Source: Sneathiella aquimaris (GTDB lineage Bacteria; Pseudomonadota; Alphaproteobacteria; Sneathiellales; Sneathiellaceae). Taken from it: a DNA stretch of 64,000 bases. Position numbers and translations under genes: made by a program. Positions within the stretch are counted from its first letter, which is position 1. Each line of letters opens with the position of its first letter. The notes under the pieces are model-generated. The model was not told where the DNA came from. It made no database searches and saw only the letters and a program-made list of their open reading frames with translations. Where the stretch lies: the NCBI RefSeq assembly GCF_026409565.1, contig NZ_CP112881.1, positions 2,921,501 to 2,985,500 of the forward strand. The letters run 5' to 3'. This document shows positions 1-64,000 of the stretch, one piece after another.

Positions 1-31
1 TTTGAGGATAAGAGGCTTTGGGAAGGCTGCG

Positions 32-526
32 TTACTTCACCCATATCCGTTTCTCCACACGGTAAGGTTTGTCAAATCCGCCACCTTTCAGCGTAATCAG
101 CAGATCCCATTGGCCCGGCTCAGCAAACGTGGTTTCCAACTCAAACCCTGAACGGGTCGGAACCATAGTAAAAACCTGATCCTTGTCTTCTCTTGCAGGT
201 CGGCTGACCAACAGGAACGCTCCGATATCGTTGACCTTCTGATTTTGCTTGTCGGAAACAGTTAAAGAAAGGAATACTTTTTTGTCTTCCAGAATGTCAA
301 CGACCAGATCAGTCTTCCAGCCGCGTGCTTGTTGATCCTCAAAGCGGGAAATCTCTTCATTATAAGACAGACCTTTTTTATAGGCATCCTGCACAGAAAT
401 ACCGGAAAAACTGGTCAGTGCGAAATAAACGAAGACACCGTTCACCGCGAACATGACGCCAAAAAATCCAGCCAACATGTAAAAAACATGAATGCCTTTG
501 AGTTTACGAGGGATCGCTGACTCCAT
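32..526 (-). CDS. fixH: FixH family cbb3 oxidase assembly protein
   Basis: 164-residue membrane protein of the FixH/CcoH family, which is needed for maturation of cbb3-type cytochrome c oxidase in the inner membrane. One N-terminal transmembrane segment lies at about residues 15-37, followed by a periplasmic beta-rich domain; there is no haem motif. Its start codon shares one base with the stop of ccoG (TAATG), so the two are almost certainly translationally coupled. In relatives the copper P-type ATPase ccoI follows; the 31 bases left in the window contain no start for it, so it would lie just outside. The family call rests on length, topology and context. Confidence 0.85.
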   Translation of the reverse strand: MESAIPRKLKGIHVFYMLAGFFGVMFAVNGVFVYFALTSFSGISVQDAYKKGLSYNEEISRFEDQQARGWKTDLVVDILEDKKVFLSLTVSDKQNQKVNDIGAFLLVSRPAREDKDQVFTMVPTRSGFELETTFAEPGQWDLLITLKGGGFDKPYRVEKRIWVK

Positions 527-1983
527 TATTTCGGTCCTTTAAAGGTTGTTTTCTGAATTTCAGTCAGTCCATTCATGAGGTCTTTTACAACGATCGAAAT
601 ATCCTGACTGCTGTCCGTCAAATCACTGTCAGGGGCTGAAACAAACAGTTTCACACTGGACAAAGCATCACCCGGCACAGGGACAATCATTTCAGGGTGT
701 CTTGGGCCTTCTACCTGTAACCAGGCCGATGAATTGGGTAGCCCTTCAATGGTTATCTGAAACCGCCGGTCTTCATGTATTTTGTTTAAAATCTTGACCG
801 TATATCCGTTTCGAATTTGCCCGTCCGAAAGGGTAACAAACAGTGGGTTCCGATCGCGGATCACGTTCACATCCAAAACCGACCGGTTCAGCAATGTAAA
901 CAGCATAACCCCGCCCACAACAGACAACAGAGCAACATAGGCAAGCGTCCGGGGACGGATCAGACGAACCTTTAGCTTTTTATCCGGCGTCTTATCGAAT
1001 TGCCCTTCATGGGTATCATAACTGATTAACCCTTTTGGAAGGCCAACCTTTTCCATCACACTATCACATGCATCAATACATAGGGCGCAAGTAATACATT
1101 CCAACTGGGCACCGTCGCGGATATCAATCCCCATCGGGCAGACCGCAACACACTGGTTACAGTCGATACAGTGTCCGCGGCCTTCCCATGTATCATTTTT
1201 CTTATGAGGGCCGCGAGGTTCACCGCGGGGTGCATGATAGGTAACCGTCAGGGTTTCCTCATCAACCATAGCCCCCTGGATACGCGGCCAAGGGCACATA
1301 TAGGTGCATACCTGTTCGCGCATCAATCCGCCAAAAACATAAGTCGTGGCTGTCAGGACTGCCACACTGGAGTAAGCGATAACCTGCGCTTCTCCTACCA
1401 GAAGTTCTTTTAACAGGGTCGGCGCATCTGCAAAATAAAAAACCCATGCACCGCCTGTCAGCAACCCAATAAGCAACCAGACGCTATGTTTGACAAACCG
1501 TTTTGCAAATTTGCCACCGGTCATTTTTGCCTTATCAAGCTTCAGACGCGCATTTCGATCACCCTCGATTGCCCGTTCGACGAAAATAAACAAATCTGTC
1601 CAGACAGTTTGTGGACAGGAGTAACCGCACCATGCGCGGCCAAATAACGACGTAACCAGAAAAAGGGCCAGTGCGGAAAGGATCAATATCCCCGTGATAT
1701 AATAGACTTCCTGTGGCCACAGCTCGATAAAGAAGAAGTAAAACCGGTTATGATGAAAATCAACCAGGACGGCCTGATCAGGGGCGCCAACACCCCGATC
1801 CCAACGGATCCAAGGGGTGATATAGTAAATTGCCAGAGTAATCCCCATAATAATCCACTTAAGACGCCGAAATTTACCGGTCGCCCGTTTGGGTTGGATT
1901 TTCTCGCGTTTCTTGTAAAGGGACCGGTTTTCTTTTTTATTGACGGCTTGAACGTCAACTTTTTCCACGGGTGTGTGCACCAC
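526..1983 (-). CDS. ccoG: Cytochrome c oxidase accessory protein CcoG (FixG)
   Basis: Membrane-bound iron-sulfur protein that supports cbb3 oxidase biogenesis; family members are proposed to reduce copper for CuB delivery. Several transmembrane helices alternate with NosR-like cysteine motifs (CGYSC and CTYMCP) and two ferredoxin CxxCxxCxxxC clusters in the central third; a FixG C-terminal Ig-like domain follows. The open frame extends to a GTG at 2025, but that codon is the outer end of a perfect 11-bp hairpin and has no good ribosome site. A GTG at 1983 is preceded by GGAGT six bases upstream and gives 485 residues, so I prefer it. It lies downstream of ccoP and overlaps fixH by one base. 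Confidence 0.92.
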   Translation of the reverse strand: MVHTPVEKVDVQAVNKKENRSLYKKREKIQPKRATGKFRRLKWIIMGITLAIYYITPWIRWDRGVGAPDQAVLVDFHHNRFYFFFIELWPQEVYYITGILILSALALFLVTSLFGRAWCGYSCPQTVWTDLFIFVERAIEGDRNARLKLDKAKMTGGKFAKRFVKHSVWLLIGLLTGGAWVFYFADAPTLLKELLVGEAQVIAYSSVAVLTATTYVFGGLMREQVCTYMCPWPRIQGAMVDEETLTVTYHAPRGEPRGPHKKNDTWEGRGHCIDCNQCVAVCPMGIDIRDGAQLECITCALCIDACDSVMEKVGLPKGLISYDTHEGQFDKTPDKKLKVRLIRPRTLAYVALLSVVGGVMLFTLLNRSVLDVNVIRDRNPLFVTLSDGQIRNGYTVKILNKIHEDRRFQITIEGLPNSSAWLQVEGPRHPEMIVPVPGDALSSVKLFVSAPDSDLTDSSQDISIVVKDLMNGLTEIQKTTFKGPK

Positions 1984-1999
1984 GGTTTTACTCCAGTCG

Positions 2000-2025
2000 G
2001 TGTGCGTCTCACAGGAGACGCACAC
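2000..2025 (-). other. Perfect 11-bp hairpin between ccoP and ccoG
   Basis: The arms GTGTGCGTCTC (2000-2010) and GAGACGCACAC (2015-2025) are perfect inverse complements around a 4-base loop. No T-run follows on the minus strand, so it is unlikely to be a simple terminator. It sits between the ccoP stop (2069) and the preferred ccoG start (1983). Such a stem could act as an mRNA processing or stabilising element separating oxidase subunits from assembly factors; that role is inference. Confidence 0.6.
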
Positions 2026-2068
2026 ACTTATCTAGCATCAGATAGTCGGACTTCTTTCAAAGGGCGGC

Positions 2069-2935
2069 TTATTGACCACCGCCCAATGAGTGTACGTAAA
2101 GGGTAATCTGGCGGATAACCGTATCATCCAGTCGATCTGCCCAAGCGGGCATAACATTTGCCCGACCCTTTGCGATTGTTCTGGCAATCGTGTTTTTATC
2201 ACCACCATAAAACCAGATAGCGTCTGTCAGATTAGGCGCACCCAATTCAGTTGAGCCTTTTGCGTTCTCTCCATGGCAGCTTGCACATTCCTCGGCAAAA
2301 ATCGCCTTGCCGCGCTCAGCGCTCTCCATGTCACGCCCTTCCTGAGAAAGGGACAGAACATATTCTGTGACATCATTAATCTGGTCTTTCTCCAGAATTT
2401 CATCCGTCAAGAAAGCTGGCATTTCACCAGAACGCGTGTCTTCATGGTTAGAACGGATACCGTATTGAATAGTTTGATAGATATCTTCAACACGTCCTCC
2501 CCATAACCAATCGTCATCGTTCAGATTTGGAAAACCAGCGGCTCCTTGGGCTCCGGATCCATGGCACTGTGAGCAATTCACAGCGTAATGGGACCGCCCA
2601 CCAGACAACGCAAACTGATACAGTTCAGGATTTGTTTTTACATCCGTAATCTCTGTATCCTGGAGGGTCTGAACAATATCGGCACGACCTTCCTCGATTG
2701 CCGCTATTTCTTTTTCCAGATTATCCCGGGAAGAATAATTCAGATAACCCTTCGTGTAATCGCTGACCATCGGCCATGCGGGCATAACGATCCAGTACCC
2801 GATCGCCCACAAAATTGTGGCATAGAATGTCCACAACCACCAACGCGGCATTGGCGTATCCAGCTCCCGAATACCATCCCACTCATGACCGGTGGTATCA
2901 GTGCCCGACACTTCATCTCTTTCAATTTTGGACAT
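2069..2935 (-). CDS. ccoP: cbb3-type cytochrome c oxidase subunit III (CcoP)
   Basis: Dihaem c-type subunit that passes electrons from periplasmic cytochrome c to CcoO/CcoN under low oxygen. 288 residues: a soluble N-terminus, one transmembrane helix at about 31-54, then two cytochrome c domains with CSQCH (121-125) and CASCH (217-221) motifs, as expected for the family. Its ATG lies two bases after the ccoQ stop and its ribosome site (GAGAAGGAG) is inside the ccoQ 3' end, so it is coupled to ccoQ. Part of the ccoNOQP operon. Confidence 0.97.
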   Translation of the reverse strand: MSKIERDEVSGTDTTGHEWDGIRELDTPMPRWWLWTFYATILWAIGYWIVMPAWPMVSDYTKGYLNYSSRDNLEKEIAAIEEGRADIVQTLQDTEITDVKTNPELYQFALSGGRSHYAVNCSQCHGSGAQGAAGFPNLNDDDWLWGGRVEDIYQTIQYGIRSNHEDTRSGEMPAFLTDEILEKDQINDVTEYVLSLSQEGRDMESAERGKAIFAEECASCHGENAKGSTELGAPNLTDAIWFYGGDKNTIARTIAKGRANVMPAWADRLDDTVIRQITLYVHSLGGGQ

Positions 2936-2937
2936 TG

Positions 2938-3090
2938 TTACTCCTTCTCATCAAGCGGAATCTTGGCTGCATGATCGAACTTTTCTTTGTTCTTCGGCCA
3001 AAGTGCGTAAACAACCACGATCAAAAACAACACAAACAAATAGACCAGCCCATATGTTTGCGCGAAGACTGAAACCTCTTGAAAACTCAT
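2938..3090 (-). CDS. ccoQ: cbb3-type cytochrome c oxidase subunit IV (CcoQ)
   Basis: A 50-residue gene filling the gap between ccoO and ccoP. The translation begins MSFQEVSVFAQTYG, contains one hydrophobic helix at about residues 14-31 and continues with WPKNKEKFDHAAK and a charged tail. This is the standard CcoQ/FixQ architecture: a small single-span subunit that stabilises the cbb3 complex and lacks metal ligands. It starts nine bases after the ccoO stop and ends two bases before the ccoP start. Confidence 0.93.
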   Translation of the reverse strand: MSFQEVSVFAQTYGLVYLFVLFLIVVVYALWPKNKEKFDHAAKIPLDEKE

Positions 3091-3099
3091 ATCGGCCCC

Positions 3100-3825
3100 C
3101 TATCTCTTGCCAGCTTCTGCATCATAAGATGTAAAATCGACCAGTGTGCCAAGCATCTGCAGGTACGCAATCAGTGCGTCCAGTTCAGAAATTTTACTTG
3201 GATCCCCATCAAAGTCGCGCACTTGCGCTTTGGGGTAACGGGCCAAAAGATCATCGACTTCATCCGCGTCAGGATTAACCTGTGTCCGCAAATCAAGTTC
3301 CGCGACAGCAATCATTTCATCGGTGTAAGGTACACCAACTCGACGGTTAGCAATCAAATCTCCAGCAATATCAGGAACATTCAGCTCTGTTTTTGCGAGG
3401 AAAGAATAAGCTGGCATGACAGACTCAGGCACCACATCCCGCGGGTTTTTCATGTGGGTGACATGCCATTCATCAGAATAGCGGCCCCCGACACGGGCAA
3501 GATCGGGTCCTGTCCGCTTTGATCCCCACTGGAAAGGATGGTCATACATACTTTCCGCTGCCAGGCTGTAATGACCATAGCGTTCTGCCTCATCCCGAAG
3601 AGGACGGATCATCTGACTATGACAGTTATAACATCCTTCCCGGATATAGATGTTACGACCCGCCAGTTCCAATGGACTATAGGGTCGCATTCCCTTTACT
3701 TTTTCAATGGTACTTTCCAGATAAAAAAGTGGAGCAATCTCGATCAAACCACCGATGGAGACAACCACAAGGGTCAAAACCAGCATAAGGATGGAGTTTT
3801 TCTCAATGACTTTATGACTAATCAT
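3100..3825 (-). CDS. ccoO: cbb3-type cytochrome c oxidase subunit II (CcoO)
   Basis: Membrane-anchored monohaem cytochrome c subunit. 241 residues with an N-terminal transmembrane helix at about 11-34 and one haem c motif CYNCH at 65-69, followed by the conserved [10 protein letters not shown] stretch and the ERYGHYS segment typical of CcoO/FixO. The C-terminal part carries the conserved [11 protein letters not shown] motif. The start lies four bases after the ccoN stop. It receives electrons from CcoP and delivers them to the CcoN active site. Confidence 0.97.
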
Positions 3826-3829
3826 TTAC

Positions 3830-5476
3830 TTATCTCCCCGCTGCGAATTCGGCATTTGGAACAAGCTGTTCCGCTTCAGATTGCCGTACATCGCCACGTG
3901 CAGTCCGCCACAGATTATATGCCATGATCAACGCGCCAATGAGGAACAATACGCCGCCCATCGCCCGAATAACATAGAATGGATGCATTGCTTCCACTGT
4001 TTCACTGAACGAATATTCAAGGAAACCGAAGGCATCATACGCACGCCACATCAAGCCTTGCAGGATACCTGAAACCCACATGGAGGTGATGTAAAGAAGG
4101 ATACCAATCGTGGAAATCCAGAAATGCATATTGACCAGTTTGTCGGAATAAAGCGACTTGCGGTTCCAAACAACAGGAACGAGGAAGTAAAGCGCACCAA
4201 AACTGACATAAGCAACCCAGCCAAGGGCACCGGAATGCACATGACCAACCGTCCAGTCCGTGTAGTGGCTGAGCGCATTCACCGCTTTGATCGACATTAA
4301 TGGGCCTTCAAATGTACTCATACCGTAGAAGGCAACCGATGTTACCAGGAAGCGAACAACCGGATCGGTTCTTAGCTTGTCCCATGCCCCGGACAACGTC
4401 ATCAAACCATTAATCATGCCACCCCATGAAGGCATCCAGAGGATAATGGAAAATGTCATTCCCAGTGTCTGCGACCAGTCAGGCAATGCTGTATAATGCA
4501 AGTGGTGAGGTCCGGCCCAGATATATAAGAAAATCAGAGCCCAGAAGTGAATGATCGACAACCGGTATGAATAGACCGGACGGTTCACCCGCTTCGGAAT
4601 GAAGTAGTACATGATGCCAAGGAAGCCGGCGGTCAGGAAGAAGCCAACCGCATTATGGCCATACCACCACTGCGTCAACGCGTCCTGAACTCCTGAGAAC
4701 AAGGAGTAACTCTTAACCCCTGTAAGGCTAACCGGCATGGACAGGTTGTTCACCAGATGAAGCATCGCGACAGTGACGATGAACGCAAGGTAGAACCAGT
4801 TCGCCACATAAATATGCTTTTCTTCACGTTTCCAAAGGGTTGCGAGGAAAACAAACAAATAGGTAACCCAGACGGCGGTGAGCCAGATATCAACATACCA
4901 TTCTGGTTCAGCATATTCTTTGGACTGAGTCACACCCAGAACGTAACCAGAGGCCGCCAGCACGATAAACAGCTGATAACCCCAGAAAACAAACCAAGGT
5001 GCGATGTCCCCAGCAAGTCTTGCTTTACAAGTCCGCTGCACAACATGGAAAGAGGTCATCAACAGGATATTGCCGCCAAAGGCAAAAATCACGCCGGACG
5101 TATGCAATGGCCGCAGGCGCCCAAAACTTGTCCAAGGCAAATCCAGATTTAGTTCAGGAAAAGCAAGCTGGAGGGCGATTACAACCCCGACCAAAAAGCC
5201 GACTATTCCCCAGAATGTAGAAGCAATAACACCGGCTTTTACGATCTCGATGTTATAATTTACGCCTCCGGTTTCTACGACAGTTTTATTGCCAGTGCTG
5301 TAGTGCCTTGAAATCAAGGCATACGCGGCAAGAACTGACGCCAGCGCGAATATTGCGCCATGGATCATCATACCTTGGTCCTGTGCTTTGGCAGAAAGCA
5401 GAAGTCCCAAGATTGCCCCAATGATCGACAAGGCTATCCATAACAGGTTCATACCAGTCATCCGTTTGTTTTTCAT
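3830..5476 (-). CDS. ccoN: cbb3-type cytochrome c oxidase subunit I (CcoN)
   Basis: Catalytic haem-copper subunit that reduces oxygen to water with high affinity and pumps protons. 548 residues with about a dozen or more transmembrane segments. Visible ligand regions are [13 protein letters not shown] (low-spin haem), [10 protein letters not shown] (CuB histidine), [12 protein letters not shown] (CuB histidine pair) and [11 protein letters not shown] near the C-terminal third (haem ligands). The first 100 residues carry two extra helices, common in alphaproteobacterial CcoN. It is the promoter-proximal gene of the operon, about 100 bases downstream of an FNR box. The ribosome site is weak. 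Confidence 0.97.
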
Positions 5477-5537
5477 TTAATGCTAGATTAAAGAAGCCGC
5501 AATTTGCCAGACGCTCGCCTGAAAAACACAAACTCCC

Positions 5538-5586
5538 CCACTCTTTACTATGTCCCTCAGGCGCTCCGTGCATTGATTTGGGTCAA
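5538..5586 (-). promoter_or_regulatory. Class II FNR-type promoter for the cco operon
   Basis: The dyad TTGATTTGGGTCAA (5573-5586) fits the FNR/FixK consensus TTGA-N6-TCAA. On the minus strand a -10-like TAGTAA lies at 5550-5545, which places the expected transcription start near 5538. The box is then centred 41.5 bases upstream, exactly the spacing of class II Fnr-activated promoters. This predicts anaerobic/microaerobic activation of ccoNOQP-ccoG-fixH by the Fnr protein encoded at 7.0-7.9 kb. Box and -10 are seen directly; the start site is inferred. Confidence 0.82.
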
Positions 5587-5668
5587 GAGTGTGCACTCCG
5601 TCTACAAACCGCGTGAATTGCCCGCATGGTTAATCTTAGCACAATTTGTTATATTCGTTAGAATTTTG

Positions 5669-7018
5669 CTAAACTGCCCGCGAGTGTTTCCCGGGCCCGT
5701 TTCCAAGATAGGTATCAAAAACCGCACAAATCGTACGAACCAAATACCGCCCTTCTTCCAGAACAAGAATTTTTCGCCCCGAAATATCTATCAAGCCATC
5801 CTCTTCAAAAGACCGAAGCCGCAGAAGTTCATCGTCCAGATACTCAGGCGTTACGTTATACCGGTTGGCGACCTCAGCCAGATCAACAGCCAGATCACAC
5901 ATCAGTCTTTCAATAATCTCACGGCGCATTTTATCATCCGTTGACACCGCGACCCCTTTGCTAATTGCAAAGCCATTATTAAGAACGCGCCGCTCATAAT
6001 CCGGTATACTGGTAATATTCTGAACATATCCCTGAGGCAGTTTTCCAATTGACGACGCTCCAATTCCAATCAAGGCATCAGAGGAATCCGTTGTGTAGCC
6101 TTGGAAATTGCGCTGTAATTCCCCGTTTTTCAAGGCAAGGCTCATGTCATCATCCGCCCGGGCGAAATGGTCCAGTCCAATTTGAACGTATCCCAGCTCA
6201 AGAAGAGCATCAGCAGCGGCTTTCGCCTGTGCGATCCGTTCTGAGGTTCCAGGTAGATCAGCGTCATTAATCAGACGCATATGTTTCTTCATCCACGGCA
6301 CATGGGCATACCCGAAGAGCGCTATACGATCTGGTTCAAGTGAATGAGACAAGGCAACTGTCTTGCGAACATCTTCGACGGTTTGTAAGGGCAAGCCATA
6401 CATAAGATCAAAATTCAAACGTTCGATACCATTAACCCGAAGACTATCCACTGCCGCTTTTGTGGTTTCAAACGACTGGACGCGATTAATCGCTCTTTGA
6501 ACATTAATGTTAAAATCCTGCACTCCAAGGCTCGCACGATTGATGCCGCCCGCAACCATCGCCTCAACAACAGAGGCATCAAGTGTACGAGGGTCAATCT
6601 CAATGGCCCGTTCAGCGTTTTCCGAATAATCAAAATAGGTATTGATCATGTTCATGATGCTGGTGAAATCATCAGGCGCGAGAATACTTGGCGTGCCGCC
6701 CCCCCAATGGACATGGGATACTTTAAAACGTCCGGGCAATGCCTTAATGACCGTTGCCAATTCAGCCCTCAACGCGGCTGCATATTGGGCAATTGGCTCA
6801 TCTTTTTGCGAAATTTTGGTATTACAACCGCAATACCAGCACATCTGCCGACAAAAAGGAACGTGCAGATACAGTGATAACGCTGTATCCCTGTTCAACG
6901 TTTGCAACCACCCCCCGTATTCTTCGCCGTCCTCCATTGGCTGAAAATGCGGAGCCGTTGGATAGCTTGTATAACGCGGCACAGGGGCGTCATATTTTCT
7001 GGCCAGATTATCAGTCAT
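5669..7018 (-). CDS. hemN: Oxygen-independent coproporphyrinogen III oxidase
   Basis: Radical SAM enzyme converting coproporphyrinogen III to protoporphyrinogen IX without oxygen, supplying haem for the adjacent cytochrome oxidase. The cluster motif CxxxCxxC reads CRQMCWYC (residues 56-63) followed by the HemN-typical extra cysteine in GCNTK. WGGGTPS, the conserved YPTAPHF N-terminal segment and the HemN C-terminal domain are present. I start at the ATG at 7018 because GGGAAAAGGGA precedes it; an upstream in-frame start would overlap fnr. 449 residues, a normal length. It lies 13 bases downstream of the fnr stop and is probably co-transcribed with it. Confidence 0.96.
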   Translation of the reverse strand: MTDNLARKYDAPVPRYTSYPTAPHFQPMEDGEEYGGWLQTLNRDTALSLYLHVPFCRQMCWYCGCNTKISQKDEPIAQYAAALRAELATVIKALPGRFKVSHVHWGGGTPSILAPDDFTSIMNMINTYFDYSENAERAIEIDPRTLDASVVEAMVAGGINRASLGVQDFNINVQRAINRVQSFETTKAAVDSLRVNGIERLNFDLMYGLPLQTVEDVRKTVALSHSLEPDRIALFGYAHVPWMKKHMRLINDADLPGTSERIAQAKAAADALLELGYVQIGLDHFARADDDMSLALKNGELQRNFQGYTTDSSDALIGIGASSIGKLPQGYVQNITSIPDYERRVLNNGFAISKGVAVSTDDKMRREIIERLMCDLAVDLAEVANRYNVTPEYLDDELLRLRSFEEDGLIDISGRKILVLEEGRYLVRTICAVFDTYLGNGPGKHSRAV

Positions 7019-7031
7019 TCCCTTTTCCCGC

Positions 7032-7862
7032 TTAGCCTTCGCCGTCCGCAAGCAAATGAAGCTCGCTAAGATCATGAATTTCGATTTCCTGAGATGAGAT
7101 TAAAGAGATAACCCCTTGCTTACGCAGCTTGGTAATGGTCCGGCTCACAGTTTCAATTGTCAGACCAAGAAAGTCTGCAATATCTGTGCGGCTCATAGGC
7201 AATTTAAGAACGACCGAATTTGTTTCTTCAATCTTACCAATGCGTTTAAATTTCTTTTGCGCCCGTTCGTATAAAAAATTAGCGATCTTCTCAACAGGCG
7301 TTTTGCGTCCAAGCAGAAGCATATGATCCTGCAGACTGATCACCTCCGCCTGCATCATCTGCATAAGGCGAGATTGAATTTCCACATGCTCCTTCATGGA
7401 CCGGTTCAACCGGCCAACGTTAAACTGACAAACAACCACTTCATCGATCGCTTCAGCATCAACCGTGTATTGCTTGCCTGCACTAAGACCTACAAAATCA
7501 CCGATTGATTTAAAGCCGGTAATCTGACGCCTGCCATCATCAAGCATTCTGGATAATCTGATTTCACCAGAAACGACGGTATAGAAATTATTTGCTTCGT
7601 CATATTCGCTAAATAGCATTTGACCGGGCTTGAGGGTCTTGTGGGTGCTGTCATTTCCAAATTCAATGAGTTCTTCACCTTGAAGAGCGGAACAAAGGGC
7701 CAATTCATGAGCCGCACAGTTAGAACAATAATCAGTCTTTGGCTGATTGCCCTGCCCTGCCGTAAACTTAAACTTCGTGCATCCGTCAGATACAGAAGCA
7801 TCAAAAGCCTGACCTGTTACTTTTTTACGCTCGATTGTATTTTCTGGGGCCATAATATCCAT
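7032..7862 (-). CDS. fnr: Fnr/FnrL-type oxygen-sensing transcription regulator
   Basis: CRP/FNR-family activator. 276 residues: an N-terminal segment with CSNC (C46, C49) and C57, plus C145 in the cyclic-nucleotide-like beta-roll, giving four cysteines in positions suited to an oxygen-labile 4Fe-4S cluster as in FNR. A C-terminal helix-turn-helix reads ADFLGLTIETVSRTITKL and carries the E-xx-SR DNA-reading pattern that recognises TTGA half-sites. The start at 7862 or the ATG at 7853 are both plausible, with purine-rich sites upstream of each. The gene precedes hemN and the cco operon, whose promoter contains a matching box. Confidence 0.93.
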   Translation of the reverse strand: MDIMAPENTIERKKVTGQAFDASVSDGCTKFKFTAGQGNQPKTDYCSNCAAHELALCSALQGEELIEFGNDSTHKTLKPGQMLFSEYDEANNFYTVVSGEIRLSRMLDDGRRQITGFKSIGDFVGLSAGKQYTVDAEAIDEVVVCQFNVGRLNRSMKEHVEIQSRLMQMMQAEVISLQDHMLLLGRKTPVEKIANFLYERAQKKFKRIGKIEETNSVVLKLPMSRTDIADFLGLTIETVSRTITKLRKQGVISLISSQEIEIHDLSELHLLADGEG

Positions 7863-8051
7863 CCTTATCTCCCGCTCATCTCCACACCCCGATCATCGAC
7901 CCGTCCCCTTAATGCCTCAATGCGGTAGGATGTCGCAGGGATCAATTATCGCTGGGCGCTAAAGGTAACGCCTCCCAGGAAGCCCGGTTTTCCTCACCTT
8001 TTTCAAGAAAAACAAAAATCATCAAATCAGCGCGACAAATTGACACGTTAG

Positions 8052-8080
8052 AAAAAACAGCGCCATTCAGGCGCTGTTTT
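8052..8080 (-). terminator. Rho-independent terminator after acyl-CoA dehydrogenase genes
   Basis: Perfect 11-bp stem: AAAACAGCGCC (8054-8064) and GGCGCTGTTTT (8070-8080) around ATTCA. On the minus strand the stem is followed by a run of T residues (positions 8057 down to 8052). It lies about 45 bases beyond the stop of the 8125-9912 gene. The preceding 190 bases, towards fnr, contain no gene I can support. Confidence 0.85.
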
Positions 8081-8124
8081 CCTCGGATATTATTCCTCAG
8101 TTCTGTTCTGTTTGTATCTTCGAA

Positions 8125-9912
8125 TTACAGTGACAGTAAGTCAGATGCTCGTTCCAACGTCACCTTTTCTCCGGACAACAGGCAATTTCCTGCCTCTACT
8201 TCAAACCGGCCTTCCCCCTGGCGCAATGGATCGAAGGGTTTTAATTTGCTGTCAATGACCAGACGGGAAAGCAGCAGTCGGCGCGCGTCCTTACCGGCCG
8301 CCCCCAAAGCGGCGCCTTCAATTGCAAAAAGCGTTGCCGTTGTTGCATGATACAGGGCATTTGACGCCTGACGGGCCAATGTTTCATTTTGGGTATCCGC
8401 AACTTCCTCGGCAAAATCCCGTGCCCGGTCTATCAGGCCCGACAGTTCTCCCGCATATTGCCCCGGCACCCCGTCAGCTTTATCAAGACGGGCTTTCAGA
8501 TCCTCAGCTAATGGCAGATGAGCCCGGGCCTTTGCTACGGCTCGGGTTGTAATATCAAGGGCATTTATATTGGATGTTCCTTCCCACAGAAGCCCCGTGT
8601 AAGCATCGCGAACAAGCTTTGGATTAACCCAGTCTTCAATAAAGCCACATCCCCCCCGCACTTCCAGGGCACCGCCAGCAACCTCAACATTGTCCCGGCA
8701 GGTTCTGAATTTCAATAAAGGTGTCAAAATACGGTTAAGTGCTTCAGCCTCCTTATCCCCCTGATCAGATTTGTAAAGCTGGGTCGCAACATGCATCATC
8801 ATGGACAATGCTTGCTCGGTTGGCAGCATGAGCTTCAATAACTGCCGACGCATCAACGGTTTTTTCAGAATTTCCTCGTCAAATACTTCCCGATTTTGTG
8901 CAACCATCAGGGCCTCGTTCAGGCAGCGCCGCATCATACCTGCCGCCCGCACCCCATGGGAAAGTCGGGACATAACGACCTGATCCATCATTTGCCGCAG
9001 CCCCGGGTTGGGTTTGGCCCCCACATCCCCAAAGGGGTAACCAATCGCTCCATCAAAAATGATTTCACCCGACGCCATGGATTTGGTTCCCATTTTATCC
9101 TTTAACCGAACAATCCTGTAACCGTTCCTATCCCCACTTTCCAAATGCCGCGGTACCGCAAAAATCGCTAAACCACGGTTGCCTGCGGGAGCCCCTTCCG
9201 GGCGAGCAAGAACCAGTGCAACTTCCGCATCGGCGCAGGAACAGAACCATTTGTCTCCATACAAGCGCCAAACCCCATCTTCATTTTTGGCTGTCACTTC
9301 AAGATTGGCAACTTCTGATCCGCCTACCTTTTCCGTCATGAATTGGGCGCCCATATGGATTTCATCCATATCCTGACTAAGCATCTGCCAGCCAAACTTG
9401 TCGATCGCTTCTTTTGGTCCATGCTTTGCAAGCAACCCATAGGATGTATCCGTCACCGAAATGGGACACATCAGGCCAAATTCCGCCTGAGTGAACAAAT
9501 AGGTGAAAATATACTTGGCCATGGGGGGCATTTTTTCAGGCCAGCCGTGGACACCTGCCTTATGGGACATGCAATGAATACCAAAATCCCCATAGGCGAT
9601 TTTCTCCATTTCACGATAGGCAGGATGAAACTCGATCCATTCTCGGTCCCGTCCCCGGGCATCCCGCGGATGTAAAACCGGGATATGACGATCCGCTATT
9701 CTTGATAACTCGTCCAAACGATTGCCTGCAATTTCCCCCAGATTGTGAAACACCGGTCGCATATGCTCCCGAAGATCTTCAGGAAGATAAATTTCCATGA
9801 CATCCTGCAGGCTCTGATCAATTTCAAAGAAATTCAGACCATGGCAATCTTCAGGCACCCAATCTTCCAGAGTGCGTTCTTCCCGCTTTTTCAGTCGGCT
9901 TTGCTGTAGCAT
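8125..9912 (-). CDS. Acyl-CoA dehydrogenase family protein (long AidB/FadE-like form), copy 1
   Basis: 595-residue flavoprotein of the acyl-CoA dehydrogenase superfamily. After about 75 residues of extra N-terminal sequence come the flavin-binding segments (the MTEKVGGSEVANL and WFCSCADAEVALVLAR stretches), the middle beta domain, the C-terminal helical bundle with RTCRDNVEVAGGALEVRGGCGFIEDW, and an additional C-terminal domain. The GGSEV-type motif resembles AidB-like members rather than short beta-oxidation enzymes. A GAGGA site precedes the ATG. The neighbouring 9938-11725 gene is a same-length paralogue. The substrate is not deducible; oxidation of an acyl-CoA or a damage-response role are both possible. 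Confidence 0.88.
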   Translation of the reverse strand: MLQQSRLKKREERTLEDWVPEDCHGLNFFEIDQSLQDVMEIYLPEDLREHMRPVFHNLGEIAGNRLDELSRIADRHIPVLHPRDARGRDREWIEFHPAYREMEKIAYGDFGIHCMSHKAGVHGWPEKMPPMAKYIFTYLFTQAEFGLMCPISVTDTSYGLLAKHGPKEAIDKFGWQMLSQDMDEIHMGAQFMTEKVGGSEVANLEVTAKNEDGVWRLYGDKWFCSCADAEVALVLARPEGAPAGNRGLAIFAVPRHLESGDRNGYRIVRLKDKMGTKSMASGEIIFDGAIGYPFGDVGAKPNPGLRQMMDQVVMSRLSHGVRAAGMMRRCLNEALMVAQNREVFDEEILKKPLMRRQLLKLMLPTEQALSMMMHVATQLYKSDQGDKEAEALNRILTPLLKFRTCRDNVEVAGGALEVRGGCGFIEDWVNPKLVRDAYTGLLWEGTSNINALDITTRAVAKARAHLPLAEDLKARLDKADGVPGQYAGELSGLIDRARDFAEEVADTQNETLARQASNALYHATTATLFAIEGAALGAAGKDARRLLLSRLVIDSKLKPFDPLRQGEGRFEVEAGNCLLSGEKVTLERASDLLSL

Positions 9913-9937
9913 TATTGATCCTCAAAATATCCAAGAA

Positions 9938-11725
9938 TTAGAGTGTCAGAATTTGACGGGCATCTTCAAGTAAAACCGGCGCATCATTCAGAAGACAATC
10001 AGTTGCCTGCTCATCAAACTGTCCTGCCTCGGCCGACAAAGGACTTGCTTGTCCCAACTTATGATCTGTAATCATCCGCGACAGAAGCAACCGACGCGCA
10101 TCTCCGCCCTCTGCGCCCAAACGCGCGCCTTCAGACGCCATCAAAGTGGCTGTTGTCACATGAAACAAGGCAGTCGACGCTTTACGCGCAAGCGTTTCCC
10201 GCCCTTCCTTTGCGACCGTTTCAGCCAGATTGATCGCTTGATCCACCAGCCCCTTGAGCTGCCCTGCGAACTGACCCGGTATTTCTTTAGTGCCATCGAT
10301 CAGATCCGACAGCCCCTCCCCTAAGTCAACATGGGCTCCGACTTTGGCGACGGCCCGATTAACCACATCCAGCGAGTTGATGTTGGAAGTCCCCTCCCAC
10401 AAAACGCCGAGATGAGCGTCTCTTACAAGACGCGGATTTACCCAGTCTTCAATATATCCGTTTCCACCGCGGATCTCCATTGCGCCTGTCGCCACACGCA
10501 CGTTGTCTCTGGCGGTCCGGTACTTCAGCAATGGGGTCAGAATACGGGTCATCCGTGCCGCCTTCTTATCACCAGCGTCCCCTGCCTCCATCATCTTTGC
10601 GGTGTACAGATAAAGCGAGAGCGCCTGCTCGGTCGGCACCATTAGCTTCATTAACTGTCGCCGCAACAGGGGTTTTTCAATCAACTTTCCGCCAAAAGCG
10701 CGGCGATATCCTGCCACCGCCAGAGACTCGTTCAAACAACGCCGCATCATTGATGCAGCCCGGACACCATGGGACAGCCGGGACATATTCACCTGATCCA
10801 TCATCATTTTTAACCCACGATTTTCGTGAGCCCCAACGTCCCCCAATGGATAAACAGTTGCGCCCTCAAAGATGATTTCGGCTGATGCCATGGATTTACT
10901 GCCCATTTTATTCTTCAACCGCACAAGCCGATATCGATTGCGGCTGCCATCTTCAAGATGCCGCGGAAGCGCGAACAATCCAATACCAGCGTTGCCAGAA
11001 GGCGCGCCTTCTGGACGGGCAAGCATCAAGATCACATCAGCATCCGCGCAAGAGCAAAACCACTTCTCACCATAAACGCGCCACTCTCCATCTTCAAAAC
11101 GAGCCTGCAGCGCTGTGTTCGACACATCGGAACCGCCCGGCTTTTCTGTCATGAATTGCCCCCCTTTCAGGAGTTGATCCATATCCTGCGACACCATTTT
11201 ATTGAAGAACAGCTCCCGTATTTTTTCGTCGCCATACCGGTTAATCAACATGGCTGTTGTTTCCGTGGCCGAGATTGGACATAACTGGCCAAATTCCGAT
11301 TGCCCAAAAAGATACTGGAACACATATTTGGCGACCGGTGGCACCTTGTCCTGCCAGCCCAATACACCGCTGCGATTACTCATGGCATGTAGCCCAAAAT
11401 CTTCGAACGCGACCTGTTCCATCTTACGGTAGGACGGGTGAAATTCGACCCAGTCTTCGTTTCTTCCACGGGCATCGCGAGTATGAAGCTGTGGACTATG
11501 TCGATCAGCATCACGGGACCAAATGTCCATTTCGTTGCCCGCCAAAGCGCCAAGACGTCGAAAATGTGACTCCATGTGAGCCTGCAAATCCTTTGGCATA
11601 TACAGGTTCAATAACTGCCGAAGCGATAGATCAATGTCATAGAAATTGAGACCGTGACAATCAGGAGCGACCCAATCGGACAACTCAATTGGATTGAAGG
11701 TTTCATCAGTTTTGTAAAAGTTCAT
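9938..11725 (-). CDS. Acyl-CoA dehydrogenase family protein (long AidB/FadE-like form), copy 2
   Basis: Second 595-residue member, colinear with the gene downstream of it: both begin with a DW.(A/P)(P/E)DCHGLNF(Y/F).ID segment and share FMTEK.GGS(D/E)V, WFCSCADA, NMSRLSHGVRAA-type and RGG.G(Y/F)IEDW motifs. This is a tandem duplication that has diverged considerably. The two are separated by 25 bases and form an operon with this copy first. A site AAGGTGG precedes the ATG. A LysR gene is transcribed divergently 118 bases away and is the likely regulator. Substrate unknown. Confidence 0.88.
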   Translation of the reverse strand: MNFYKTDETFNPIELSDWVAPDCHGLNFYDIDLSLRQLLNLYMPKDLQAHMESHFRRLGALAGNEMDIWSRDADRHSPQLHTRDARGRNEDWVEFHPSYRKMEQVAFEDFGLHAMSNRSGVLGWQDKVPPVAKYVFQYLFGQSEFGQLCPISATETTAMLINRYGDEKIRELFFNKMVSQDMDQLLKGGQFMTEKPGGSDVSNTALQARFEDGEWRVYGEKWFCSCADADVILMLARPEGAPSGNAGIGLFALPRHLEDGSRNRYRLVRLKNKMGSKSMASAEIIFEGATVYPLGDVGAHENRGLKMMMDQVNMSRLSHGVRAASMMRRCLNESLAVAGYRRAFGGKLIEKPLLRRQLMKLMVPTEQALSLYLYTAKMMEAGDAGDKKAARMTRILTPLLKYRTARDNVRVATGAMEIRGGNGYIEDWVNPRLVRDAHLGVLWEGTSNINSLDVVNRAVAKVGAHVDLGEGLSDLIDGTKEIPGQFAGQLKGLVDQAINLAETVAKEGRETLARKASTALFHVTTATLMASEGARLGAEGGDARRLLLSRMITDHKLGQASPLSAEAGQFDEQATDCLLNDAPVLLEDARQILTL

Positions 11726-11811
11726 TTCGCAGCCACCTTCTAGTGAGTTTTATTTTCTTTGATAGTGCCTGTATCTGCTTTTATCGACAAACGAATAAAA
11801 GGCTGTTTATA

Positions 11812-11828
11812 ATTGAGAAAAACTCAAT
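11812..11828. promoter_or_regulatory. Inverted repeat ATTGAG-N5-CTCAAT, candidate LysR operator
   Basis: A perfect 6-5-6 dyad lies in the divergent promoter region between the acyl-CoA dehydrogenase operon and the LysR gene, ending three bases before the LysR ribosome site. It has the interrupted-dyad form of LysR boxes (T-N11-A). Its position close to the lysR start suggests autoregulation as well as control of the divergent operon. Confidence 0.55.
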
Positions 11829-11843
11829 CTAAAGGAAGATGAA

Positions 11844-12731
11844 GTGCTGACCATACCATCAATATCAGGGCTTAGAGCCTTTGAAGCGTCATGCCGGTAT
11901 TTGAGTTTCAATCAAGCTGCGGAAGAACTGAACGTTACTCCGGGTGCGGTCAGCAGGCAAATACACAGCCTTGAACAGTTTCTCGGCAAAACCCTCTTTC
12001 ACAGACACCATAAACGCATCGAATTAACCGCCGTTGGGCGTCAGTATCTGGCGGAGATAAATCTGCCATTGGAAAAAATATCTGCGGCAACCAATCGATT
12101 AAGAAGCGAGCCCAGGCGCAACGTTATTTCGATTTGCGCCTATCCGACTTTTGCTATTCGGTGGCTAATCCCCAGATGGGCGGCTTTGTATGACGCCTTC
12201 CCTGATTTGGATATTCAACTGACAACATCGCTAAATCCTGCAGATTTTGATGAACAGAATTTTGATATTTCGATCGATGTCATGACGATGGGCAGCAGCC
12301 GAAAAGGCTGTCAGATTGATAAATTACTGGATGTTGAGACCTATCCTGTCTGCAGCCCGGAACTGGCAAAGGAAATTACAAGCTTTAACGATCTGAACAA
12401 GGTTACATTGCTTCATGAAAGCCCGCGCCCCACAGATTGGCAACGGTGGGCGGCGGCGGCAGATATATCCGGCCTTGACACCTCGCGAGGCATGAATTTT
12501 GAAAGTGCCAATATGGCGCTTCATGCAGCCATTGAAGGACTTGGTGTTGTTATTGGCATTGACGCACTTGTTCAGGAAGACATTAAAAAGGGGCGGCTGG
12601 TCAAGTTATTCTCGGTCACACGGGTTTCCCATTTTCCGTTCCAATTAGTAACTCAAAACCGCACAGCGATGCACCCGAAATTACAGGCCGTGCGTCAGTG
12701 GCTCCTTGAACAGGCTGGCGTGAAAAATTGA
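11844..12731 (+). CDS. LysR family transcriptional regulator (GcvA-like)
   Basis: 295-residue LysR-type regulator. The N-terminal winged helix-turn-helix (about residues 6-65) reads FNQAAEELNVTPGAVSRQIHSL, and the C-terminal two-lobed effector domain covers the rest. The LxAFEAxxRxLSFxxAAxELxVTPGAVSRQI pattern is that of the GcvA/AmpR-like branch. The start is GTG at 11844, with AAAGGAAG seven bases upstream; an ATG five bases earlier is out of frame and stops after three codons. It is divergent from the acyl-CoA dehydrogenase pair and probably controls it in response to an acyl or organic acid ligand (inference). Confidence 0.92.
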   Translation: MLTIPSISGLRAFEASCRYLSFNQAAEELNVTPGAVSRQIHSLEQFLGKTLFHRHHKRIELTAVGRQYLAEINLPLEKISAATNRLRSEPRRNVISICAYPTFAIRWLIPRWAALYDAFPDLDIQLTTSLNPADFDEQNFDISIDVMTMGSSRKGCQIDKLLDVETYPVCSPELAKEITSFNDLNKVTLLHESPRPTDWQRWAAAADISGLDTSRGMNFESANMALHAAIEGLGVVIGIDALVQEDIKKGRLVKLFSVTRVSHFPFQLVTQNRTAMHPKLQAVRQWLLEQAGVKN

Positions 12732-12791
12732 ACTTTGCTATAACGGCGCAAACAAACAGTTAAGGAAAAGCCTGATCAGGCTGGATTTAGT

Positions 12792-13436
12792 ATGAAAGCA
12801 GTCATCATTCCGGTAACCCCGTTCGCCCAGAATTGTAGCCTTATTTGGTGCGAAGAGACAATGAAAGGGGCCGTTGTCGACCCTGGCGGTGATCTCGACC
12901 ATATTTTACAGGTTGCTGAGAAACAGGGTGTAGAGATTGAAAAAATCCTGATTACACACGGCCATCTTGATCACGCAGGCGGCACTAAAGAATTAAAAGA
13001 CAAGCTAAATGTGCCCATCGAAGGCCCTCATAAAGACGACAAATTCTGGATTGACCAATTACCGGAACAATGTGCGCGCTACAATTTCCCTGAAAGCCAT
13101 GCCTTCACACCAGAACGTTGGCTAAACGACGGCGACACAGTAACTGTTGGTAATGAGACCCTGGATGTTATTCATTGCCCCGGCCATACTCCGGGGCATG
13201 TTGTTTTCATAAGCCAGAAAGAACATGTGGCTATCGTCGGGGATGTTCTCTTTCAAGGCTCCATCGGGCGAACAGATTTCCCGCGGGGCAATCATACAGA
13301 CCTGATCCATTCCATCCGGGAAAAATTATGGCCATTGGGTGATCATATCGCCTTTATTCCCGGTCATGGGGATATGTCTACCTTCGGTCAGGAGAGAAAG
13401 ACAAACCCTTTTGTAGCTGATATGAACTTCGGATAA
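12792..13436 (+). CDS. Metallo-beta-lactamase fold hydrolase (YcbL / glyoxalase II-like)
   Basis: 214-residue hydrolase. Metal-binding motifs are all present: THGHLDHAGG (HxHxDH), HCPGHTPGH, GDVLFQGSIGRTD and the terminal PGHGDMSTFGQER. The short length and lack of a glyoxalase II C-terminal substrate domain match the YcbL class, which hydrolyses S-lactoylglutathione or related thioesters in the cytoplasm. It stands alone: a LysR gene lies upstream on the same strand and a convergent cyclase ends four bases beyond its stop. Confidence 0.93.
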   Translation: MKAVIIPVTPFAQNCSLIWCEETMKGAVVDPGGDLDHILQVAEKQGVEIEKILITHGHLDHAGGTKELKDKLNVPIEGPHKDDKFWIDQLPEQCARYNFPESHAFTPERWLNDGDTVTVGNETLDVIHCPGHTPGHVVFISQKEHVAIVGDVLFQGSIGRTDFPRGNHTDLIHSIREKLWPLGDHIAFIPGHGDMSTFGQERKTNPFVADMNFG

Positions 13437-13440
13437 GGCG

Positions 13441-14814
13441 TTAAGAAGGAACAGCCCAAACCGATACGGTTGCTTCACGGCCTCTGATTTCCTGCAGGCC
13501 ACAGCTTTCAAAGCCTGCTTTTTGGGCGACTTCCGGGCCGCCCGCTGCCTCAATAACGGCATCACTCGCAATAATTTTGGCCCCTACTATTCGGGTGAGT
13601 GCTTCCAGACGGCTTGCAACATTAACAACGTCGCCAAGAACGGCAAATTCAAGGCGGCGTTCTGACCCGATATCGCCCAGAACCACATCTCCAAAATGCA
13701 ACCCAACGGACAGCTTAATCTCAGGCTGTCCCATGGCTTTACGAACCTGGTTCCACTCATCCATCGTTTGCTGCATGGCCACAGAACAATTCAAGGCATT
13801 GATCGCATCTTTATCAGATACATCAGGCGTCCCAAACGTAACCATCAGCCCATCGCCTAGGAATTTATCCAACGTCCCATTATGATCAAAAACGGCTGTT
13901 TCCATTCGGGAATGAAACTCCCGCAAAACAGATACAACCCTTTCAGGAGAGCTTTGCTCAGCCATTTGAGTAAACCCGACAATGTCGACAAACATAACAA
14001 CAATGGGTTGGGATCTCACTTCGCCCAGCGGCTGATCACGGCCTGCCAGATGGTCGACAATATTAGGCGCGAAATGACGTGCAAGATTTGCCCGCTCCCG
14101 CGCGGCCGCGGCCTGACGAATTAATAACCTCCGGGAACGCCAACTGTTCAACGCCAAAATGCCGGCGACAATTGCAAAAATCAGTACTTCCTGTATCCGC
14201 CCTTCAATTGAAATATGGTTCGGATCAATAAATTCCAGAATTTCAGCATAGTTCGTATAGTTACCCTGCAGCCATTGGGAAATTTCTGGCACGACAGCAG
14301 GTTGTGAGGAGGCCCAAAAATAACCAAGCGTCCAAAGACCAGTTGTCCAGGTCGCGAAAGCAAAAAGAGTTCGCCATGAATAGGCTAATGTCGCGCTGGC
14401 CAGCAAAATGTAAAAATATGGGAAATTAGCATATTTGTACTGCATGGACGCAGACCAGATTTCATCCGATAGCGGATTAGGAAAGACACAGACGATTGTC
14501 ATCAATGCCAAATCCATAAACAGCAACAGAAGCTCCATCCTGGATTTGCCAACGCGCCCGACCCGTATCTGCGCAAATCCAATGGCCATAAACCCAAGAA
14601 CAAGAACTTCATAGTATAAAACGCTGATATCCGGGATAAGGAAGACCAAGAAAACCGCGATGATGGACAATGCAACAAATCGTGCTTTGGCTGCAAGCAA
14701 CAGGCCTTCTCGTTTATCTATCTCCAGTGCTTCATCCAAATACTTGTTGGACGGGCCCTCATCTTCGGTAAAAGGTCGCAACTTTGTCGAAACAGGCACG
14801 GAAATATCAGCCAT
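13441..14814 (-). CDS. Membrane-bound class III adenylate/guanylate cyclase
   Basis: 457 residues. About six hydrophobic helices (residues 40-225) form a membrane domain, followed by a short linker and a class III cyclase homology domain. The first metal aspartate is in FVDIVGFT, the second in KFLGDGLMV (which also supplies the adenine-contacting lysine), and the transition-state Asn and Arg lie in NVASRLE. The second purine-specificity position, Asp or Thr in most enzymes, is Ala (FAVLGD), so nucleotide preference cannot be read with certainty. A Rv1625c-like membrane cyclase is the closest architecture I know. Probably monocistronic. Confidence 0.9.
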   Translation of the reverse strand: MADISVPVSTKLRPFTEDEGPSNKYLDEALEIDKREGLLLAAKARFVALSIIAVFLVFLIPDISVLYYEVLVLGFMAIGFAQIRVGRVGKSRMELLLLFMDLALMTIVCVFPNPLSDEIWSASMQYKYANFPYFYILLASATLAYSWRTLFAFATWTTGLWTLGYFWASSQPAVVPEISQWLQGNYTNYAEILEFIDPNHISIEGRIQEVLIFAIVAGILALNSWRSRRLLIRQAAAARERANLARHFAPNIVDHLAGRDQPLGEVRSQPIVVMFVDIVGFTQMAEQSSPERVVSVLREFHSRMETAVFDHNGTLDKFLGDGLMVTFGTPDVSDKDAINALNCSVAMQQTMDEWNQVRKAMGQPEIKLSVGLHFGDVVLGDIGSERRLEFAVLGDVVNVASRLEALTRIVGAKIIASDAVIEAAGGPEVAQKAGFESCGLQEIRGREATVSVWAVPS

Positions 14815-14915
14815 CTTACCCCACTCTGTATGGTCATTTCCCTATATTGGCTATCGCCTCACCTTATATAAAGATCAGCGGTGCAAATTGCTATTAGATT
14901 TCAAAAATATGCATT

Positions 14916-17900
14916 TCACAATTTGGGCGTATCAAGCTTCTTCAGCAAATGCGCCATATTCTCTTTCGCCTTTTCAACAGATGCTTCTTTAACCGGCCCG
15001 TATCCACGAATAGCAGCCGGGATGTCAAAAATTTCCTGCGCAACCCTCATGTTTTCAGCATCAATTTCTGGCGCGATCTTTTTAAGCGTCGTGGCATACC
15101 AGTCGATCAGGGCACGTTCCATCTTTCGCTCAGCCGTGTATCCAAACGGATCCAATGCTGTTCCGCGCAATTTTTTGAAAGACCGCAATCCTTTAAACGC
15201 GGTGTTCATCCAAGGACCGAAATTTTTCTTTTTCGGGCGCCCTCTTTCATCTTTTTTCCCGGACAACAATGGCGGTGCCAGATGATAGTGAATACGGAAG
15301 TCCCCCTCAAATTCTGAGGCGATTTTTTCCAAAAAAGCAGGATCACTATGCAATCGGGCAACCTCATACTCGTCCTTATAACTCATTAATTTGAAAAGAT
15401 TTTTTGCAACAGAACGGTTTAAAACCTCTTTTTCGTCGGGGCCTATCTGTACTTTGCTCATAATATCCTGAACGGTCACGCGATACATCTGTGCCCATGA
15501 GTCATCTTGATATTGAGTCAGGAATTCTGCATTTCGGTCTATCAACTGCGATACCGATGGGGCCGTCTCTTTTATACTTTCCAGTCGATCCATCATTTGC
15601 GTCTCTGGCCGTGCAAAGAGAATACGCCCCCAGTTAAAGGCCTTTTTATTTTGCTCAATTGCGACACCGTTCAATTCAATAGCTCTCAGCAACGCATTTT
15701 TGGACACCGGAACAAGCCCCTGCTGCCAGGCAAACCCTAACAACAGAACATTTGCAAAAACGCTGTCGCCAAGGAACTGTTCCGCAGCCGTATTTGCGTT
15801 GACCGTTGAAAGATGCTTCTGGCCAAAAAGATGAGAAAGATGTGAAAGACGGGTGTCAATTTTCACATCAGTGTCTGGATTGAGAGTAAAATCACCAGTG
15901 GGCATGACCGACATATTCACTGCCGCTTTCGTATGACCCTCAGCGTATGTGGCAGAGGCTTTAGGGGACGTGCTGACCACGAGATCACACCCGATCAATG
16001 CGTCTGCCTGCCCCGTGTCAATTCGCACCTGATTTATCTGGTCTGGTTGACTGGCGATCCTCACATAACTGATAACCGGCCCGAATTTCTGCGCAAATCC
16101 CATGAAGTCAAGAACAGATGCCCCTTTTCCTTCCAAATGCGCAGCCATTGTTATCAACTGCCCAACCGTGATGACCCCTGTTCCGCCGACCCCTGTTACA
16201 ATGACATTAAACGGGGTATCAACCGACGCCAGAACCGGATCCTTAATCGATGCTAACGCTTGGCTATAGGTTTCTTCATTACCGGTCGCAGAAGGTCGGC
16301 GCCTTTGCCCACCTTCAATTGTAACGAAACTTGGGCAAAATCCGTCAAGGCAGGAAAAATCCTTGTTACACGCATTTTGATTAATCCGGCGTTTGCGGCC
16401 AAATTCGGTTTCCAACGGTTCGACAGACAGACAGTTTGAAGCAACAGAGCAGTCCCCGCATCCTTCGCATACGGCTGGATTTATATAAGCAAAGCGCGGG
16501 ACATCCTCCATAAGGCCCCTCTTCCGACGGCGGCGCTTTTCTGTGGCGCAGGTCTGTTCATAAATCAGTGCCGTGACCCCTGATATATCGCGTAGTTCCC
16601 GCTGAACATTGTCCAACTGGCTGCGATCATCAAACGTCACTCCTGCTGGAAATTCTTTTGGATCAAATTTGTCAATTGCATCAGAAAGAAGCGCAATCCT
16701 CTGAATACCTTCGGCCCGCAAAGAGTGAGCAATGGACTGCACACTCATCGGTCCGTCGAAGGGCTGGCCTCCGGTCATCGCTGTGGCGTCATTATAGAGG
16801 ATTTTAAAGGTGATATTGGTTTGCGCGGCAATCGCCTGACGGATCGCAAGACTACCGGAATGATAATAAGTTCCGTCGCCCAAGTTCTGGAAAATATGAC
16901 GACCCTTGTTAAACCGGGATTTCGCAACCCAGTTAACGCCTTCACCGCCCATCTGGATAAGATAGTTTGTATCCCGATCCATCCAGCTTGCCATAAAATG
17001 ACAGCCGATGCCTGCCAGCGCTTCCGAACCTTCCGGCACCTTTGTCGATCTATTATGCGGACATCCGGAACAAAAATAGGGCGTTCGGGTCGCCCCTTCA
17101 ACGTTAAGCGATATCACTCCCTTTTGTAGAATTTTCTCTGCTTTTTCAGAGAGGTTCAATCCTTCAAAAACAGAGTCTATTCGCCGGGCGACGATGACCG
17201 CCAGCTGTTTTGGAGAGAGTTCACCCGTCCAGGGGATTAGCCGCTGTCCATATTCATCATTTTTCCCGACCATTCTTTCCGGTTTTGCGCCGGGAATGTC
17301 ATAAAAATATTCTTTGAACTGGCTTTCAATAATGCCCCGTTTCTCTTCGATCACGAGAACTTCTTTCTTGCCCCGCACAAAATCGAGCGATGACTTTTTA
17401 GCCAGAGGCCATACCAACCCGATTTTATAAATATCAATCCCGATTGCCCGCGCCTCAGCTTCACCAATACCAAGCAGGCGCAAGGCCTCCATCAAATCAA
17501 GATGCGCCTTACCTGTTGTAACGATGCCGTAAGTGGCATCCGGCACCTCATAGATATGCCGGTCAATGGGGTTGGCATCGGCAAACGCTAGAACCGCGTG
17601 CTTTTTCGCTTCAAGGCGCTCTTCAATCTGCGGGCCGGGAAAATCTGGCCACCGATAATGAAGTCCGGTTGGCGGCACATCAAAATCAGGGGTAACAAAT
17701 TCTCTAGGGGGCAGCAGGTCAACCGTCATGCCACTTTCGACCGCTTCAGTCGCCGCCTTAAAACCAACCCACATTCCACTAAAGCGGGACAATGCATAGC
17801 CATATTCACCGTAACTGAGATATTCAGCCACATTCGAAGGGTTCAATATGGGCATAAAAAAAGTCAGGAAGGCAGCATCGGATTGATGCGGCATGGAAGA

Positions 17901-18383
17901 AGATACACTGCCGTGATCATCACCCGCGACCACCAGCACACCCCCGGTCGGGGAGGCTCCATAGGCGTTACCATGTTTCAACGCATCGCCCGCCCGATCA
18001 ACACCGGGGCCTTTTCCATACCAGAGGCCGAACACGCCCTCAAACTGGCGGTGAGGATCTGTCTCAACCTGTTGGGACCCCAAAACGGCTGTTGCCGCAA
18101 GCTCTTCATTTACCGCTGGAATAAATTCGATATTTTTCTCATCGAGAACATCTTTAATATTCCACAATTCCTGATCAAAAACAGCCAGAGGTGATCCTCT
18201 ATACCCGCTAATAAAGCCCGCCGTCTTTAATCCCGCCCGCTCATCCCGTAATTTTTGCATCAGCGGAATGCGCACCAGTGCCTGCGTCCCTGTGAGGAAT
18301 ACCCGACCTTCTTCCTGCGTATAACGATCGGACAGGGAATAGTCTGAAATTTTGGTGATTTTGAGATTGTTTTCCTGTTTCAT
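14916..18383 (-). CDS. Indolepyruvate ferredoxin oxidoreductase family protein (fused alpha/beta)
   Basis: 1155-residue fused 2-oxoacid:ferredoxin oxidoreductase, the usual proteobacterial single-chain form. The N-terminal half has pyrimidine-binding and thiamine-diphosphate regions, including CSGCPHNRST and GEGVNW...NLGDGTYYHSG. A ferredoxin-like insertion around two thirds of the length contains CEGCGDC and CNKDFSC. The C-terminal half holds the gamma-type domain starting VTGVGGTGVITVGQL. It converts aryl pyruvates from aromatic amino-acid transamination to aryl-acetyl-CoA, using CoA and ferredoxin. GGAG lies seven bases before the ATG. A divergent Lrp/AsnC regulator is adjacent, consistent with amino-acid-responsive control. 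Confidence 0.95.
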   Translation of the reverse strand: MKQENNLKITKISDYSLSDRYTQEEGRVFLTGTQALVRIPLMQKLRDERAGLKTAGFISGYRGSPLAVFDQELWNIKDVLDEKNIEFIPAVNEELAATAVLGSQQVETDPHRQFEGVFGLWYGKGPGVDRAGDALKHGNAYGASPTGGVLVVAGDDHGSVSSSMPHQSDAAFLTFFMPILNPSNVAEYLSYGEYGYALSRFSGMWVGFKAATEAVESGMTVDLLPPREFVTPDFDVPPTGLHYRWPDFPGPQIEERLEAKKHAVLAFADANPIDRHIYEVPDATYGIVTTGKAHLDLMEALRLLGIGEAEARAIGIDIYKIGLVWPLAKKSSLDFVRGKKEVLVIEEKRGIIESQFKEYFYDIPGAKPERMVGKNDEYGQRLIPWTGELSPKQLAVIVARRIDSVFEGLNLSEKAEKILQKGVISLNVEGATRTPYFCSGCPHNRSTKVPEGSEALAGIGCHFMASWMDRDTNYLIQMGGEGVNWVAKSRFNKGRHIFQNLGDGTYYHSGSLAIRQAIAAQTNITFKILYNDATAMTGGQPFDGPMSVQSIAHSLRAEGIQRIALLSDAIDKFDPKEFPAGVTFDDRSQLDNVQRELRDISGVTALIYEQTCATEKRRRRKRGLMEDVPRFAYINPAVCEGCGDCSVASNCLSVEPLETEFGRKRRINQNACNKDFSCLDGFCPSFVTIEGGQRRRPSATGNEETYSQALASIKDPVLASVDTPFNVIVTGVGGTGVITVGQLITMAAHLEGKGASVLDFMGFAQKFGPVISYVRIASQPDQINQVRIDTGQADALIGCDLVVSTSPKASATYAEGHTKAAVNMSVMPTGDFTLNPDTDVKIDTRLSHLSHLFGQKHLSTVNANTAAEQFLGDSVFANVLLLGFAWQQGLVPVSKNALLRAIELNGVAIEQNKKAFNWGRILFARPETQMMDRLESIKETAPSVSQLIDRNAEFLTQYQDDSWAQMYRVTVQDIMSKVQIGPDEKEVLNRSVAKNLFKLMSYKDEYEVARLHSDPAFLEKIASEFEGDFRIHYHLAPPLLSGKKDERGRPKKKNFGPWMNTAFKGLRSFKKLRGTALDPFGYTAERKMERALIDWYATTLKKIAPEIDAENMRVAQEIFDIPAAIRGYGPVKEASVEKAKENMAHLLKKLDTPKL

Positions 18384-18528
18384 TCAACGTCTCCGCGCGG
18401 GTCATTCATACCCTATCAATGTACCAGCACCCCAGTGAAAACTCTTTTCAATCCAGCCAATATTTGCAGCTATTTCGGTTGTTTGTTTCAAATGAACTAA
18501 ATTGATGGTTAAATATTCCGATATCCTC

Positions 18529-18534
18529 TATAAT
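18529..18534 (+). promoter_or_regulatory. Possible -10 element for a leaderless Lrp transcript
   Basis: A perfect TATAAT ends six bases before the ATG at 18541. Transcription from it would begin at or next to that ATG, giving a leaderless mRNA. No purine-rich ribosome site precedes 18541, in agreement. A -35 candidate at normal spacing is poor (TGGTTA at 18506), so confidence is limited. Confidence 0.4.
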
Positions 18535-18540
18535 TATAAG

Positions 18541-19002
18541 ATGATTGATGAAACTGACCGAATAATCCTGAGCCTTCTTCAAGAAGATAGCCGAATTACC
18601 AATTCTCAGCTTGCGCAACTGGCCGGACTTTCTGCATCTTCCTGTTGGCGGCGCATCAAGAGCCTGGAAGAGATTGGTTTAATAAAAGGATATACAGCAA
18701 CACTGGATCGAACGATTGCCGGCTTTGGATTTGCCGCTATCATACATGTCGGTTTATCCCGCCAATCTGAAAATTCGGTTGCTGAATTCTGCAGAGCGAT
18801 CGAGGAGCGACCCGAGATTCTTGACTGTTACGCAACAACGGGGGATTCAGATTATCACCTTCGTGTCGTTGCACGGGACATTGCTGACTATAATGACTTC
18901 CTGGATAATTTTTTATTCAAATTAAAGGGTGTTGCCCATGTTCGGTCCAACATCATTCTAAAAGATATAAAATCCGGTCTTCAGCTCCCTCTTAACCAAT
19001 AA
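18541..19002 (+). CDS. Lrp/AsnC family transcriptional regulator
   Basis: 153 residues from the preferred start, the normal size for the family. The N-terminal helix-turn-helix reads ITNSQLAQLAGLSASSCWRRIKSLEEIGLI; the C-terminal RAM ligand-binding domain includes GDSDYHLRVVARD. An in-frame ATG at 18505 would add twelve residues not usual in the family, so I use 18541, where the MIDETDRIIL opening matches Lrp proteins. It is divergent from the indolepyruvate oxidoreductase and likely senses an amino acid to control it. The 3' end overlaps the convergent peptidase gene by 11 bases. Confidence 0.92.
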   Translation: MIDETDRIILSLLQEDSRITNSQLAQLAGLSASSCWRRIKSLEEIGLIKGYTATLDRTIAGFGFAAIIHVGLSRQSENSVAEFCRAIEERPEILDCYATTGDSDYHLRVVARDIADYNDFLDNFLFKLKGVAHVRSNIILKDIKSGLQLPLNQ

Positions 19003-19444
19003 GCCCTTGGCTAAAGGATCCGTCTGAAAAGGTAAGACATTCCTGACGGCACTGGTCAGCGACAAAAGAACAATGCACCCATCCGCTATTTGGATCGCCC
19101 GGTTTATAACATTCTAAAATAAGCTGATCAAACTGAAGGTTTTGATACATCCATTCCGCTAAATCAAAATTGCTGACCCCAGGCACCTCAATATCAACGG
19201 CCTGCCCTTTTACATGTTGCGAGCTGTCTTTCGATTTAAGGGCACGGTTAAGCGCAAGGCACCGATAGCCGCTATTAGGCCTGAACGGTTTATTATAATG
19301 CTTCCGGACGGGCTCCAGAATATTTTCCGCCAGTTGTTTTAGGCAGGCAATTTCCTGCGGTCCCGGGGTATTATCAATCTGCAGCCGTGCTGCAAGATCA
19401 CTGCGTGTCAGTTCACTTAATGAAAAATGTTCACTTAACTGCAT
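18992..19444 (-). CDS. Peptidase M15-family (M15_3, endolysin-like) protein
   Basis: 150-residue protein with zinc-peptidase motifs of the D-Ala-D-Ala carboxypeptidase/endolysin M15 group: SQHVKGQAVDIEV supplies His and Asp ligands and GWVHCSF the last His; NSGYRCLALN precedes them. No signal peptide or lipobox is seen, so export is unclear. The start at 19444 follows GGAGGGG with good spacing; another ATG at 19447 is adjacent. Phage endolysins have the same fold, but no other phage genes are near. It lies 30 bases downstream of the DUF3108 gene and probably belongs with it. It likely trims peptidoglycan cross-links. Confidence 0.85.
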   Translation of the reverse strand: MQLSEHFSLSELTRSDLAARLQIDNTPGPQEIACLKQLAENILEPVRKHYNKPFRPNSGYRCLALNRALKSKDSSQHVKGQAVDIEVPGVSNFDLAEWMYQNLQFDQLILECYKPGDPNSGWVHCSFVADQCRQECLTFSDGSFSQGLIG

Positions 19445-19474
19445 CATCCCCTCCTGAGATTGCGATAAACACAT

Positions 19475-20311
19475 CTACCGGGCTGATTTGCTCGCCAACT
19501 GTACACGTCCATCTGTATATTTTTCCAGATGCATTTCCATACTGCCAAGGTCGGTCTGAACCTGCATGCGCACCGGAACCGGACGTCCGTCTTCAACAGG
19601 CTTGGCAACCCACACAATAAGTTCTTCGTCTTCATCAAGTTTATAGTCTGCGTCGCGTTTGAACCCGCCCTTCTCAATAATATTGATACGACAGCCTGAA
19701 GCTTTTCCTGAAAAAACTGAATATTTTGAGGGTTTGAAGACTTTTTCTCCGGCATCCGTCAATTTTACATCATACCGCCGCCGACCATCAAAAACCGGAT
19801 AATATCCGTCGCATCGATTATCCGTTTCATAAGACAAGACCGCCGACAGGATCATCGACATGGGATCCACACTGTTTCGAAGACCATCTTTTGGAAGCGG
19901 CGTGTATTTTTGAAGATTGGTATTCTTCTTGCCAACCAGCTCAGCTTTCACATCGCCGTCAGCGTCGAATGTAAGCGTCGCCCCTCTTTTCTTATCATTC
20001 CACGCACTTTGGTGAAAATGATAGTCAGGGACGACTTTGTTTTTGAAAACCGTGCCACTGGACGTCGCATTCGCAATCCATTCAAACATCCAGGTAAGGG
20101 AACTGTTAGATCGGGCTTCGCTCATGATGGCGTAGGTATTTCCTGCCTCGCGAACGTCTGTTTTTACACTTCCAAGATACAGCCCCCCCAGATAAACCGA
20201 GTGCTTTAACCGCAAAGGCTCATTTGCACTTGTTTCTGTTGCAAAACTCATCGTCAGCATCGAAAAAATGAATACGGGTAGAGAACCTGTCGCAACCAGC
20301 CTTCTGACCAT
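19475..20311 (-). CDS. DUF3108 domain-containing exported protein
   Basis: 278 residues with an N-terminal signal peptide (hydrophobic core about residues 8-24, then a SANE-type cleavage region). The rest is beta-rich with the LGGLYLGSV start, the DPMSMILSAVL segment and the FDGRRRYDVKL stretch characteristic of the DUF3108 family, a periplasmic protein family of unknown function. It precedes the M15 peptidase on the same strand, which hints at an envelope role. No catalytic motif is recognisable. Confidence 0.85.
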   Translation of the reverse strand: MVRRLVATGSLPVFIFSMLTMSFATETSANEPLRLKHSVYLGGLYLGSVKTDVREAGNTYAIMSEARSNSSLTWMFEWIANATSSGTVFKNKVVPDYHFHQSAWNDKKRGATLTFDADGDVKAELVGKKNTNLQKYTPLPKDGLRNSVDPMSMILSAVLSYETDNRCDGYYPVFDGRRRYDVKLTDAGEKVFKPSKYSVFSGKASGCRINIIEKGGFKRDADYKLDEDEELIVWVAKPVEDGRPVPVRMQVQTDLGSMEMHLEKYTDGRVQLASKSAR

Positions 20312-20383
20312 TTTGCCCCCAAATGACTGTTTGATGATCCTAATATATGGGGAGTTTGTGATAAATATTCAACGGACGGGTTG

Positions 20384-21187
20384 TTACGTCAGCAAATAAA
20401 AACCAAATAGTCCGCAGGCCAAAACAACCCGATAAATAACAAAAGGCATAAAGCCTATTCTGCCAATCCAGTTCATCAGCAAACCGATAACCAGATAGGC
20501 AACACCAAAAGAAACCACACCGGTTATGAGCGCATCCAGACCAAGGTCAACATTTTCTGCCTTCAGCAAATCAAAGGTCAAAACAACACCGGCACCCAAT
20601 ATTACGGGTATAGAGAGCAGCATGGAAAATCGCGCGGCTCCTTTTCGGTCCACCCCACAAAAGCGGGCGGCTGTCATCGTAACGCCAGAACGGCTTGTCC
20701 CCGGAAGAAGGGCCAGAATTTGAAACAGACCAATTACTAGCGCATCCCAATTGGACATCCCGCTCACAGTTTTTTTGTCTTTACAGAATTTATCAGAGAT
20801 ACCGAGCAAGACACCAAATATCAACGTCGTCGAGGCGATCATTAACAGGGATCGCATGTCCGTTTGTAGAATGTAGAAAAGCGCCCCCCCTGCCAGAATC
20901 GCAGGAACCGAAGCGATCACCAGATGGCGAAACAACAAGCGGGCTTCCTTTACCTCCGTTTCAGTGCCGATCTTAAAGACACCTTGAAGGATCTCGATCA
21001 GGTCGGTCCGGAAGTAGGCGATAACGGCCAACAGACTACCGACATGGGTTGCAACATCCAGCATCAGCCCTTGATCGGGCCATCCCGTTAGCAGCGGCAC
21101 CAGAACCAGATGTCCACTTGACGATATCGGGAGAAATTCAGTTACTCCTTGTACAATCGCCAGAACCAGTATTTGCAATATTTCCAC
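20384..21187 (-). CDS. uppP: Undecaprenyl-diphosphatase
   Basis: 267-residue polytopic membrane enzyme (BacA/UppP) that dephosphorylates undecaprenyl diphosphate to recycle the lipid carrier of peptidoglycan synthesis. Both signature regions are intact: GVTEFLPISSSGHL near the N-terminus and LLPGTSRSGVTM in the middle, containing the essential Glu, Ser and Arg. Length and about eight helices agree with the family. It is monocistronic between the DUF3108 gene and the sortase gene. High expression gives bacitracin tolerance in other bacteria. Confidence 0.97.
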   Translation of the reverse strand: MEILQILVLAIVQGVTEFLPISSSGHLVLVPLLTGWPDQGLMLDVATHVGSLLAVIAYFRTDLIEILQGVFKIGTETEVKEARLLFRHLVIASVPAILAGGALFYILQTDMRSLLMIASTTLIFGVLLGISDKFCKDKKTVSGMSNWDALVIGLFQILALLPGTSRSGVTMTAARFCGVDRKGAARFSMLLSIPVILGAGVVLTFDLLKAENVDLGLDALITGVVSFGVAYLVIGLLMNWIGRIGFMPFVIYRVVLACGLFGFYLLT

Positions 21188-21317
21188 GGGATGCCTTCTA
21201 ACCGAACTGTTAGTAAGTAAAGTGTTGAATTGAAAGAAACATACTCACCAATAACGTCAGAAAAGTGACACTCTTTTTAGTGTTAATCCATTAAAAAATT
21301 ATTGATATTTCATATTC

Positions 21318-21899
21318 TTATGACCGTGCCACCGCTGGTGCCGGGTTTGAGTGCGCCTCCAGAATAACGACATACCGTCGATCTGTATCAGGATTTAACC
21401 CATCAAAAGGATAGCAAGTTACCAAAACCAGCAATGACCTTTCGGAAAGATGCGGAACCGACAAATTTTCGGCCGGTATGATGTGGGTCTGCATGACCTT
21501 ATAGATTTCTGCTTTCCCCGATTGGCGTTCCACCGTTGCAGTGTCACCAATAACCAGATCCTGTAGAAACTGGAAATGTGTGTCTCGATGCCCAAACAAG
21601 ATAGTTTGATTGTCGTTGGGGTATAGGACTGGGCCAAATGCCAGATTACGTGCGTTATCACCCGCCAGAACAAATCTTTCGATCTGCAATGCGGGAACTG
21701 CGAGACGCGCCACAGGAAAGCTGTCCGCCCATGGCCACGGTTTTTCAGACCGTCCAGTCTCGCGTTGCTGTTCCCAAGCCTGCTTGATCAACACAGGGGC
21801 TGCCCACGCTTTCGCTGCCAGAAGACCTGCCTGTCCCAATTGCCACATCGCCAGAAGCAATAATCCGCCGAACAAACAGGTTGTTAACAACCGTTTCAT
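21318..21899 (-). CDS. Class GN sortase
   Basis: 193-residue sortase of the proteobacterial GN class. An N-terminal transmembrane anchor (residues 3-25) is followed by the sortase beta-barrel. The catalytic triad is visible: His104 in LFGHRDTHF, Cys162 in LVTCYPFD, and Arg in DRRYVV. The ATG at 21899 lies two bases after the upstream stop, with GGGAGTG as ribosome site, so it is coupled to the gene for its substrate. Such sortases process one dedicated VIT/vWA protein encoded next door, which is exactly the arrangement here. Confidence 0.94.
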   Translation of the reverse strand: MKRLLTTCLFGGLLLLAMWQLGQAGLLAAKAWAAPVLIKQAWEQQRETGRSEKPWPWADSFPVARLAVPALQIERFVLAGDNARNLAFGPVLYPNDNQTILFGHRDTHFQFLQDLVIGDTATVERQSGKAEIYKVMQTHIIPAENLSVPHLSERSLLVLVTCYPFDGLNPDTDRRYVVILEAHSNPAPAVARS

Positions 21900-21901
21900 G
21901 A

Positions 21902-24025
21902 TCACACTCCCTCCCTTTTTCGCCAAAAAAGTAAGGACACGGCTGCGAGGAACGACATCAATCCACCGATCAACAAAAGGTTCATAGGGGTCGCAGTCTG
22001 AGGTCCATAAATCTTTTCCCAGGAGGTTCCTTTGGGAAGGTTCCCGGCAATCTTCATCTTGCTCATAAAATCTTCCTTAATCCGGGCAGGGGTCTTATCG
22101 ATAGCAATAAAACTTGTAAAAGGACTCATGATTTGATGTTCCAGAGCAACATCCAGAACGGCTGTTCGAACAATTTCCGGATCCATTCCACGGGCGGAGG
22201 CATCCATCAGGCTTTCCACTTTATGGGACGCCCATAGCTTTCCAATATCCGTTGAACCTTTCTGCTGGGCATTGGGTAAAACGAAAGAGGTTCTTTCTCC
22301 ATTTGGCAAGGTCCCCGAAACTGTCTTAGGACGATCACCACCTGTTGTTTTTGCAACATACACAATTGGCCGCCGCCCAAATAAATCTGGTAAAATCTTT
22401 GGGTAGATTTCGACATCTGGTCCAAGATCCAGTCCAACGTCTTGTAATGTTGGCTGAGACATATCTTCAAACAGGGAAACCAACTCGGCTCGGGCTTCAT
22501 TCAGGTTTGAAATCTGCACATATGTACCCCGCCCGAATTCGGCGGCTTTGCGCATGAACCAACCATTTGGCGCACTGCCAACACCCACCGTAAACAGTCT
22601 CCTGCCGTCCAGTTTATCGTTCACAAGCTGAAACATATCGGCTTCATTCGTGACAGCACCATCAGTTAAAAACATAATCTGCTTTTGAAAGCCTTCAATT
22701 GCTTGATCAGATAACGCACTGGCCAATGCCGGATACATTTCCGTACCGTGTTCTGCCATCAGCTGGCCGACAAATTCCTTGGCGACGACGATGTTTTGAG
22801 GTGTGGCGGGTCGACTATTCCCGAACAGACGGAAATATTCACTATTAAAGGCGATAATTTCAAACCGATCAGCCGGTTTTAACAAGTCCAGCGCGGTGGA
22901 CAATCCCGCCTTGGCCTGATCCATTGCCGTGCCGTGCATCGAGCCGGATATGTCAAGAATAAAGGTTACATCCCGCGGCTGCTGATGAAATACTTTTCCC
23001 TTTTTAGGCGGCAGTATAAACCCCATACTATATTCAACATTCCCATACTGCTCCTGAAAAACAACCGGACGAACCTGATCCCCCAAGGCGAATGACCAAT
23101 TGAGAATGAAATCCCGATCGGCAGGCACGCCCCCTTTTTCAAGGGCAATGCGTGCGTCCCCTTTTTTGTCAGGGGAACTGACAATTGCGTGTGAGGGACT
23201 GGTAATTTCCTGATATCGATCAGCCTGTGCAACAACAATGTCAAAGCCGGTTACATTTTCGTTGCCGCTAGCACTGAAATAGTCCTGACTTGGAAATACA
23301 TTCGTTTCAACATTTTGAGCCCCCGGCTCGGCGTCTGTACCAACCGTTTGAACAGAGGCACCGGAGACAGGACTGTAACGGGGAACGATCGCTTGCGGCA
23401 TGCGCCAAGAAAAGTGAGTGCCGGATTGCCTGGCCAATGACTGAAACGAAATATCGACTTGAACCTGCCCACCCGGCTCTATATTGGCCACCCGCGTTGA
23501 GAACATGTTTGGCCTGTATTGAGTGAGCAAGGCACTTACTTTTCCTTGAGACGCAGCTTTGACATATGCCCGCCTTGCAACTTCTTTTTCTTTAATCTCT
23601 GACACAATGGTGCGTTCGCCAATCGTGAGTTTCATCTGATCGACGGCAGCATCGTCAGGAAGCGGGAAAAAATACATTCCTTCCACCCAATCATTCGTGG
23701 GGTTTCGATATGTCTGCTGAACTGTTGTTCTGACAACATGCCCCGTAATACGGCTTGTGATGTGGGATGTCAGAAGAGAGGCTGAAACCGGTGCAGCCCT
23801 TTTTTCAGTAAGTTTCGCATTAAACCCGTTCATGGGTTGCAACAAGAGCTTAGCACCTTCCTGTTCCGCCGAGGCCGCAGAGGCCCAGATGCCCAACAGC
23901 CCGACAATATTCAGCAACAGCAACGTTCGGATAATACCGCTCATTCCCAAGAAATTTTTTCTCAGGAACGGTATGAATATATCAGTTTCAGCGTGTTCTC
24001 TGAACCTTGGATTGCTATTGTTCAT
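21902..24025 (-). CDS. Marine proteobacterial sortase target protein (VIT and vWA domains)
   Basis: 707-residue surface protein. The N-terminal region has a hydrophobic export segment near residues 28-53; a VIT (inter-alpha-trypsin inhibitor-like) domain follows at about 70-210, then a von Willebrand A domain with the MIDAS motif DISGSMHG. The C-terminus has a sorting signal: PQTATP, a hydrophobic span and an arginine/lysine tail (RKREG). The usual LPxTAT leading leucine is replaced by Gly (GPQTAT). It is the dedicated substrate of the GN sortase that follows two bases downstream. Function in the family is unproved; adhesion or metal-dependent binding is plausible. Confidence 0.92.
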   Translation of the reverse strand: MNNSNPRFREHAETDIFIPFLRKNFLGMSGIIRTLLLLNIVGLLGIWASAASAEQEGAKLLLQPMNGFNAKLTEKRAAPVSASLLTSHITSRITGHVVRTTVQQTYRNPTNDWVEGMYFFPLPDDAAVDQMKLTIGERTIVSEIKEKEVARRAYVKAASQGKVSALLTQYRPNMFSTRVANIEPGGQVQVDISFQSLARQSGTHFSWRMPQAIVPRYSPVSGASVQTVGTDAEPGAQNVETNVFPSQDYFSASGNENVTGFDIVVAQADRYQEITSPSHAIVSSPDKKGDARIALEKGGVPADRDFILNWSFALGDQVRPVVFQEQYGNVEYSMGFILPPKKGKVFHQQPRDVTFILDISGSMHGTAMDQAKAGLSTALDLLKPADRFEIIAFNSEYFRLFGNSRPATPQNIVVAKEFVGQLMAEHGTEMYPALASALSDQAIEGFQKQIMFLTDGAVTNEADMFQLVNDKLDGRRLFTVGVGSAPNGWFMRKAAEFGRGTYVQISNLNEARAELVSLFEDMSQPTLQDVGLDLGPDVEIYPKILPDLFGRRPIVYVAKTTGGDRPKTVSGTLPNGERTSFVLPNAQQKGSTDIGKLWASHKVESLMDASARGMDPEIVRTAVLDVALEHQIMSPFTSFIAIDKTPARIKEDFMSKMKIAGNLPKGTSWEKIYGPQTATPMNLLLIGGLMSFLAAVSLLFWRKREGV

Positions 24026-24136
24026 TGTTTTTACCCCGCATTTCGAATAGGGGCATAATCACAAGCAAATGCGGCCGGACTGAACCGGGAACAAGGAATT
24101 ATTGTGGAAAGATTAAGGCGGGTCCAGACTGGCTTA

Positions 24137-25099
24137 TCACAAGGATGCCTTGAATTCAGATGGCAGCATACCAATCGCTTTTTTAAATTCTCGGGAAAAA
24201 TGGGCGGCGTCACTAAAACCGGCAAGAAAGCCAACTGCGGCAAGATTGTCAATTTTCTCAGTCATATAAAATATGGCCATTTGGCACCGGACAGCCATGA
24301 TACAATCACCGAACCCTGAGCCTTCCTCTGATAAGCGGCGCTGTAACGTCCGCTCTGTCATATTCAACTCAAGAGCGATCTGCCGAACAGTCCAGCGCCT
24401 GCCCAGATCACGTATTAGCACGCCCCCAACTTTGCGCGAATAAGGCCCCTGTCCGGCTTTGGTGAGGCTACCTAACAGCGTCTCTTCTCCCTCAAATGCT
24501 GGAAGATTAACTTTCTGAATACCCCGCCAGCTAAAATGAAAATCCGTGGTTTTCTCACTAATCTCGATTGCCTTGACCAATTGGCCGTCTTCAAGGATCT
24601 GACTACCATCAATTGCCAACGACAGCGAGAGACAGCCATAAAGCTTTAACAGACCTGCCAGCAGCCCCGCGATAAATAGATCTTCAGAAGACAAAGGCGC
24701 TTCAGGCGTTTTTGAAAAATGCCTTACCGTCAATTCATTGGCGGATTTTGCAAGGATTTCAGTCCCGTGCCTTGAATGAAAATAACGTTCAAAACGAGAA
24801 AAACGATCTAACAATTCATCAACAGACTTGGCCCTCAACAAAAAATAGGCAAACGGGCTGTCATAAAGCGTACAAATGCTTAGGCCTGCTTCTAACACGC
24901 AGTTCACACCATGACGGGAAAACCCGTTTTCTAGAAGCCTTCGTTTCAACTGGAGGCCGACTTTGGGCCCTAAAGAGTTGTCTGGGCTGAAACCATTTTG
25001 AACATCATCCAAAATTCTTTGACGAGCAAATGACCTGGTAATCAATTGCACCAGAATACCACTGCTAAAATCCTCAACTTCAGAATTCATTTGGCTCAT
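24137..25099 (-). CDS. AraC family transcriptional regulator (AraC-binding-domain type)
   Basis: 320 residues. The N-terminal two thirds resemble the arabinose-binding-domain regulators (OruR/ArgR-like branch) with a FxRFERYF segment; the C-terminal AraC DNA-binding domain (about 225-318) has the two helix-turn-helix units, including NMTERTLQRRL and LAGFSDAAHFSREFKKAIG. Its ATG overlaps the stop of the upstream molybdenum-hydroxylase large subunit (ATGA), so the regulator is the last gene of that operon and probably controls it. The effector is unknown. Confidence 0.93.
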   Translation of the reverse strand: MSQMNSEVEDFSSGILVQLITRSFARQRILDDVQNGFSPDNSLGPKVGLQLKRRLLENGFSRHGVNCVLEAGLSICTLYDSPFAYFLLRAKSVDELLDRFSRFERYFHSRHGTEILAKSANELTVRHFSKTPEAPLSSEDLFIAGLLAGLLKLYGCLSLSLAIDGSQILEDGQLVKAIEISEKTTDFHFSWRGIQKVNLPAFEGEETLLGSLTKAGQGPYSRKVGGVLIRDLGRRWTVRQIALELNMTERTLQRRLSEEGSGFGDCIMAVRCQMAIFYMTEKIDNLAAVGFLAGFSDAAHFSREFKKAIGMLPSEFKASL

Positions 25100-27255
25100 G
25101 TTACCGGCAATGAAAGAATGGTTTCACCTCTAAGGAGAGACATCGCATTTGTGATGGCCGCAGCCCCGGAAACAATTGCTGTCTCTCCGGCTCCTGTCGG
25201 TGGTTCATTCGACTTGATCAGATCAATTGTCATTGCCGGTGCCTCCTCGTAACTGGCCCAAGTGTAACTATCAAAATTGACAGATGAAACTGAATTTCCA
25301 TCTCTGCCGGCGTCTTCATGCAAGACGGACCCCAGACACCACATTAAATTGCCCTCGACCTGTGCTACAACCTGATCCGGATTAACGACAATACCACAGT
25401 CATGAACAGACCAGAGCTGGACAACCGAAAGCTCACCACTTTCTCGTTTGCGTACTTTTGCGACAGTTGCAGAATACGACATATCTTTGTAGATACCGCA
25501 CGCAACGCCATAGGCCGTATCTTCACTCTCAGATCGGTTATTCCAGCTGGACAAAGCTGCAGCCCGTTGCAATACCTTCTGCAATCGCAGGTGCCTTCCA
25601 GACAGTTGATCCATCCTGAATGCCAAAGGGTCCTTGCCCGCCAGAACGGCCAGACGATCCAACGCTGTTTCAATCGCCCAACAATTTGGCATGGCCCCTA
25701 AACCTCGCCACGGACCGGTGTCTATCGGCAATCGAACATCTTCGAATTCGATCATCTGATTTGGAACATCATAAGGCAGGAGCGCGCCCCGCGCGGCTCC
25801 TTTATCGGCAATCAGGCTGGTCACAGACTGCATCCAGTCTGGCAGGAAAGCGGAACTGAAAATAACATGACCAGACTTGAATGCATGCCACCAGCTTTCA
25901 ATCCGCCCCTGATCGTTGAGCGTTGCCCGAATTCGATGCTGCGAAGGTGGCCGGAAATATGTTTTTCGAAACTCATCCTCGCGTGTCCATTGAAGTTTAA
26001 CCGGCTTATTTACGTGTTTCGCCAAACGCGCGGCGTCCAATTCGATACCGCTGAAAACCTTTCCACCAAATCCGCCGCCGATCCGCTGATTATGAATAAT
26101 GATTTGATCTTCGCTGAGGTCAAAAAAATCGGCGATTTGGCGATGAGCAATCGTTACATCCTGAGATCCCGTCCAAATTTCGAGTTGCGGATGTTTACTC
26201 TGTTGATAACGCGCAATGGCTGTTCTTGGCTCCATCGCAGCATGGGCGGCCAATGGTACGGTCAGCGTTATATCAAGTTGGGGCTTACCCTTCCCTATGT
26301 CACCCTGATGCGCCAGCACATGTTCTAGAGATCCCGGTTCTGTGTGACCAGATAACGACAAACCGTCGTTCTGCACGGGCTGGGCAGGCAAATCCCAACT
26401 CGCCGTTCTCAGATATTCCGCGTGAACCCTTTCAAGACTGTTTCGGTTTGTAGCGACGACAGCCAACAAACCGTCCTCCTGCACAAAATCAACATACCCC
26501 GGGATGTCCGGCGCTTTATTCTCCGCAATGGAGGCCAAGCCCCCGTTCGAATTCGGGGATGTTAAAAGGCGGGCATAGACCATATCCGATAAATTGATAT
26601 CATCGACAAACATAGGTTGAGACGCCGTCACCAATGACTTTATGAGAGGCGTCGGTGTTGCCTGACCTATGAACCGCCCTGTTCGCCCGGCTTTGAAAGA
26701 AACCGGCTTTGCCTGACCAATTAGATCTTCACTCAGCAATAACGGCTCTGCCAGCAACTCAGCCAATGGAATTGATTGTTTGTCTGGCAACTTGAACGTT
26801 GCACCATGAATAACACCTTCGTCACCCGATCTGCCCAGTTTGGCGTCAGCGCGCCCAACAAGCTCCTTCCGAATGGCCGCAGCAGCAGCCGCGATCACTG
26901 GCCCGAACGAAAGAATTGATTCAGACCCCACGGTCGCCTTTACTGCGTTAAAACGATCGGTTCGCGGATGAATATACCGAACTTGATGGAGGTCAATTCG
27001 AATTTCTTCAGCAATAATCTGTTGGATTCCAATGGAAATACCCTGCCCCATCTCCGCGCGCGGGCTTACAAATTCCACGGTGCCATCTGGCAATAAGGCG
27101 ATCCATAACCTTGCCTCTTCCGCAGTTGGATCATTCCTATGCGGTAGCGGCGGAAACGCACATCCGTTCAGGCAGGTTGCAGAGATACCGGCGGTAGACC
27201 AGCCGAGTAGCTTTAAGAACTCTCTTCGGGACGCCTTGGAGAGGTTGGATGTCAT
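25096..27255 (-). CDS. Molybdenum hydroxylase large subunit (isoquinoline 1-oxidoreductase beta-like), Tat-exported
   Basis: 719 residues from the preferred start. A twin-arginine signal (SRREFLKLLGW, then a hydrophobic stretch) begins the protein, followed by the aldehyde oxidase/xanthine dehydrogenase molybdopterin-binding domain in the IorB-like arrangement. Visible motifs include GGGFGGK (cofactor region) and, near the C-terminus, GAGET, whose Glu is the catalytic base of the family. The start at 27255 is chosen because GGGAGGT precedes it, the Tat motif follows, and it overlaps the small-subunit stop by ATGA; a longer frame to 27432 would run inside the upstream gene. Likely a periplasmic oxidase of an aldehyde or N-heterocycle. 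Confidence 0.93.
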   Translation of the reverse strand: MTSNLSKASRREFLKLLGWSTAGISATCLNGCAFPPLPHRNDPTAEEARLWIALLPDGTVEFVSPRAEMGQGISIGIQQIIAEEIRIDLHQVRYIHPRTDRFNAVKATVGSESILSFGPVIAAAAAAIRKELVGRADAKLGRSGDEGVIHGATFKLPDKQSIPLAELLAEPLLLSEDLIGQAKPVSFKAGRTGRFIGQATPTPLIKSLVTASQPMFVDDINLSDMVYARLLTSPNSNGGLASIAENKAPDIPGYVDFVQEDGLLAVVATNRNSLERVHAEYLRTASWDLPAQPVQNDGLSLSGHTEPGSLEHVLAHQGDIGKGKPQLDITLTVPLAAHAAMEPRTAIARYQQSKHPQLEIWTGSQDVTIAHRQIADFFDLSEDQIIIHNQRIGGGFGGKVFSGIELDAARLAKHVNKPVKLQWTREDEFRKTYFRPPSQHRIRATLNDQGRIESWWHAFKSGHVIFSSAFLPDWMQSVTSLIADKGAARGALLPYDVPNQMIEFEDVRLPIDTGPWRGLGAMPNCWAIETALDRLAVLAGKDPLAFRMDQLSGRHLRLQKVLQRAAALSSWNNRSESEDTAYGVACGIYKDMSYSATVAKVRKRESGELSVVQLWSVHDCGIVVNPDQVVAQVEGNLMWCLGSVLHEDAGRDGNSVSSVNFDSYTWASYEEAPAMTIDLIKSNEPPTGAGETAIVSGAAAITNAMSLLRGETILSLPVT

Positions 27256-27719
27256 TTTGTACCTCCCATTTTTAACTGAGCCTGCCGAAGGGCCTTTCTT
27301 ATGCGCGGCTGGGTTCCACACCGGCACCGGACCCCACTCATTTGCTCTGTGATTTCTGCCTCTGTCAACGGTGGGGTTGATGCCAGTAACGCCGCGCCGG
27401 TCATAATCTGACCATTTTGGCAATATCCGCATTGCGGAACATTTTCCTTTATCCAGGCTTCCTGAACCGGGTGCAGATCATCAAGAGTGGCCAACCCCTC
27501 CAATGTGACCAGATCACTGTTTTCGATGTCAGATACTGTTAGGGAGCAGGATCGTTCCACATTGCCGTCCACATGGACACAGCACGCACCGCAAACACCA
27601 ATCCCACACCCGAATTTTGGACCTGTAAGCTTAAAATGATCTCGCAAGACCCATAGCAACCGATAATCTGACCAGTCATTTGGCACTGTGACAACGGTTC
27701 CGTTTAGATTGAAATTCAT
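27252..27719 (-). CDS. Molybdenum hydroxylase small subunit, (2Fe-2S)-binding
   Basis: 155-residue electron-transfer subunit with both iron-sulfur clusters of the xanthine oxidase family: the plant-ferredoxin type motif CGIGVCGACC plus a following Cys, and CGYCQNGQIM with CRCGTQPRI in the four-helix domain. It lacks a signal peptide, so it is presumably co-exported with the Tat-bearing large subunit. First gene of the three-gene operon; its stop overlaps the next start (ATGA). An inverted repeat lies about 40 bases upstream of its ATG. Confidence 0.95.
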   Translation of the reverse strand: MNFNLNGTVVTVPNDWSDYRLLWVLRDHFKLTGPKFGCGIGVCGACCVHVDGNVERSCSLTVSDIENSDLVTLEGLATLDDLHPVQEAWIKENVPQCGYCQNGQIMTGAALLASTPPLTEAEITEQMSGVRCRCGTQPRIRKALRQAQLKMGGTK

Positions 27720-27760
27720 CGCGCACCCTCCTTGAATAAACAGAAGGTACCCAATTCACA

Positions 27761-27775
27761 TTCAATTTGATTGAA
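27761..27775. promoter_or_regulatory. Inverted repeat TTCAA-N5-TTGAA upstream of the molybdenum hydroxylase operon
   Basis: A perfect 5-5-5 dyad centred 49 bases upstream of the small-subunit ATG, in a 112-base gap that also separates the operon from the polyamine genes. It is a candidate operator. AraC proteins more often use direct repeats, so the cognate factor is not certain. Confidence 0.35.
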
Positions 27776-27831
27776 CGATTACGCCAAAAAATCAGCTTCG
27801 TTTCAGGCGATATCTGGCTTCCGAAACGTAG

Positions 27832-28734
27832 CTATTTAGCAAGCGCGTAATTCAAGATCTTATAAGCGAGTTTCGCAGCGAGAAAGTTTGGCGCAGAGAA
27901 ATTCGGAATGGGTGCCAATTCATTGATGTCAGCACCGACAATTGTTCCCATACCAGAAGCAGCCCGAATAATATTAATCGCCTCCGACCAAAAGAAACCA
28001 CCGGGCTCCGGGGTGCCGGTTGCAGGCATCAGGGAGCTGTCAAAACCATCCAGATCAAAGGTAAGATAGATGGGCCGGCCTTTTAAAGGTGAAACAATCT
28101 CATCAATATTCCAGCTTTCACGATCTTTTCCCCAGTGAACTGTAATACGATGGCTGTTGGCCTCCAGAAACGGGATCTCTTCTGCAGAAATATTTCGAAT
28201 GCCGACAGACACAATTGAAACCGTAGGATGATCCAGTACCCGGCGAATGGCTGCCGCATGCGAAAAATGTTCACCCTCATAACCATCTCGAAGATCAGCA
28301 TGTGCATCAAAATGCAGGATGATCAAGTCATCAAACTTCTTTAGAAACGGCCTTATTGCTCCTGGAGTGATGGAATGCTCCCCACCAAAAACCAGCGGAA
28401 ATTTCCCGGTCTCTAAAATCGCATGTGTAATGTTTTCAAGCCGGGTCAAAGCCGCCGCTATATTTCCGCTTTCTACGGGCTGATTTTCCAACGTTGTCAG
28501 CCCGTATTTCCGAAAAGGCTCGCACCAGAATTCCTCGTCAAACAGCTCAACCTGATGACTTGCTTCAATCATAGCGGCAGGCCCCTTGGAAGTACCCCCA
28601 CCATAACTGACAGATGCCTCCAGGCCAAAGGGAACGATCACAGCCTTTGCATCAGATACGGCATGACTGTCTGATTCTGGCAGCCCCAGAAATCCATCTT
28701 CTGAGGGCATAAACGCAAGGTCTGTGATCGACAT
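27832..28734 (-). CDS. speB: Agmatinase / ureohydrolase family protein
   Basis: 300 residues of the arginase superfamily. The binuclear manganese motifs are intact: GGEHSITPG, HFDAHADLRDGY and FDLDGFDSSLMPATGTPEPGG-type (the metal aspartates of the last motif are at DLD). The length and GxGTPEPGG signature fit agmatinase, which makes putrescine and urea from agmatine, but guanidinobutyrase or another ureohydrolase cannot be excluded. It is the third gene of a polyamine operon, five bases after the deoxyhypusine-synthase-like gene. Confidence 0.88.
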   Translation of the reverse strand: MSITDLAFMPSEDGFLGLPESDSHAVSDAKAVIVPFGLEASVSYGGGTSKGPAAMIEASHQVELFDEEFWCEPFRKYGLTTLENQPVESGNIAAALTRLENITHAILETGKFPLVFGGEHSITPGAIRPFLKKFDDLIILHFDAHADLRDGYEGEHFSHAAAIRRVLDHPTVSIVSVGIRNISAEEIPFLEANSHRITVHWGKDRESWNIDEIVSPLKGRPIYLTFDLDGFDSSLMPATGTPEPGGFFWSEAINIIRAASGMGTIVGADINELAPIPNFSAPNFLAAKLAYKILNYALAK

Positions 28735-28739
28735 AAGAG

Positions 28740-29768
28740 TTACTTTTCGAAAAGTTTTGCAAAATTCCGACGCGGTCGATCTTTACCGCCGCCATCATGG
28801 TAAACAGAGGAGGCAAGCAAAGGAACAACCGTTGTCGCTTCAGCATACACCATCTGCTCCAGGGCCGTATCAACCTTACCCCAACTGGATGCCTCTTTTA
28901 AAGTAGAAGACGAACAGGCACCATCACGCACATCAGCAACAGTAATCTGCACTGCGTATTTATGCATATCAACTTCTTTACCCAGAATTTCCGCGCAAAC
29001 GACGGTGTCTTGGACAAAGTTTTTAGGAACACCGCCGCCAATCATCAACAGCCCGGATGTACCCGCCGCCATTTTGATTTCCGTAAGCTCCCTAAAATCC
29101 GCAACGCTATCGATGCTCATATAATTGCCGGGATTCTCCACCTGGTGTTTCACAAGACCGAAGCCCGCGGAACAATCGGAGAAAGCAGGCACAAAAATCG
29201 GCACATTATGGTCATAGCAGGTTTCGATGAGGCTCTCTTTCTTGACAGCGTTCTCCTTCAACCAGCGCCCCATTTCCCAGATAAATTCCCGGGAAGAATA
29301 GGGACGCCGCTCTAAACTGTCTGCAATGACTTTTGTTGCTTCATCGCAGGCCTGAAGCTGTTCTTCATCAATATAGGTATCGTAAATTCGATCAATGTAG
29401 AGATCTCGTAATTGGGTATCATCCGCAAACGGGTCGCCTTGATAATGCTTGAACCCAAGAGCCTCAAAAAAGTCCATATCAACGATGGACGCGCCGGTCG
29501 ATACAATGGCATCAACCATGCCAAATTTCACCAGATCCCTATATACGTCCATGCACCCGCCAGCAGAGGTCGACCCTGCAAGGGTCAAAATGACGGCACA
29601 ATCCGGATCCTTCACCGCCATTTCAAAAATCCGTGTCGCACGCGCCAGATCCCGGGATGAAAAAGACATATTTTCCATGGCCCGCACAATGGGACGGGCG
29701 TCAAAACTCGTGATATCGATATGCTCGACGGGCTTGATCAATAAATCAGATTTTTTTGTCATACTCAT
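28740..29768 (-). CDS. Deoxyhypusine synthase-like enzyme (probable polyamine aminobutyltransferase)
   Basis: 342 residues of the deoxyhypusine synthase family, whose eukaryotic and archaeal members transfer the aminobutyl group of spermidine to eIF5A. The NAD-binding fold and GGGVPKNF are present and the lysine that forms the imine intermediate is conserved in SWGK (K298). Bacteria lack eIF5A, and bacterial homologues have been associated with homospermidine-type synthesis. The start at 29768 follows AAGGAAC; a second ATG is two codons in. It sits between an ornithine-type decarboxylase (7-base gap) and an agmatinase-family gene (5-base gap), which supports a polyamine substrate. Confidence 0.88.
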   Translation of the reverse strand: MSMTKKSDLLIKPVEHIDITSFDARPIVRAMENMSFSSRDLARATRIFEMAVKDPDCAVILTLAGSTSAGGCMDVYRDLVKFGMVDAIVSTGASIVDMDFFEALGFKHYQGDPFADDTQLRDLYIDRIYDTYIDEEQLQACDEATKVIADSLERRPYSSREFIWEMGRWLKENAVKKESLIETCYDHNVPIFVPAFSDCSAGFGLVKHQVENPGNYMSIDSVADFRELTEIKMAAGTSGLLMIGGGVPKNFVQDTVVCAEILGKEVDMHKYAVQITVADVRDGACSSSTLKEASSWGKVDTALEQMVYAEATTVVPLLASSVYHDGGGKDRPRRNFAKLFEK

Positions 29769-29775
29769 GCGTTCC

Positions 29776-31032
29776 TTAATCGATCGCAACAACTGTTTCT
29801 GAATAAAACCCGTTAAACTGGGTCTGCATGGCGTAACCGTACGCGCCCAGATTCTGAAACAGGATCCAGTCTCCTTCGTTGATGGTTGCATCCAGCTGGA
29901 AAGGTCCGCGCATCACATCAAGGCTATCACAAGTCGGGCCATACAATTGAAAATTAGCGCCGGGGCCCGCCTTTAAAGCACCTTCGCTTGAATAGACTTC
30001 CAAAGGATAGGGCCATTTGGAAATGCCAGCATCGAACAAAGAGCCATAGGTCCCATCGTTTAAATAAAGCGATTTCCCTTTTCTAAGTTCCACCCGGACA
30101 GCCACACTGCCGGCTTCCGCAATAAGGGCTCTACCCGGCTCACAAATAATATCAACATCCGCCAGACCTGCTGACTGGATAGCAGTGTCAATCGCATCAA
30201 AGTAGGATGTGAGTGGCTGCACGTCCATGCCCGGATAATAGACAGGAAATCCACCCCCTACATCAAGCCGATCAATAGGGATACCTGAGGAGGAAAGCAT
30301 CGCCGCAATCTGATGAATGGACCTGCCATAATCCTGAGGGTCCATACACTGCGATCCGACATGAAAAGTGACGCCAATTCTTGATGCATGCAAAGAGGCC
30401 CTTTGCAGCAATAAAGGGGCTTCATGAATGGACGCACCAAATTTACCGTTGAGCGGATGGACGGCTGTTTTCTGTTCAACCTGAACCCGCAAATACAAAT
30501 GAAGCCCTTCCACCTGAGCGGTTTCGATTTCAATTTTCTTCAGCTCTTCCAGACCATCAAAAGCAAAATGCCGAACACCCATTGCACAGGCTTCACGAAT
30601 GGCACGGCGGCTTTTCACCGGATGCATAAAATACAGCGTTGCTTCTGGAAAAAGACCAAGAACATATTTCACTTCCCGAAGGGAGGCGACTTCAAAATCA
30701 CGAATGCCTTCATCCCACAATAATTTCAGAACAGCCATATGCGGGTTGGATTTAACCGCATACATGCTTTTTCCTTTAAAGTGGTCCCTGAAAAGAGATG
30801 CCTGCATCCTGACTTTTTCGCGGGAAAGAAGATGCAACGCGTCCTCGCATTCTTCTGTGACAATCGCATCAGAAGGGCTTCTATAAACGCGCAGATCAGT
30901 CAACGCGCAGAGATCGGATGCACGGTGAAGAGAATTCTCAAAAGCAACAAACTTTGGTTGTGACGGTCGGACCATGTCAGCAAACCCCTCAATCAATCCA
31001 GCCGAATAATTCGGCAAACCAAAAAAGGACAT
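29776..31032 (-). CDS. Type III PLP-dependent ornithine/diamino acid decarboxylase
   Basis: 418-residue alanine-racemase-fold decarboxylase. The PLP lysine is in YAVKSNPH (K94), the phosphate-binding region in GGGFP, EPGRAL follows, and the catalytic cysteine is in GPTCDSLD (C368), as in eukaryotic-type ornithine decarboxylase. It probably makes putrescine from ornithine; lysine or mixed specificity is possible in this family. First gene of the three-gene polyamine operon. Upstream (31033-31160) is a 128-base gap with no gene. Confidence 0.9.
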   Translation of the reverse strand: MSFFGLPNYSAGLIEGFADMVRPSQPKFVAFENSLHRASDLCALTDLRVYRSPSDAIVTEECEDALHLLSREKVRMQASLFRDHFKGKSMYAVKSNPHMAVLKLLWDEGIRDFEVASLREVKYVLGLFPEATLYFMHPVKSRRAIREACAMGVRHFAFDGLEELKKIEIETAQVEGLHLYLRVQVEQKTAVHPLNGKFGASIHEAPLLLQRASLHASRIGVTFHVGSQCMDPQDYGRSIHQIAAMLSSSGIPIDRLDVGGGFPVYYPGMDVQPLTSYFDAIDTAIQSAGLADVDIICEPGRALIAEAGSVAVRVELRKGKSLYLNDGTYGSLFDAGISKWPYPLEVYSSEGALKAGPGANFQLYGPTCDSLDVMRGPFQLDATINEGDWILFQNLGAYGYAMQTQFNGFYSETVVAID

Positions 31033-31160
31033 TTGCGTCGTTGCCCGTACAATATCTCAAAAATTGAGGAACGCGTCGTGGCACGTGCGCTTAAACGTCG
31101 AGGCACTTCTGCATTTAAACAAATTCAAAAGCAAGCGGTTTTTTACCGGATCAGTTGTCT

Positions 31161-33065
31161 CTAGTCAGACAACAGGATGACAGGGGAATTGACAAGTCTT
31201 TTGTAAGGCAAGCGAATTTCAACACGAGTGCCTTCATTTTCCCGGCTTTTTAATTTCAGATCGCCATCATGCATTTCAATGATGGATTTTGAAAGGGGCA
31301 GGCCAAGGCCCGTTCCTTCAATAGAGCTGGACGTCGAAAATGATGTCCGAACAAAAGGTCGCATTACAGAATTAATCTCTGATTCTTCTATTCCATGACC
31401 ATTGTCTTCGACAATAATACTGAAGTAATCCTCGCGATCAGCCGAAACCGAAATCTTTACATACCCATTTTCAGGCGTGAATTTTACCGCATTACTCAGC
31501 AGATTAATCATGACCTGCTTCATTTTTCTCTTATCCGCCAGAATGCGGTAATTGGTTTGCTCGCAGACGTCAATTTGGATTGATTTTTCTCGGGCCTTTG
31601 TTTTCAGCATGACCACAGTCCAGTCAATAATTTCGGCCAAAGAAAATTCTTCTTCATCCAGTTTCTGTTCTCCCGCTTCCAGACGGGAAAAATCAAGAAT
31701 ATCATTGATCAGCGACAAAAGATGCTGTCCGGACGATAAAATATTTTCAGAATATTCATGGTATTTCGCGTGGTGGATCGGACCAAATATTTCCTTTGCG
31801 ATTACTTCGGCAAAGCCAATGATGGCATTTAACGGCGTCCGCAGTTCATGGCTCATATTGGCAAGGAACAATGACTTGGCTTTTGTGCCTTCCTCCGCTT
31901 GCAATTTCGCATCTATCAGTTCAAGTTCTGCGAAATGTTCCTGCGTTATGTCCTGCAAGGTCCCCCCCAGCAAAACGGGCTTTCCGCTTTTATCAAAATG
32001 TAACCGTCCAATTTCCCGAACATAGATCATTGTCCCGTTCGGACGCACCATCCGATATTCAATTTGATAATCATCATGATTTTCAATTGCCCATTTGACA
32101 ACGGAATCCATGCGCTCCAGATCATCCGGGTGGACCCTGCTGCGATAACTTTCCGCCGCCGGCTTTATGTCTTCCGGATCGTATCCCATAATCCGTGATG
32201 TTTCTCGCGACCAGTCATAGAAATCGCCGTCCAACTCGTGAATCCAGTTTCCAATATGGGCAACGGACTGGGCTTCTTCGAAACGCTCGTTCAAGTGTTG
32301 AAGTGCTTTTTCCCGCTCTCTGAGTTCCGTAATGTCCGTCCGAATTGCAACAGTACCGCCAGAGACAGTCTTGAATTCTGACAGCCTGTAAATCCGTCCG
32401 CCTTCGAAAATCTGTTCTTTTGGTTCAGACGGATTTCGATGCTCATGAAGTCGCGCCTGCACCCATTGTTCGGCCGCGTCAAGATCAACAAAATAATTAG
32501 ACTGTGCGGCTTGATGACGGATAAGCTCTTCGAAATGCACACCGGGTGCCAGAATATCCTCAACAGAAGAAAAAAGTTCTACATAACGCTTGTTAAAGGC
32601 GACAACCCGATCATCAACATCAAAAATAATGAACGCATCCGAGATGGATTCCAGTGCCTCCACTAGAACCTTTTCTGCTTTTTCGGCGCGCGATTTGGCG
32701 ATTTGCAAATCCGCGGTTTGGGCCAGAAGTTTTCGCTGCGTAACCTCCTGGCTTCCCACTTCCGCATTTAGGGACGCTATTGCAGGCAGAAAAGCCGAGA
32801 TACCAAAGGAAATGAAAATCAACCCCGGCAGATACCCGAAGATCCGCCAGATTTCGATAAATTCCTCACCGGAAAGACTGACAGGCGCTGCGAAATTGGG
32901 TCCAACAAAAAGAAAATCGAAAAAAGACGTAAAACTCACCAATCCCAAGCCGATGGTCAACAAACTATGGCCAATTTTTACCCGCGAAAACTTGCTTCGC
33001 TGAACTATAAAATAGGCAAAGGAAAGGAATAAGCACAAAAACAGTACAAGTTCGCCAAACACCAT
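31161..33065 (-). CDS. PAS-domain hybrid-free sensor histidine kinase
   Basis: 634 residues. Three N-terminal hydrophobic helices (about 2-22, 35-60 and 85-110) are followed by a coiled linker, two PAS domains (about 130-245 and 265-375, the second ending in a PAC-like TLQDITQE), the dimerisation/phosphoacceptor domain with SHELRTPLNAIIGF, and a HATPase domain with N-box LLSNAVKF, G1 DNGHGI and G2 GTGLGLPLSKS. No receiver domain and no response regulator are adjacent, so it is an orphan kinase; the input is unknown. ATG at 33065 is preceded directly by an in-frame GTG. Confidence 0.92.
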   Translation of the reverse strand: MVFGELVLFLCLFLSFAYFIVQRSKFSRVKIGHSLLTIGLGLVSFTSFFDFLFVGPNFAAPVSLSGEEFIEIWRIFGYLPGLIFISFGISAFLPAIASLNAEVGSQEVTQRKLLAQTADLQIAKSRAEKAEKVLVEALESISDAFIIFDVDDRVVAFNKRYVELFSSVEDILAPGVHFEELIRHQAAQSNYFVDLDAAEQWVQARLHEHRNPSEPKEQIFEGGRIYRLSEFKTVSGGTVAIRTDITELREREKALQHLNERFEEAQSVAHIGNWIHELDGDFYDWSRETSRIMGYDPEDIKPAAESYRSRVHPDDLERMDSVVKWAIENHDDYQIEYRMVRPNGTMIYVREIGRLHFDKSGKPVLLGGTLQDITQEHFAELELIDAKLQAEEGTKAKSLFLANMSHELRTPLNAIIGFAEVIAKEIFGPIHHAKYHEYSENILSSGQHLLSLINDILDFSRLEAGEQKLDEEEFSLAEIIDWTVVMLKTKAREKSIQIDVCEQTNYRILADKRKMKQVMINLLSNAVKFTPENGYVKISVSADREDYFSIIVEDNGHGIEESEINSVMRPFVRTSFSTSSSIEGTGLGLPLSKSIIEMHDGDLKLKSRENEGTRVEIRLPYKRLVNSPVILLSD

Positions 33066-33323
33066 CACTGTTTTACATATTCCTTATCTGAGCGAGGTCT
33101 AGACCTCGCCGTTATTTTTTTCGACAGTATGACCTGTGAATACCACAGCAGCAATCTAGATATACAAAATATGTTGCTGAGTTGTTAAGAAACAAGTGAA
33201 TTCACCTTTTAGGTTTTTTGCGAAAGGCAAAGAAGGATTGTTGAAAAAATCCTTTTTCACTGCGTATTATTCTGTAAGCTGTGATCCAGCACGATAAAAA
33301 AACGAAAAAGAAAAGGAACGCAG

Positions 33324-33632
33324 ATGCTGAATATTGTTGCCATGATTACCACAAAACCCGGGAAACGCGCCGAAGTCCTGGAAGCTTTTAATGCTAATGT
33401 TCCTGCCGTGTTGGCAGAAAAAGGATGCATCGAATATGCCGCGGTCGTTGATGCCGAAGACATCGGTCCCTTTCAAGCAAAACTGGGCGAAAACTGTTTT
33501 GCTGTTATTGAAAAATGGGAAAGCAAAGAAGCCCTTATGGCTCATGCGGTTTCACCACATATGAAAGAATACGGCAAGAAAACTAAAGACATGGTCGAAG
33601 ATAAGGCCATTCACATCTTGTCAGCAGTCTAA
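33324..33632 (+). CDS. Antibiotic biosynthesis monooxygenase (ABM/YgiN-like) domain protein
   Basis: 102-residue ferredoxin-like alpha/beta protein with the features of the ABM family: IVAMITTKPGKRAE at the start, the central EKGCIEYAAVVD, FAVIEKWESKEALMAH and the C-terminal HILSAV strand. Related proteins such as YgiN are quinol monooxygenases or haem/quinone-interacting small enzymes. AAAAGGA precedes the ATG. It is monocistronic. The 258 bases upstream contain no gene and only a weak AT-rich hairpin. Confidence 0.85.
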   Translation: MLNIVAMITTKPGKRAEVLEAFNANVPAVLAEKGCIEYAAVVDAEDIGPFQAKLGENCFAVIEKWESKEALMAHAVSPHMKEYGKKTKDMVEDKAIHILSAV

Positions 33633-33668
33633 CCAGACCCCCGGGGTATGCAGTGCTCTGGATATCCC

Positions 33669-34586
33669 TTACAAGCATTCCAGTTCGCCGACCTTGAACG
33701 CTTCAAAGCTGGCGATAACATGTTCGCGCACAGCTTGAGCGACCTTGTCAAGGTCTGGGCGCGCACGCAACCGGATCTGATAGACACCGAGATCCTGAAA
33801 CCCTTCTGTCTCAGTTAAACGAACAATTGGCTCATCGATGAAGGATCTCGGGGCGACAGCAACAGCCAGATCCGACTGGATGGCGGCTCTTTGTGCAACC
33901 GTCGAAGAGGTCATATACGCTGATCTGTAGCTTCTGTTCATCCCTTGCAAGGACCGGATCGCCAATGCCCGCCAGACGCATCCCGCTTCCCACATGGCAA
34001 TCGGCAGAGGGTCTTGCAGATGAGCATGCCCCCCTTTCAATCCCACCCATACCAACGGCTCTTCCAATGCAACGATTTCATCTTTATGCATTGGTTGATC
34101 AGGAGAAGCTGTCAATAATATAACATCCACTTCTCGTTCTTCCATTCGCTCAATGAGGCGCTCGGTTGTATCAATAACCACATCTACGGTCACCTGTGGA
34201 TGAGTACAGGCAAATTTCCGCAAAATAACCGGCAACAATCGGCTACCATAGTCATCAGGCGACCCCAGTCGCACAGTCCCTGTCATTTCAGGTTCTAGAA
34301 AACGCGCCAATACTTCATTATTCAACGCCAGTATCTGTTTGGCATAGCCCAGCAACATTTCCCCATCTTCGGTCAATCTCACTGATCGCGCATCTCGCAC
34401 AAATAATGAAGCTCCCAGCGTATCTTCCAGTTTCTTTATCTGCATGGATACTGCAGACGGTGTTCTAAAGACCTGTTTGGCTGCCTTTGAGAAGCTTCCA
34501 ACTTCGGCAATGGCGATGAATGTTTTCAAAAACTCCATATCCAAACTTGACAGCAATTGATCTTTAAAAATTTCGGCTGGTTTCAT
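33669..34586 (-). CDS. LysR family transcriptional regulator
   Basis: 305 residues with an N-terminal winged helix-turn-helix (about residues 16-76; SFSKAAKQVFRTPSAVSMQIKKLE) and a LysR effector domain. GGAGGTG lies before the ATG at 34586; a later ATG (MEFLKTF) would remove a 16-residue extension. It is divergent from a small DUF1127 protein, a pairing seen in other alphaproteobacteria, and two inverted repeats occupy the 115-base gap between them. It probably regulates itself and the DUF1127 gene. Confidence 0.92.
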   Translation of the reverse strand: MKPAEIFKDQLLSSLDMEFLKTFIAIAEVGSFSKAAKQVFRTPSAVSMQIKKLEDTLGASLFVRDARSVRLTEDGEMLLGYAKQILALNNEVLARFLEPEMTGTVRLGSPDDYGSRLLPVILRKFACTHPQVTVDVVIDTTERLIERMEEREVDVILLTASPDQPMHKDEIVALEEPLVWVGLKGGHAHLQDPLPIAMWEAGCVWRALAIRSLQGMNRSYRSAYMTSSTVAQRAAIQSDLAVAVAPRSFIDEPIVRLTETEGFQDLGVYQIRLRARPDLDKVAQAVREHVIASFEAFKVGELECL

Positions 34587-34599
34587 GCAACACCTCCGT

Positions 34600-34653
34600 G
34601 TTCAAAAAAATTGAACGTTACCTTCAAATCTATTCGTTTGATTGAACCATCAA
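34600..34653. promoter_or_regulatory. Two inverted repeats in the LysR / DUF1127 divergent promoter
   Basis: First dyad: GTTCAA (34600-34605) and TTGAAC (34611-34616) around five A residues. Second: TTGAT (34638-34642) and ATCAA (34649-34653) around six bases. The first has the same 6-5-6 geometry as the dyad beside the LysR gene at 11.8 kb. It lies directly upstream of the lysR ATG, as expected for an autoregulatory LysR site; the second lies nearer the DUF1127 promoter. Confidence 0.5.
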
Positions 34654-34701
34654 TATCATTAAATGTCCAGTTATAGAAACTCTGATGAGAGGAGAATAAA
34701 A

Positions 34702-34995
34702 ATGACATCCCCAGTATGCTGCGACAATGGTTATGGAAAATGCCACAATGCCGAACCTCTGAACCCGACTTTGAGGATCTGGGAATGGGCAGCCCGGACC
34801 TTGAAAAAATATCGTGATAACCGAGCCAGTCAGAAAACGTTCAGTTTATTACTCGAACATGATGATTATATACTCCGGGACATCGGGATTAACCGAAATG
34901 ACATCTACCGCCTGAGAGCGCAAAGTTTCGATTACGATCCTATTGTTGAGTTACAACGCCTGCGACGCGAACGGCTCCGCAATCCTACGGATTAA
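34702..34995 (+). CDS. DUF1127 (YjiS-like) domain protein
   Basis: 97 residues. The C-terminal half has the DUF1127 pattern: WxWxxRTLxxYRDNRASQKT, LLLEHDDYILRDIGINRNDIYR. Small arginine-rich DUF1127 proteins are common in alphaproteobacteria, and some bind RNA and affect phosphate or carbon metabolism and small-RNA turnover. The N-terminus carries three cysteines (PVCCDNGYGKC), an unusual addition. I start at 34702 because GAGAGGAGA precedes it; an in-frame ATG at 34663 lacks a site. Divergent from a LysR gene that likely controls it. Confidence 0.87.
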   Translation: MTSPVCCDNGYGKCHNAEPLNPTLRIWEWAARTLKKYRDNRASQKTFSLLLEHDDYILRDIGINRNDIYRLRAQSFDYDPIVELQRLRRERLRNPTD

Positions 34996-35036
34996 TCACC
35001 GACCGGGCATCACCCTTGGCACAATCACACCAGCTG

Positions 35037-35062
35037 ACTTTGGGGGGGCTCATCCCCAAAGT
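35037..35062 (+). terminator. Hairpin downstream of the DUF1127 gene
   Basis: Nine-base stem ACTTTGGGG (35037-35045) / CCCCAAAGT (35054-35062) with an 8-base G-rich loop, 42 bases after the DUF1127 stop. It is not followed by a T-run, so it may be a 3' stabilising stem or a Rho-dependent site. The remainder of 34996-35239 shows no gene. Confidence 0.4.
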
Positions 35063-35239
35063 TAAGAATGATTTGTTGTCCCCAACTTGGTCCGCACCGT
35101 TTCTTCAATTGAAATGGTGCCTACCTTTTAAAGACTGACCCTGCACTGTCATATCCAGCAAGGACGATCAATCATACGGGATAAATCAGTTTGCTCTTCC
35201 TCCCCTTCTCGTCAATACTGATACAAAAAGGAGAGCAAA

Positions 35240-36001
35240 ATGGCTCAGAAAATCCTGATCCAGAAAGACGGCCCGATCACCATCATCACGCTTAATCGGC
35301 CAGAAGTCAGAAACGCCCTTGATCACGAAAGTGCTGACCTTCTTGCGGCCGCATTGCAGGAATTTGATCAAGATGGTGAGCAGCGCGTTGGTATTATTAC
35401 AGGCGCAGAAGGGAGTTTTTGCGCTGGTGCCGATTTAAAGGAAGCGGCCGAGAATATTAATTACAAAGCCTGGGCCGGTCATCCTGACGGCCCGCTGCAC
35501 AAGCCTTTATCCAAGCCTTTGATTGCCGCTGTCTCTGGCGCGGCTGTCGCTGGGGGTCTGGGTATCACCTTATATTGTGACATTCGAATTGCCGATGAAA
35601 CCGCTGTTTTTGGGGTTTTCTGTCGGCGATGGGGCGTCCCGATGAGTGATGGAACGCCGACCCGACTGCCGCGGCTGATCGGAATAGGGCCCGCGATGGA
35701 TATGATGCTTACAGGCAAAGGCGTGACTGCCGGGGAAGCGAAAGAGCTTGGTCTGGTAACCCGATTGAGTAAGTCGGCACACCTTCTGGACGACGCAAAG
35801 AAACTGGCTCATCAAATTGCGGCGTTTCCGCCTCTCGCGATGCTGTCAGACCGTCATGCTCTACTGGATCAGGAAGGCCGGACTGAAGCAGAAGCCCTTC
35901 AACGCGAAATGGAATTTGCACAAGAAGCACAGTTCAATGAAGCTCAATCTGGTGCAGACCGTTTTGCTAAGGGAGAAGGCCGACATGGACGATTTCATTA
36001 A
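35240..36001 (+). CDS. Crotonase-fold enoyl-CoA hydratase/isomerase family protein
   Basis: 253 residues with the crotonase fold. The CoA/oxyanion segments FCAGADLKE and GAAVAGGLG are intact. However, aligned to rat mitochondrial hydratase, the position of Glu144 is Cys128 (VFCRRWGVP) and that of Glu164 is Asp154 (PAMDMMLTG). The FCRRWGVP..DGTPTRLPRLIG segment defines a known crotonase branch of unclear reaction. So classical hydration is unlikely; thioester hydrolysis, isomerisation or another reaction is possible. A good site (AAGGAGAGC) precedes the ATG. No other beta-oxidation gene is adjacent. Confidence 0.88.
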   Translation: MAQKILIQKDGPITIITLNRPEVRNALDHESADLLAAALQEFDQDGEQRVGIITGAEGSFCAGADLKEAAENINYKAWAGHPDGPLHKPLSKPLIAAVSGAAVAGGLGITLYCDIRIADETAVFGVFCRRWGVPMSDGTPTRLPRLIGIGPAMDMMLTGKGVTAGEAKELGLVTRLSKSAHLLDDAKKLAHQIAAFPPLAMLSDRHALLDQEGRTEAEALQREMEFAQEAQFNEAQSGADRFAKGEGRHGRFH

Positions 36002-36072
36002 AGTACCTCCTGTAAAATGAATGACAGAGGGCAAGTCGTCAATATAGACGGACCAATGAGGAGAATAGCCCA

Positions 36073-36546
36073 TTGTTTGTGGAAACCGGCAGATTCATAT
36101 GTATGGCGAGCCTAACACTCACCCTGTCAGGCTGCACGAATGTGGCTCGCGTTGAAAGTGAGCGCGCAAAAACGGACTTGATAGGCCTGACCAAGACAGA
36201 CTTGATGACCTGCGCTGGCGTTCCTGAACGTGTCGGGCAAACCACTGATGGACAGGAATTTTACAGTTATTCCAGCAAGAAATCTGTTCAAGTACCCTCA
36301 GATGCAGGCTATCCCGGATTTTATCCGAGTGTCGGGCTCGGGGGCCGGCGCCACAATATGTTTGGGACTTGGCACTTTTATGGGGGAAGTCGCACCGAAA
36401 CGCGCGAATGCGTTGCAACGATTGGTCTAAAGGATGACAAAGTTGCATCGATTTCCTTTCGGCAAAATGATGCTGATGGGTTTGCTATTGCACAATGTTA
36501 TCAGATAATCCGAAACTGCCTTCCGCCTGCCAAAAACAAGCAATAG
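36073..36546 (+). CDS. Putative lipoprotein of unknown function
   Basis: 157 residues from a TTG start at 36073. A short N-terminal hydrophobic segment ends in the lipobox LSGC (Cys21), so it is likely lipid-anchored. The mature part has a GLTKTDLMTCAGVPERVG motif resembling SmpA/OmlA-like small lipoproteins, whose fold is built on a helix followed by strands, and a glycine/tyrosine-rich middle; two more Cys near the C-terminus could form a disulfide. GAGGAG lies 10-15 bases upstream. The family resemblance is weak and the function unknown. Confidence 0.7.
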   Translation: MFVETGRFICMASLTLTLSGCTNVARVESERAKTDLIGLTKTDLMTCAGVPERVGQTTDGQEFYSYSSKKSVQVPSDAGYPGFYPSVGLGGRRHNMFGTWHFYGGSRTETRECVATIGLKDDKVASISFRQNDADGFAIAQCYQIIRNCLPPAKNKQ

Positions 36547-36656
36547 CCGCAAACACCTTGCGAATGTCAAAAAGAGTAGCCTTTCCTAAAGTGCTCCTTA
36601 TGCTGTCCTAAACCTATTTCAAAATCTGGCCAATTACTGGAATTCGGATCGCTCTT

Positions 36657-37883
36657 ATGTTTTTAACGTCCAGCACATTGCCATTTCTAATTCGGGAATG
36701 GCGGTTTTTACTATTTGGCCTGTTGCTTACTTTCTGGTCCGGCCCGGGGCAGACATTTGTGATCTCATTGTTCGGCAAACAGATCCGCCAGGATTTTTTG
36801 TTAAGCCATAGTGAATACGGCGCTTTATATACCGCAGGCACGTTACTAAGCGCCCTTTGCCTTTGGAAAGCAGGTCCGCTTGTCGATCGAACTCCCCTCA
36901 GACAAATCGCTTTTAAAATGGCCGTCTTAATGGTTGTTGTGACGGCTTTATTCCCCTTCGCGTTTGACCTCATCAGCTTGTTTCTTGGTATCTTTGCCTT
37001 GCGCTTCTGTGGTCAGGGAATGCTCAATCATATCTCGCTCACTGCCATGGCACGCAGGTATGAAAACGAGCGAGGACGGGCCCTTGCGATTGCCGGTCTC
37101 GGGTTTCCTCTAGCAGAGGCCCTGCTGCCCCCATTGATCGTTTACGGACTTGCCATCACTCAATGGCAGACCCTCTGGTATCTTCTTGCAGCCTGCATGG
37201 CCCTGACATTACTTCCCCTTATCCCATATCTGATTGTACGCACCCCTGATCAGGACGGCGGCGGAGCGTCCACGGCTGATGGACAAAGGGAAGATCAACA
37301 GACAAATTGGACAAGGGCACAAATTCTGAAAGACGGTCGGTTTTACCTGATTGCCATCACACCGATGATGCAATCCGCTGCCATCACTGCGTTTTTCTTC
37401 CATCAGGTCTTTTTAATCGAAGAAAAAAACTGGTCCTTTGGATGGTGGAGCCTGTGTTTTACATTTTTTGCGGGCTTTAGCCTGCTCGGTGGTGTTTTTT
37501 CGGGCATTCTGGTGGACCTTTTCCGAGCACGCCGGCTAGTGCCCTTCATCCTTCTCCCTCTCGCGTTAGGGATCTATCTTTTCGGCCAATCCGAACAATC
37601 GTTTATGGCAGCGGTTATTATGTCTACCTTGGGCTTTGGTGCCGGCATGACAAACCCTGTTATGTCGTCCTTGCTACCCGAACTATATGGCACCCGCCAT
37701 TTAGGAGCGATCCGGGCAGCCGCGACCGTTGTCATGGTGTTTGGATCCGCCCTTGGACCAATCCTTCTGGGATGGGCCTTGGATGCGGGTTTTGATATCA
37801 TCAATATTTCCAACAGTATTGCAGTCGCTGGATTAATCAGTGGGTTACTTTGCTACATTGCGGTTAAGCAGGATCAGCCGTAA
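36657..37883 (+). CDS. MFS transporter
   Basis: 408-residue transporter with twelve predicted helices. The loop 2-3 region (KAGPLVDRTPLRQ) and the second-half repeat (GVFSGILVDLFRARRLV) show the major facilitator G-x-x-x-D-R-x-x-R pattern. The substrate cannot be read from sequence. Its last ten bases overlap the end of the convergent TRIC-type gene. The nearest upstream gene is a lipoprotein 110 bases away and is probably separate. Confidence 0.9.
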   Translation: MFLTSSTLPFLIREWRFLLFGLLLTFWSGPGQTFVISLFGKQIRQDFLLSHSEYGALYTAGTLLSALCLWKAGPLVDRTPLRQIAFKMAVLMVVVTALFPFAFDLISLFLGIFALRFCGQGMLNHISLTAMARRYENERGRALAIAGLGFPLAEALLPPLIVYGLAITQWQTLWYLLAACMALTLLPLIPYLIVRTPDQDGGGASTADGQREDQQTNWTRAQILKDGRFYLIAITPMMQSAAITAFFFHQVFLIEEKNWSFGWWSLCFTFFAGFSLLGGVFSGILVDLFRARRLVPFILLPLALGIYLFGQSEQSFMAAVIMSTLGFGAGMTNPVMSSLLPELYGTRHLGAIRAAATVVMVFGSALGPILLGWALDAGFDIINISNSIAVAGLISGLLCYIAVKQDQP

Positions 37884-38506
37884 TCCCGCCCCGCGCGCCC
37901 TTTATACCTTGGCAATGACCATCCAAGTGCTATCCCGCCTGCTCGGATCAGGAAACCTACCAATATGGCAATAAAGACAGCGAAAACCTGTGCAAGTCCT
38001 GCATAGGTAAGGCCAAGATAACTTCCGGCCGCGAATAAAGCCGCCGTTACATAAACTTCGGGCTGTAACAGCAACGGTTTTTCGCCAGCAGCAATGTCGC
38101 GCGCCAATCCGCCAAATGTTGCTGTCATAACCCCAAAGGCGACAGAAGCCAACGGAGATGCCCCACTTTTCATCGCAATATGCGCGCCCATCACACCAAA
38201 AGCGGACAGTCCGACCGCATCTGCCCACAACAACGCTACATAGCGTTTTTGAAGTTTATGCGCCGTAAAGAAAACAAGAACGGCAACTCCAAAACAAACG
38301 ACAAGATATCTTTGGTCCGTGATCCAAAAAACCGGGCGATCCAAAATGAGATCCCGCAAAGTACCTCCACCAATACCGGTCAATGTCGCCATCAGGGTAA
38401 ATCCGACGATATCCATTTCCTTGCGGCTGGCGACCAGGCTCCCGGACGCTGCAAAAACGGCAACTCCCACCAAGTCGAGTATCGAAATGAGCAAATTTAA
38501 TTCCAT
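37874..38506 (-). CDS. TRIC-type cation channel family protein (UPF0126/YadS)
   Basis: 210 residues from the preferred start, with two repeats of three transmembrane helices plus one. Family signatures are GVAVFAASGSLVA..KEMD and GIGGGTLRDLIL in the first repeat and GVMTATFGGLARDI in the second. Prokaryotic TRIC channels conduct monovalent cations; in bacteria some members are linked to glycine or osmotic handling, which is uncertain here. The ATG at 38506 gives the standard N-terminus; an open frame to 38620 would add a non-family extension. Convergent with, and overlapping, the MFS gene. Confidence 0.88.
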   Translation of the reverse strand: MELNLLISILDLVGVAVFAASGSLVASRKEMDIVGFTLMATLTGIGGGTLRDLILDRPVFWITDQRYLVVCFGVAVLVFFTAHKLQKRYVALLWADAVGLSAFGVMGAHIAMKSGASPLASVAFGVMTATFGGLARDIAAGEKPLLLQPEVYVTAALFAAGSYLGLTYAGLAQVFAVFIAILVGFLIRAGGIALGWSLPRYKGRAGRDYG

Positions 38507-38623
38507 GGTCAAACTATGGCATAGAAGCTTCAGCAGGAAAACGCTTGATAACAAAACAGCACCCGCTAAAGTAAAATAACTCAATAATAATACTTTTCCC
38601 CACCATCCGGGAGGCAACATCGC

Positions 38624-39820
38624 ATGAGATTTCTGACATTCGCCGCCATTTTATTGCTGTTCTCAGGTCCCGTAATTGCCGAAGAAACAACACCGCCCGA
38701 AAAAGTTGGATTGTCGTCAAAGCATCTTGAAAAAATTGACCAGGGCCTGAAGGACCATATCGCAGAAGGAAAAATAAACGGTGCCTCTCTCTCCATCATG
38801 CGTAAAGGAAAATTGGTCTACCATAAGGCCTTTGGTACCCGCGGCGGCGACGCAGCTAAAGGGCCATTGAAGGTAAACGACATCCACCGGATCTATTCGA
38901 TGACCAAGCCGATCACCTCTGTCGGCATCATGATGCTCGTTGAAAAGGGGAAAATAAACCTGAACGATCCGGTGTCCCGATACATTCCTGCTTTTAGCAG
39001 ATCAAAAGTTTTGAAACAGGGGCAGCTTCTGCCCGTGGAGAAGGCCATCACCATCAAGGACCTGCTTCGTCACACATCCGGTATTGTTTATGGTTTCTTT
39101 GGAGATACAGAAGCACGAACAGAATATAAAAAGATAAATCTATACGATATAAACAAACCAACTGCGCAGATTATTGATGAGATTGCGTCTCTGCCGTTAG
39201 AGCACCAACCGGGAACAACATGGGAATACAGCCATTCAACAGACGTTCTTGGTCATATTATCGAAATTGTTTCGGGCCAAAAACTGGACACTTATCTGTC
39301 AGAGAAAATTCTGTCCCCGCTTGGAATGAAAGATACAGCCTTTTCCGTCCCGCTTGCCAAGAAAAACAGAGTTGTTGAACCAACCTTTCAAGGATTAAGC
39401 GACCCTTTTGCGGATCGGAATTACCTCTCAGGCGGCGGTGGATTATTTTCAACATCAGAAGACTATCTTAAGTTTACCTCAATGATGCTGAACAAAGGCA
39501 TCTATGACGGCACCCGTTACCTCGAAGAGAAAACCATTGAGATGATGACAAGCAATCAACTGGGCAGCATCAGACCCGGTAATTATGATTTGCTTGGAAA
39601 GGAAAACGGCTTCGGTTTGGGCGTTTCTATTCGGCTCACCAAGGACGGGCAACCCGCAGGTAGCAAAGGAGATTATTGGTGGGGTGGTTACGCCGGCACC
39701 TATTTCTGGATTGATCCACAGAAAGAAATGATCGCAGTGTATATGATGCAACAACCGGATCAACGCCGGGCCATGCGGTCATTGATCAGAAACTGGGTCT
39801 ATGCTGCACTCATGGATTAA
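38624..39820 (+). CDS. Serine hydrolase of the class C beta-lactamase family
   Basis: 398 residues with a cleavable signal peptide (VIAEE). The penicillin-binding fold is shown by SMTK (SxxK nucleophile and lysine) and YSHS (the YxN-equivalent). GGGAGGC precedes the ATG. Members include esterases, D-aminopeptidases and carboxylesterases (EstB-like); true beta-lactamase activity is not implied. It acts in the periplasm. Divergent from the TRIC-type gene and convergent with the MATE gene. Confidence 0.9.
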   Translation: MRFLTFAAILLLFSGPVIAEETTPPEKVGLSSKHLEKIDQGLKDHIAEGKINGASLSIMRKGKLVYHKAFGTRGGDAAKGPLKVNDIHRIYSMTKPITSVGIMMLVEKGKINLNDPVSRYIPAFSRSKVLKQGQLLPVEKAITIKDLLRHTSGIVYGFFGDTEARTEYKKINLYDINKPTAQIIDEIASLPLEHQPGTTWEYSHSTDVLGHIIEIVSGQKLDTYLSEKILSPLGMKDTAFSVPLAKKNRVVEPTFQGLSDPFADRNYLSGGGGLFSTSEDYLKFTSMMLNKGIYDGTRYLEEKTIEMMTSNQLGSIRPGNYDLLGKENGFGLGVSIRLTKDGQPAGSKGDYWWGGYAGTYFWIDPQKEMIAVYMMQQPDQRRAMRSLIRNWVYAALMD

Positions 39821-39830
39821 TACCAGTGGC

Positions 39831-39867
39831 GATAGGGAAAAGGGCTACTGAAGGCCCTTTCCCTATC
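39831..39867. terminator. Bidirectional hairpin between convergent serine hydrolase and MATE genes
   Basis: Arms GATAGGGAAA-A-GGGC and GCCCTTTCCCTATC pair over 14 bases with one bulged A and an 8-base loop. It lies 10 bases after the hydrolase stop and overlaps the last codon and stop of the MATE gene, so it could serve both. No long T-run is present. Confidence 0.6.
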
Positions 39868-41290
39868 CAATTGTTGAATTTGACGCACCGCCGATCAAAT
39901 GGGCTCGATTGGCACGCCGCCACGAACCCAGAAGTAGTGGAAGGGCAGAAAAAACGCCATAGGCCACAAAGCTGGCCGCAATACAGTACAACAACGCCAT
40001 AAACGAGAACGTTTGCGCTACAACCAGATGGCCCAAACCGACAGCGATAATCAGCCGACCGATGCCAGCAAGGACGGGCCAAAGAACAGCGTGGGCGCCT
40101 TGTGAAGCAAAATATAAAGAAAGACCAAGCCCAAAGAAAAAATAACAGGGACCAACGACCGCAAGATACTGTCCTGCAAACCCAAAAACAGCCATATCTT
40201 CAGTAAACAAACCCGCCCAGCTTGTTGGAAACAATCCAACCCAAAGTCCAATTCCCCCACAGACACCCGCCGCGATACCGCCGCCAATCCAGGCGATCTT
40301 CTCTGCACGCTTGACCTGCCCGGCACCAATATTACTGCCGACAAGAGAGATCATCGCGGCCCCCAACCCAAACACCACAGGAACCAGCACAAATTCAAGC
40401 CGTGCGCCAATACCAAACCCGGCAAGAGCCTGCTCACCAAACGTTGCGACCAGTGAGGTCAGAAAAACAATTGAGGCGATCGATAAAAACGGATTGAGCG
40501 AGGCAACCATTCCTACCTTAAAGAAATCACCCCAAATGGACCGGTTCATTTTGAAAAATTTCTGTTCAAAAGAAATTGTAGATTGCCCTGAATGAATTTT
40601 CAGAAACACAATTAATGCGCCGATCGCGTTCGCAATGACCATCCCCCATCCAATACCCGCGATACCCAGATTTGGCATGCCAAACCATCCCTGGCTCAAT
40701 CCCCCTCCACAAAAAATTTGAATAATTGCAGTCAGGATCATTGCCCGAGCCGGAGATTTCATATCGCCAGCGCCCCTCAATAGGCTACACAAAATATTGA
40801 AGAACCAGACAAAAACCACGCCTGTAAACAGTGCTTCTGCATACAGAACCGCCTGATCGAGGCTCTCTCCTTTTCCGCCGACAAGACCAAAAATTTGCAC
40901 ACTGAAATTCAGGAATATCAACGAAAATAAAACCGGCGCGAAAACGGCGACGACACTAGCATGCCAAACAATGGCCTGCGCTTTCGCATGATCCCCGGCA
41001 CCAAGAGATCTTGCCAGAGTGGCAGCTATAACACCCCCCATCGACCCGGCACTCAACATCTGCATCAATATAACCATCGGAAAAGCGAGAGCCAAACCAG
41101 CAAGCGCAGAAGTCCCCAACTGACCAACGAACCATAATTCGGCCATCGTTACCAACGCCATAATCACAAATCCTGCAATATTGGGCGCGGCTAGTTTTAG
41201 AAGCGTCGGAACAATGGGCGCCGTCAAAATCCTGGTAAGGGGCGGCACCGTCATTTTAGGGGGCCGTTGGTCGATTTTGGGTCTGGTCAT
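39863..41290 (-). CDS. MATE family efflux transporter
   Basis: 475 residues, twelve predicted helices in two bundles. MATE features are the start of the first bundle (KLAAPNIAGFVIMALVTMAELWFVGQLGTSALAG) and the corresponding second-half helix with LVATFGEQALAGFGIGARLE. The family exports cationic drugs or metabolites with sodium or proton antiport. It is monocistronic. The upstream 188 bases include the ALDH terminator and no gene. Confidence 0.93.
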   Translation of the reverse strand: MTRPKIDQRPPKMTVPPLTRILTAPIVPTLLKLAAPNIAGFVIMALVTMAELWFVGQLGTSALAGLALAFPMVILMQMLSAGSMGGVIAATLARSLGAGDHAKAQAIVWHASVVAVFAPVLFSLIFLNFSVQIFGLVGGKGESLDQAVLYAEALFTGVVFVWFFNILCSLLRGAGDMKSPARAMILTAIIQIFCGGGLSQGWFGMPNLGIAGIGWGMVIANAIGALIVFLKIHSGQSTISFEQKFFKMNRSIWGDFFKVGMVASLNPFLSIASIVFLTSLVATFGEQALAGFGIGARLEFVLVPVVFGLGAAMISLVGSNIGAGQVKRAEKIAWIGGGIAAGVCGGIGLWVGLFPTSWAGLFTEDMAVFGFAGQYLAVVGPCYFFFGLGLSLYFASQGAHAVLWPVLAGIGRLIIAVGLGHLVVAQTFSFMALLYCIAASFVAYGVFSALPLLLGSWRRANRAHLIGGASNSTIG

Positions 41291-41426
41291 TCCAAGAACG
41301 CTCCGTAAGTTTATTTTTTGTACTCACTACATTAATGAACAAATCCACATTGTCAATCACTCACCGTGTCTTGTTTATTAAATTTAACCGGTTTATACTA
41401 TTTTACATGAATTACATTGAGGGCAA

Positions 41427-41454
41427 TAAAAAAGGCGCCAAATTTCGGCGCCTT
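41427..41454 (-). terminator. Rho-independent terminator of the aldehyde dehydrogenase gene
   Basis: Perfect 8-bp GC-rich stem AAGGCGCC (41432-41439) / GGCGCCTT (41447-41454) with a 7-base loop. On the minus strand it is followed by six T residues, 25 bases after the stop of the 41479-42942 gene. Confidence 0.88.
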
Positions 41455-41478
41455 CTTCTTAATGATACTCGTTCAGGA

Positions 41479-42942
41479 TTAGTTGTTGCTCCAACCACTA
41501 ACGGATTTCACTTCAAGGAAATCTTCGAGTCCCCAAACGCCACCTTCGCGACCATTACCGGATTGCTTGTATCCACCGAAAGGTGCTCCGGCACCGCGCA
41601 TCTGACCGTTCATTTCAACCATGCCCGAACGCAACCGACGTGCGACCCGGCGAGCTTTGTCCATATCCGTTGTCTGAACATAATTGGTCAAACCGTAAAC
41701 AGTGTCATTGGCAATTTCTACCGCTTCCTCTTCCGTATCAAACGGGATCATTGCCAGAACAGGACCAAAGATCTCTTCCCGCGCAATTGTCATCTCGTTA
41801 TTGACATCCGCAAAAACAGTAGGACGCACGAAATAACCTTTTTCAAGTCCTTCTGGACGCCCTAACCCGCCAGCAACAACTCTTGCACCTTCAGAGATCC
41901 CTTTTTCAATCAATCCCTGAATTTTATTGAATTGGGCTTCGGAAACAACCGGTCCAATATGGCGACCTTCTTCAGCAGAAGGGCCAACAGCAACACCAGC
42001 AGCAACTTCTGCAGCAATATCAACCGCTTTGTCATAAATTGACCGCTCGACCAACATACGGGTCGGTGCATTACAAGATTGGCCAGTGTTATTCATGCAT
42101 TGGATGATACCGCGCTTGACCGCTTTTTCATCCGCGTCGGCGAAGACCACGTTCGCGCCTTTACCGCCGAGTTCCAACGCCACCCGTTTGACGGTATCCG
42201 CAGCGTTCTTCGAAATGGCAATACCAGCCCGTGTAGAACCGGTAAAGGAAATCATATCAACGTCTTTGTGGCCAGAAAGCTGGCTTCCAACGCCCATGCC
42301 ATCACCGTTCACCAGATTGAAGACACCGGCGGGAATGCCTGCTTCGTCTACAAATTCTGCAAATAACAGTGAAGACAACGGTGCAATTTCAGATGGTTTC
42401 AAGACAACAGTACAGCCGACTGCCATTGCTGGAACTGCCTTCAACGTCACCTGGTTCATTGGCCAGTTCCAAGGCGTGATCAGACCACACACCCCCACCG
42501 GCTCATATAAAATCTGATCGTTGGGCGCATGCGCCCCTAGTTCACGGTCGAATTCAAAGGATTTGAAGGCCCGGATAAAATTCTTGATATGCGCGTATCC
42601 AGACCCGGACTGAGCAGTCTGTGCCAAAGAGATGGGGGCCCCCATTTCCATGGAAATGGCTTCACCCATTTCAGCGCTGCGTGCTTTATATATCTCAGCG
42701 AGCTTTTCGATATAACCAATGCGCTCTTCTGCTGATCTTTCGCTCCACGGAATAAAGGCATCTTTAGCCGCTTTAACAGCAGCATCTGTGTCTGCCTGAC
42801 TACCCAGTGAAATAACCGCACACGCTTCTTCCGTAGAAGGGTTAATCACGTCCAGGTCATTTTCCTTGGCCGGTGAAACCCACTGACCATTGATATAAAA
42901 TTTGCGTTTGTCTAACACAATTCGGCTCCCGTTCTTTTTCAT
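41479..42942 (-). CDS. NAD-dependent aldehyde dehydrogenase family protein
   Basis: 487 residues with all catalytic elements: the Rossmann segment PWNWPMNQ and GSTRAGI, the general base Glu in LELGGKGANVV, the nucleophile Cys in NNTGQSCNAPTRM, and EEIFGPVLA. The C-terminal GGYKQSGNGREGG is typical. The physiological aldehyde is not evident. Single-gene unit with a strong terminator. The 183 bases upstream hold its promoter and nothing else recognisable. Confidence 0.94.
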   Translation of the reverse strand: MKKNGSRIVLDKRKFYINGQWVSPAKENDLDVINPSTEEACAVISLGSQADTDAAVKAAKDAFIPWSERSAEERIGYIEKLAEIYKARSAEMGEAISMEMGAPISLAQTAQSGSGYAHIKNFIRAFKSFEFDRELGAHAPNDQILYEPVGVCGLITPWNWPMNQVTLKAVPAMAVGCTVVLKPSEIAPLSSLLFAEFVDEAGIPAGVFNLVNGDGMGVGSQLSGHKDVDMISFTGSTRAGIAISKNAADTVKRVALELGGKGANVVFADADEKAVKRGIIQCMNNTGQSCNAPTRMLVERSIYDKAVDIAAEVAAGVAVGPSAEEGRHIGPVVSEAQFNKIQGLIEKGISEGARVVAGGLGRPEGLEKGYFVRPTVFADVNNEMTIAREEIFGPVLAMIPFDTEEEAVEIANDTVYGLTNYVQTTDMDKARRVARRLRSGMVEMNGQMRGAGAPFGGYKQSGNGREGGVWGLEDFLEVKSVSGWSNN

Positions 42943-43125
42943 TTTTCTACACCAGCATTTTAGCCTTCATCACATATGAGATGAATTCCGGTCCAAAGGC
43001 TGTCGATAAATAGCTCGTGTTTCTGATAGACTAAAGGTGCAACTAATTACCGCACTGCACAAGTCAAAATTTCGGATTATTTATGTAAGGTCTGCAAATC
43101 ATCTTCAGAACAGGCCTATTTCCAA

Positions 43126-43662
43126 TCACACATATTGCAGCCGTTTCTTAGGATCAAAAACCGGCTCGTGATTATAAACCAAAAGCCTGAGCTTGTCTTT
43201 GCTGGTCGTTGCGTAGAAATCATCACCCGCTTGATCCCATTCCCTGTTGCCGCCTGTTAATTTATTGTCTGCCCGGCGAATGGAATGGCAGGGCCGGTTA
43301 CCTAAAAAGGCAAGGCGCGCCTTGCGGTTGTTTCCCCACACTCCCATTCCCCGGAATTCGGGCCGCACCGCGACCCAACAGGATTCAACACTATAAGGAT
43401 TATACATTTCGATAGCGCCCGCCCTCTCAAACAGATGACGATGATAGGCTTCCTGTGCGAAACGAACCGCCCCAACGCCTAAAATATGAGAGGTTTCATC
43501 AATGGTCAGAAACAGCATCTCCGACATCGGTAATCCCCGCTTCAGATTTGCCAATGGGACTTCACCGCTGGCCAGAACAATTTTCGCAAACGCATCCAGG
43601 GCTTTTTCCGGGGCATTTACAGGACGCACACACAAGGTGCGTATTTTTTTAACCTCTACCAT
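43126..43662 (-). CDS. Putative GNAT-fold acyltransferase
   Basis: 178 residues. The central part resembles a GNAT motif A: ESCWVAVRPEFRGMGVWG, where VxPxxRGxGxW would bind the acyl-CoA pyrophosphate; a preceding strand (HILGVGAVRF) fits motif D/C. The family is not certain and the N- and C-termini are unfamiliar. A GAGGAGAG site lies before the ATG. It starts 32 bases after the adenosine/adenine deaminase stop on the same strand and may be co-transcribed. Confidence 0.6.
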   Translation of the reverse strand: MVEVKKIRTLCVRPVNAPEKALDAFAKIVLASGEVPLANLKRGLPMSEMLFLTIDETSHILGVGAVRFAQEAYHRHLFERAGAIEMYNPYSVESCWVAVRPEFRGMGVWGNNRKARLAFLGNRPCHSIRRADNKLTGGNREWDQAGDDFYATTSKDKLRLLVYNHEPVFDPKKRLQYV

Positions 43663-43694
43663 CGGGCTCTCTCCTCATTCCGGGGAACAGCTTT

Positions 43695-44717
43695 TCAGGA
43701 AACCTGTGTAGTCTCACTGTAGGTATGCAATTGCGACAACATAATCTGTTTTTCCGTGTCGCTCAGCCATGAACCGCTAAACGCATTTTTTACTAACGTT
43801 GTCACGTCCTGCTTTGTTAATCCTGCGTCCCGTTGCGTCGCAATCAGATTTTCGTTCATGTAACCCGGAAAATAGGCAGGATCATCTGAATTGATCGTGA
43901 CCCGCATTCCCTTTTCAAGCATTTTTTTAACCTCAGCCGTTTTACGGCTTTGTGTCACATACCCATTTGAAATTGGGCAGACGGTCAGCACCATTTTTCG
44001 CTTGACGAGTTCCCGACACAAAGCCTCATCTTCCAAAGAATTCACACCGTGATCAATTCGATCAACGCCGATCTCGTTCAGCGTTTGCCATATATGATCA
44101 ACGGAACTCATTTGATCCACATCACAGTGCATGGTCAGTTTATATCCCTCATTCCGGGCGTTTCGGAACACCTCTTTGAATTTAATTGGTGGATTACCTG
44201 CTTCATCAGAGTCCAGCCCGACACCGACAATCCAGTCCTTATAAGGGATTGAAGCCTCCAGGGCATCCTGCGCCGACGCAGCGTCCATATCCCGCAAAAA
44301 ACACATGATCAATTGGCTCTTCACGTCCCAGCGTTCCTCAGCCTCCAATTGGGCCCGACGGATCCCTTGAATTACCGTGTCAAATGATACACCACGTACC
44401 ATATGGGCCTGAGGGTCAAAAAAGAGCTCGGCATAGATGACATTCTGTTCAACACATTTCTTAAAATAAGCCAGTGTCAGATCATAAAAATCAGTTTGCG
44501 TGAGAAGGACACTCATTCCCTCGTAATACACTTTCAGAAACGAGGGCAGATCATCAAATCCATAAGCCGCGCGCATCTCCTCAACCGTGTGGTAAGGCAG
44601 CTTGATGTTATTTCGTTCAGCGAGTTGAAACTTGAGTTCCGGTTCCAAAGTTCCCTCAATATGCACATGCAACTCTGCCTTTGGCATCTGACTGATATAC
44701 TGATCCATTTTTGACAT
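43695..44717 (-). CDS. Adenosine/adenine deaminase family protein
   Basis: 340-residue metal-dependent amidohydrolase. Zinc ligands and catalytic residues are visible: ELHVHIEGTLEPE (HxH), MHCDVD (His), the DHGVNS segment and NSDDPAYFPGYMNENL (Asp pair). HIEGTLEPE and the SDDPAYF(x)GY stretch are nearer to adenine deaminases (Aah1-like) than to classical adenosine deaminase, but the segment after CPISN (GYVTQ) is atypical, so the substrate is open. AGAAGGA precedes the ATG. Likely purine salvage. Confidence 0.86.
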   Translation of the reverse strand: MSKMDQYISQMPKAELHVHIEGTLEPELKFQLAERNNIKLPYHTVEEMRAAYGFDDLPSFLKVYYEGMSVLLTQTDFYDLTLAYFKKCVEQNVIYAELFFDPQAHMVRGVSFDTVIQGIRRAQLEAEERWDVKSQLIMCFLRDMDAASAQDALEASIPYKDWIVGVGLDSDEAGNPPIKFKEVFRNARNEGYKLTMHCDVDQMSSVDHIWQTLNEIGVDRIDHGVNSLEDEALCRELVKRKMVLTVCPISNGYVTQSRKTAEVKKMLEKGMRVTINSDDPAYFPGYMNENLIATQRDAGLTKQDVTTLVKNAFSGSWLSDTEKQIMLSQLHTYSETTQVS

Positions 44718-44870
44718 TTCAAAATCCTTCTACTGAACGACCGCACTGTAAAACACGAAAACAGTGAGAGCAATACGAAGTGCCAACCACCAAAAAACAA
44801 TTTAATGGGGTTTTATATTTAAAAAATACACCTATATGTTTTTTAATGACTAAAAACAGGAGCAAGATTG

Positions 44871-45581
44871 ATGGAGCCCCTTCACCCATCTGACATATTC
44901 CCATCGAAAACCCAATCTTTGGAAAATCAGATGAACCAAATTCGAGAAGACCTCGAAAATGGACGGCCTGCCGGCACTGTTCTTGTCTATTTGATCACCC
45001 TTGCTAAAGCCTTTAATGCAGAAAACGCCGATCAGGAGAGGAAGGAAGCGGGCAACAAGAGCGAAGCCTTGCCACCACTAGACTCGTTTCTGATTGGACC
45101 GCGCCACGTGAACGAAATTGTAATCATGCGCGTTGAAAAAATTGTGGAAAAGATATTGTGGGGCCTTGATGGTTGGCTGGATAAACGTCTTCTGTGGATA
45201 GCCGCACAGAACGCCCCCCAAGAAACCAGTTTTCCCAATCAGGAGCAGAGACAGGACGAACCTCAATCATTGACATTCTCCTATCTACAATCGTTGCTCA
45301 ACCAAATGGAACAATTATCCCAAGACCCCTTGGAAAATGACGCCTTAAATCAGCTCATTCATCTGCAAGATCTGGTTACCGGTATTCATCAGAAAATCAT
45401 CCGATTAAGACAAAAGCTGATACTGCTTGTCTGGCGAAGCACCGCATCGCATTTCCCTATTGACCTTCACCACCAACTCGGAAACGAAACGATGACTCTC
45501 ATCATGAGTTATTTCCTGGATGATATACCCGCAAGGAACCTACCGGACAGATCGGCATTGGAACCCCCTGGTGCCCGCTAA
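44871..45581 (+). CDS. Uncharacterised protein, paralogue of the 56254-57066 gene
   Basis: 236 residues, no signal peptide, no transmembrane segment, mostly helical and rich in Gln, Leu and Glu. I recognise no family. It is colinear with the protein at 56254-57066: IREDLENGRPAGTVLVYL against IYGDLCYGRSPGETLEQL near the N-terminus, LTFSYLQSLLNQ against LNFAYLSYLAGQ in the middle, and IRLRQKLILLVW...LGNETMTLIMSYFLDD against HRIRHRLPFVLW...LNDDIMNIILGYCIDD at the C-terminus. The two are therefore full-length but diverged paralogues. ATG at 44871 follows AGGAG; a TTG lies one codon earlier. Monocistronic. Confidence 0.8.
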   Translation: MEPLHPSDIFPSKTQSLENQMNQIREDLENGRPAGTVLVYLITLAKAFNAENADQERKEAGNKSEALPPLDSFLIGPRHVNEIVIMRVEKIVEKILWGLDGWLDKRLLWIAAQNAPQETSFPNQEQRQDEPQSLTFSYLQSLLNQMEQLSQDPLENDALNQLIHLQDLVTGIHQKIIRLRQKLILLVWRSTASHFPIDLHHQLGNETMTLIMSYFLDDIPARNLPDRSALEPPGAR

Positions 45582-45724
45582 AAATATGGACAGCAGCAAG
45601 CGAAACAAATACCCAACCCGCCCTGTCAAAAGACGATCGGTTTTGGCGGACAATCTTGAACTGCAAATCCTTTTCACCTTAGGATAGGCGCCAACGCAGC
45701 AGATATGGAAAACTAGGAGGTCAC

Positions 45725-46213
45725 ATGATCAACAACAGAATATGGCTCTTGTGTGTTCCAATATTCCTTTTGATGATCTCCTCTTCCTGGGCGAAAGGAC
45801 CTGAATATCCCGGTCCCTACTCGGCAGAGGTTTATTATATCACCGATGGTGATACATTTTTCGCACGGGTCAATCTATGGCCAGGCATCTATACTGACGT
45901 CAGTATTCGCATCCGAGGTGTAGATACGCCGGAAAGTTGGCGGCCTAAATGTGATCAGGAGAAAATTGCAGGAAAAGCAGCAACGGACTTTCTGATCAAT
46001 CGTTTCAATAGTCCGTATCGAGGCGCCGTTTTAGGAAAACCAATGGCCAAGGTTACCTTAAAAAATGTTAAGCTTGGCAAGTATGCCGGCCGAGCCCTGG
46101 CAGATGTACTACATGATGGCGAGGATGTTGCAAGCCTTATCATCGAAGAAGGCCACGGCAGGCCTTATCAGGGCGGTAAACGTCAAAGCTGGTGCTTACC
46201 GGACGATGACTAA
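45725..46213 (+). CDS. Exported thermonuclease family (SNase-like) protein
   Basis: 162 residues with a signal peptide (hydrophobic core 6-21, SSWAK). The staphylococcal-nuclease fold is shown by ITDGDTFFARV, IRIRGVDTPES (catalytic Arg, Asp and Glu) and LGKYAGRALADV, where the second catalytic Arg lies. The calcium-dependent phosphodiesterase activity would act on extracellular or periplasmic nucleic acid. AGGAGGT is six bases before the ATG. Single gene, convergent with a hydrolase gene. Confidence 0.9.
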   Translation: MINNRIWLLCVPIFLLMISSSWAKGPEYPGPYSAEVYYITDGDTFFARVNLWPGIYTDVSIRIRGVDTPESWRPKCDQEKIAGKAATDFLINRFNSPYRGAVLGKPMAKVTLKNVKLGKYAGRALADVLHDGEDVASLIIEEGHGRPYQGGKRQSWCLPDDD

Positions 46214-46237
46214 TCAGGTGCTTACCGCAGATAAACC

Positions 46238-46275
46238 GTTCAATAGGACCGATGCTATCACGGGCCCTATTGAAC
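46238..46275. terminator. Candidate bidirectional terminator between nuclease and hydrolase genes
   Basis: Arms GTTCAATAGG (46238-46247) and CCTATTGAAC (46266-46275) pair perfectly; a further CCG/CGG pair lies inside. It occupies the middle of the 75-base gap between convergent genes. No clear T-run follows on either side. Confidence 0.5.
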
Positions 46276-46288
46276 CATTTCCCACAGT

Positions 46289-47596
46289 TTATTTTTTAGG
46301 TAAATACTGAAGCTTCAATCCCTTTGCAGTCCGATTGGCAAAGCCTTTCCAATAGGTATGCTCCGGTTTCAAAGTACCGTCTTTTTCGGCGGCATAGACA
46401 CCCTTTTGCGCATCTTCCACTAAGTCCAGATAGGGCTGCATTTCTTTATCTGCCCGCAAATATTTTCCGAAATACGCCGTCGCAAAATGCTGCGTAATGT
46501 TATTCATGCGAAGCGTATCCCAAACAGCGTCAGCATAATGGGCAAACGGAATGAAGTCTAAATGCTCGCTTGGTTTCCAGGCCTCTGCCGGGGCAGGGAT
46601 TGGTGCCGCTGCATTATGATTTGCGTTCTCAAACGTCAGCAAATACCGATCAATATTCACGGTATTTTCAAAAATAGCCTTTGTCCCTTTTTCGTAGCCA
46701 GAAACGTCATCAACACTGCCGGCCATAAAGAAGATGGGAACACGAACGCCTTCTAGTCCCTTGGCATCCCAAAAACCAGTATTCATTCCCCACGGAGCAA
46801 TAGAAATTATCGCCTTGAAACGATCATCCATCAAAGCCTCATGCTCCTTTGATCCCGCCATCATCCGCGTTAAAGTTCCATCAGGTGCCCCCCACTTATA
46901 TTCCGTACTTGCTTTTGTGACGCCGCCGCCTGCCGTGATCACCGATCCGTATCCGCCCATAGAATAACCGATCAAGCCTGTCGTCGACGCATCGACGATA
47001 CCCTTCAAGAAATGACCGTCCTGTTTACTGAGCCGGTCGATTTCGTTTAGTACGAAATTTTGGTCCAATGCTCGGTTAACCAGCGTGCTGCCAAAGGCGG
47101 CTTTGTAATCATAGGTACTTTCCGTATGATCGATGGATACGACGACATATCCCTTGGACGCCAGATTTTCACCTAAATGGCTCATCAAAAAGCGGTTTCC
47201 CGGATATCCGTGCGAGATAAGAACCAACGGGGCCGGTGAAGCTGGCTTTACCGGCTTTGCATCGCGAACGGCCTTACCATGGAGGGTGACCTTTGTTTTT
47301 CCGTCGCGAATATAAACATTTTCATACTGTCCCCCTTCCCGGTTCTCCGCCGAGGGATACCAGACTTCCACTGTCAAAGGACGATCATAGGTTGGATGCG
47401 GTTCGCCTACTTTTACATTCAGGATGTCGGTCTGTTCTTTGTGGACCAACTGCAATGTCCGCACCCCAATTTTCTGATCTCCCGGCGCGGCCAGCTCCGG
47501 CGCATCCGGTCGCAATCCGTCAATTCGATTATCTGCCGCCACCCCAGTATTTGCGATTAAAATTCCCAACGCCACACCCATCACGAGTTTTTTCAT
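46289..47596 (-). CDS. Exported alpha/beta hydrolase (PAF-acetylhydrolase/dienelactone hydrolase-like)
   Basis: 435 residues with a signal peptide (ANTGVAAD). The alpha/beta hydrolase core shows the oxyanion region LISHGYPGN, the nucleophile elbow GYSMGGYGS, an acidic residue near GSVDD and the late histidine in ENANHNAA. VEVWYPS near the N-terminus is typical of the platelet-activating-factor acetylhydrolase-like branch, in which short acyl esters are cleaved. ATG at 47596 (one codon after a TTG) is preceded by GGGAGAG. Divergent from the NMT1-like gene; substrate unknown. Confidence 0.85.
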   Translation of the reverse strand: MKKLVMGVALGILIANTGVAADNRIDGLRPDAPELAAPGDQKIGVRTLQLVHKEQTDILNVKVGEPHPTYDRPLTVEVWYPSAENREGGQYENVYIRDGKTKVTLHGKAVRDAKPVKPASPAPLVLISHGYPGNRFLMSHLGENLASKGYVVVSIDHTESTYDYKAAFGSTLVNRALDQNFVLNEIDRLSKQDGHFLKGIVDASTTGLIGYSMGGYGSVITAGGGVTKASTEYKWGAPDGTLTRMMAGSKEHEALMDDRFKAIISIAPWGMNTGFWDAKGLEGVRVPIFFMAGSVDDVSGYEKGTKAIFENTVNIDRYLLTFENANHNAAAPIPAPAEAWKPSEHLDFIPFAHYADAVWDTLRMNNITQHFATAYFGKYLRADKEMQPYLDLVEDAQKGVYAAEKDGTLKPEHTYWKGFANRTAKGLKLQYLPKK

Positions 47597-47828
47597 CAAA
47601 CTCTCCCATAGTTATTATTCTTATATGCCAAGCCATACGAGCTTAGTCTTTTCACCTTGATACTGGAATAGAATTTTTAGCCACCACAATGAAAAGCGAA
47701 CGAACCGAAGGAGCATTCTGTGCGAGCAGTCGCTGTAGGCAGCCGCCTTTACATAAGAAGAGGACAATATTAATCTGTGCTTCCCATACAATAAACGCAC
47801 AGGGTGCAAAAAAAGGAATTTAAAGGCT

Positions 47829-48716
47829 ATGGAACAAATCAACATTCAGTTCACGTTATTCTCAGCCTTTTATTCTCCCTTGATTTGCACGATCGCCGGC
47901 CCCTTTTTAAAAGAAGAAGGCCTGACACCCGATTGGTCTGTTGCCGCCCCCGGTGTGTCGGCCATTAGCGCTTTGGAAAATGGTACAGCCCATGTCGTAC
48001 AATCTGCACTGAGTCAGGGTTTTAGCGTTCTAGATCAGGGGAAGGTGCCAACAGCCGTTCATTTTGCCCAAATCAATGAAATGGATGGATTTTTCCTAAC
48101 GGGACGCAACGCCGATCCAGACTTTACCTGGAACAAGCTGGAGGGTGCTGACGTCATTTTGTTCGGGGGTGGACAACCTCTGGCGATGTTTAAATATGCC
48201 TGCCACAAAGCAGGGATAAACTATGAAAAAATCAATGCCCTGCATGTCGGCAATGCAGTTGAAATGGATAAAGCTTTCCGGTCAGGGAAAGGGCAATATA
48301 TTCAGCAACAAGGCCCGTTCCCACAACAGCTGGAAGCCGATGGCATTGGGCATATCGTCGGGCAGGTTGGAACATTAATTGGTCCGTGTGGTTTCTCAAG
48401 CCTTGCGGCAAAACCGGATTGGCTGGCCAGTGATATGGCGGGGGCATTTATGCGCGCCTACCGGAATGCCCGTCACTACATAAATGACGCCCCGGCGGCG
48501 GCGATTGCTAAACTGGAAAAACCGTTTTTTCCTGAAATTGAAGAACCTGTTCTTGCCAAATGCATAAAGAGTTATCAACAGCTAGGATGCTGGACACCTC
48601 ATGTAGAGATCACCCAAGACGCATTTGACGCCACTGTGGAAATATTCGCGTATAACGGCCTTGATGTTAAGAAATACAGGTTCGATCAGATTTGCGCATC
48701 AGAACCAGTTGGTTGA
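47829..48716 (+). CDS. NMT1/THI5-like substrate-binding domain protein without signal peptide
   Basis: 295 residues with the fold of ABC-transporter binding proteins for thiamine precursors, taurine or nitrate (NMT1/SsuA-like). It begins MEQINIQFTLFSAFYSPLI, with no export signal, and no permease or ATPase gene is adjacent. It is therefore probably cytoplasmic and may serve as a ligand-binding or enzymatic domain rather than a transporter component. Upstream AAAGG supports the start. The 230-base region before it separates it from the divergent hydrolase and has no gene. Confidence 0.78.
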   Translation: MEQINIQFTLFSAFYSPLICTIAGPFLKEEGLTPDWSVAAPGVSAISALENGTAHVVQSALSQGFSVLDQGKVPTAVHFAQINEMDGFFLTGRNADPDFTWNKLEGADVILFGGGQPLAMFKYACHKAGINYEKINALHVGNAVEMDKAFRSGKGQYIQQQGPFPQQLEADGIGHIVGQVGTLIGPCGFSSLAAKPDWLASDMAGAFMRAYRNARHYINDAPAAAIAKLEKPFFPEIEEPVLAKCIKSYQQLGCWTPHVEITQDAFDATVEIFAYNGLDVKKYRFDQICASEPVG

Positions 48717-48824
48717 ACAGGCCTAAGCGATATAAAACGCTGGACCATCCAGTTAATGTTTATTTGATATAAACAGCCATATAGGCTACCCTGACGCCTT
48801 TATTATTGCCAAAAAAGTTAGCTT

Positions 48825-49382
48825 GTGTACGTGAATTCGGATGAGTCAAAAAAAATAATAAACTGGCAATATGGTCTCTGCCCTCTGACCTCAGACCCAA
48901 ACCTTTTTGGACCCTTTGAAGGCTTGGTGTCTCTTTGGCAAAGCAAATGTACCCCGACATCACTTCCGCATAGAAAAGATTTTGACTTTCCGGATTTTCG
49001 GGGATGGTGGGGTAAGATTGCGATCGTAAAGTTTGAAAAAGACCCCTTTAACGTGCGTTTTGTTTTATGGGGCAGCCAACTGACCGAATGGTGGGGCGTC
49101 GACTACACCAACAAACTTCTGGGAGAAGAATCTCTTTCGCCCGCTATCTGGGAAACGGTAGAAGGGCGATATTTCAAGGATATGGTGAAAAACCCTTTCA
49201 TTGGCCTTGTTCAGGGACAACTGGATCAACATGACCGCTCGCACAGGAAAGTTGTTGGCGTTGACCTCCCACTAATTGATGGCAATGAAGTAACGCAGGT
49301 AATTCTAGCTCATTTAGAACTCGAAGAGGGAACGACATTTGATGACCTTTTCCCCAATGATCCAAGCACGCGATACTTCTGA
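48825..49382 (+). CDS. PAS_5-type PAS domain protein
   Basis: 185 residues. The centre (FDFPDFRGWWGKIAIVKFE, then VRFVLWGSQLTEWWG and TNKLLGE) fits the alphaproteobacterial PAS_5 group: a PAS-like sensing domain with no output module. The start is GTG at 48825 and there is no obvious ribosome site, so the N-terminus is uncertain. It is probably a single-gene unit. The 293 bases downstream, to 49675, contain no gene I can support. Confidence 0.72.
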   Translation: MYVNSDESKKIINWQYGLCPLTSDPNLFGPFEGLVSLWQSKCTPTSLPHRKDFDFPDFRGWWGKIAIVKFEKDPFNVRFVLWGSQLTEWWGVDYTNKLLGEESLSPAIWETVEGRYFKDMVKNPFIGLVQGQLDQHDRSHRKVVGVDLPLIDGNEVTQVILAHLELEEGTTFDDLFPNDPSTRYF

Positions 49383-49675
49383 CAGGGTTTCCCAGTCTCC
49401 TCGCCATGCACCGACGTTTATCCAGAATATCCTGAACAGTACTTTTATTTTCCGAATATTTTCATGATCCTGACGAAAGGGTTCGGGAAAGAAGTCGCGT
49501 TGCCAACATACATGCTTTGTGTGGCAGGGCCGCTTACTGCCTCTGTTAAACACCATTGATGAAGGCGATGCCTTTAATACTCTCCCACCACTTAAGAGCC
49601 CCGAACCTAAACCATTTGCGCCCCTGCTACGTATACAGTTCGAGCAGTAATGAAATTCAAATGAAACAAGGATGT

Positions 49676-50107
49676 ATGAAAGCTTTCTATCCCTATCTGA
49701 CCTTGTCAGGCGCACTTCCTTTTATTTTCTGTTCACTCCTGCTTTTTGCCGGGGTAGACACGGTTCCGTTTTTTGGAAACACTGAACATGTTCTAAAAAC
49801 CTATGCTCTCATAATTGCATCTTTTCTAACAGGCATTCACTGGGGACAGCATTTGAGTCTGACAGGAAAATGGAGCCGTTATCTTCCTGTTTTAAGCAAT
49901 ATCAATATCATAGTGCTTTGGCTCTTATACTTAATGCTGCCGTTTCAAGCTTTGCTCTTTGCTTTTGTCCTGAGCTTTTTGACGTCTCTCGCAATTGACC
50001 GAAAACTGTATCAAGAGGCACTTATTACGCCGGTTTATTTCAAAACCCGCTGCAGCGCATCCGTTCTTGTCATTCTCTCTTTAATAGCGTCAGGATTTTT
50101 CATGTGA
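49676..50107 (+). CDS. DUF3429 domain membrane protein
   Basis: 143 residues with four or five helices, starting FYPYLTLSGALPFIFC and containing FLTGIHWGQHLSL, the conserved region of the DUF3429 family (unknown function). AAGGA lies five bases before the ATG at 49676; the longer open frame starting at 49556 has no site. The stop (TGA at 50105-50107) overlaps the GTG start of the next gene, so it heads a three-gene coupled operon. In other bacteria DUF3429 genes are found near photolyase or oxidative-stress genes. Confidence 0.82.
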   Translation: MKAFYPYLTLSGALPFIFCSLLLFAGVDTVPFFGNTEHVLKTYALIIASFLTGIHWGQHLSLTGKWSRYLPVLSNINIIVLWLLYLMLPFQALLFAFVLSFLTSLAIDRKLYQEALITPVYFKTRCSASVLVILSLIASGFFM

Positions 50108-51108
50108 TCAACATCGCAATCATTGGCGCAGGTCTGTCAGGCCTGACCGCTGCAAATATGTTAAAAGACCGGTTTTCAATTACACTTTTCGATAAATCGA
50201 GAGGTGTCGGCGGACGCTTGGCGACACGGCGTTCACACCCTTATAATTTTGACCATGGAGCACAGTTCTTCTCTCCCAAAACAGATGACTTCAAAGCCTT
50301 CATCGCACCGATGATCCAAGCCGGTGTCATTGAACCCTGGGAGGCGCGGTTTGCAGAAATTGACGGAAGGAAGGTGACGCAGCAATGGCAATGGGACACA
50401 CAAAAACCTCACTATGTTGGTGTTCCCGGCATGAACGCGATTGGGAAATATTTGGCAAAGGGCCTAGAGGTCAAACTGAACACACCTGTAAAATCTATAA
50501 AGCAGATTGGCGAAAACTGGCACCTTGACGATGAACATGGCAATGCTTTGGGGGCCTTTGACTGGGTTATATCAACAATTCCCCCGAAACAGGCTGCCCA
50601 ACTAGTTCCTGCCAATGACCCTGTACAACAAATCCTGGAGGCAACTTCAATGAGCGGGTGCTTCTCAGTGATGCTCGGATTTGAAACACCCTTGCCGCTT
50701 GCGTTTGATGCCGCTTTGGTGGTCAACGAGAATATCAGCTGGATTTCGGCGAACCAAACCAAACCCGGCAGAGAAAATAGCTATAGCCTTTTGGTTCATT
50801 CAACAAACAAATGGGCAGATGCCCATCTGGATGACGACCGCGAGGACGCCTTGAAATATCTATGCGAACATGCCAGTGAGATTGTTGGTCACGACCTAAG
50901 CAAGGCAGTACACAAATCGATCCACGGCTGGCGCTTCGCCAACATTGAAAAGCAATCAGGGCCATCGCATTTTTGTGATGCGCAGAGAAAAATCGCCCTC
51001 TGTGGCGATTATTTCATTCAAGGCCGTATGGAAGCGGCGTTCACCAGCGGCAAACAGGTTGCACAAACTGTTCTTTCGGCTGCATCGCAAGGAAACACTA
51101 ATGCCTGA
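50104..51108 (+). CDS. NAD(P)/FAD-dependent oxidoreductase (renalase-like)
   Basis: 334 residues. A Rossmann GxGxxG motif (IAIIGAGLSGL) begins the protein, followed by DKSRGVGGRLATRR and DHGAQFF, the FAD-binding signature of renalase-like and amine oxidase-like flavoproteins; the C-terminal CGDYFIQGRMEAAFTSG binds the flavin. Start is GTG at 50104, four bases overlapping the DUF3429 gene; the next gene starts inside its last codons. Likely oxidises a dihydronicotinamide or amine; no targeting signal is seen. Confidence 0.9.
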   Translation: MINIAIIGAGLSGLTAANMLKDRFSITLFDKSRGVGGRLATRRSHPYNFDHGAQFFSPKTDDFKAFIAPMIQAGVIEPWEARFAEIDGRKVTQQWQWDTQKPHYVGVPGMNAIGKYLAKGLEVKLNTPVKSIKQIGENWHLDDEHGNALGAFDWVISTIPPKQAAQLVPANDPVQQILEATSMSGCFSVMLGFETPLPLAFDAALVVNENISWISANQTKPGRENSYSLLVHSTNKWADAHLDDDREDALKYLCEHASEIVGHDLSKAVHKSIHGWRFANIEKQSGPSHFCDAQRKIALCGDYFIQGRMEAAFTSGKQVAQTVLSAASQGNTNA

Positions 51109-51820
51109 AAACATCGTCATCATTGGCACTTCTGGCGCAATCGGGAGTGCTTTTACACGAAGAATGTCTGCTTTGCACCCGGCTTCAAAGATCCATGCGT
51201 TTTCTCAATCGTCAACGCCAACATCTGAGGGTAATATCACCTATCACCCGATCTGTTATGCTGACGAAGCCTCCATACAGGATGCTGCCTCACTTGCCGC
51301 AGAAACGGGCCCGTTGGACACTGTCATTGTTGCAACCGGTCTATTACATGAGGGCGATATTAGACCTGAAAAATCACTCAAAGACCTGTCGGCGAAGAAA
51401 TTCATGAAAATTTTTGAAGCAAATACCATTACTCCGTCCCTTCTTGCGAAACATTTTATACCCAAACTAAACAGAGACAACAAAGCAACCTTCGCAGCAA
51501 TCTCCGCACGCGTCGGCAGTATTTCTGATAACCGGCTAGGGGGCTGGTACGCCTACCGCGCTTCAAAAGCAGCGCTGAATATGATCCTTAAAAACGCCGC
51601 ATTAGAAACTGCCCGGCGCAATAAGAATGCGGTCATTATTGGCCTGCATCCCGGCACTGTCGATACTGACCTGTCAAAACCGTTTCAGGCAAATGTGCCA
51701 TCCGGAAAACTCTTCACGCCTGATTTCGCAGCAACAAAAATGCTAAAAGTCCTAGACTCGCTGTCACCTCAACACAGTGGTAAGATTTTCGCCTGGGACG
51801 GTCAGGAAATTTCCCCCTAG
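51101..51820 (+). CDS. Short-chain dehydrogenase/reductase (SDR) family protein
   Basis: 239 residues with the classical SDR layout: a nucleotide-binding segment near the start (IIGTSGAIGSAF, a variant of TGxxxGIG), an active-site serine region ISARVGSISDN, and the catalytic pair in YAYRASKAAL. HPGTVDTDLSKPF matches the CsgA-like branch. It overlaps the flavoprotein gene by eight bases (ATG at 51101, previous stop at 51106), with AAGGAAAC upstream, so it is translated with it. The substrate is unknown. Confidence 0.9.
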   Translation: MPENIVIIGTSGAIGSAFTRRMSALHPASKIHAFSQSSTPTSEGNITYHPICYADEASIQDAASLAAETGPLDTVIVATGLLHEGDIRPEKSLKDLSAKKFMKIFEANTITPSLLAKHFIPKLNRDNKATFAAISARVGSISDNRLGGWYAYRASKAALNMILKNAALETARRNKNAVIIGLHPGTVDTDLSKPFQANVPSGKLFTPDFAATKMLKVLDSLSPQHSGKIFAWDGQEISP

Positions 51821-51959
51821 ATCTACAAAAAATCAATATTGTATTGGAGGTTCATTGACGAACGTCAGAACCACGATCAACAGGGCCTGTCAGCCTCATC
51901 AAGCGTTCCGGATATTGATTTAGTTAGTGTTTGGATTTATCGTCATCACCCTAATTGAT

Positions 51960-51990
51960 CTGGACTATACGCTTCCATCTGATAGTCCAG
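51960..51990. promoter_or_regulatory. Perfect 9-bp inverted repeat before the binding-protein gene
   Basis: CTGGACTAT (51960-51968) and ATAGTCCAG (51982-51990) flank 13 bases and end 29 bases before the ATG at 52020. It can be a 5' UTR stem-loop or an operator. The rest of the 199-base gap shows no gene. Confidence 0.5.
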
Positions 51991-52019
51991 TGCCAAAGGA
52001 ATAAGGAGCATTACGATAA

Positions 52020-52823
52020 ATGCTTTCAATCAGCCTGAGACCGCAGCCGATAACAATCCTTCAGTTCTTATTGATCTTTTTGATTGGCCTTGCGCTATCG
52101 GCGGCCACTCAAGCAAAACCTCTTAATAAGTTTCAACTGATAACCGAACATTGGGCTCCTTATCAGTATGAAGAGAAACAGGAGCTAAAAGGGTATGCGG
52201 TTGATGTTGTAGTAGAAATATTGAAACGGGCAGGTTCCTCCCAAACAAAAGAAGAAATACAGTTACTTCCGTGGGCCAGGGCCTACCGCCAACTGGAAAC
52301 CACTAAAAACACTCTTTTATTTTCTGTGACAAGAACACCCGAACGTGAAAATAAGTTTAAATGGGTTGGCCCTATTTTTTATAATACGACCTATTTGATC
52401 GCACTTAAAGACAGCCACATAAAAATAGAAGACGGACATTCTTTAAATAAATATAAATTTGGAACAATTCGAAACGATGTGAGCGAGCTGTATCTTAAAC
52501 GGTATAATGTCGCCCCCCGAAACTTCTCCCATCATAACGATACAAGATCAAATCTGGAGATGCTCATGCGCCGCAGGATTGACATGATCGTGGTGGGGTG
52601 GGAAGCGTTCAAAAATGATGCCCAGTCCCTCGGCCTAGAGCCCGATAATTTCGAAAAGGTCTTTGAATTGGACAATTCCGAAGTCTCAATTGCATTTCAT
52701 CCAGAGACCCCTAACTGGATAATCGCTCGCCTTCAACGCACGTTGGATGAAATCAAATCAGAAGGTATATTAGAAAAATTCAAACAAAAATATGGCATAC
52801 AAGAACCGATAATGCCTCATTAA
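52020..52823 (+). CDS. Periplasmic substrate-binding protein (SBP_bac_3-like)
   Basis: 267 residues with an N-terminal signal peptide (long hydrophobic core, ATQAKP) and a polar amino-acid-type type II binding fold: QLITEHWAPYQYEEKQELKGYAVDVVVEIL, LPWARAYRQLE, and the C-terminal GILEKFKQKYG. No permease or ATPase genes are adjacent, and the domain resembles the solitary binding proteins of unknown role common in marine Proteobacteria. AAGGAG lies 12 bases upstream. Confidence 0.85.
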   Translation: MLSISLRPQPITILQFLLIFLIGLALSAATQAKPLNKFQLITEHWAPYQYEEKQELKGYAVDVVVEILKRAGSSQTKEEIQLLPWARAYRQLETTKNTLLFSVTRTPERENKFKWVGPIFYNTTYLIALKDSHIKIEDGHSLNKYKFGTIRNDVSELYLKRYNVAPRNFSHHNDTRSNLEMLMRRRIDMIVVGWEAFKNDAQSLGLEPDNFEKVFELDNSEVSIAFHPETPNWIIARLQRTLDEIKSEGILEKFKQKYGIQEPIMPH

Positions 52824-52943
52824 AAAACGCAGGAGCAGTTTGCCTGTTTTGTTTGACTAACGTTGATAAATAAAACGATAAGTTGGCTAAAATGAATGGC
52901 AGCCAACGAATAAAAAAACGCCGCCAAAATCAAATATAACAAA

Positions 52944-52981
52944 TTGAAAAACCACTCCCCGGCCCAACAAAGAACCGGGGA
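52944..52981 (-). terminator. Candidate terminator of the VOC-family gene
   Basis: Seven-base stem TCCCCGG (52956-52962) / CCGGGGA (52975-52981) with a 12-base loop. On the minus strand it is followed by TGG and a T-run (52950 to 52946). It lies about 80 bases past the stop of the 53064-53444 gene. Confidence 0.55.
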
Positions 52982-53063
52982 TATGAAAAGTGTCCTATTG
53001 AACAGAAATTAAAAAGCGCTTATCAGCCAATAATCACGTTCAGAACCTGCTTTGTTTTATCTG

Positions 53064-53444
53064 CTAGCCCATGCGGTGGAGGGCGCAGATTTTATTACCT
53101 GAAGGATCGCGCAAATATGCAAGATACAAATCACCTTTAACGCCTTCACGCACGCCCGGAGGATCTTCGCAAGTCGTACCGCCATGTGCAAGGCCTGCTG
53201 CGTGCCACTTGTCTGCAGCTTCCGGATCCGCCGCAGTAAAACCAATGGTGCTACCATTGCCGTGGCTGGCGGCCTTTCCGTCAATGGGTTTCGAGATGGA
53301 AAAAATACCTTCTCTTGTGAAGTAAAAGCACCGCCCTTTGTCGTCCATTACACCTGGTTTATGTCCCAACGCGCCAAGGATAGCATCGTAAAAAACCTTT
53401 GCTTTTTCGACATCATCTGCCCCGACCATAATATGACTAAACAT
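53064..53444 (-). CDS. VOC family protein (glyoxalase/bleomycin-resistance fold)
   Basis: 126-residue vicinal-oxygen-chelate domain protein. The N-terminus MFSHIMVGADDVEKAKVFYDAIL and the C-terminal LRDPSGNKICALHR are typical, with paired beta-alpha-beta-beta-beta modules and candidate metal ligands. AAAAAGGAA precedes the ATG. The activity (lactoylglutathione lyase-like or other) is not deducible. Confidence 0.88.
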   Translation of the reverse strand: MFSHIMVGADDVEKAKVFYDAILGALGHKPGVMDDKGRCFYFTREGIFSISKPIDGKAASHGNGSTIGFTAADPEAADKWHAAGLAHGGTTCEDPPGVREGVKGDLYLAYLRDPSGNKICALHRMG

Positions 53445-53593
53445 CTAAATTCCTTTTTCATTCTTATATATTCTGGTATTCCGCGGGCATGTTAATATGA
53501 CTGACTTAAGATTACGAACATTTTACGGCCCGACTAGAATATTTTAAGAAATACCCCCCAAAACTCAGGCCCTTCGTTATGCTGTGCCGGAGT

Positions 53594-54532
53594 TCAACGT
53601 GCTCGCCCGTGTTCCATCTCTCGTTCAGACCGTTTGAAAAATTTTGATAAAACCTGGCTAACGAAATTTGCGGGCATAAAAACAATCGCGTTGCCCAGAA
53701 GGACGATGATGATGCCTGATGTGGCAACCATGTTCCAGAAATACCCCTCAAAAAAAGAAGAGAACACCAGCGCTATGACAGGAAATAGCACGGTGGAATA
53801 AGCCGTCTTTTCCGGACCAATGCGTCCCACCAATGACAAATAGGCTGTAAAACCAATCACCGATCCCGGGATCGCCAGATAAAACAGGGCCCCAATATAG
53901 GAGAGCGAGAAATCAATTGTCAGAGGATCTCCAAGGAAAATTGTGAACGCAAAGAGGACGGACGTGCCATACAGCATCGCATAGGCGTTGCCGGTTATTG
54001 TATTCACATTATTGGCCGCGTTCCACTTTCCAATCATATTGCCCAACGAAAAGAAATAGGTACCGCAAAATGCCAGAAGCAATCCAATAAACATGTCTAA
54101 AAAACTCCGACTTCCATCCAATGTCGGCAGTAACAGCAAAATAAGACCGATTAACCCCAATGCGCCGCCGAACACTGTCTTTAAAGAAATCGCAGTGTTG
54201 AAAAACAACCGGCTATTCAGCACGTTAAAAATCGTCGCGAGGGAGAATACAACAGAGACAAGCCCGCTTGGAATGCGATCTGTCGCATAGTAGAAGCACA
54301 TGAAATTAAGTGAAAAAAGGCACAGCCCCTGCCCAAACAACCTTAAGTGAGCCTTTTGAGGCAAGCGCATCCCCTTTCGCATAATCACAAGGCCGCTGAA
54401 TAAAACAATCGACGCCAAGGCAAACCGATAGGCGATTGATTGCGCGACAGGGACAGTTCCCAATTGCAACGATATTGCGAACCATGTTGTCCCCCAGATC
54501 ATTACAGTCAAAATGTACAAAAAACCTGACAT
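53594..54532 (-). CDS. EamA/DMT family transporter
   Basis: 312 residues, ten predicted helices in two EamA repeats (first: MIWGTTWFAISLQLG...; second: GSVIGFTAYLSLVGRIGPEKTAYSTVLFPVIAL). It is a permease of the drug/metabolite transporter superfamily. I use the ATG at 54532, after AAGGAGTG; an upstream frame to 54562 lacks a site. Divergent from an AraC-family regulator that may control it; the 173-base gap has no other gene. Confidence 0.9.
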   Translation of the reverse strand: MSGFLYILTVMIWGTTWFAISLQLGTVPVAQSIAYRFALASIVLFSGLVIMRKGMRLPQKAHLRLFGQGLCLFSLNFMCFYYATDRIPSGLVSVVFSLATIFNVLNSRLFFNTAISLKTVFGGALGLIGLILLLLPTLDGSRSFLDMFIGLLLAFCGTYFFSLGNMIGKWNAANNVNTITGNAYAMLYGTSVLFAFTIFLGDPLTIDFSLSYIGALFYLAIPGSVIGFTAYLSLVGRIGPEKTAYSTVLFPVIALVFSSFFEGYFWNMVATSGIIIVLLGNAIVFMPANFVSQVLSKFFKRSEREMEHGRAR

Positions 54533-54685
54533 AAAACACTCCTTAAACAGGGCTGCTGTCATGCCAGAACCGTTTGCGCCGTTCTTTCACCTTCTTGCAT
54601 TTTTTACATATTCTTGCGGTTTAGTGACGCAGACCAAGAGCCGCCTATTGTCACCGGTTTCCATTCGCCGTATTTAGAGAGGGAA

Positions 54686-54709
54686 ATGTCAACAAATGGA
54701 CCCCAATGA
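54686..54709 (+). CDS. Possible 7-codon leader ORF ahead of the AraC gene
   Basis: ATG TCA ACA AAT GGA CCC CAA TGA, encoding MSTNGPQ, is preceded by a strong site GAGAGGG and its stop overlaps the ATG of the araC-type gene (ATGA at 54706-54709). The araC ATG itself has no clear ribosome site. A translational-coupling leader is plausible; expression is not shown. Confidence 0.3.
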   Translation: MSTNGPQ

Positions 54710-55584
54710 ACAACCCAGTTTCTGATCAAGATGTCTTTGGTATATTGAAGGATGCAGGCGCGACGATCCTGCGATCCGTGGACATTGGCAACGGCCTGTC
54801 GGCCGCTCAGTGGTTCAATCAAAATGGTGAAGCGGCGTATGATCAACCGGGCCATCACACCTTCAGTGTTTACTTGAACGGCGGCGAAGCGGTAGAGCGT
54901 ATTGACAAACATGGCGCACATATTGGTGGCGCGCCCGGCAAGATCTGTTTGTTGCCTGAAGACCACAGATCTCGATGGAATATTCCGCAGAAACTGGAAA
55001 TGTTTCACCTGTATTTTGACTCTCAAAAGATTAAATCGCTGGCGTTACAGGCTTTTGATCGGGACCCGCGTCAAGTAGAATTGCAAGATCTGACATTTGA
55101 GGCAGATACCTATGCAGAAAACATACTAAAGCATGTCATCCTTCCCTTGGATTGGTCGGAACGGGCAAACCGACTGGCATTATCAAGTGCAGGCGACCTG
55201 TTGCTCATCCATATCCTGAAAAACTATTCACAAACACCGCTAAACTTGCCTCCTGTCACAGGCGGCTTACCGCCGTCAATTCGCAAAAAAATCGCCGATT
55301 ACCTGGATTCACATTTCGGCGACCCCATCAGCATCGACACCCTGGCCAGTCTTGCCGGATATAGCAGCTTCCATTTTGCTCGCATGTTCAAAGAGAGCTT
55401 TGCCCTCCCGCCTCATCGATATCTGGAAAAAATCAGGATTAAAAAATCAAAAGAAATGCTAAGGGCTAACGATACACCTTTGGCACAAGTCGCCATAGCT
55501 TGCGGATACTCTTCACAGGCTCACTTTACCGCTCGTTTCAAAAACGCTGTCGGTCTCACGCCAAAACAGTTTCAAAAACTGTAG
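54706..55584 (+). CDS. AraC family transcriptional regulator
   Basis: 292 residues. An N-terminal cupin-like sensing domain (YDQPGHHTFSVYLNGGEA, then KICLLPEDHRSRW) is followed by a C-terminal AraC domain at about 190-290, with LASLAGYSSFHFARMFKESFALPPHRYL and VAIACGYSSQAHFTARFKNAVGLTPKQF. Divergent from the EamA transporter gene, a typical regulator/transporter pair, and followed six bases later by an uncharacterised gene. The N-terminal cupin suggests a small ligand, identity unknown. Confidence 0.92.
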   Translation: MNNPVSDQDVFGILKDAGATILRSVDIGNGLSAAQWFNQNGEAAYDQPGHHTFSVYLNGGEAVERIDKHGAHIGGAPGKICLLPEDHRSRWNIPQKLEMFHLYFDSQKIKSLALQAFDRDPRQVELQDLTFEADTYAENILKHVILPLDWSERANRLALSSAGDLLLIHILKNYSQTPLNLPPVTGGLPPSIRKKIADYLDSHFGDPISIDTLASLAGYSSFHFARMFKESFALPPHRYLEKIRIKKSKEMLRANDTPLAQVAIACGYSSQAHFTARFKNAVGLTPKQFQKL

Positions 55585-55590
55585 TTCGGA

Positions 55591-56115
55591 ATGGAGCCCT
55601 TGCAGCAAGCCGAAAAAACAAACATCCCGGATGGCAGTTTCATGCAGGTTTACGACAAAACACCCGGCTGTTTAACTGATGCATTCCGCTGCAAAGTCGA
55701 TTTCTCCGTTAATCTGGAACATTTTATTCAAGCTTTCTTTGACAGCTCTGTTTTTAGGCTGGAACGGCTACTGATCCAGATCCTTACCCGCAAGCAGGCG
55801 GACTTAACACAGGTAAAAAAACTGGCCTCTGGCACAGATAAGACGTTTGCCGTCTGGCAGGTCGCACAAAGATCCAACTTTGAAATACTGATGAAGGTCG
55901 GTACCGGCCCAATTAGAAGCTGGCTTGCAGCCTATCCGGATCAGGATGGAGGGACATCCCTCTATTTTGGCTCCGCTGTCCTCCCGACAAAAGGGGACAA
56001 AAATGGAAATCAGCAGGTTGGTTTTTTATTTCAGGCAACAGTTTGGTTTCATGAATTTTATTCTCGTCTGCTTTTAAAGTCAGCAGTAAGAACCTTGACG
56101 AAGCAACCGGCCTAA
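55591..56115 (+). CDS. Uncharacterised protein downstream of AraC regulator
   Basis: 174 residues, no signal peptide or membrane span. It looks like an alpha/beta START/SRPBCC-like or DUF2867-like small protein: FFDSSVFRLERLLIQILTR, then AVWQVAQRSNFEILM, RSWLAAYPDQDGGTSLYFGSAVLP and a C-terminal helix (WFHEFYSRLLLKSAVRTL). These resemble proteins I know only as hypothetical. It starts six bases after the araC stop, so it is probably co-transcribed and may act with that regulator or the divergent transporter. No ribosome site is obvious. Confidence 0.65.
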   Translation: MEPLQQAEKTNIPDGSFMQVYDKTPGCLTDAFRCKVDFSVNLEHFIQAFFDSSVFRLERLLIQILTRKQADLTQVKKLASGTDKTFAVWQVAQRSNFEILMKVGTGPIRSWLAAYPDQDGGTSLYFGSAVLPTKGDKNGNQQVGFLFQATVWFHEFYSRLLLKSAVRTLTKQPA

Positions 56116-56253
56116 CGCTAGGGCACCCAGAACCGAGACTTGCCTGAACGACATCAAATACATCATATCGGTGTATTGTATTTTAATTTCACTAGTTTAA
56201 GTTATGTTGCACCTCACCTAAGTGCATTCCTTTAGCGCAAAAAAGGTAATGCC

Positions 56254-57066
56254 ATGAAGCCACTCACGTTATTTAACATTTTCATTGAAACCAGATATCC
56301 GGATGATGTCCCTCTCGGGACAATTTATGGCGATCTTTGCTACGGCAGATCACCTGGTGAAACCCTTGAGCAACTCGCCCGCCTTGGAAATGGAGAAGAA
56401 GCCGTCCAGGAGGAAAAAGACGATGCAATCGACAGCGCAGAGCTGGACCTTCCTTCCTTCCCTCGTCTTGGAAAATCCAGTATTGAGGCTATGGTCGCCC
56501 TGAACAGCAATGGTATCCTGGCGCAAATGCTGGGCGGAATAAATATCTGGCTTGAAGAATGTGACAATTTATCAGATCAGGAACTATTCAATGCCTTCAT
56601 GAGAGGGCAAGCCGGTGACAATTACGAAGATGAACTGAACCCTTACGAAAATCTGAACTTTGCCTATCTGAGCTATCTCGCCGGTCAACTCAGAACCGTA
56701 GGAAGGCTCTTTCGCGCCCGCGACGTTGAAAATGAAATGCAGGAAAGGCCGATTGCCCTTCTTCAACTGACCCAGAGGCTCGTTCACCGAATCCGGCACC
56801 GTCTTCCCTTCGTTCTTTGGCAAAATGCACGACCAGAAGTAAAGGAAAATCTGAACCCGACGTTAAATGATGACATTATGAACATTATCCTGGGTTATTG
56901 CATCGATGATGAATTGGCCGCTGTAATATGCCCCCCTGCCCCTTCATCTGCCGGCCCTTCAAGATCGGCAAGGCGCATGGCGGCTGACCTATCCCGATTT
57001 AAAAATGAAGAGGGAAAAGAAGACGGCCCCGAAGACGACGGAGGCGATGGTCCCGCACAAGGCTAA
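56254..57066 (+). CDS. Uncharacterised protein, paralogue of the 44871-45581 gene
   Basis: 270 residues, soluble, acidic and helical, no recognised domain. N-terminal, middle and C-terminal blocks align with the protein at 44871-45581 (for example GRSPGETLEQL with GRPAGTVLVYL; IRHRLPFVLW with LRQKLILLVW; MNIILGYCIDD with MTLIMSYFLDD). It has a C-terminal extension absent from the other: a Ser/Pro/Arg segment, then a very acidic, glycine-rich tail (EEGKEDGPEDDGGDG). A strong terminator follows. AAAAAAGGT lies before the ATG. Confidence 0.82.
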   Translation: MKPLTLFNIFIETRYPDDVPLGTIYGDLCYGRSPGETLEQLARLGNGEEAVQEEKDDAIDSAELDLPSFPRLGKSSIEAMVALNSNGILAQMLGGINIWLEECDNLSDQELFNAFMRGQAGDNYEDELNPYENLNFAYLSYLAGQLRTVGRLFRARDVENEMQERPIALLQLTQRLVHRIRHRLPFVLWQNARPEVKENLNPTLNDDIMNIILGYCIDDELAAVICPPAPSSAGPSRSARRMAADLSRFKNEEGKEDGPEDDGGDGPAQG

Positions 57067-57079
57067 CCCCACTCCCACA

Positions 57080-57114
57080 GAAGGAAGCTCATCCGAGCTT
57101 CCTTCCCGTTTTTT
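57080..57114 (+). terminator. Strong Rho-independent terminator
   Basis: Perfect 11-bp stem GAAGGAAGCTC (57080-57090) / GAGCTTCCTTC (57095-57105), loop ATCC, followed by CCG and six T residues (57109-57114). It lies 14 bases after the stop of the 56254-57066 gene and isolates it from the next gene. Confidence 0.92.
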
Positions 57115-57251
57115 GACCATCCAAACACCATAAGTTAGATTTCTAGTTACGAGTTCTCTCCATCAAAATGGATGCAACCAAAAGACCAATGGCCCGACAA
57201 GCGAAGAACCTGACATTGAGGAGCGCAAGCACGCGGGAGGAGGAGGGTAAA

Positions 57252-58037
57252 ATGACAAAAAACAAGAAAATGAAATGGCCCGAAAATCTCTCTGATGAGG
57301 AGAGGATACAAAAAGCGAAAGAGTTGACCGACATACTTGTTGATCACGCTCGCGCTTTATTGCCGGTTCAGGCAAACGCTCAACATATTGTCTATTCCTC
57401 TTCATTAGCCAACCAGATCCCCATGTCATATGCAGCGAACGCGTTCATCACCTTGCAATATAGTGTGCATTTTTTTCTACTCGTACGTCTTTGCGCAATT
57501 TGGGATAGCGGGGCAATTGACCGTGAAAGTATTTTAACGGTCCATGCACTTATCAACACACCGCAGATAAAAAAGAAGATCGTCGAAGATATCTGTCAAT
57601 GGCACCTCGATGATCGGCAGTTCCATCCAAATTCGGCTGATGATACTGAAATTTTCAGAGCCGAACTCTCACTCGATCAAAAAAATGCTCAACAACCCTC
57701 AGAAACAATAGAAGGCAAAACAACACAATGGCTCGAAGATGTGACCACCAGGATTGAAAAAGCAAACACCCGCTATGTCGATAAAAAGCTCAAGGCAAAT
57801 AGGGACATGTTCATTGCCCACAATCTGGCATTGGCTGTGGGGCACAAGCAATTTCCCGAAAAAATTAAATATGGTGATGAAAAACCGCTACTCGCTGAAA
57901 CAATTAAAATTATTACCCTCTTGCATCGGGTGCTCAACAACGCGGACTTTGATTGGGACAAGGCCAAAAAGCAGACCGACCGGAATGCAGAACAGCTTTG
58001 GTCAAACTGTACTTTTTCAATTCAAAATAAGCATTGA
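57252..58037 (+). CDS. HEPN domain protein (AbiU2-like), putative RNase/abortive-infection factor
   Basis: 261 residues, helical. The C-terminal half carries RDMFIAH (R184 to H190), an Rx4-6H HEPN motif with a polar residue after the Arg, within KKLKANRDMFIAHN as in AbiU2-like proteins. HEPN domains are often metal-independent RNases in toxin-antitoxin and phage-defence systems. The preferred start at 57252 follows GGAGGAGGAGGG; an earlier in-frame ATG at 57168 has no site. It is isolated: no nucleotidyltransferase (MNT) partner is adjacent. Function is inferred from one motif and overall shape. Confidence 0.65.
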   Translation: MTKNKKMKWPENLSDEERIQKAKELTDILVDHARALLPVQANAQHIVYSSSLANQIPMSYAANAFITLQYSVHFFLLVRLCAIWDSGAIDRESILTVHALINTPQIKKKIVEDICQWHLDDRQFHPNSADDTEIFRAELSLDQKNAQQPSETIEGKTTQWLEDVTTRIEKANTRYVDKKLKANRDMFIAHNLALAVGHKQFPEKIKYGDEKPLLAETIKIITLLHRVLNNADFDWDKAKKQTDRNAEQLWSNCTFSIQNKH

Positions 58038-58213
58038 AGCAATAACAGACAGACGAGGCCCAACAACTCCTTAATCGCAATCCGCTTTTCTTGAGACTGG
58101 ATCATACTGCGCATCTTGAAGTTTTTATGACTTGCTCTTTATTTTATATTTTTCTAATGTAAAATTATGCCATTACATTGTTGATGGCTATAAAACGGTT
58201 CTGGGGGGGAACA

Positions 58214-59239
58214 ATGAAAAATATATTCAAGCGAATTCCCGTATATTTAGCGTTTTTCTTTATACCGTTATCAGCCTGCGCCCAACAGCCTGTTCCAGAT
58301 TCTACTGGAAAGCCATGGCAGGCAATAACACCAACCAATTTGGTCCTTGCAGAAAATTTTGACCTGGCAGCCATGAGGCCTGCGAAACCCCGCGCGCCAA
58401 TGCCTGTCAATAAGGCGCTTTCAAGTGAAGAAAACCTGGTTGAAGCCCTGAAAATCTTTAATTCGATCAAAAAAGGCGATGACAAGGCAGGTTATTCGCT
58501 AACCCAGTTGTGGAACGAAGTCACTACGCAAAATGTTCCGCGTACGCAAAATGGAATTGGAGGCGTTCCGTCTTATGCTTTTTTATCGGCTGCAGGAAAG
58601 GCACTTCTATTAACGACCGATCCTGGAGGGCCCGTGAAATTTAACAATTCTGTCCGTGTCAGGCTTTCCATGTCCGGCCAAATACTGAACTACAAATTTG
58701 ACAAAATGACAGGCAGCGGCGTGTTGATTGCTGCAACCTACCTGACCACAACGGTAACGCCCGTTGTCACTATGACAAATCCTTTCTCAAACTCCCCGAA
58801 ACCCGAACCCGTAATGGGACAGGCAAGTGTCGAAGCTGAAGCCTTCATTTGGAAAGTCCGTGTAAAACCGGGTGGATTCACGATTGTCAATAAATGGCGC
58901 GATGATGATCCTTTTCCCGGAACAATTCCTTTTACGCGTGAAATGGTGGCAAGATCAAATGCATTGGGTCACAACTACAAGCTTTGGGCGAAAGGTAAAA
59001 AAATAAGGATCAAGGATGTCTGGCATGCTGAGATGTTGAACGGAAACTGGAATTGGGAAAGGGTCGATAATTCAAGCTCGTCCACCTCTCCCTATAAGCA
59101 CCTTTACACCTCTAGCGACGACAATTGCATTGATATGCTGTTTCAGGGATACCCTCCAGCCGATCTGGCAGACATGGCGCCGCCGCTCTATTGTCTGGGC
59201 CGATGCACGAACCCGCTTATCGTCAATACAGGCATGTAA
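58214..59239 (+). CDS. Putative lipoprotein of unknown function
   Basis: 341 residues from an ATG preceded by GGGGGGGA. A signal peptide ends in the lipobox LSAC (Cys22). The mature part is beta-rich with hydrophobic patches (GVLIAATYLTTTVTPVVTM), ordered like a binding or structural protein, and includes several paired cysteines near the C-terminus (DDNCIDM, LYCLGRCTN). I do not recognise a family. It is a single gene convergent with the large cyclase. Confidence 0.75.
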   Translation: MKNIFKRIPVYLAFFFIPLSACAQQPVPDSTGKPWQAITPTNLVLAENFDLAAMRPAKPRAPMPVNKALSSEENLVEALKIFNSIKKGDDKAGYSLTQLWNEVTTQNVPRTQNGIGGVPSYAFLSAAGKALLLTTDPGGPVKFNNSVRVRLSMSGQILNYKFDKMTGSGVLIAATYLTTTVTPVVTMTNPFSNSPKPEPVMGQASVEAEAFIWKVRVKPGGFTIVNKWRDDDPFPGTIPFTREMVARSNALGHNYKLWAKGKKIRIKDVWHAEMLNGNWNWERVDNSSSSTSPYKHLYTSSDDNCIDMLFQGYPPADLADMAPPLYCLGRCTNPLIVNTGM

Positions 59240-59384
59240 GCCATCCAGCACCGAGTTCACCATGGCTTTCACTTTAACGGCTCATTCGTTTGATGGGCCG
59301 GAAAGATTGATCATCGCCAATCTCAATTCTGCTCACCAAGGCCGCCATGCCAGCCCCTAACCGGCTGGGATTATCGGACCTTTG

Positions 59385-62300
59385 TCAGTTGATCTTTTGC
59401 AGCAGACGGGACTGTAAAACAACGCCGTAATATGCTTCAATTCCAGAGGCAAGCTTTGCGATCTTCTCTTCTGTAATTGCGTTGGTTCGCGCCGCGTTGA
59501 TCAAGGCGCGTTGCTCCAGCGCCAAAGCCTTTTGTTGCCTGGCAACAGCCATGGCCTTGTTCAGACAATCCTGTACCAAAGCAGAACCCGGATTAACCGA
59601 ATGGGTAAACTGGCTCATCAAGCGCAAGGTTTCCGCTTCATAAAAGCTGACGTCGGTTTCGCTGTTTTCAACCAAGGCCTGTTGCAACAATCCCAAACCC
59701 GTTTCATATCGGCCCGCCCAGCCGTGGATCTCGGCCTCCAGCGTCAGGCTGTAGGGCTTAATCTGCAAGGCCCCGGTACTTTCATATATCGCCTGTCCCT
59801 CGCGCAATATCTTTAGCCCCTCATCGCACTCCCCCGACCCGGCGATAGACCATCCGAATATAATCGACGCCCACCCCAACCAATAGGGAAACGAAAACTC
59901 AGCCGCAATCTCTCTGGCTTCAGACGCATACTTTTGGGCTTTTTTATAATCCTGATCTGTTTGGCAGACTGAGGAGGCAATCGATTTTGCATATGCCGTG
60001 CTGAACGGATGATTTAGTCTATCCGCAAACGCGATTGCTTCTTTCATCTGCTTATTGGCCTCGCCGGTCTTACCCAAAAACCAATTTGCCCAACTTCTTA
60101 CGCTGACGGCAATGACGTTTGGATCCGTTCCCTGATCAAAAGCCTGAACGCTGTGCAATTTCTGATCATACAGTGAGATAGCCTGAGACAAGTGATCCGC
60201 CGCATATCGAAAATCACCTGCAAAAAATCCACACATGCCAACAGATCGATGTCCCCCCATCAATAACGTCTGATCATTTTGCTCGATCGCTGTTTCCAGT
60301 TCCTGATCTGCAAGCGTTCGGGCATCGTTGATTTTACCGTTCAGGAAAAAGACATTGGCAAGTCCATGCGAAGCGGCCACCCGTTGATGGATCGTTCCAA
60401 CCTTCTTCCCTAACGTTGCGGCCTTGTCGTAGTTCTCTTTGACGTCAGACGCTGACCAACCATGTATCGCCAGTAAGGATGCCCCGAGGGCAAGGCGGAT
60501 ACCCAGCTCATATTCGTCCTGTTGGACATCGACAGTAAAATATTTCAATTCACGCAACGCTTTTTCAAGGTTGAACACTGCTTCTTGTTGTTCTGACCTT
60601 TCAGCCGCCCGCTTACCCGCCAATATCCAAAAATCTGCCGCTTCAACAGGTCGGTGCGCCTTGGAAAGGTGATGGGCAATTTGCTGTGGATAGTCTGAGA
60701 TTACTTCAGGATAGTCGCGGATATACACATCCGCAATCTGGCTATGATAGGTCAGCCTTTTGCTTTTAAGAAGCGCTTCATATGCGGCGTTTTGAATTAA
60801 CGCATGCTTGAAAACATAATGCACGTCCCCGCCATGTTGATGTTCCGTCACCAGGCCGGAGCGAACCAAAAGGCGAAGCGTGTGCTGGATATCCTCTTTA
60901 TACATTGGCACCAGCATTTCAATTAACGTTCCGCTGAATTCACGCCCGATAACCGCTCCAATCTGGGCAACAATTTTCCCTTCTGCCAGACGATCCAAAC
61001 GCGCAATGAGCGACGCCTGCAGGGATATCGGTATTTTTTCCGTTTTCGATCCATTGTCGAGCAACGAACGGGTCATTTCCTCCACATATAGTGGAATACC
61101 TTCCGCTCGTTTAGCAACTTCCTCAATGACCTTGGGCTTTAAGACATTACCCCCAAGTCTGTTGGCTATCTTCCTGCAATGCTCCATTCCAAGGCGCTTG
61201 AGATTGATTACTGTTGTCGGTGTTTCACTGCTGGAAGGAGGGGTATAATCCGGGCGATGGGAAACTATCATCAGAATAGGAAGATCTTTTAGAAATGGCA
61301 TGATTTCCAAAAACAATGTTTCCGTTGTCGGATCAATCCAATGAGCGTCTTCCAGCACGAACAGTACCGGCTGCGACTGAGCGCATTTCTTTAATTGATT
61401 TACAATGGCGTCCATCAACAGAACGCGCCTTTGATGAGCGGGCAAATTCAACGGCTTGTATTGTCCGAGATAAGGTAATGAAAGAAGCGAAGCGAAAAGA
61501 GGGACATCTCGCGGCAGATCTTCTGAAATATCCTCCAGCAACATCTCGAGTTTATTAAGGCGATTTTCATTCGTGTCGTCATACGTAATATTGGCCGCCA
61601 GTTTAATGCGCTGAATGATGGGGAAAAATGCACTATTTGCATGAAAAGCCGAGCATTGATGCTGAAGGTCAAGGTGGCGCATTCCTCGTATCTCATGCCG
61701 GATCTCTTCAATAATCCTCGACTTCCCAATTCCCGCTTCCCCTGAAATAATCAGAAACTGGCCCTGCCCATGGCAGGCCCGACTCCAGGCATCTCGGATA
61801 ATCGACAATTCCCGTGTCTGCCCTACAAATTCTGATATCATTTTTTCATGAAAAATGCTGAACCGACTCCCCACTGACGCCTCTCCAACGACCAACCACA
61901 TGGGGACTCGCTCTTCAAATCCCTTTAAATTAACAGGAGCCAATTCTTCAAGGATGAAAGACTGCCCAACCAGCTCCTTTGTCATGGCACTGATTGCAAT
62001 TTGATCTGGTTTCACCGCGCTTTGTAGACGAGCAGCCAAATTGGGGGTCACTCCTGTGACCTCACCGATACCCCGCTCTGTTTCACCGTCCAGATTACCG
62101 ACGACCACTTCTCCCGAAGCGATACCAACGCGCGTTCTCAGTTTCAGGTTTCCAATGACCGATAAATCCTTCACCGCCGATATAATATCCAGACTGGCAT
62201 ATATGGCCCGCACGGCCTGATCTTCATGGGCCAACGGCCACCCAAAATATATTAACGCGCCATCCCCCAGAAACTTAGCAACGAACCCGCCATACTTTTT

Positions 62301-62678
62301 CACCACAGTGATGATGGTATTTTCATATTGATTTATGAGATGGCGAAGATCCTCCGGATCAAGCTGTTGTGATAACGCCGTAGACCCAACAAGATCACAG
62401 AAAACGACTGTCAGAAGCCGACGCTCTGCTGCGGTTCGCGGGATCTCTGCCAACCCTTTTAAAACAGATCCAGTGCTTTTATCTGGTGTCAGGCCTGCTG
62501 GATTTACCGCGCGCAATATTCTTTTCCGAGGACCCATTGGCAGTCCAAGTTCTTTTAAATCCGCATCGTTCAGATCCGAAACATCCTCAAAAGTGATCTC
62601 ATTTTCCCGAAAAACCTCGATATACTTATCAAGGTCAAGATCAGTCAGCCATTGTCGTAAAGTATCGGACATCGACAT
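59385..62678 (-). CDS. SAM domain - class III cyclase - AAA ATPase - TPR signalling protein
   Basis: 1097 residues. An N-terminal SAM (sterile alpha motif) domain occupies about residues 5-60; a class III adenylate/guanylate cyclase domain (about 85-250) has FCDLVGST (metal Asp95), KFLGDG (second metal Asp139) and the GVTPNLAARLQ segment (Asn and Arg). An AAA/STAND-type ATPase follows, with Walker A GEAGIGKS at 313-320 and VLEDAHW as a Walker B-like segment, then a tetratricopeptide-rich C-terminus. This cyclase-ATPase-TPR arrangement is known in Alphaproteobacteria and Myxobacteria; protein-protein sensing controls nucleotide synthesis. The N-terminal SAM domain is a less common addition. 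Confidence 0.9.
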   Translation of the reverse strand: MSMSDTLRQWLTDLDLDKYIEVFRENEITFEDVSDLNDADLKELGLPMGPRKRILRAVNPAGLTPDKSTGSVLKGLAEIPRTAAERRLLTVVFCDLVGSTALSQQLDPEDLRHLINQYENTIITVVKKYGGFVAKFLGDGALIYFGWPLAHEDQAVRAIYASLDIISAVKDLSVIGNLKLRTRVGIASGEVVVGNLDGETERGIGEVTGVTPNLAARLQSAVKPDQIAISAMTKELVGQSFILEELAPVNLKGFEERVPMWLVVGEASVGSRFSIFHEKMISEFVGQTRELSIIRDAWSRACHGQGQFLIISGEAGIGKSRIIEEIRHEIRGMRHLDLQHQCSAFHANSAFFPIIQRIKLAANITYDDTNENRLNKLEMLLEDISEDLPRDVPLFASLLSLPYLGQYKPLNLPAHQRRVLLMDAIVNQLKKCAQSQPVLFVLEDAHWIDPTTETLFLEIMPFLKDLPILMIVSHRPDYTPPSSSETPTTVINLKRLGMEHCRKIANRLGGNVLKPKVIEEVAKRAEGIPLYVEEMTRSLLDNGSKTEKIPISLQASLIARLDRLAEGKIVAQIGAVIGREFSGTLIEMLVPMYKEDIQHTLRLLVRSGLVTEHQHGGDVHYVFKHALIQNAAYEALLKSKRLTYHSQIADVYIRDYPEVISDYPQQIAHHLSKAHRPVEAADFWILAGKRAAERSEQQEAVFNLEKALRELKYFTVDVQQDEYELGIRLALGASLLAIHGWSASDVKENYDKAATLGKKVGTIHQRVAASHGLANVFFLNGKINDARTLADQELETAIEQNDQTLLMGGHRSVGMCGFFAGDFRYAADHLSQAISLYDQKLHSVQAFDQGTDPNVIAVSVRSWANWFLGKTGEANKQMKEAIAFADRLNHPFSTAYAKSIASSVCQTDQDYKKAQKYASEAREIAAEFSFPYWLGWASIIFGWSIAGSGECDEGLKILREGQAIYESTGALQIKPYSLTLEAEIHGWAGRYETGLGLLQQALVENSETDVSFYEAETLRLMSQFTHSVNPGSALVQDCLNKAMAVARQQKALALEQRALINAARTNAITEEKIAKLASGIEAYYGVVLQSRLLQKIN

Positions 62679-63151
62679 TTCTCTTTATTTTGACGACAGG
62701 AAAGAAATTTACAGTTGGAACAAGCGTATATTCAGGGGAACTGTAATAATAAGAGTAGTAAATCGCGCCTTATACTTCCCGAACAATATTCTTTATATCA
62801 GAATTAAAGAATATAGTTAAGATATCAAGTAGAACCCCAATTATCCCGGATGTTAAAAGCTTGGCTTGGGCAATTCTCCAGTCGCAAAAGGGGCACCTGT
62901 CATGGATATCAACAGATGTTCGATTGCCCTTGATCTACGTCAGTTTCATTGAAAAGGATCAATTCTGTTTCAGATCAAAGCATGGTTTACCCGAAGATTT
63001 GAAGGGTAGCCCTCCAAAGAATGAATTTTGTTCTGTAACCATTTCCGGGCCAGACACCGGGATATGACAATCAGGGAGACCGTTTCAGGAGTACTTAAAA
63101 CCCGCCTGTTTCGACCAGATTGAAACGATTTCGTGGTCGCCATTCGGCTTC
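62679..63151. other. 473-base intergenic region with a perfect 10-bp inverted repeat
   Basis: AT-rich left half; no gene is supported. ATATTCTTTA (62786-62795) and TAAAGAATAT (62805-62814) form a perfect dyad with a 9-base loop, about 108-136 bases upstream of the cyclase ATG (62678). It may be an operator or a stem-loop. The right part of the gap holds only weak short frames. Confidence 0.6.
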
Positions 63152-64000
63152 CTATTCAGGGTGGCCGGCCTTACGCAAACCTTCCATAATGTGATCAAAA
63201 TCATCCGGTGCCAGGTTCCATTTATGCATTTCAGCGGCAACGGAAATATCTGGCTTCAGTTTGTTCATCTGATCAAGCGAGCGCGCCGCTTCCTCTCGGC
63301 CCAATTGACCCAAGGCAGCCGCATTCAGAAGATGTGTCCAGTAAAAATCAGGCATGCTGATACGGGCAATATCGACAAGCGTCTCTTCATAGGCGCCTTC
63401 ATGATAATGGAACCGGGCATTAGCAAAATGATACCACCCCGGATGCAGTGGGTTTAATGCCTGTGCCCGTCTTGACAACTCGGTCCCGCGATCAAATTCT
63501 CCCATATAAGCAAGGAAATGACCAATATCGGCTAGAATTTCTGGATCATTCGGATTGAGATCCAAGGCCCGTTTGGCCTCAGCCTCGAACTTTGCGTTGT
63601 CTTTTTGGAAAAAATGGACAATTGCCAACCAGCAATGAGCGTAGGCATTTTCTGGATCGAGCCGGGTAGCCGTAAGCGCCATCCTCAAGGCACGGTTCAC
63701 AGGGTCAGGCCGCGGGTTGGCATCAAATCGATATTCTGCGAGATAAACATTGGCAAGCAACGCATATGCATCAGCATAATTCGGATCAAGCGAAATAGCT
63801 TTTTCCAGGAGATCGCGCGCCTCGGCATGCATTTCCTCGTTAAGTGTTGCGGTGTAGCGCCGGGCCCGTAGCAGGCAATCATACGCGTCAAGGTTCGAAG
63901 GACTTTTTTCAAGCGACCGCGTCAACGCAGCGTTTTGAATTTTAATGCCCAGGGAAGCAACAATCATGTGGGTCACGGCATCCTGAACAGCGAACAGGTC
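63152..64000 (-). CDS. C-terminal TPR part of a probable adenylate cyclase (partial)
   Basis: The frame is open to the window edge and continues beyond it: the last bases read DLFAVQDAVTHMIVASLG, so the N-terminus is missing. What is present is mostly tetratricopeptide repeats (YADAYALLANVYLAEYRFD, YAHCWLAIVHFFQKDNAKFEAEAKRALDLNPNDPEILADIGHFLAYMGEF) preceded by the (A/F)ALQDAVT-type segment found after the TolB-like/cyclase modules of CyaA-type TPR proteins. A class III cyclase domain upstream is therefore expected but not seen. Neighbouring gene is also a cyclase-TPR protein. Annotated ends: 63152 is the stop. Confidence 0.8.
   Translation of the reverse strand, partial: DLFAVQDAVTHMIVASLGIKIQNAALTRSLEKSPSNLDAYDCLLRARRYTATLNEEMHAEARDLLEKAISLDPNYADAYALLANVYLAEYRFDANPRPDPVNRALRMALTATRLDPENAYAHCWLAIVHFFQKDNAKFEAEAKRALDLNPNDPEILADIGHFLAYMGEFDRGTELSRRAQALNPLHPGWYHFANARFHYHEGAYEETLVDIARISMPDFYWTHLLNAAALGQLGREEAARSLDQMNKLKPDISVAAEMHKWNLAPDDFDHIMEGLRKAGHPE

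What the first reader, a model, noticed from the sequence alone, without database searches (positions are those of the whole stretch)
44871..57066. Two full-length diverged paralogues of an unnamed protein family 11 kb apart
Proteins at 44871-45581 and 56254-57066 share three colinear blocks (GR.PG..L at the N-terminus, L.F.YL..L..Q in the middle, .LR..L...VW and (M)..I(M/L).Y..DD at the C-terminus) yet no known domain. Each is a single-gene unit. The second has a long acidic tail and ends at a strong terminator. The scattered copies suggest an expanded, lineage-specific family.
Basis: seen in the sequence. Interest (0 to 1): 0.66.

Follow-up and report, generated by a model that had tools for sequence, protein, structure and literature searches.

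The report
Small genus-restricted helical protein family
Two neighbouring bacterial genes do encode distant versions of the same protein, but the family is tiny (four copies found, in two species of one genus) and looks like an ordinary lineage-restricted accessory protein of unknown role.

Summary
The proteins at 44871-45581 (P1, 236 aa) and 56254-57066 (P2, 270 aa) are full-length homologues: 24% identity, BLASTP E 8e-14 for the single comparison, local score 146 against a shuffled maximum of 51. Each is the other's only match in the 3.94 Mb genome. The family is lineage-restricted but not expanded: 2 of 25 genomes of the order carry it, both in this genus, two copies each; in the second species (G015) the copies lie 2.1 kb apart. 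No credible match was found in class, phylum and relatives samples (385, 398, 386 genomes, overlapping), phages, plasmids or viral contigs (14, 41-44). No Pfam, NCBIfam, PHROGs or PADLOC family matches credibly. The P2 model is all-helical, moderate confidence (pLDDT 66), with no significant fold match. No membrane segment or signal peptide is apparent by hydropathy. One T6SS and one T4SS marker are absent from 24 genomes of the genus, which weakens an injected-effector reading. Best reading: an old, closely placed pair of acidic cytosolic helical accessory proteins, probably protein-binding. Function is inferred, not shown.

The parts
44871..45581 (+). P1, 236 aa, the more diverged copy
   Evidence: Open frame; homologous to P2; GC 0.474 and GC3 0.506, like its neighbours
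56254..57066 (+). P2, 270 aa, closest to both G015 copies; all-helical model with a disordered tail
   Evidence: Open frame; best hits to the G015 copies at 30% and 28% identity; model pLDDT 65.8, pTM 0.63 on residues 1-239
57080..57105 (+). Terminator-like hairpin just downstream of P2, followed by a run of T
   Evidence: Consensus scan; not evidence of function in itself

Best explanation
P1 and P2 are two copies of a small lineage-restricted family of acidic, soluble, mostly helical proteins. Shown: homology, two copies per carrier genome, presence in only two of the genus genomes searched, variable genomic sites. Inferred: the gene arose or entered within this genus, duplicated nearby, and the copies diverged fast around a conserved helical core (GR..G..L helix near the N-terminus, LxGIxxWL helix, L.(F/I/L).YL..L helix, long R/H-x-x-L helix, (I/L)...(D)D at the end), with acidic flexible linkers and a variable tail. 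The most likely way of working is as a cytosolic helical bundle that binds another protein, alone or as a pair of copies, in a dispensable (niche, stress or defence-related) role. No catalytic signature was recognised.
For: Homology. Two copies per carrier genome. Absent from 22 of 24 genus genomes and from the wider samples apart from one chance hit. Copies close together in both carriers. P1's flanks are not conserved where the neighbouring deaminase gene has close relatives, and the site after the AraC/174-aa block holds other genes in G015 and G018. GC and GC3 of P1 and P2 match the surroundings. Helical prediction for P2. Hydropathy maximum over 19 residues 0.92-1.53 in the four members against 2.37 in a membrane transporter of the window; pI 4.4-5.5. 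T6SS and T4SS markers absent.
Against: Nothing shows a binding partner or a phenotype. The model of P1 is poor (pLDDT 47) and that of P2 only moderate. A quartet test of the four proteins rejects none of the three topologies, so it is open whether the duplication came before the two species parted. In a rough one-gene tree the two carriers are not sisters, which fits loss or transfer as well as birth within the genus. The SNase-like neighbour of P1 and the AbiU2-like neighbour of P2 do not recur at the G015 copies, so there is no guilt by association.
Confidence: 0.45

Rival explanations
1. Secreted or injected effectors, with the conserved tail (P-T/S-x-A-G-P in three of four copies, plus E/K-rich ends in the G015 copies) acting as an export signal.
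For: The tail motif is kept in P2 and both G015 copies, and in the two carrier genomes 3 of the 10 pattern matches are family members while none of the other 7 is a comparable gene end. No known domain; orphan; fast evolving.
Against: TssC/VipB (PF05943) and VirB4 (PF03135) are found in 0 of 24 genus genomes, with the control genomes ringing for both. No N-terminal signal is apparent by hydropathy. P1 lacks the tail motif. The pattern overall is hardly commoner than its reversed control (5 against 4 in G000, 5 against 1 in G015). Type III and type I secretion were not tested.
Confidence: 0.12
2. Accessory phage-defence or mobile-element genes: P2 works with, or sits in the same variable spot as, the HEPN/AbiU2-like gene downstream.
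For: AbiU2 (PF18734, E 2.5e-18, 66.7 bits against a cut-off of 26.8) begins about 100 bp after P2. The site is variable: another gene follows the 174-aa gene in G015 and G018.
Against: A terminator-like hairpin separates P2 from the AbiU2-like gene. No PADLOC match for P1, P2, both G015 copies, the 174-aa protein or the AbiU2-like protein. No relative in phages, plasmids or viral contigs. No defence gene was recognised beside P1 or the G015 copies.
Confidence: 0.15
3. Members of a known helical family too diverged to detect, for example a kleisin/MukF-like helical domain.
For: MukF chains top the structural re-alignment (Z 8.0, rmsd 4.9, 130 aligned) and the Foldseek list (E 0.34); a Wadjet JetABC chain scores Z 6.7.
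Against: The tool's own note puts Z under about 13 for helical bundles at the level of common arrangements; Foldseek finds 0 matches at E 0.001 or better; sequence identity 5-7% to MukF; no Pfam match.
Confidence: 0.12

Closest known systems
Lineage-restricted (ORFan) protein families of bacteria
   Same: Few members, one genus, no recognisable domain, patchy presence, variable genomic sites
   Different: Two diverged copies in each carrier, close together, with composition like the rest of the window
MukF / kleisin-like helical domains (best structural re-alignment)
   Same: A similar arrangement of long helices in a moderate-confidence model
   Different: 5-7% identity, no significant Foldseek E-value, no MukB/MukE partner looked for; may be only a common arrangement

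Membership tests
A single homologous family (P1, P2 and the two G015 proteins) | Sequence similarity beyond chance over the full length | tested here: met
   Six pairwise z-scores of 12.1-34.1; profile hits at E 3.8e-22 and 2.0e-18; hhalign E 3.2e-22 over 225 columns. P1 against the G015 copies alone is weaker (local BLAST E about 1e-5 to 1e-7)
Expanded family | Many copies per genome | tested here: not met
   Two copies in G000 and two in G015; none in the other 23 of 25 genomes
Any family in Pfam, NCBIfam, PHROGs or PADLOC | Credible profile match | tested here: not met
   Best: PHROG_2044 E 0.037 and Fib_alpha E 0.52 for P1, PHROG_10522 E 0.088 and DUF7032 E 0.14 for a G015 copy, all partial; the Pfam ones are below the cut-off
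T6SS or T4SS effector | The secretion machine is encoded in the genome | tested here: not met
   PF05943 and PF03135 in 0 of 24 genus genomes; one marker each, 7 of 24 genomes below the completeness/contamination bar
MukF/kleisin fold | Significant structural match | tested here: inconclusive
   Z 8.0 at rmsd 4.9; Foldseek best E 0.34
F-box-like C-terminus (recalled resemblance of LPxDxxxxILxY) | F-box profile match | tested here: inconclusive
   No F-box family reported by Pfam scans at E up to 10 for P1 and P2 and up to 1 for the G015 copies; HMMER filters drop weak short matches

The most novel reading that the evidence does not exclude
A new soluble protein family whose two copies form an obligate heteromeric pair, a private adaptor or defence module of a few species in this genus, with a helical fold not yet seen in solved structures.
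Probability: 0.1. Interest if true: 0.5.

Novelty: new member of a known kind. Interest (0 to 1): 0.22.

Why it matters
A pair kept in two species at about 25% identity is a small test case for how new gene pairs persist. There is no evidence so far of a new mechanism.

Tried and rejected
Collection scans by back-translated patterns gave nothing: genome contigs with P1+P2 and with P2 and viral contigs. These find close relatives only, and records very near the window may be left out.

The only extra hit in the genome samples, in G134 (E 0.0075 and 0.0070), lies inside a 210-aa frame that I recognise from memory as ribonuclease D and covers only the profile's last third; I treat it as chance. 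The plasmid-collection hit in Nonomuraea (E 0.3, 39% of the query) is likewise treated as chance.

A profile search of the PDB sequences gave two designed toroid proteins (E 0.0005 and 0.0011) over 35 profile positions. I treat this as helical-repeat composition, since the proteins are artificial.

Shared promoter motifs: upstream 250 bp of the four genes share only 8-10-mers in pairs; nothing convincing. Tail motif as a genome-wide signal: rejected. A possible third copy suggested by one tail match in the own genome (L051) turned out to be a 27-residue frame with no family sequence around it.

Literature: two searches, listings only, no paper opened; nothing in the listings concerned this family. 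The genus was guessed from memory as Sneathiella and was not verified.

Full report
Observation. P1 (window 44871-45581, 236 aa) and P2 (56254-57066, 270 aa) are intact open frames. BLASTP aligns them end to end at 24% identity, E 8e-14 for that single comparison; with the low-complexity filter on, the E-value is 2.8e-8 in one direction and 8e-13 in the other. Their local score of 146 compares with a maximum of 51 in 500 shuffles, and with best scores of 49 (P1) and 52 (P2) against non-family frames among 187 frames from the window and six other loci. The homology is real.

Copies and distribution. In the 3.94 Mb single-contig genome, P1, P2 and their joint profile each find only the two genes at E up to 10. 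In the order (25 genomes held, 24 of them in this genus) 2 carry the family: the window's genome and G015, two copies each. G015's copies are L008:8608-9375 (C1) and L008:11431-12180 (C2), 2.1 kb apart, on the same strand, with an RTX-repeat protein gene and a second frame between them on the other strand. The profile's ability to find C1 and C2 at about 25-30% identity shows that its misses in the other 23 genomes mean something at that level of divergence; 18 of the 25 genomes are at least 90% complete and at most 5% contaminated. Samples of 385 class, 398 phylum and 386 related genomes (overlapping) add only one hit, treated as chance.

Relationships. P2 is the most central member (30% to C2, 28% to C1), P1 the most diverged. 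The four-protein quartet is unresolved: approximately unbiased p-values of 0.28, 0.43 and 0.66 for the three topologies. A one-gene tree from a deaminase paralogue found in most of the genus does not place G000 and G015 as sisters; G000 groups with G010, which has no match but is only 86% complete. Loss, transfer and independent gain all remain possible.

Setting. The deaminase gene beside P1 has relatives at 70-71% identity in G002, G009 and G023, and none of these has P1, the SNase-like gene or any other gene of P1's surroundings next to it. The glyoxalase/DMT/AraC/174-aa block before P2 is partly conserved: the AraC, 174-aa and DMT genes are adjacent in G015 and G018. After the 174-aa gene comes a 212-aa frame in G015 and a 490-aa permease-like frame in G018, not P2. 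Both P1 and P2 therefore sit at variable sites. Their GC and third-position GC are like their neighbours'; C2 in G015 is lower (GC 0.42, GC3 0.34, against 0.455 for its locus).

What the protein is. No credible family match. The P1-first model is poor (pLDDT 47). The P2-first model, residues 1-239, is all-helical with pLDDT 65.8 and pTM 0.63, 123 of 239 residues at 70 or more. Foldseek finds 0 of 348 PDB and 0 of 460 viral matches at E 0.001 or better. The structural re-alignment is topped by MukF (Z 8.0) and STAT coiled-coil domains (about Z 7), a level the tool warns is common for helical bundles. All four proteins are acidic (pI 4.4-5.5) and show no membrane-like stretch.

Function. The effector reading is weakened by the absence of T6SS and T4SS markers in 24 genus genomes; type III and type I routes were not tested. 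The defence reading rests only on the AbiU2-like neighbour of P2, behind a terminator-like hairpin, with no PADLOC match. The remaining and most likely reading is a soluble helical, protein-binding accessory protein; this last step is inference.

Verdict. A real but small and ordinary lineage-restricted family: two diverged copies, not an expansion.

Noticed in passing
window 57168-58037 (+): HEPN/AbiU2-like gene (PF18734, E 2.5e-18) just downstream of P2; no PADLOC match.
   Followed up: partly
window 55591-56115 (+): 174-aa protein with no family match, found in 3 of 24 genus genomes (G000, G015, G018) and adjacent to an AraC-type regulator in all three.
   Followed up: partly
L008:7505-8494 (+): Asp/Glu or cysteate racemase-like protein, below the NCBIfam cut-offs, with an extra Q/P/E-rich stretch, 113 bp upstream of the G015 copy C1.
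   Followed up: no
L008:13531-14028 and 14975-15580 (+): Two very low-complexity G/D/E/S-rich proteins near the G015 copies, sharing a similar N-terminal segment (TLALSPITVDF-like).
   Followed up: no
window 45725-46213 (+): SNase-like protein with a hydrophobic N-terminus, just below the Pfam cut-off (20.4 against 21 bits; hydropathy), 143 bp after P1.
   Followed up: no
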